Assembly (NCBI RefSeq): GCF_037975245.1
Contig: NC_092562.1
Span: 20,595,054 to 20,659,053, forward strand
Length of the DNA: 64,000 bases
Reading direction: 5' to 3'
Origin: Apostichopus japonicus
Taxonomy: Eukaryota > Echinodermata > Holothuroidea > Aspidochirotida > Stichopodidae
This document shows, piece after piece, positions 1-64,000 of this stretch (the stretch's first letter is position 1; every line of letters begins with the position of its first letter). Position numbers and translations under genes: made by a program. The notes below the pieces were generated by a model that searched no databases, had not been told where the DNA came from, and saw only the letters and a list, made by a program, of their open reading frames with translations.

Positions 1-104
1 GAATGATATATCAAATAGCAACTATATGCAGTGTACGTCTTATTCAACTTACACATATTTCTGGGCTCACAGTACAATTTCACACATTTACTTTTTTAAT
101 ATAG

Positions 105-1560
105 CCCTGGATGCCGCTGGACCTTCTTTCGAGAAGACCGGAAAAGGCTGTAGACTTGATAAATCAGACGCTTTATTTGTTGATGCCATTCATACAGATT
201 CTGTAAACGGGGCAGGAATATCGCAACCGGTAAGATAATATATCACTGTTGTTATACCTTATAGGTTAAATAATTGTCCAATATAGTTGGCTCTTGCATT
301 CACAACCATGCAAGTTTAACATCTGAACATTTTTCAATCTTCACATGAACTTTACCTTATACCCTTGCCACGGCTTTGACGCCAGTGAGCTGTAACGTTA
401 TAGGTTCAACGTGGATAGTTCGATGTGTAACGAGATTGCTTGGAGGAGACAGTATATGGACAGATTCAGTTCCTTCCATTAGAGATATGGAAAGATGACC
501 AAGTTCCACCGATGTTTGTCCGCCGCTTCTTACGATATCAATGTTATTGTGAGTCTTAGCCTACCGTATACTACAACGGATATCCTACACTACATATGAA
601 CTACCTTTCAACGTTGTGGATATAATCTCTTCTTAGCAAAGGACCTACTCCAACACGATTAAACATGCCCGCCCATATAGTCAAAGTGGACTCTACTGCC
701 TGCCTGACACTCCACATACTTTTAGTATACATACTAACGCCAACAATAATGACCTTTATCATGTCATTCCGTATACGACTTCATTAAATAAAAATATATT
801 CAAATTCCCCGCCCTTATCCCGTTGTGTGTCGCCATATTGGAGGAGAGGGAGGCAGACAATCAGCTGTTTACTACGTCGTACATGCACCTGAGAGAGTTT
901 GTGAAATGCGTTGCCAACTTAAATAATATTTACACAATTAATTTTTACCCAACTTGTAAGACTTTGGAATATTGATAAAAAACGTTAAAATACCTTCAAA
1001 GCTCAAGCTAATGTAAAATGTTTATCTAATTTTGAATGATAGTTGTATACGTACGCTAAATATCGTTTATAAATTAAATTTCCCTACGCTACTTGATCTC
1101 TCTATATTCTTGGCGGGGCATGAAAGCTGGAAGTTGAACGTTCCGTCTCTCGAATGTGGAGGGATGTGGGATGATGATGCAAAGTTTGATAGGGAAGGGT
1201 CAACTCTGATTAACTCTACACACTGGAGATCGATACCCATTGACAAGCAGCATGATCTCAACGTAATGAAGAGAAAGGCCACAGATGTAGCACCTGAAGA
1301 GTTTACTCCAAAGGCTTTAAGGGTTTAATTTGAAGTCCCATGAGGAAGCAAGACTTCTTTGATCTCTTTAAACGATTGAAGTCATGACAAACGGACTCGT
1401 GTTACACACATGCAGGGTTTATTTGTATTGTCTAACTTATGTCTGTTTTCTCCTTGGTTTTCCTGTTTACTATTATTATTATGAACTTTTCTTTGTTTAC
1501 TGCAGTGCATGCACTATTCGTTCATTCGTTCACTCGTTCTTTCAATCGCTCGCTCGCTCG

Positions 1561-1653
<93 letters not shown>

Positions 1654-1972
1654 GTTCAAAGTATCTCTTTCGAGATCCGGCTTTAGGAATCACAAATGAT
1701 TTTCGAGTTGGTTAGCATCTTGTTTGATCTCTAGAGTAAGGCAAAATATGTCACCAAAAACAGAACTAGTATTGTTCGATACAGGTGACAAACGCCTACA
1801 GTGGAATTACGATCTTCCTTACCGGTTTCGAACCTGTGGACATACAATCAGCGTCCATAGCCTAGTGGTTAGGGTGTCCGCGTACAGAGCGGGAGGCCCG
1901 TGGTTCGAATCCCGGTGGAGGCTGAAAGTTTTTTCACTGTTCTTGATTTTCCAACTCATTACGATTTTCATT

Positions 1973-2022
<50 letters not shown>

Positions 2023-2023
2023 C

Positions 2024-2091
<68 letters not shown>

Positions 2092-3372
2092 TGTGTTGTC
2101 TTGTACAATAGGTTCACTTCAACCACAGTACTTACACTATATGGACATATATCATTCTAAAAGCCTATACATTAACATACGATACCTTTCAAGTTATCTT
2201 GCACATCTGGTGAGCCTTTTGGCGTTCCATCAGTAATGCACCGCAGTGGTATTAAACTGTTTTGCATGTCGATGTTGTATTTGAGAGAGTTTATCATCCC
2301 ACCAGGACAGGTATGGCCAGTGGTGATCACATTCATGGACATACTACATGACAGAGGGGTGGGTAGGTGCATATGTCGACATATTATATTACAGAGGGGT
2401 GGGGTGGGTGCATACGTGGACATGACAGAGCGGTGGGGTAGTTGCATACGTGGACATACTACAGGACAGAGGGGTGGGGTGGGTGGGGCGGCAGGGGGCA
2501 TTTTCGTTGTAATAAACCAATGACAACGACAAAGCTAGAGCAATTATAGTTTGCATCGTTGAAACCATATTTCATCAAATCACCTTCTGCATGCATATCC
2601 CAACCTCTGTATTTTCCACCTGCACTTCCCACCCAAACCACCGACGATATAACTCAATAGGATATATACCATACTTTTACGTTTGTATTTTGATTCGTTC
2701 CCGTTAATTTAATATATCTGAACTTTCCTTCTTATGAGTCATGTATTGTAATTGAACATAGATCGATTCCCTGATCTTTTGTCAAACGTTCCTCACCTCT
2801 ATTTGATGAATATTAAACAACGGTCGTAGAAATGAATGAATTATATTATATATCTTTAATCTGATTCCGGACGGAACTAGTATATGAATTATCAATTTTA
2901 TTTTAAATATTCGTAAATGTGTATTTATTTCATCTATTATTTATTAACTTATTTATTAATTTATTTGTTCCCATTTTAGATTGGTCATCGTGATTTTTAT
3001 CCAAACGGAGGTCACAGTCAGCCCGGTTGCGAGTGGTGGCAGTTTGTTTGTGACCACGCACGCGCAAACGAGTATTTCATCGAAAGTGTTCTGAATCGGA
3101 ATTGTGGTTTCCGCGGCGTCTCGTGCGAGAGCGAGGAAGCATTTGCTAATGGTACATGTGGGCCTACTGACGGTGGCGATATTACTTGCCCACGCATGGG
3201 TTATTACAGTAATACAAGACAGGAATCTCTGGGTAAATTTATTCTCTACACAGAAAGTACTTTCCCCTTCTGTGCCAAGAGGAGACGTTATGATAGATTA
3301 TACAGAAAATGGAGAGGCGATCCTGACGACGAGAATATATACCGTCTGGCCGATGATACATCACGGCGGTGA
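105..3372 (+). CDS. Pancreatic-lipase-family secreted lipase/phospholipase, C-terminal half (2 exons in window)
   Basis: Two exons join in phase: 105-229 (after an atag acceptor, ending CCG|gtaag) and 2980-3372 (after ttttag, ending at TGA). The joined 171 residues align with the second half of the pancreatic lipase alpha/beta-hydrolase domain. The catalytic aspartate lies in LDAAGPSF (LDPAEP in mammalian pancreatic lipase) and the catalytic histidine in [20 protein letters not shown] and [10 protein letters not shown] are family signatures. The nucleophilic serine (GHSLG) must lie in exons before the window. The lid between the two cysteines, CEWWQFVC, has only six residues against about 23 in classical pancreatic lipase, which resembles the mini-lid of phospholipase A1 and some PLRP2 enzymes. 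The protein stops soon after the domain with a basic, charged tail, so there is no PLAT domain. By family it acts outside the cell on glycerolipids; the substrate is inferred. Confidence 0.88.
1562..1648. repeat. (TA)n microsatellite
   Basis: This is an almost pure TA tract of about 87 bp. It directly precedes the segment (from 1650) that is also found after the TA tract at 18018-18146. Short reading frames here are repetitive YIYI artefacts. Confidence 0.92.
1722..1973 (+). mobile_element. tRNA-like SINE with (TA)n tail, copy 1
   Basis: The unit starts at gtttgatctctagagtaagg and ends in the TA tract from 1974. Positions 1851-1922 fold like a tRNA: an A-box-like TAGCCTAGTGGTT, an anticodon-stem-like TCCGC/GCGGG, and a T-arm with B-box GGTTCGAATCC. 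The acceptor ends GCGTCCA and TGGAGGC pair with one G-G mismatch. Unlike typical SINEs, about 130 bp upstream of the tRNA-like part is also conserved between copies. Related copies lie at 18232-18482 and 55826-56075. Transposition is inferred from dispersal; no target duplication was identified. Confidence 0.75.
1974..2090. repeat. (TA)n tract with TG interruptions
   Basis: This is the dinucleotide tail of the tRNA-like element at 1722-1973, in the lipase intron. It is about 117 bp of TA with a few TG and AC interruptions. Confidence 0.9.
2338..2490. repeat. Degenerate minisatellite, unit about 40-50 bp
   Basis: Four degenerate units carry gtggacatactac...gacagaggggtgggg...gtgcatacg. It lies in the lipase intron and no coding signal was seen. 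Confidence 0.6.
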
Positions 3373-3959
3373 AATCTGCTCATCAATTTGAAAAGTTGCA
3401 ATATATTATGATGAAAGCGCGCGCTATCGTGCGTAACGAAATTTTAATATGAACGAGGATTTGAAGTTCACGAAGGGAAAACAAGGTCAAGTGAAATACA
3501 ATTTTTTTGAGGGGGAGAAAAGAAGGAAGGTGTGAAGTGACCCAATGGTATCACAGTTTCATCTCAAGGACATGTGAGCTGGCGATAATGGGGTATTTAA
3601 TTGTATGTAGAATTTTGCCATTTAAAATGTGTATGTATATACGGCATAAACTTGAATTTACTCAAATAGGAGCAAAAATCTAATTTTTGCTTATTAAGTC
3701 GGCAAAATTCAATATTTTGTTTTATTATCTCTGATTAGTTTCATCGACGAACGAGTGTATACCTATTAGAAATGTTTGTATTGGAAATTAAAAATTAGGC
3801 TTCGATATTTGTAATATCCGTCTATATGTATATGAAATCAGACAACATTTATAAAATGAATTCCTAATATGAAGCAACACGCCGCGCCATCATACTTTTC
3901 CAATATATACCAAAAGAGGTAAACACATCTGAGCTGATGCATGTGTATATGGCTACTGC

Positions 3960-3963
<4 letters not shown>

Positions 3964-4050
<87 letters not shown>
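3964..4050. repeat. (TA)n microsatellite
   Basis: Pure TA dinucleotide tract of about 87 bp downstream of the lipase stop codon. Confidence 0.9.
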
Positions 4051-4056
<6 letters not shown>

Positions 4057-5753
4057 TTTTCTCGGCTCTTGTAACTTGGCAATAAATCGTACCGCTGTCT
4101 AGCTCACACTCCATATACATCGGCATTAACGTCCCTTTCTGTCTGATGGACGCCAGCTCCATTTTATTTCAGGGGGTATATTTGAAGAAAGGACTAAAAC
4201 GCAATAGGACACCAAAATAATGTACTTTTGAAATTTGAAAGAGTCATTGAATGGGGGGGGGGGTAAAATATATTTTCTTACTGATGTACTCTTTGACTTA
4301 GATCGATTCAATATTCTCGGTACTTGAGTTCAAGTAAATTTCAAACGTTCAACGAATTCAAGTTGATAACCTTTTGTGCTAATATATAGTTTCATTCATG
4401 TTTAACATCTTTACCGGCCATTTGGGGGAGGGGGGGGGGGTATGCATTCTCCTAAAAAATGTGTCATATAACTGAAGTCTTCCAATCAGTCTTTTCATAG
4501 TCCAAAAAAATGGAAAAAATGTTTAAAAAAAATCATATTGAGCGCCAGTTATTATTCAATAGTAAGTTCAGCTTTTAACTTAATCATAATTGGAATGCTC
4601 CTTTAAGGCTAAATTGTTGTTGATGACGTCAGTTCCTCAGTGCTGGGATAAATGTTAATCCAATTTTGTTTCATAAATTCTAATAATTCAACCAAGACTT
4701 GTTCTTGTAAATTCATATAAAGAACAGTCAACACCATTCGTTATTGCATGGCATACTTTTAATGCTCTGTAAACATGTTATTATCAAGTCATTGACTTCT
4801 CATATTTTTCCTACTGAGTTTTGTGTTGCATCTAAGGAAGTGACCATAATGGTCTGTTTGTTAAACTGAGTAGTCCAGTCACTTTCATTGATAATTGATT
4901 TGTGACAAATTTACATGTGCTTAAAAATGACCGATACTGATTTCAGTATTATTTAGCGGTCTGTAATATATATCAAATTAATTGTGTTCCTATAAGGTCA
5001 TCCTTCAACAAGAAATATAAAGTGAAATTCTTATGTTCAAAACTTTGAGGTCAATTTCGTAAATTATGCTTCTTGCCAGGAAACTAAGAAATATGATGTA
5101 TATTTCAGCATTTGAATATATTCTCCCTTTCTTCATGTGTGAGATATCGGTAATTATGTCTGCCTTATGTTCATCTAGGTATATACGTTAGTCTATTTAT
5201 ATATATGTTTATCTATCCCACATTTCTTTTATGTCTAATTGTCTGTCCTTATCGATTGTCTGTCTGTCTGTATGTTTGTCCTTATCAATTTACAACCGTC
5301 CACGTGTCTGTCCGTCTGTTGTCTCTATGTCAGTGTATCTGTCTGTCTGCTCAGTGAGCGCCTTGCCAAAGATCTTTCGTTAATAGTTTGCATGTTTCAA
5401 GAAAAGTAGGCCTATATATATAGGTTTTGTTTTTAAGGTAAAGGGTCCAGCATATATGTGGTCCTTGCACTTTATTACATGTATATTACATGTATGTTAT
5501 TTGTTTATTACATGTATATTACATGTAACTTCTACAGGGTTTTAAAAAAAAAACGTGTTTGTTTGATTATACTTAGCTTCATTATTTGCTGCATTGAGGT
5601 TTCGTTTATGTAGGATAAAACAAGTTATTTATATATTTTTTATTACGTAATATAGTAACTTATTAAACGTTGTACATAACAAAATTGATCGGTAATCTTC
5701 ATTTCGAATTGTGTTAAAAAAGGGACATGGTCAATGCTAGTAGACCAGTACAA

Positions 5754-5809
5754 ACACACACACACACACCCACACACGCACACACACACACACATACACA
5801 CATGTGCAC

Positions 5810-5854
<45 letters not shown>
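5754..5854. repeat. Compound (CA)n-(TA)n microsatellite
   Basis: An interrupted CA tract (about 5754-5803) passes directly into a TA tract (about 5814-5854). Confidence 0.88.
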
Positions 5855-5858
<4 letters not shown>

Positions 5859-5989
5859 AATTGAAATACAAATACGCTTAAAACATGCCCACAGAAAGAC
5901 CACGGAGGAAAAATGAGATTATGCTTGATCTCGTGAGATTAGTTTAGCTACGACCCTTCCGCATCCTCATCACCACAGTTAAGTGTTAC

Positions 5990-6017
5990 CAGGGAGTTGT
6001 TCCATAACAACTCCCTG
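5990..6017. mobile_element. Ultra-short palindromic insertion, family A copy 1 (28 bp)
   Basis: A 12-bp arm CAGGGAGTTGTT, a 4-bp centre CCAT and the exact inverse arm are flanked by the perfect direct repeat GTGTTAC (5983-5989 and 6018-6024). The right repeat could be read as 8 bp because of a chance C. The flanking duplication is the hallmark of transposase-mediated insertion. The whole unit is two inverted ends with almost nothing between them. Further copies lie at 29547-29574 and 30091-30115. Confidence 0.8.
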
Positions 6018-7606
6018 GTGTTACCACAAACAGTTGTCTTAGCTTCATGTCTAAGAATCAGAAGCTGAGTCAAACCGCTACCGGGAAGTGACCATTTTCA
6101 GAGGATGAAGCGGAATTATAGAGGGTAGTCAAAATGGGTTATTGTACGGAAGAACTCTGACCAGAATAAGAACAGGGTTTATTAAAATGTTATCTTCTGA
6201 CCTGGTTTCTACTCTTCAGATATATAGACAAGATAGATCAACAAAATAACGTTAATATAGGTAAGGAGAGCAATTGTTTTTTTTTTATTCGTGAAACCGA
6301 CACACCGACACGTTTCTGTCTAGTTTGGTTTCAAAGAAACATGGAAATGATTTTTTTTTGGTGGGTGGGTGGGTGGGTCTGGGAGGGGGGTGGGGAAGGG
6401 TATATCGCCATGTTCTAAAACCATATCTCCGTGTAGTCGTGGGGTTGTTCTTTAAGTCATGTAACTGATGTATACGTGGATGTTACTTCAGTCATGTAAA
6501 CATGGACTTTGCTGATGCATGCTGCTGCTACAAAATGATATGTACATAATGTTCATTCATGATGGATCAGTTTGATAAAAATTGATAAACAACACTGTTT
6601 CTCAATTGTACTTTTGGTGAGCATGCACCGTCGAAATCAATTGCTGCCGAAGTATGATGATATTCGGATAGATATGTACATATACATATGTGAATTGCCA
6701 TGTGCTATGTGGTAGTGTGTGTGACAATATAAATAATCAGTAACACATCTAAGTTATATACCAGCAACGTGTCATTGTTTACACCAGAAACATATATTTA
6801 CATTACGGACATATACATTTACGCCTCTTTACCTCTTCAAGAGTGACTGACTAATCTGAAATTCCTAAGCTGCCCGCATACCTTCGAAAATATTAAATGT
6901 ATTCCGGGGATTGTGATGTTGATAACGGAGAGACTATATATGAGAGAGGGGTAATATGACCTTCAAAAGAATACAAGCTATCCTATTTTTGTTTTCATTT
7001 GACGTACCCGGAGTATATTTGACCCACCCCAACCATCTTCCTATCCCAACCCCAACCCATACCCCTTCCCTGCTCACTCTCCTCCTTCCCACTCTCGCCC
7101 CCCCCCTCCCCCTCAATCCTTCATCATAATTTGTCCCAAAGATCATTCCAACCTCTATAATTCCTTTTTTTATTCCAAGATTATTCAATAAAAGTAATAT
7201 TTCGGCTATAGTTTTACCGCGAGTCCCCTTGAAGAAAATATCCTCTTGCATAATCAATCAATGATTACCCATTGAGTCAATACAAACTATTTTAGTTGGG
7301 ACAAGGTGTGAGTTTAAACTTCAATCCGATTAAAACAGCCATACAGTTATATCAGCCAAATCTGGCATACATTGTCGCCACTGGTGACTAATAATCAAGT
7401 TAGTTCAAAAGCCAATCCATTCAGTATTGAACACCATTGTCAGCCGTGTTATACACATGTAGTACATGTCACTTGATTAGTACACATCAAGAATGTGTAG
7501 GACAAATAACAACAGTTTATGCACGTTAGGTTAGGAAGGTTCGCTGTTGCTTAATTATTAGAGTACAGTTCTGTTAAAGTTTAATGTGTGTTCGTCTATT
7601 GCAGTC

Positions 7607-28194
<20,588 letters not shown>

Positions 28195-28355
28195 AATTAT
28201 ACATTCTTTTTTAACGATTTATTATTGTTTTATAGTTTGGTTCTCAGAGGAAGGATAAAAACAAATTCGGAAGACAGTACTTTTTTTCGTGATTAGTAAG
28301 GATCACATATGGGAACAATATATAACCTTAACTTAAAGAAAACAATGTTTTATGT

Positions 28356-28361
28356 AATAAA
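28356..28361 (+). terminator. Poly(A) signal of the FG-GAP gene
   Basis: A canonical AATAAA lies about 162 nt after the TGA at 28192-28194. A GT-rich stretch (cctgtgtatgtatttt) follows, as expected for cleavage and polyadenylation. Confidence 0.6.
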
Positions 28362-29546
28362 GTATGACCTGTGTATGTATTTTAATGGTTACATAACGCA
28401 TTGTGGCTAAGATCAAGTGATCACGTGTAAACAGTACACGGTAGATAGCTCGTCAATATTTAATCTGACTATATGTATATTGTCTGTTTCCCTGTCCAAG
28501 GGAGTCATGATACTCACTTGACGTAACATCGCCATGATCAGATATTGTTACAGTCTCAAGATAACGGGACTGAGATTGAGAGTGGATTCAGTTGTTTGAT
28601 TTTCGTGCCCAGGCTATATTTTAAAGTTAAAACTACAGTATGAAAAGTTTCCCCCAAAAATAAATGAGGACATTATTGAAGAACTTAGCATGCATAGACT
28701 CCGGATGTGTGAACTAAGTAATTCACTTTGGCTTCGGCTTTGATTACAACAATTATGTATGCTGCCATGTTGGACGAATGTAATTACCGACTTTGCGATC
28801 CGCGTTATAGTCATTGCCGACTTTACAATCCTCGGATCCCCTCACAATATTGCAACGTCAGCAAACAACAAAAAGCACTGTTATGTGTATCTCAACAAAG
28901 TTTCATCGGTAATTTTTTATGAATTCTCCATGAAAGCAGTGGTCACCCTATTTAGCTAACCTCTAAACACTTGTTAGTTTTCCTGATATCGTGTAACTAA
29001 AAACAATAGGTAATATCCAATATCTTGTTTTGCTTTGAATATGCTATTGACATTACGTGATGTTAAAGTATATCACAACGAATGAATATTGAAATGAAAG
29101 TGATAGAAATGTTTGAAAAGGAAACAGATAATTCGAAGGTGTCCCCCACCCCCCAGCCCCAAAGGACCTCTCGCGATGTCGATCAGGGGGTAAACTCCTT
29201 TAGTAGGCCTATTAGAAGTTGTCACCAAACCAAACTACATCATGCAATTTAGTTATGCAGAAAGAAAGATCAGTCGAATATAATACCCGACCAAGTATAT
29301 GCACGTTCTTGAAACGGAAGGTTGTTTGCTCTATTTTTGGCATGTTAAGTGACAAGTAAGGGTGTGTTCACAATGATGTCATATAGTCTTAATGTCCAGC
29401 GTGTGATTCCCGGTAGGATATATCTGTTTTCGTTTTAAGTCACGTTGCGACTGCATTATATAGCTTTTAGAAGTAACAGCAACTTAAAAACGTGTTTTCT
29501 TATATCATCGTTGTCTATACAGTCCCAATCAAGTTTTCCCTTGAAC

Positions 29547-29574
29547 CAGGGAGTTGTTATGGAACAACTCCCTG
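29547..29574. mobile_element. Ultra-short palindromic insertion, family A copy 2 (28 bp)
   Basis: It has the same 12-bp arms as copy 1 and the centre ATGG, the reverse complement of copy 1's CCAT, so it is inserted in the opposite orientation. The flanks are the perfect 7-bp duplication CTTGAAC (29540-29546 and 29575-29581). Confidence 0.82.
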
Positions 29575-30090
29575 CTTGAACTAAAAATAACAGTTACACT
29601 GTAAATACGTCCCGACTTGTTTGTTTCTGATAATGAGTGCTATTTTTAAGCACGCGTGGTGGTCATTAACTTGCCTGTAACCTGTGCCTAAATTAAGAGT
29701 ACTCGCTGGGAGTATCATGCAAAGAGGCGGCTGTTGATTTAGAGGTCACAATTTGCAGAGTCAATTTGTATAAGGAGGGATGTTCTGGACTGCGTGATTT
29801 TCATTTTATATATATTTTTAAATCGGGAAGTATGAGTTGTATAACTGGTTCCATTTTGCCTACAAGAACTTTCGGCGTCCCATAAATTTTACTGAGCTTG
29901 GTTAATCTACAGGCATGGTACACTTACATTTAGAACTTACATAAAGAACTTCAGCCATAATGCCATAAAGTTGGGGAAAAAAATAGATTTTATATCCTTA
30001 AAATACAACAGTGTCTAATCTTTCATAAACCGAACTCTATACGTTTTGAAACTGTCGTGGTTTCTTTTGTAGGCGGCTCTTATGTGTTAT

Positions 30091-30115
30091 CAGGGAGTTG
30101 TTATAACACTCCCTG
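30091..30115. mobile_element. Ultra-short palindromic insertion, family A copy 3 (25 bp, decayed)
   Basis: It starts CAGGGAGTTGTTAT and ends AACACTCCCTG, three bases shorter than the other copies. The flanks are the perfect 7-bp duplication GTGTTAT (30084-30090 and 30116-30122), nearly the same target as copy 1 (GTGTTAC). Confidence 0.78.
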
Positions 30116-31041
30116 GTGTTATTAACCGATATACAGGCCACACTGACGCTAACGTTCGATCCACTAATTAGTCAACACATCATAACTTAGGCATTTCCAT
30201 ACCACGTGGTCTTGCATCAAGTTCAAATACTTTACGTCGACTAGGTGAAGAGTATCTTATCTAACCCCTGAAAACATGTCTACCATAAGCCTTGAACTAT
30301 AGGTAAAGCAGACAGATATAGGCTGCATAGGCTAGTACTAACAATAGAATATTGAGGGCCAACACAAGGAACGCCCGTAGCTAGAGTCTAACCTGGGGTC
30401 GTTAACTGTGTTAAAATTGACTAACATATTTGGGGGACGGCGATAATTTAATGCATTTAATTGATATTTGCGCCTATAAGTGTGACAGGTTTGTAGACTG
30501 TAGTACTGAGTAACAACCGAACGAGCAGATATACGCATATAAAAACAGACTACACTAAGACCAATCGAGGGACATATTTTGGATTCGATTAGTCTTGGTA
30601 AAGACGCTTGTCAATTCGTATTGCGGGATAAATTACCATATAGAGGGCGCTTGTCCAGTATATTATCACGTACTAATCAAATGGTAAATCAAATATTAAT
30701 TTATATGGCCTACTGTGTTACAGGGTGTGAAAAACTCGCGCAAAAAGAAACGTATACTGCCGGTAATCTGACCTAGTTTCGAATGAGGTGCAACAGAAGT
30801 GTTAGACACCACCATCGATCCCAGAAAATACACACACAGCTTGCTACCGTCGGTAACTTAGAAACTAGTGAAAGGTCAATACATGCAGCTACGGTCAATA
30901 CCCACAGCACAGTGTACATAGCAGCGATGGACATCTCAGGTCCAGCTAAAGATAACAAGGTATCACGTTTCATTACTGTCTGCATTTTGTAGCGACAAGA
31001 GAAAAACTTCACTTGGAAGCAAACGGAAAGTTAACTTTTTT

Positions 31042-31052
31042 AAGATGGCGGC
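31042..31052 (+). promoter_or_regulatory. YY1-type initiator motif AAGATGGCGGC
   Basis: This 11-mer exactly matches the motif that, in animals, sits around transcription or translation starts and binds YY1. A reading frame of 92 codons follows, but it has no donor compatible with the RRM2 exon at 32925 and no recognisable homology. A related motif in the opposite orientation (AAGATGGCCGG on the minus strand) lies at 31373-31383. Confidence 0.35.
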
Positions 31053-32959
31053 ACGCTGTTTGGGGCGAGTCTTCAATGCCTTTAAATGCGAAGCATGCAA
31101 TTTATTGCCCAGTTGGTCGATTAATTTCACGTTGTTAATAGTCATCAAATTTGCTAGACAGTCAGATAATGGTCACCATGCTCAAACTGCAATATGTAGT
31201 TTATATACTGTCACTATAAAAATGGTAACCCACACTGAGACACTTGGCGTGCTAAAATTGGGGCCAATTCTGATAAGTCCAGACCGAAGCCTATATGCGC
31301 ACAGCAGACACATGTATACTTAGCGCCGTCAAAATGACAAGTGTCCCAGTAATTCCTGTACGTCATTCTCCCGGCCATCTTTTATTTCTACGATAACATC
31401 CCATACAATCAGGCTGCTTATATAGTACATTGTTTAATGAAAAGCCATCAATATTGCCTTAAAACTATTAAGGAAGGCTAAAGCTGCTCAAATATGTTTC
31501 ATTATTATGAGTTCTGTTTCTCAGTCCAAATTGGTCCCAAATGTTTAGCAGGTTGCGTTCAACCATAACAACCGAATATCTCGGTAGTTAAAATATGAAC
31601 TGCTTTGATAGGTGATAAGTTTTTGACTCGATCTCTAGCGTAGGCTTATCAGTTGGAAAAAATAGCAAAATACTGATGAAATTTAGGAAAACATCATTAT
31701 AAAAAAAAATGTTATTTTGGGAATGACATTTTGGGATGAATGATACGGGGAAGCAATACACTCTTACAGTTTCTTTGATAATAATATACAAGGCCATGTT
31801 GATGTTCCACGGGCAGACTATGAGCATTGACATGAGAATCCAAAAAATGATTTCGAGTTTTGACTTGCACATAATAGGCTTTGTGTGACGTCACGCCAAT
31901 TTCATAATAAACAATCCATGGATAGCGTCCAGTCTACAGACATGTTACTCTGTGGAGTCCTGTCTCGAAAGAGTTAAGCCACAGTCATTGGCCTAGACTT
32001 AATTAAGCCGGCAGCATCTTTTCTTTTGCAATTTGTATTACACCTGCATTTTGGGTTTTATTTGGGCCATGATCCAGAATCTTGATAGGTAGGAAAAACA
32101 AGTAATGATTTGCAAAGTTATATCACAATAGCAGATGCGAATGATGTAACATTACTCTAGTCTTGGCAATGCTACAGCATGTATTGTACAGGAGTGACTT
32201 ACGCTAGGCTAAACACCAACGGAATAACAGAGATGAGTTAGGCTAGGTCTATTTATGTAATGCTGGGCCCAAGCTACCTTACAGTTAACCGAGCTCCGCA
32301 AATTGCAGTGTTTGGGTTACTGTCGGAATTCTGTATGTAACGTCAAAAATGACACTTGCAATACAGAAATGAAAATTTGCAACCAGACTAGCTATGCCTA
32401 GGTAAGGCTTTGGTTTGCATATCAGGTGTAGGCCTAGGCTAGCCCTCTACTAGAGTTAGGCTGCCCTGGTGATGTGTAACGTGGTACTGGTAGCCAAGGC
32501 CTATCTAAGCAAAGAGAAACACGAGTTACAACCACAAATAGTAACACAGTACTGAATTTAAGTAGTGCTGAGTTATTTGCCCAAACCATATTTGAGACAA
32601 CATGTTGCATATCAAAGTTGGAAATATGATATAAATTGTGAAATAATGGGGATGATAAGTAGAATAATGTTGATGCTTTTTAAGTAGCATTGGTTGAGGA
32701 AGTGTGATTTTGTGGAGGGTCATGGGCATCATCACTGAAACATGTCCAAAGTATATGTTCTTGACAATCCAGAAGTAACATATAGCTAAACCGACTTAGG
32801 AAAGACTCTGAAGGGAAAGATAAAAACTTTTTATTGTTAAATATTTGTTAGGGGGAAGAAATGTTGTAATCATACTGTAATAATACATGTGTTCTACAGT
32901 ATTTATGATATGTTTGTTCAATAGGTACGTTCAGTTACCTCCACTTCTTCAAATTCATC

Positions 32960-35900
32960 ATGTACCCAGAGGATAAAGTCAGATTATCGGAACATCTTCC
33001 TTCGCTTCCCAGTGATGAAAACTTGGGAAGCCTAAGCAATAATATGGCAACTCCAGACTCTTTGTCAAGCAGCCATACTCCAGCATCAGTTGTTCAGGAT
33101 GCAGACTTCAACAGTATCATGCCAAACTCACCATCTTGCCTAACATGTCAGCATTGTAACAAATGTCCTAGAGACCAAGCCCTAAGCTCAGGAAGAAACA
33201 CAGGGGCTGAAAACATGTATCCTTCAGGAAAGACCTCTGATGAATCTTCAAGGAATTCCACACATAAAACACAAGAGACAATCCTGAATGGACAGTGCAT
33301 TCAAAGTCAGGTTGAACCCGATGGATCGTCTGTCTCAAAGCCTCAAAGCAAACCATCGGAAAAGACAACAAAACTTTCTAAAAGCCAAATGACTTTGAAA
33401 TGTCTAGAAAGAGACGAACCTCTTTTGCGAGAGAACCCAGATCGCTATGTTGTACTCCCAATCCAGTACAGTGATATTTGGGCGTACTATAAGAAAGCAC
33501 AAGGTAAGAAAGAAGATATTGATTTTGACTCCTTTGATGTACATTAAAAATCATATATTAATTAACGACAGTTTATTTTTATTATTTCCATGTACAAAAC
33601 ATTCTGGGTTACATCATACGTCATCATTACCTTGTCATGTTTTTGTCTCACTTTTCTACTAACTTTAGTGCGTGTTTCTTCCTTAAATTCTTCATGCTCA
33701 CTCACATGTACATAGGTGATGAAGGTTATTTAGCGTTCCATGAATGATGACTCAAGCCATGATAACCCACACCATCCTTCAGGTTGTCTGAAGAACTTTC
33801 AATTATCTATAAGACATCATTCAATTTAAAAAGAAGCAAACAAAGAACTGTTTGGCTAACAAACTATTCAAACTGGATACCAAAAAATTGTGCTGCTAGT
33901 TCGGGAGCCCCACCAGCTGTAAAACTGGATGACTCAGTTGCATAGCATAGCATTTTTAAGCAAGAGATCACTGTTTTAGATCCAATTCCAGCAAGAAACA
34001 ATTCTCTCCTCTTTAGAAAAGTCTGTTTATAATTTTCCAGTCAGTTTGCGTCATATACCCTTCTTGTTAACATCAATTTGTCCTGTTGGACAAATTAATG
34101 CCTCTGCTGATTGGACTAGACACTTAAAACAGAAAGTCCAGTTTGTTTGAGGAGTTACCAGCAAACCAGCCAAAAAAAAAAAAAGGAAAAAGGAAATTAA
34201 ATAAATATCAAGCCTGTGATATGAAATGTCAGACATGAAATTCATGTAAATTATTTGCATAAATCAGATCTACAAACTGTACAAGATGTTAACTTACAGA
34301 GCTTAAATGTAAAGTTTTGTCTAGGGTAATAAGATACCCAGGTCTATACTTAAACATTCTGAGCCAACTCTGTGTGTCATGTTTTGACTCCAAATTCATT
34401 TTATTTCATCAAATACAGCCTCATTTTGGACCTGTGAAGAAGTTGATCTCGGCAAAGATATGAAAGACTGGTGCAGCTTAAAGGTGAGTGATTTTTTATT
34501 TTTTTTGTTATTTATAGTTCATAATAGTTTCCTTACCTTTCCTCCCACTCCCCCTCTCTCCTGCCAAGAAAGTACATTCCTGGAGAGTGCATAGAGATGA
34601 TTTTATAAATTTTTTTGGTCTCGGTGACAGACGTTGCTTTTAATGTGGCTGTAAAACTTAAAAGTGAGTGACCATTATTCGACAGTACGTATATCCATAT
34701 AATTTGGTTGGCAGATTTTAAACTTTTGCGATCACTTTAGACTTGTAAACTAAACTGTCATTTATGACTAGCCCTCAAGTAACTCATATGCCTCTCAGAT
34801 TACTGATCTCTTACACTAAATATTCTTTTATTATTTTGCATTACTCACCAATGTATTTAGACTAAAATCTGAGCTCAATTTGCATGACATTGATGGCATT
34901 TCTTAAAATTTCCTTAAATTACAGCCAGAAGAAGTCCACTTCATATCTCACATTCTAGCTTTCTTTGCGGCCAGCGATGGAATCGTCAATGAAAACCTGG
35001 TGGAGAGATTTAGTCAGGAAGTTCAGGTTACGGAAGCTAGATGCTTTTACGGCTTTCAAATAGCAATGGAGGTGAGTGAAAAGAAAGAAAAAAAGAAGGA
35101 AACATTCCAAAGAAAATTCAAGGAAAAAAAGGAAGTTTAGAATTTGTACTAATGTAAAGATATACTAGTAATTTAGACCTGGCAATGGCAAGGCATGGTA
35201 TTGGAGTTATACAGAGTTCTCTCCAGCTTAGCTGTGGCTCAATGATTGCAAACTTCAGGACATTCAAGTTTTGGATGGGTCACGACATTGGATGAACTTT
35301 GAGACATATCAGCAAATCCTGTGAAAATAACTTGTGCTGATTATTTGTGTGCATTCTTAATGTTTTGTTGATAAAATGCCAATTTTAAAATTTGTTAAAA
35401 AATTTTTGAAGCTCATACAGTAGGCCTCTAAAGAAAAGTTTCTTCTTCAGAGATTGGGGACTTTGTAATCTCACTGGACACAGCCAAATATATATACTGT
35501 ATAAATATTCTCCAGTGTTGCATGGCATTAATATCAAAGCTTAAATCCCCAATATGCATTTGATTTTGACTATTGTGTAGCAAATAAATCGCATAACGTA
35601 TAAATAATGGTTGCCAACATTTTGGCTCATATGCAGGGATGGAACAAATGAAGAATTCAAACCAAAACATCAATGTTTGTGTACCAAAACATTAATGGGA
35701 CACATTTTTAGCAGGCAAACTTTTGAGTTTATTTCTTTTCTTGATTAAATTAATGCCATTCCCTGTATTTTTCCTCTTTTCAGAATGTTCACTCGGAGAT
35801 GTATAGTCTACTGATTGAGGCCTATATTAAAGATCCTGTTGAAAAACAGAGGTTATTTCGAGCCGTAGAAACATGTAAGAACTTAAATGTTTGTTCATTC

Positions 35901-38558
35901 TTAACTATTGTAAAGCATTGACTAATTTACCCTTTAGAATGAGTAAAGAAAAAACACACACACGTCACAGTGTCTCTCACAGACCTGTTATAACTTGAGA
36001 ATAGAAAACAGAACGGAAGTATTTAAGGAGTCTAGCATAAAAGTGATACAAAAAGATATGCTAAAATTACTAGAAAATTTGTTGGAAGGACCTGGGTGTA
36101 TTAGATATATAACGATAAAGACTAATGCTATATTGCTTCGTCTATAATACAATGCATGATTATTCATAAGCTAATTTGTAAACAACTCCCAGCATGCACC
36201 ACTGCACCAGTAATTTTGGATTGTGAGAATATGTCAGATAGTGGTACAGTTTAGATATGGTGCTGCTGGCCTTAATGTGTACTGAATTGGGCCATGTGTA
36301 CTGAATTGGGCCATGTATACTGAATTGGGCCATGTATACTGAATTGGGCCATGCACTGAATTGGGCCATGTGCACTGCACCTCATTCCTGTGCAATCTAT
36401 GGTACTGTCCTAATGCCAAATACTTTGCCACTGCCCATTAACAACATGCTCAGATATGTCCACAATTGCTATGCAATTTCTAATCTTTTGATCTAATAAA
36501 TAATTCATGAATATGGTTCTGACTCGCAGCCAGCTTTTCAAAAACTACTTAAAACAAAATGTTTCTTTTTTGTGATGGATGCAAAACCAGGATTAGCAAA
36601 GAGAGCCTTGCATATGAAATCACTGGTTCCAAATGTCTTGAAATGTCTTAATATTTTCTCTGTAGTGCCATGTGTCAAAAAAAAAGCAGACTGGGCATTG
36701 AAGTGGATTTCAAGTTCCGAGGCATCATTCGCTGAGAGGCTAGTAGCATTTGCATCAGTGGAGGGCATTTTCTTCTCTGGGTCTTTCGCAGCCATATTTT
36801 GGTTGAAAAAACGGTAACATTCTTTTCTATGCTTTGCATATCATTATGTCACATTAACTATAAGTCAAGGGTGAAGTTCAGTGGCAGCCAGGGGTTTGAA
36901 GATGGTTGTCATAAGTTGCTAATCAGTTTGTCACATGGTTTACTGAAGAAGAAAAAAAAAAGTATCTGAAGCCGTTTCTTAATGTTAAGTATCCCCCAGC
37001 CAAATCATTCACTCTCTTATTTTCAAAGCAAAGGTAAAACAGTGAGAAAGAAAAACAAGGAAAACACACTGTATGCAAAGTTGTTACTGCATCATAGTCC
37101 TGTACATTAACGGCAGCCTAAATGATAAGAGTTAAAAAAAGTGCTCGAAATTTCCCTCTGGATAGTCTCATGTATTCCAGCTTTGTGTCATGTATTTTAT
37201 AGAGTCGGTTTGCAGTCAATTGTTTTTATCTTTTGCCATTTTAGTTTTGTTATTTTGTTCTGAAACTATTTTAACTTATGGATATCTTATATTAAGTTTC
37301 ATGTATGCTATAGAGTTGGTTTGCAGTCAATTGTTTGTTTTTTTTTCGTTTTTATTTTTGTTATTTTTCTTTTGGAAATTTATAGTCTCATGTATTCCAG
37401 CTTTTTTTTTAAAACTATTTTAACTTATGGATATCTTATATTAAGTGTCATGAATGTTATGGAGTTGGTTTGCATTCAGTTAGTTTCATCTTTTTTCCCT
37501 TTTATTTTGTTATATTTTGGTTTTTAAGTTTTTTAATTCTATTTCATCTTGTACATACTACAGAGGACTCCTCCCCGGCCTGACCTATTCCAACGAACTG
37601 ATATCTCGGGACGAAGGACTACACTGTGACTTTGCCTGCCTGCTGTTTAACTACATCAAGCATAAACCATCACAGGATCGGATCGTAGAGATCATCAGCG
37701 ATGCGGTCGCCATCGAGAAGGAATTCCTCTGCAAAGCCGTACCCGTAGGGCTGATCGGTATGAATGTCGCCCTCATGGCGCAGTACATCGAGTTTGTAGC
37801 CGATCGACTCCTGGTAGAACTTGGATGTGAAAAGGTACATTCTTTGTTTGTTCATGCCATGGTTACTCTTCTAATTTGTGATGTTTACTTCATTAATCTT
37901 CAGTTACAGGCAATTCTAGAAGTTTGCCACTGTTGGGAGGGGAAGGAAACTGGTTGCCTAGGTGTCATGGTATAAACTCTCCACATGGAACAGTCTCAAA
38001 ATTTGGGAAGAAAAATTGAGGACATTGATCCGAAAAACTTACTTATCAAACAAAAATGGTAGAAAACGGGTTCAAGAGAAATAATATTGATTTCAGAAGA
38101 AAGTAAATTCTTTGGACTAATGAAGTTGATCTGTTTTAATTAAAGAATAATTACCTAAGTATTTAAAAACACTTGAAAAGTTGTCTTATCAAACAAAATT
38201 AAGAAGTCGAAAATAAAAGAGTTTTGCTCTGGTGCTGTTTTATAGTCAGCTGAGTTTTCACAGGTAGGTAAACAGTACGTAAACAGTGCAGTACACTGTA
38301 GGCGCAGCTTTGGTTTATCTTTACAGACCATGGACAGCCCTCCCGGCCACAAATGATCATTATCGCAGACACCAATATTCTCTGTTCTTTTGCTTCCTCT
38401 AGGTTTACAAAACGTCTAATCCGTTTGATTTCATGGAGTTCATCTCTCTGCAAGGCAAGTCCAATTTCTTTGAGAGAAGGGTCGGCGAATACAAACGTGC
38501 GAACATGATGGGCGAGGACGACCAGCGACGTGAATTCAGGACGGATCTTGACTTCTGA
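32960..38558 (+). CDS. RRM2: Ribonucleoside-diphosphate reductase small subunit (R2/p53R2 family), 7 coding exons
   Basis: Exons: 32925-33503 (ATG 32960), 34419-34483, 34925-35071, 35784-35874, 36666-36813, 37564-37834 and 38403-38558 (TGA), all in phase with GT-AG borders, giving 473 residues. R2 carries the diferric-tyrosyl radical and, with the R1 subunit, reduces ribonucleotides to deoxyribonucleotides. The metal ligands are present: Asp221 (FAASD), Glu252 and His255 (E-NVH), Glu315 (VEGIFF), Glu349 and His352 (DEGLH), plus radical Tyr259 (HSEMY). [10 protein letters not shown] and VKKKADWAL are strong R2 signatures. The C-terminus ends FRTDLDF, the tail that docks on R1. Residues 1-150 are Ser/Thr/Pro/Cys-rich and have no counterpart in the roughly 389-residue human R2. 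No KEN box was seen in the part translated. Eleven codons upstream of the ATG are also open, so an exon 1 could extend the protein further. Confidence 0.95.
36275..36370. repeat. Minisatellite, 19-bp unit, about five copies
   Basis: Tandem copies of atgtgtactgaattgggcc, with GTA/TATA variants and a shorter last unit, in an RRM2 intron. Confidence 0.88.
37160..37510. repeat. Tandem duplications in an RRM2 intron
   Basis: The segments atagtctcatgtattccagc, ttggtttgcagtcaattg and acttatggatatcttatatt recur two or three times at irregular intervals just upstream of the exon at 37564. This indicates local duplication with partial deletions. Confidence 0.7.
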
Positions 38559-39174
38559 GCCGACCGCAATGATGCTTAATGACAGTGGCGCATTCGGTGG
38601 ACTAAGGTTTTTTCATTACACTCAGGGAATTTACTCATCAGGAATGCATGACAAAGACAATGGTCTTGGACGTACTACACACCACTTATTTATTTATTTC
38701 ATATGGATCCTAGGCAGCAATTTACATTTGATAGAAATTGTTCACCTTTTCGAGAAAAAAAAACACATTTAAAGCCTTATTCTTGCAGAAGCAGATCCAT
38801 GTATAAAAACATTTAGTTTAAAACTACAAAGTGACAGTTACCATGTCAAAGGTCAATATTTCAATGTCCCATTTGGCTGTTGACTCTTTTAAAGATCAGT
38901 TCCTGATCATCTCTCTGGCTATAATTCCTCCATTTTCTTTTCTTTCATGAGGGTTTAAGGGGGAAACCCCTAAACCTGTAAAGCATCCGTCTCTTCATTG
39001 ATATCAAACCATTAATATTTAATCCTCCAATGAGCTTTCTGTTATTGGAAGGTAGGAAGGAAGGATTTTTAAAATTGATTTTAGTTTAGCAGGTAACAAT
39101 GTCCTTAAATGTGTATTTCATTATTCATTCCTTCACGTGCATTCATTTATGATTTACATACATACAGCATGTTG

Positions 39175-39462
39175 TTTAATGTTTTTTTGCTATCTTAATG
39201 ACCAAAAAGAAAAAAAATTGTTCGCAAATTAAATTCTACAAAGTACATCATCATAAGAATCTTAATTTCTTCAATTACTAAGGTTTAATGTTTTTTTGCT
39301 ATCTTAATGACCAAAAAGAAAAAGAATTTCTTCCCTTACTAAGGTTTAATCTTTTTTTGCTATCTTAATGACAAAAAAGGAAAAAGAAAAAAAAAATTGT
39401 TGGCAAATTAAATTCTACAAAGTACATCATAAGAATCTTACTTTCTTCCATTACTAAGGTTA
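39175..39462. repeat. Tandem repeat downstream of RRM2, three units
   Basis: Units begin ggtttaatgtttttttgcta and carry tcttaatgac. Units 1 and 3 also share aaattaaattctacaaagta, which is deleted from unit 2. It probably lies in or after the RRM2 3' UTR. Confidence 0.85.
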
Positions 39463-41180
39463 CTCCAAACAGATCTGTGCTGTGAATCATAAAATGAAAC
39501 ATGTTTCATGTTAACCTTGCTTCCTGTTTTAAATAACAAGGTGGACCTGTAAAGCACAATGGGAAGTCTACGTCCCAAGTAATCTTTTTATTTTCTAGAA
39601 ACATTTTCTCTCAATTTTATTTAAAGCTATCGTACTGTCAACTCAGCTCAGTATTATGAAGAAAATATAGTATTCGTTAAAGAGTATTTTCACTCCTTTT
39701 TCAAGACGGCATTTCTTCCCGTGGATTTGTCAGTTTCAACTGAACCTACATGGTTCTGCTTATAATATAAAGTTTTCATTAGATCAGGCAAAAGCCATAC
39801 ATCTAGATAGGCTAAGTAAATAGTTAACTTCCATTTTGATTTATATTTTGACGTAGACGCTTTGTGAGAAGTATTAATAAAAATGCTAACGTAGATTCTG
39901 CATAGTTTCAACTTATTTTCTCCATTTTCTGTAATATTGAAGTAAAAATAGAAAAGAGATGGGTAGCACCCTTCATAATAACGTAGGATTTCAACATTAA
40001 GTTTACAGTAAATTGTATTATACATAGAAACCTGGAAGTAATCCAATTCTGTAAAATGTTGCACACACATATCCAATAAGACTTCAGAGCTACAGTATGG
40101 CTGAACACCTTTTGATATATGTATATGTCTTTCTTATCATTGCATGCAAATATTTTATCGAAATCGGTAGATAAAATTGTAACATATTTTGCGGAAATAA
40201 AAAACAAATCAGCCAAGCAAAGAGAAAATATTTAAAAAAAAGTTACGAAAAAAAAAGACCATGAGGAATTGGGTAAAATGTTAGCATCGAAACATGACAT
40301 GCTAAATTGACCAGATTTATGCAGTTTTGAAGAGTTCCTATATTTAAAAAAAATCTACCTTTTTAAGTTTTAAGAACATAACATTGTGCTTGAGTTCTAT
40401 ATTTTTGAAGTGTAATTTTTTGTTTGTTATCTGTCTAAATACAACATTGGCTGTCAATAATCCATTGATTGAAAGCAGTCTTTTAGCCTTTGACTCTTGG
40501 TGTCAATCAATTTCACCAAACATGCTCAGTATGAATTGCAACAGGACAAACCTGAGAATCCCTTCAAATTTGGGTTCATTTCTAAACTTTTCTTTGTAAA
40601 AATTTACCAATGCTCTTCAAGTGAGGCTGTAACCACTGGTAGTCCTGGCTTAATTTGCATTTAAGATTCTGGGTTGAATTTGATGTATTGTTTCAATGAT
40701 GAGGCTTTCATGAGCTGATTGCATGATTTATACAAGAAGACAATAGAAATAATTGCTAGCATTGTTTGAAACTCTGGGTACTGAAAGGGTCTATGGTGTG
40801 GTCCAGTAATCTCCTACTGTGATTTACTTGCAGTAGAAAATGCAAACGTTTTACAATTAAAGAGCATTTTATGTGTTATTTAGATTTGTTTTGTGTTTTA
40901 TTTGTTATTCATATTTTTTGGGATGTGTTACATTACTTTGTACGGATTCTGTGACATTGTTTGTAGATGCTTTTTAAAGTTTTTTGAGGCTTAGGTTGGG
41001 AAGGGGTTTGTCGGGGGGGGAGGGGGGTAGTGGTCACAACAAAATCAAACCTGGGTGTCACACTTTCCTCACATACCCAACGTACTAAACTTGCATGTTA
41101 AGTCTGTACTGGTCCAGCACCCTGCAGAATGCATAGTAAACTGTAGATTGTCATGTCTCAGTTGTGAAAGGGACGTGTAT

Positions 41181-41367
41181 GGCAAGCCACATGTGCAATA
41201 ATTCGATAAACCGAGTTTATCGCCGTTAAGCTCTGCTTTTCGCTCGATAAACTGAGATTATCGCGAAAAACACGGTTATCCATTCGATAAACTGAGTTTA
41301 TCGTTTGAAAAACAGAGTTTAACTGCGATAAACTCGGTTTATCAAATTATTGCACATATGGCTTGCC
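41181..41367. mobile_element. Nested-palindrome MITE, about 187 bp
   Basis: The outer inverted repeat is about 40 bp per arm: GGCAAGCCACATGTGCAATA and onward at the left, its near-exact inverse at the right ending GGCTTGCC. The interior is four short palindromes of the form CGATAAACNGAGTTTATCG at 41204, 41245, 41285 and about 41326, so spaced 40-41 bp. The motif GACGTG occurs on both sides a few bases out (near 41172-41177 and 41371-41376), a possible target duplication. No coding capacity. Confidence 0.8.
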
Positions 41368-41664
41368 AAAGACGTGACACTATTTTCAAAAAATGTGAAC
41401 TTTGTAGATATGACTTTGAGGTGCTTCCTTTTAATAACTTTTATGAATAATATTAACTTACTACAGCAACAGTTCATTCTGTTTAAAAGAAAGGGTAAAA
41501 AAAGATATCACTATTCATGCTTATCATGTAAAGGAATGATTTCTTGTGAATGCAATAAAATTCTTTGTTAAATTTCAAAATATATTTTTCTTCATTTGTC
41601 TCAAATTTGATAATCAGTTTCAACTTGAAGACTGAAATGTGATTATTTGATATATATATATATC

Positions 41665-41965
41665 TATGTATATTTGACTTTTTATATAGCGCTTTACACC
41701 AGTGATACGTCTCAAAGCGCTTTACAGACATTATATTACCCCTGGTCATTGATAACCTGTCCCAAAGACAATCCCTCCAGTCGGCTGCAGTTATATGCTG
41801 AGCCCAAGGACATGTTACCTCACAGGTACCCATTTAACCCCTGGGTGGAGAGAGGCAATTGAGATCAAGCATCTTGCCCAAGGACACAATGTAATGAACT
41901 AGGCATGAATCGAACCAGCAATCCTTGGATCACGAGTCCGACGCCTTAGCCAACACGCTCTCTTG
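41665..41965 (-). mobile_element. tRNA-derived SINE, full-length-looking copy
   Basis: Read on the minus strand it opens with a tRNA-like head (ggctaaggcgtcggactcgt ... B-box GGTTCGATTC). It continues through a body with ctctccacccaggggttaaa and ends in a tail domain with tgtaaagcgctttgagacgt and gtaaagcgctatataaa. It matches 59018-59325 along its length. Confidence 0.82.
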
Positions 41966-42264
41966 GTTAAATCACTTGTTAAGAGAATCTGTTTGCACTA
42001 CAATCCTCCAAATCTCCTCCACAGATCCAAATTAGTACAGATCTTATGTAACTTGATGCCTCACAGCCTGAAAGGTTTCCTCCAACGTCATTTAGCTTAG
42101 CTAGTGTTGTTACACAAACTCTTGTCTTCAGATTTTGTTTTTGTTTATTTTTAAAATGGTGTTGACAGTAAGCAAAGAACCAGAAAGCCAAAAATGTCAC
42201 TGATTCCATGCTGCATATTATTATGCAAATAAATGACTGTAAGTTGTAATTGGTGTCAAATGGC

Positions 42265-42500
42265 CTTTAGGGTGTCTAAGGTGGAGTCAAATTCTGACTT
42301 TGAAGTTCATCCAAGCTTTTAAGTAGAGCATTTAAAAGGTTTTCAGACTTTGACCTCTGGTGACCTGAACTGACCTTTAGAGTCTTGTACTGTCTAAGGC
42401 AGAGTCACATTCCATTGAGTTTGAAGTTCAAGCTTTGAAGTAGAGCATTTACAATGTTTTCAGACGTTGACCTCTGGTGACCTCAAATGATGCTTGACCA
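42265..42500. repeat. Duplicated segment rich in tgacctctggtgacct
   Basis: Two units of about 125 bp share gaagttca...aagctttgaagtagagcatt...gttttcagac..tgacctctggtgacct. A related diverged copy is at about 45905-46060. The family and origin were not recognised. Confidence 0.65.
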
Positions 42501-42959
42501 CCACAGATGCAATAGGGTTCTTCTGATCAAGATGCATCCTCTGCATATTAAGTATGGAGTGAATCCCATGACCTGCTTTTATGCCAAGGTGTCAAACACA
42601 CATATGACATCACATAGAATTCGTTTGCCATTGGCAAAGAATCAATACAATCAGAATTGGTACTGTCAGTACATGTTGGGGAGGGCTTGTAGAAAGGTGT
42701 TTCTTCCAGGAATTTGTAACAGGACATCCTGCAAACAAACACAACTTATCAAAATGAATTCTGGCACAGCAAGCTGCTTCTCTGTTGAATGTTTTTGTTG
42801 CAACCCTAGTCATTTTCCCTGGCATTCTCAAGGTCAAGTAATGCTCAACAGTTATTGTGGCACACTGTGTTAGCACTCTACCCAGGGTTACAATCCCAGA
42901 TACAATTTTTGGCTTGTTCCTCCCATTCTTCAGTTCAAATATTTAAAATCAAGCATTGT

Positions 42960-43990
42960 TTATCAACAGTTACAGTGGCAGAGTGGTTAGTGCTGTTTAA
43001 CTGTGAGTCTGACAAACTCCTTGTCTGGAGTTCAAACCCCATCAGAGACAGCATTTTGATTTTCTGATCTTTTCATACTTCCAATCTGGGGTTGTAATAT
43101 TAGAAACGAGCATTATTTCTCAACAATTGCTGTGGCACAGTTGGTAGTGCTATGTAAGGGAATATGTCAGACAATTCCAATGTCTCTGGTTCAAGCCCAG
43201 GTAGAGGCTTTTAATTTTTTTTTTTCATCCTTCCATTCTGAGATTGAAATATTAGAAACGAGCATTATTTCTTAACAGTTGCTGTGGCACAGTTGGTAGT
43301 GCTATGCAAGGGAATGCATCAGACAATTTGAATGTCTGTGGTTCAAGCCCAGGTAGAGGCTTTTAATTTTCTGATATTTTCATCTTTCCATTCAGAGGTT
43401 TAAATATTAGAAACAAGCATTATTCTCAACAGTTGCTGTGGCACAGTTGGTAGTGCTCTGCAAGGGAATGTGTCAGACAATTCCAATGTCTCAGGTTCAA
43501 GCCCAGGTAGAGGCTTTCAATTTTTTGATATTTTCATCCTTCCATTCTAAGGTTTAAATATTAGAAACGAGTATTATTTCTCAACAGTTGCTGTGGCACA
43601 GTTGGTAGTGCTCTGCAAGGGAATATGTCAGACAATTCCAATGTCTCTGGTTCAAGCCCAGGTTAGAGGCTTTTAATTTTCTGATCTTTTCATACTTCCA
43701 TTCTGGGGTTTAAATATTAGAAACGAGCATTATTTCTCAACAGTTGCTGTGGCACAGTTGGTAGTGCTATGCAAGGGAATGTGTCAGACAATTCCAATGT
43801 CTCTGGTTCAAGCCCATGTAGAGGCTTTTAGTTTTCTAAAATTTTCATACTTCCATTCTGAGGTTTAAATATTAGAAACGAGCATTATTTCTCAACTGTT
43901 GCTGTGGCACAGTTGGTAGTGCTATGTAAGGGAATGCATCAGACAATTCCAATGTCTGTGGTTCAAGTCCAGGTAGAGGCTTTTACTTTT
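42960..43990 (+). repeat. Tandem array of seven tRNA-like units, period about 155 bp
   Basis: The A-box-like TGGCACAGTTGGTAGTGC begins at 42975 (variant), 43133, 43285, 43439, 43594, 43750 and 43905, so the spacing is 152-158 bp. About 60 bp later each unit has a B-box-like GGTTCAAGCCC, then a spacer with tttaaatattagaaacgagc. It is a satellite-like amplification of a tRNA-derived sequence. The first unit is the most diverged. No unit looks like an intact tRNA gene. Confidence 0.85.
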
Positions 43991-44167
43991 CTGATCTGTG
44001 GAGAAGGCTGAAGTATAAAAGTAAGAAACAAAGTTTTCCCATTGGGAACCAAAATGGTGTAATGGGCTACTCCGTTGCCAATGGATCGCTGGGTCATCAC
44101 GCCACTAGCGGTTCAAGTCCTGGGTGAGCAATCGCCGCAAAAGGACTCTGCTGGATAGGTCAGGTCC

Positions 44168-44300
44168 AGCTGACAAGGTTCTCTGCGCGGCCTAAGTGAG
44201 GCTGTGTGGCCCCCATCCCCCTGACAAGGTTCCTGCGCGGCCTAGGTGAGTTGCGCGGACTCCCTCCCCCTGACAAGGTTCCTGCGCGGCCCCTCCCCGA
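44168..44300. repeat. Short GC-rich tandem repeat
   Basis: Three copies of ctgacaaggttcctgcgcgg, following a tRNA-like sequence at about 44055-44135 (B-box GGTTCAAGTCC). Possibly a decayed SINE whose tail has been amplified. Confidence 0.6.
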
Positions 44301-47300
44301 TGGGAAAATTCTTTTAAGGAAAACATTCTAAGTACCCAAATTTGGATGTTTAAATATTTCTAAGGAAACCAATTGCAGCACTCCTCCTGGTGGTCTTGTG
44401 GTAGAGGAAACAAATTGACATCACAAGGTCCCTGGTTCAATCCCAACATTTGCCTTCTTTTACTTACCCCAAAAAAATTGATGCAATTTTTTGGTGGTTC
44501 CAAGTGGATAAATCTTTGTGCATGTATCAATGTTTATTCTGTAAGCTGCTTAAAACGTGACAACTCAGCAGTTCTATGTGAGTGAGGTTTTTTCTCTTTT
44601 CTTTCTTTTTTCCTTTATTTTGAAGTAAAAGGCAAAATGAAAAAATAACCCACACACATCAAAGCCCCTAAACATCAATACATGCATATAACTATATCCA
44701 CTTAGAACCATCAAAATATAACATCCATTTAGAACCAACCATTCTATAACAGAGAGATGAGTTTTGTACTTCGAACCATTTCTTAGTAAAGAGAAGGATA
44801 ACAACAATTGTTTCATATATGCTTTATTTTGATAATGGATTCTTTGAATATGAATAGAGTTCTTTTCAATTTCATTTCATTTCAATGACAGGGCTTTTCC
44901 CCACCCCAGTTCACACCCTTGGAAGCCCCCTGTCCCAAAACAAAATGTCCAATTTGAGTCCCATTTCTCCCTCCCCCCTCCCATCTCATGAATATTGATA
45001 ACTTCAATATGGCTTACCTCAGAATCTTAGCAAGAATATAAATAAAATAAAGTTCTTAATGCTTTGAAATATTTTCGAACAAAAGAATTTGGGTCATGTG
45101 AAAGGTTTTCCAAGCATTTTAACTTAATCATAAGAATATTTTTCAGTTACTCACAATTGCATAAACAAAAATCAACAAATGTTTTCAGATTTCATCATGA
45201 TGATTGTCTATGTTAGGTCACTGCAGACATTTGGTTTTGATAGTCACTTCAATGGATGATTCTAGACATATCTGCTGCCATTCAAACTTAAAAGGGAATT
45301 GAATCATAATGTTTGCAGAGAAATGGGGAGAACTCCCTGGCAATGACGTAGAATTAACAGTGGAAATACAGCAACCTTTGAGCTATGCATAAGATATTGT
45401 TTACAGATACTGAAACACCACATCTCCATAAATATGGCCAAATGCTAATTGACATTACAACACAAATTTAAAAAAAAACAGCGGGTCTGAGATGAAAATA
45501 TAGTTAAAGCTTCATAGCTTGTTCTGCAAGTGATTTACAAGAGATAGCAAATGGTTTGTTTTTTTCTTCTTCATATTTTGAAGAAGAGTAAATGCGGGCA
45601 ATGATTTGTTCAATATCATTCTGTACATGTTATGTTCTACATATATATGACAAGTGTTCAGATGTAACAACAATTACTGTACTAAGACAAGGTGTACAGT
45701 AATAACGACCCAGCGAAACTTCACAAATTTAATGATTTTTACACACTGTGCACAATCTTATACTTTGTGACTAGTGGCAAACATTGGTTAACTTTCCCTT
45801 TCTCGGTGTAATCATAGAGAAGAAATAGACAGTCCATACAATGAATTAGTTTCCTTGTGACACCATGTGATATTTGTATCTCTCATCTTCAGGCATTTAA
45901 CTTAGCTTTTAGCAGTCATGGTGTTCACAAGGTTTTCAGATCTTAACCTCTGTTGACCTGAAATGACCTTTGACCTCTGCAGAAAACAGTAGTGTTCTTG
46001 TACTGAACACTGTGCATCCACATACCATATATGAAGTTCACCTAGCAAGTAGTGTTTGAGTTATCATGTTTACAAAGCCAAGGCATATCATATACTCTCC
46101 ATCACCATTGAAAAGATTCCTTTCTGCCTCTGCCAAAGAATAAAACACAAATTATTCTTTGTCATGTTATCGGTCATTTTCAGCGTGTTTGATTTTGTTT
46201 AGGCTTCGTGATCACAAAACAATAACTTCATCTCGACCTGCTCCTTAAAAGGTATGTTTACATTAAACAATGCATGATAAAGATATTTCTATTACATCAT
46301 CATCATCATAATCATCATTGTTATAATAATATATATCATATTCATGGCATGATTCCATACTTTGACACAAAAAACAGGAAGTAAGCTTGATATTAATTAA
46401 CCAGGAAGTTGAGAAACACAAATAAACAAATGAAACAGAGCCAATCTTAAATCCATCCAAAGAGTAAACAGGAACTTGTTGTGATTTACTCTCGGAAAGA
46501 TTTTGAGAGAGAACGAAAAAAACAAATCGAACTAGTCTTTAATCTTGAGTTCCTTAATGATTCTAATCTGATACCAAACAGTCATCTTTTCTTAGTAAAT
46601 TGTGCATTAGGTAAGGATTCCTCATGACATTTAAGTATTCACAGCAACTGCATAATAGCTATTAAATTTGGAGGAAAACAAATTGCAAAATACAGTCACA
46701 AAGCGTTCTTGGATGTTTCAAGATGTTTCAAGTTTCTTTACATACTTGACTTCCTTGAATGGAAATACATGGGATAATTGAAAGATGAGATAGCAACATA
46801 ACTGAATATTTGCATGAGAATGAACAAAAGGGTCCTCTGAACCACACCCCACACCCCACCCCCCCCCTAACACACACACCCCAATTTGTCATACTTTTGG
46901 ATAAAAGCCATCTTTCATGTTATAGTTTACAATCTCCAGTGCCTCCTTGAGTTTTCCTCACTTTAAAAAATTTGTTTAGTTTTCAAAGGTTAAGAGCCTC
47001 AATCTACCAGCTTAATTACAATGCAAATAGCAGATTGTGAACTTGAATTCTAGTTACATCCAACAGACACCACTTCCACCACATTTTTAGTCTAGTGTGT
47101 TGGGAGCTACTGCCGAAATGCCGATGGATACCAAGAAGCTATGGAAATGTTAACATGCAAATTAAATCAATTCTTTGTTTGGAACAAAATATTCAATATC
47201 AAGCAAGACTTTTTTGACCCTTTATATTGAATCACAAACCACTTCCATTTCAATCTAAACAGTCTCTTTATCATAGTTAGATCATTAAGATAAATTCCCA

Positions 47301-47782
47301 CATTATTTCTCAGATGGCATGAACCGGTTCAAAAAATAGTAACAATATCATTAAAATATTCAAAGGAAAGTACCCGTAATTTTATTTTCGTTCCGACTAT
47401 GAAAAAAATTGGACACTATCAAGATTGTAAAACAATGACGTGTTCATTTTTATCCTCCTTCTTGCATATTCTTTTGTCAAATATTGTGCTCTTTTGGTAA
47501 AATATCCCTGAATAAATTTAATTCCTGTCATGCTGGAAGGGCACCATTTATTAAGCTTGATTTCAGCTCAAAAAAAACAAAAAAAACCAGCCTCACATAA
47601 GGGTTGCTGATTATGAATGGTACAGTAAAATGTCTTTGAAAGACAAAAAAAAAAATGTTGAAACCCAAAAAAATCTTGAATAAAAAAACAGCCACCATTG
47701 AGAAAATATCATGCTTTAGTCTAGCTTTGCACTTCTATCCACGTTGTAAGATACTACCCATTGCTTGTGTAGGTAGCTTCAC

Positions 47783-48073
47783 CAAGGGCGTAGGAACCCT
47801 CCCCCCCCCCCGCTTCGCAAGTCAGAAAACCCCTTTTTCATTTCCAAATGAGAAAGAAATCTCATTTGGAGCACCAAATTGCATCTAAGGCCAGGTGAAA
47901 TGCAAAAGTTTTTACAAGATGGAGTGGGTGTTGAAGTGTGCTACATTGCACCAAATTGCATCTGAGGCCACCTGGAAATGCCAAAAAATTTCAAAGGGGA
48001 GGGGGACACCCCCTCCCCCAGGCCGGCCATCATTCTTCAGCCCCCCACTCAAAAGTACCTTCCTACACCACTG
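47783..48073 (+). mobile_element. hAT-like MITE (CAAGGGCGTAGGAA family), 291 bp
   Basis: It starts CAAGGGCGTAGGAACC and ends CCTTCCTACACCACTG. The flanks are the perfect 8-bp duplication AGCTTCAC (47775-47782 and 48074-48081). It lacks about 75 bp of the left interior relative to 24747-25116 but is otherwise highly similar, suggesting recent activity. Confidence 0.9.
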
Positions 48074-49019
48074 AGCTTCACTGACAAAGAGTACAGTTTA
48101 GCCTTTAAACCCAGAATGGCTAGAACCACCTTAATCTAAGAATGACAAAACCATTTGCCCTCTTTTTTCAAACTATGGAAACTGCTCACATAAATTTGTC
48201 ATATTTTGTGATATGATTATTTCTGTTAGTACTTGCGACAAACAGCTATAAATCTCATTTTAGATGAAGCTTTCATAAGCACCTGCAGAATTTTTTTTAA
48301 ATCATCATACATAGTAAAATTACACCATTCTGCATAAGGTTAGGTTTTTGAAGAATTTTCCGTCCTTGATATCGAAGAGTTGAGACATATTTTCAACATT
48401 TCCATAATTCTTAGGCAAACTGGGATCAGGAGGCTAGGGCTGGAAGACAAGCGTTACAAAGTGTTTATTAACTGAAAGAATTATTATAAAAGTGCATACA
48501 ATTTTGGCATTCTTTTGTAATCCACCATTTAGGCGAACAGAGCACCAATTTTCACCAGTTTATTATTATTTTTTTTTTTACTGTTTGTCCTTTTTCTCAT
48601 AAAGTCCTTTTAGAATAATCTTGATTCAGAAAATGCAAATATATTTCATAATATGCAAAAGCCCAGGAAGAGATCCAAATTTAATAATGAAATATTTTTG
48701 AAGTGAATTAATAAATAAATAAAATAAAATAAAAAACCGAGCATTGACTTTTTCTTTCTTTTATCCTTTGGCCAAAACTGAAACTCAAATACATCAGTGA
48801 GATATACCATGACGCAAAATTGTGACCTACTACTATAGAGAAACAATACAAACTGGAAATGCAAAGAGGTGCAAAAATCCTGTTTTTTGGCTGCCATCCT
48901 AATTTTCAGAAAGGGTTCACTACTTGTAACGATGTAACCAGACTGAACATTTTATCAAAGATTTTTTCTACATCAGAGGCCAACCCCCCCCCTGTCAGCC
49001 CCATGACTACATAGCAGGC

Positions 49020-49215
49020 CCACCCTGTTTGCCCTTAACATGCGCCTATTTATGATTATATCACAGGTCCACCCCTGCCTGCCCTTTTTATGATTACATA
49101 ACAGGTCCACATCTGCCACATTTATAACATGATTACATCATACGGTCCACCCCTGAACCCCCCCTGTTTATGATTAACATCACAGGTTGACTTCTGCCAC
49201 CCCTGTACATGATTA
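49020..49215. repeat. Degenerate minisatellite
   Basis: About four degenerate units each carry tgattacatcacaggtccac followed by a C-rich segment. It lies just beyond the OXCT1 coding end, probably in the 3' UTR. Confidence 0.65.
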
Positions 49216-49452
49216 CAAATGACATATGTTCATCTCTGCCATTCTCAGCAATTATCATCCAATCCCATAAACGATCATTATGCCTCAAACATTATATTGG
49301 TCTATATATGTAAAATTTCAGGGTTTTTTGGTTTTGGTATCAAACATATACACAAAGGTCCACATTTCTTGGTGATTCCCACCTACTTTGGACGATCTTC
49401 CATAGAGCGGTAGCATTTATTCAAAACAACATTGTCCTGCGGCCGGCATCAT

Positions 49453-63148
<13,696 letters not shown>

Positions 63149-63219
63149 ATTTAGTAATCACTTCAACTATGAAAATTTCATTTATGGTGGCCGGTGTCTT
63201 TACCCAGGCTATAGTACTC

Positions 63220-63250
63220 CAACGAGGTAAATGAATCATTTACCTCGTTG
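63220..63250. mobile_element. Ultra-short palindromic insertion, family B (31 bp)
   Basis: A 15-bp arm CAACGAGGTAAATGA, one central A, and the exact inverse arm are flanked by the perfect 8-bp duplication TAGTACTC (63212-63219 and 63251-63258). It lies 72 bp upstream of the OXCT1 start codon, so it is in the promoter or 5' UTR; if transcribed it could form a 15-bp hairpin. Confidence 0.8.
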
Positions 63251-63704
63251 TAGTACTCTAGTACTAGAAGCACATAAACACATGCGTACCTGGCAGTCGT
63301 ATTAGTTATATGGTAACTCATGCTAGATATGTAACGTATACGATTCTGGTCAGTACGCTGAACTTTGCGTTTTTTGCCAGATGGTGTTGGTTTTAAATGG
63401 AAAAGCACGTGCCTGGATGCACCCCCCCCCCCACCCGGCAATAGATCTAAAAGCATGAGGAGGTTAATTAAGCGGTTGGGTTGAAGGGCAATGGGTGTGG
63501 AAGAGGCGTGGAAAGATAACATATATTTTTTGTATCTTCACACCCTCCATGTTACCAAAATCTTTCAAAAAAGGTGGGGGGGATCCAGCTTTACCAAAAG
63601 ACTGCTTCCCTTTCCCTCTTCAGCCCTCCGATTAAAATTTGGTGGTTGCGTGCCATGGCCTTTGTTCCGGCTTATCGACGTCCACACAAATTCTGCCAAC
63701 CCAC

Positions 63705-64000
63705 CAGTGGCGTAGGAAGGTACTTTTGATTGGGGGCTGAAGACTGATGGCCGGCCTGGGGGTCTAAGGGGAGGGGGCGTCCCCCTCCCCTTTGGAATTT
63801 TTTTTTTTGCATTTCCAGGTGGCCTCAGATGCAATTTGGTGCAATATAGCACACTTCAACACCCACTCCATTTTGCAAATAATTTTGCACTTTCACCTGG
63901 CCTTAGATGCAATTTGGTGATCCAAATGAGATTTTTTTGTCATTTGGAAATGAAAAAGGGGTTTTCTGACTTGCGAAGCGGGGGGCGGAAAGATACTTCC
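63705..64000 (-). mobile_element. hAT-like MITE (CAAGGGCGTAGGAA family), inverted, cut by window end
   Basis: The left edge CAGTGGCGTAGGAAGGTAC is the family's canonical end. The remainder is the reverse complement of 47783-48073 and 24747-25116, with the characteristic gcctcagatgcaatttggtg segments. The other end and the second target copy lie beyond 64000. The 8 bp left of it are CAACCCAC. Confidence 0.88.

Follow-up and report, generated by a model that had tools for sequence, protein, structure and literature searches.

The short palindromes in a 64-kb stretch of the Apostichopus japonicus genome (C2:20595054-20659053, in the following called the window) are, at a probability that we put at about 0.9, excision scars of a P-superfamily transposon, that is, donor-site joins of its two ends, and not mobile elements. 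An earlier note on this DNA had presented them as ultra-short mobile insertions and had mentioned the end-joining of two inverted ends as another possible origin. The footprint interpretation is supported, as the 28-bp unit is composed of two fragments of the end of a 12-13 kb element and is one of many joins. The view of an independent ultra-short element is not supported: the 28-mer is without an interior of its own, and the same pair of ends has been joined in many other ways elsewhere.

Palindromes in the window

The palindrome at 5990..6017 reads CAGGGAGTTGTT-CCAT-AACAACTCCCTG and is bordered by GTGTTAC at 5983..5989 and 6018..6024; the reported anatomy of a 12-bp arm, four bases and the inverse arm within a perfect 7-bp repeat is exact at 5983-6024. 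Read as a scar, it would contain 12 nt of one transposon end and 16-18 nt of the other, with TT common to both (all window features are given without strand assignment). The 28-bp palindrome at 29547..29574 represents the same join in reverse orientation and lies between CTTGAAC at 29540..29546 and 29575..29581. A third copy at 30091..30115 is located inside a perfect GTGTTAT repeat (30084..30090 and 30116..30122). It can be read as another join with 14 nt of one end and a second arm that looks one base short. The statement that two further copies in the window have their own perfect 7-bp repeats is correct for both repeats, but the third copy has 25 bp and imperfect arms instead of 28 bp.

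When the window was scanned for perfect direct repeats enclosing inverted arms of 8 bp or more, five structures were detected, namely the three palindromes and two others whose repeats have 8 bp. In 10 block shuffles of the window no such structure with 6-10 bp repeats occurred. The 12-bp arm alone yielded 10 matches in the window at up to 2 mismatches, a number that was reached in 6 of 100 shuffles. The excess in the window is clear for paired arms inside direct repeats and not clear for the arm alone.

Two additional regions of the window resemble scars by anatomy only, and no parent was found for them. At 8704..8746 a 27-bp structure with the ends CATAGAAA/TTTCTATG is enclosed by the perfect 8-bp duplication CAATAAAG, and a related 30-bp palindrome, CATAGAAATTGAA-TTAC-TTCAATTTCTATG, is present at locus L096 with no evident duplication. 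Both are possibly scars of another P-like family. The second region, at 63212..63258, consists of 15-bp arms (CAACGAGGTAAATGA-A-TCATTTACCTCGTTG) within the perfect 8-bp duplication TAGTACTC and is possibly the scar of a third family.

Genome-wide copies and target-site duplications

Searching the genome (671.6 Mb, 35 contigs) for the arm followed by its inverse, as the earlier note had proposed, revealed 424 copies of the exact 12-4-12 palindrome and 0 of a reversed control pattern. The core reads CCAT on one strand in 386 of these 424, both numbers including copies carried by larger repeats. For 40 further 28-mers on C3-C6 the flanking 7-bp sequences were compared: 23 duplications were perfect, 13 had one mismatch, 3 had two and 1 had five. 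Lack of duplications at most genomic copies had been named as evidence against insertion; in fact 36 of the 40 carry one within 1 mismatch. After moving the right-hand stretch by 1, 2, 3, 4, 5 or 10 bp only 0 or 1 of the 40 matched. Left and right 7-mers of different loci agreed within 1 mismatch in 62 of 1560 pairs, which is due to a common target preference and common repeats. Judged by the 12-bp flanks, 9 of the 40 loci belong to two dispersed repeats, which reduces the set to about 33 distinct flanks. The target duplications follow the consensus G-T-N-W-N-A-C; of the 170 strand readings of scars, 152 have T at position 2, and A at position 6 follows by symmetry.

Empty sites were identified at two loci, and insertion with target duplication, as originally suggested, is upheld by them. 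At L048 one 53-bp unit of a tandem array contains the palindrome and GGTGGAC twice; the other units contain GGTGGAC or a variant once. At L050 another copy of the surrounding repeat has GTCTGAG once. The third locus that was tried, L041, has an 8-bp duplication and tandem neighbours that are only 75-87% alike, and it was not counted as an empty site.

Some scars have been copied within larger dispersed repeats or duplications (L011, L013, L014, L016 and L019; L005 and L015), and more are carried by larger repeats or duplications at L151, L152, L154, L175, L176 and L179. The age of such scars could be ordered relative to the spread of the repeat.

The parent element and its coding capacity

Longer elements with the same ends and a transposase, for which a search had been recommended, do exist. 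Two complete elements of 12,042 bp (C3:19626415-19638456, GTCTGAC on both sides) and 13,118 bp (C17:23626432-23639549, CTGAAAC on both sides) contain P-type transposase ORFs. Two complete short derivatives have 4,480 bp (C12:11435185-11439664, duplication GGTAATG) and 4,560 bp (C2:29714454-29719013, duplication GTTTAAC). The duplications are perfect and 7 bp long in all four cases, although GGTAATG fits the GT...AC bias only partly. A further +/- pair of ends is located on C17, with 46.8 kb between the ends. The terminal repeats comprise 33 bp and start with CAGGGAGTTGTTATGGAATGG, and the two ends of one element agree at 32 or 33 positions; the terminal inverted repeats of Anopheles P elements have 27-31 bp, according to the available part of PMC1562414. 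Genome-wide, the parent end CAGGGAGTTGTTATGGAATGGAGTT occurs 24 times at up to 2 mismatches and 17 times exactly.

In the long form, a 628-aa ORF matches the Pfam domains PF21787 (TNP-like_RNaseH_N, 1.8e-29) and PF12017 (Tnp_P_element, 2.1e-5), and a downstream ORF matches PF21789 (TNP-like_RNaseH_C, 3.2e-8). The predicted protein resembles the Drosophila P transposase 6p5a (phmmer, 1.4e-9). Judged by these similarities, the parent, 12-13 kb long and flanked by 7-bp duplications, carries a P-superfamily transposase. The 628-aa ORF, taken as an ORF sequence and not as a gene model, gave no THAP match up to E 1; weak, sub-threshold matches to RAG1_imp_bd (0.0019) and zf-AD (0.027) were obtained for its N-terminal part, and the RAG1 match in the PDB has an E value of 0.55. 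A second gene, on the opposite strand and converging on the transposase, encodes a protein whose cysteine cluster is PHD-like (sub-threshold matches). Homologues of this protein are unnamed proteins in A. japonicus and Holothuria leucospilota, and two A. japonicus proteins share 88% and 94% identity with parts of one element-encoded protein. The pair of P-type transposase and convergent PHD-like gene is found at L146:2816-4699 and L147:3037-6180. This layout recalls RAG1/RAG2-type transposons; the likeness is possibly superficial. In the short derivative, Pfam detected no transposase among six ORFs, the largest of which has its homologues among unnamed proteins of sea cucumbers.

Two other origins were considered and discarded. 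A hAT origin, suggested by the CAGGG end, was dropped because the parent carries a P transposase. KolobokP, which has been recorded from A. japonicus and for which excision footprints are described, has TTAA duplications and does not fit, as far as the available part of PMC9587614 shows.

Arm lengths and variety of the joins

By sequence comparison, the arms of the palindromes correspond to the parent's 33-bp terminal repeat, of which they represent the outer 18-19 nt. Genome-wide, 890 arms (386 + 504) read as the end to 18 nt and 26 to 20 nt; in the 28-mer, part of the 18-nt reading may derive from the partner arm, and a true tail of 16-19 nt is possible. Ends reaching 25 nt with up to 2 mismatches number 24. 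The arm classes CAGGGAGTTGTTATGH, CAGGGAGTTGTTATGGB and CAGGGAGTTGTTATGGAAD are represented 489, 148 and 504 times in the genome. Added to the 386 exact 28-mers, they make a total of 1,527 arms, all of which reach 15 nt. The counts refer to arms, not sites, and do not cover arms of less than 15 nt, arms that stop precisely at position 17, or ATGGAAC arms unless these belong to the exact 28-mer. With at most two arms per site, this total corresponds to about 760 sites or more, among them copies that lie within larger repeats.

For a closer view of the joins, 78 arms were fetched (20 of CAGGGAGTTGTTATGH, 37 of CAGGGAGTTGTTATGGB and 21 of CAGGGAGTTGTTATGGAAD). Three of the 21 CAGGGAGTTGTTATGGAAD arms were set aside, two being ends of the C2 element and one lying inside it, and 75 sites remained. 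A mixed set of 119 site records was compiled without ten long or overlapping pieces (L106-L108, L126, L139 and L146-L150). Both sets were picked by pattern from the first places listed and are not random samples. Among the 75 arm-chosen sites, a 7-bp duplication within 60 bp was found with up to one mismatch in 53 cases, with two in 16 and with more in 6. The cross-locus chance control gave 91 of 750, and some of the accepted duplications will be due to chance at the search range of 50-60 bp (12% in the control, which is inflated by the common target preference). In the mixed set 85 of 119 records have a duplication with at most 1 mismatch, 56 of them perfect, and in 84 of these 85 the longer arm does not exceed 19 nt. 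The 34 records with no duplication within 1 mismatch include several that are one site entered twice or nested joins. By eye, 9 of the 75 sites (L090, L091, L094, L110, L119, L129, L136, L144 and L145) lacked both a clear second arm and a clear duplication, and no second end was found for L090, L091 and L094 in about 3.6 kb.

The remaining remnants are short and consist of two arms trimmed to differing points, of a lone arm between duplications (L097, L117), or of arms and filler. Filler was examined at 21 junctions with at least 8 unexplained bases. It is often templated, with copies from the ends or the duplication, for example at L006, L008, L010, L012, L017 and L116, and the filler of L006 contains a third copy of the target duplication. 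No template was evident at L007, L094, L110 and L142. Both L021 rows, L068, L074, L098 and L101 among the 21 reflect parsing effects, namely a mutated arm or an 8-bp duplication. MITEs have a common interior and spread as a unit; the remnants studied here have no interior beyond the ends, and their junctions vary from site to site.

At L020, a 35-bp palindrome at 890-924 (CAGGGAGCTGCT...AGCAGCTCCCTG) lies between GTTTAAT and GTTTGAT. It is likely the scar of a sister family with altered ends.

Origin of the palindromes

Under the excision model, a P-superfamily transposon would insert with a 7-bp target duplication and would later be cut out by its transposase in a staggered manner, with one strand at each end cut about 18-19 nt inward, a stagger that we infer from the arm lengths. 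Two copies of the same 3' single-stranded tail would then face each other. The host would join these tails by alternative, polymerase-theta-like end joining with short internal pairings and trimming, and filler would sometimes be copied from the tails and the target duplication. The favoured 28-mer would arise by pairing between AA, the last two bases of one tail, and the TT that occupies positions 11-12 in the other. If the terminal two bases of one 18-nt tail have to pair, just two products are expected, a 25-mer, identical to L005, and the dominant 28-mer. The same rule predicts a 31-mer and a 36-mer for a 19-nt tail; the 31-mer is present in L138, L140 and L143, and the 36-mer was absent among the fetched sites. 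Tails of 16 and 17 nt yield no product under the two-base rule.

One point against the scar reading is the dominance of a single junction: it is present in 386 exact copies, as would be expected of clonal spread too. The 28-bp palindrome would then be a minimal transposon moved in trans by a P-type transposase, in agreement with the single asymmetric core common to these copies and with their many different sites bearing 7-bp duplications. We consider this improbable. A clone would not produce the rest of the population, the diverse joins of the same two ends, and since two-base pairing of 18-nt tails gives the 28-mer, one cut position can explain the favoured product and its core without clonal spread. 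Moreover, in a unit of this size the two cuts, each 18 nt from its end, would overlap, which should make it impossible to excise with such a stagger, and fly P elements require long end sequences.

Similarly unlikely, and perhaps a little more so, are solo remnants formed by internal deletion in place, through abortive gap repair or slippage between the inverted ends, with no excision. L007, in which one end is retained over about 57 nt and the other over 10-13 nt, looks as abortive gap repair would yield, but such deletions have no obvious reason to halt at 18-19 nt, and the arms drop from 890 at 18 nt to 26 at 20 nt. We infer excision rather than deletion in place, with a polymerase-theta-like joining enzyme; within the one assembly, no locus both filled and scarred was seen among the fetched loci. 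Chance palindromes or a sequence-specific regulatory motif would agree with the behavior of the arm alone, which shows no clear excess in the window. This explanation has practically no probability in view of the 424 copies versus 0 of the control pattern, the target duplications and the empty sites.

Comparison with known systems

The remnants of the sea cucumber show the same product types and the same anatomy as the excision products of the Drosophila P element in Table 1 of PMC2895639, a paper of which parts were available. According to these parts, the Drosophila P transposase leaves 17-nt 3' tails, and the joined tails appear as duplication, partial end, microhomology or insert, partial other end and duplication, each partial end being no longer than one tail. 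Templated insertions at the joins are associated there with polymerase theta, and after excision of P{wa} in spn-A flies two-base AT and TA pairings were frequent, with 14 and 5 isolates in two rows. The P{wa} products were obtained in the laboratory at a single site, and their tails and duplications measure 17 nt and 8 bp (PMC2895639), whereas the sea cucumber scars are natural heritable sites in hundreds, with tails of presumably 18-19 nt and 7-bp duplications.

The terminal repeats of Galileo, a member of the P superfamily in Drosophila, are very long, unlike the 33 bp of the parent. Galileo also makes 7-bp duplications, with the palindromic consensus GTANTAC compared with G-T-N-W-N-A-C here, and the available part of PMC4168063 mentions no scar population. 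Excision scars with deletions and filler, as found here, have been read from genome sequences in rice; that study compared two genomes and reported 94 putative excisions from several superfamilies, with no P element among them in the part of PMC4423477 at hand. MITEs, including P-related MITEs of Anopheles, are likewise short and have inverted ends and target duplications; as far as the accessible part of PMC1562414 goes, they differ by their common interior and longer ends from the palindromes described here, which have no interior and many junctions.

Significance

Among the matches listed in searches of the open literature, titles and abstracts contained no description of a natural genome-wide population of P-type scars, and no paper on P elements in sea cucumbers was found. 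Laboratory footprints of the fly P element (PMC2895639) and the 7-bp GT...AC duplications of Galileo (PMC4168063) are known, to the extent covered by the available parts of these papers. The chemistry is known as well; what we have not seen described is the family, together with the scale and the state, in which scars far outnumber elements. There appear to be at least several hundred scars compared with about four or five whole elements, a ratio that is silent on the excised length, as many of the excised elements may have been short derivatives.

A broader reading, which we offer as a tentative and rather doubtful proposal, is that a P family has burned itself out by excision in this sea cucumber lineage. 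Its breaks would mostly have been sealed by polymerase-theta-type joining and not by refill from the sister or homologue, leaving on the order of a thousand heritable scars versus about four or five whole elements. The same proposal sees in the element an unusual P form, with its convergent PHD-like zinc-finger gene and a weakly RAG1-like transposase N-terminus, recalling RAG transposons.

The finding is a warning for repeat annotation: scars of this kind may be taken for ultra-short transposons, and a transposon may have been far more active in the past than its surviving copies imply. The scar set represents a natural repair assay, with near-identical breaks at hundreds of germline sites and each product preserved. 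From it the rules of germline end joining, such as microhomology choice and templated insertion, could be read for an animal that does not serve as a laboratory model.
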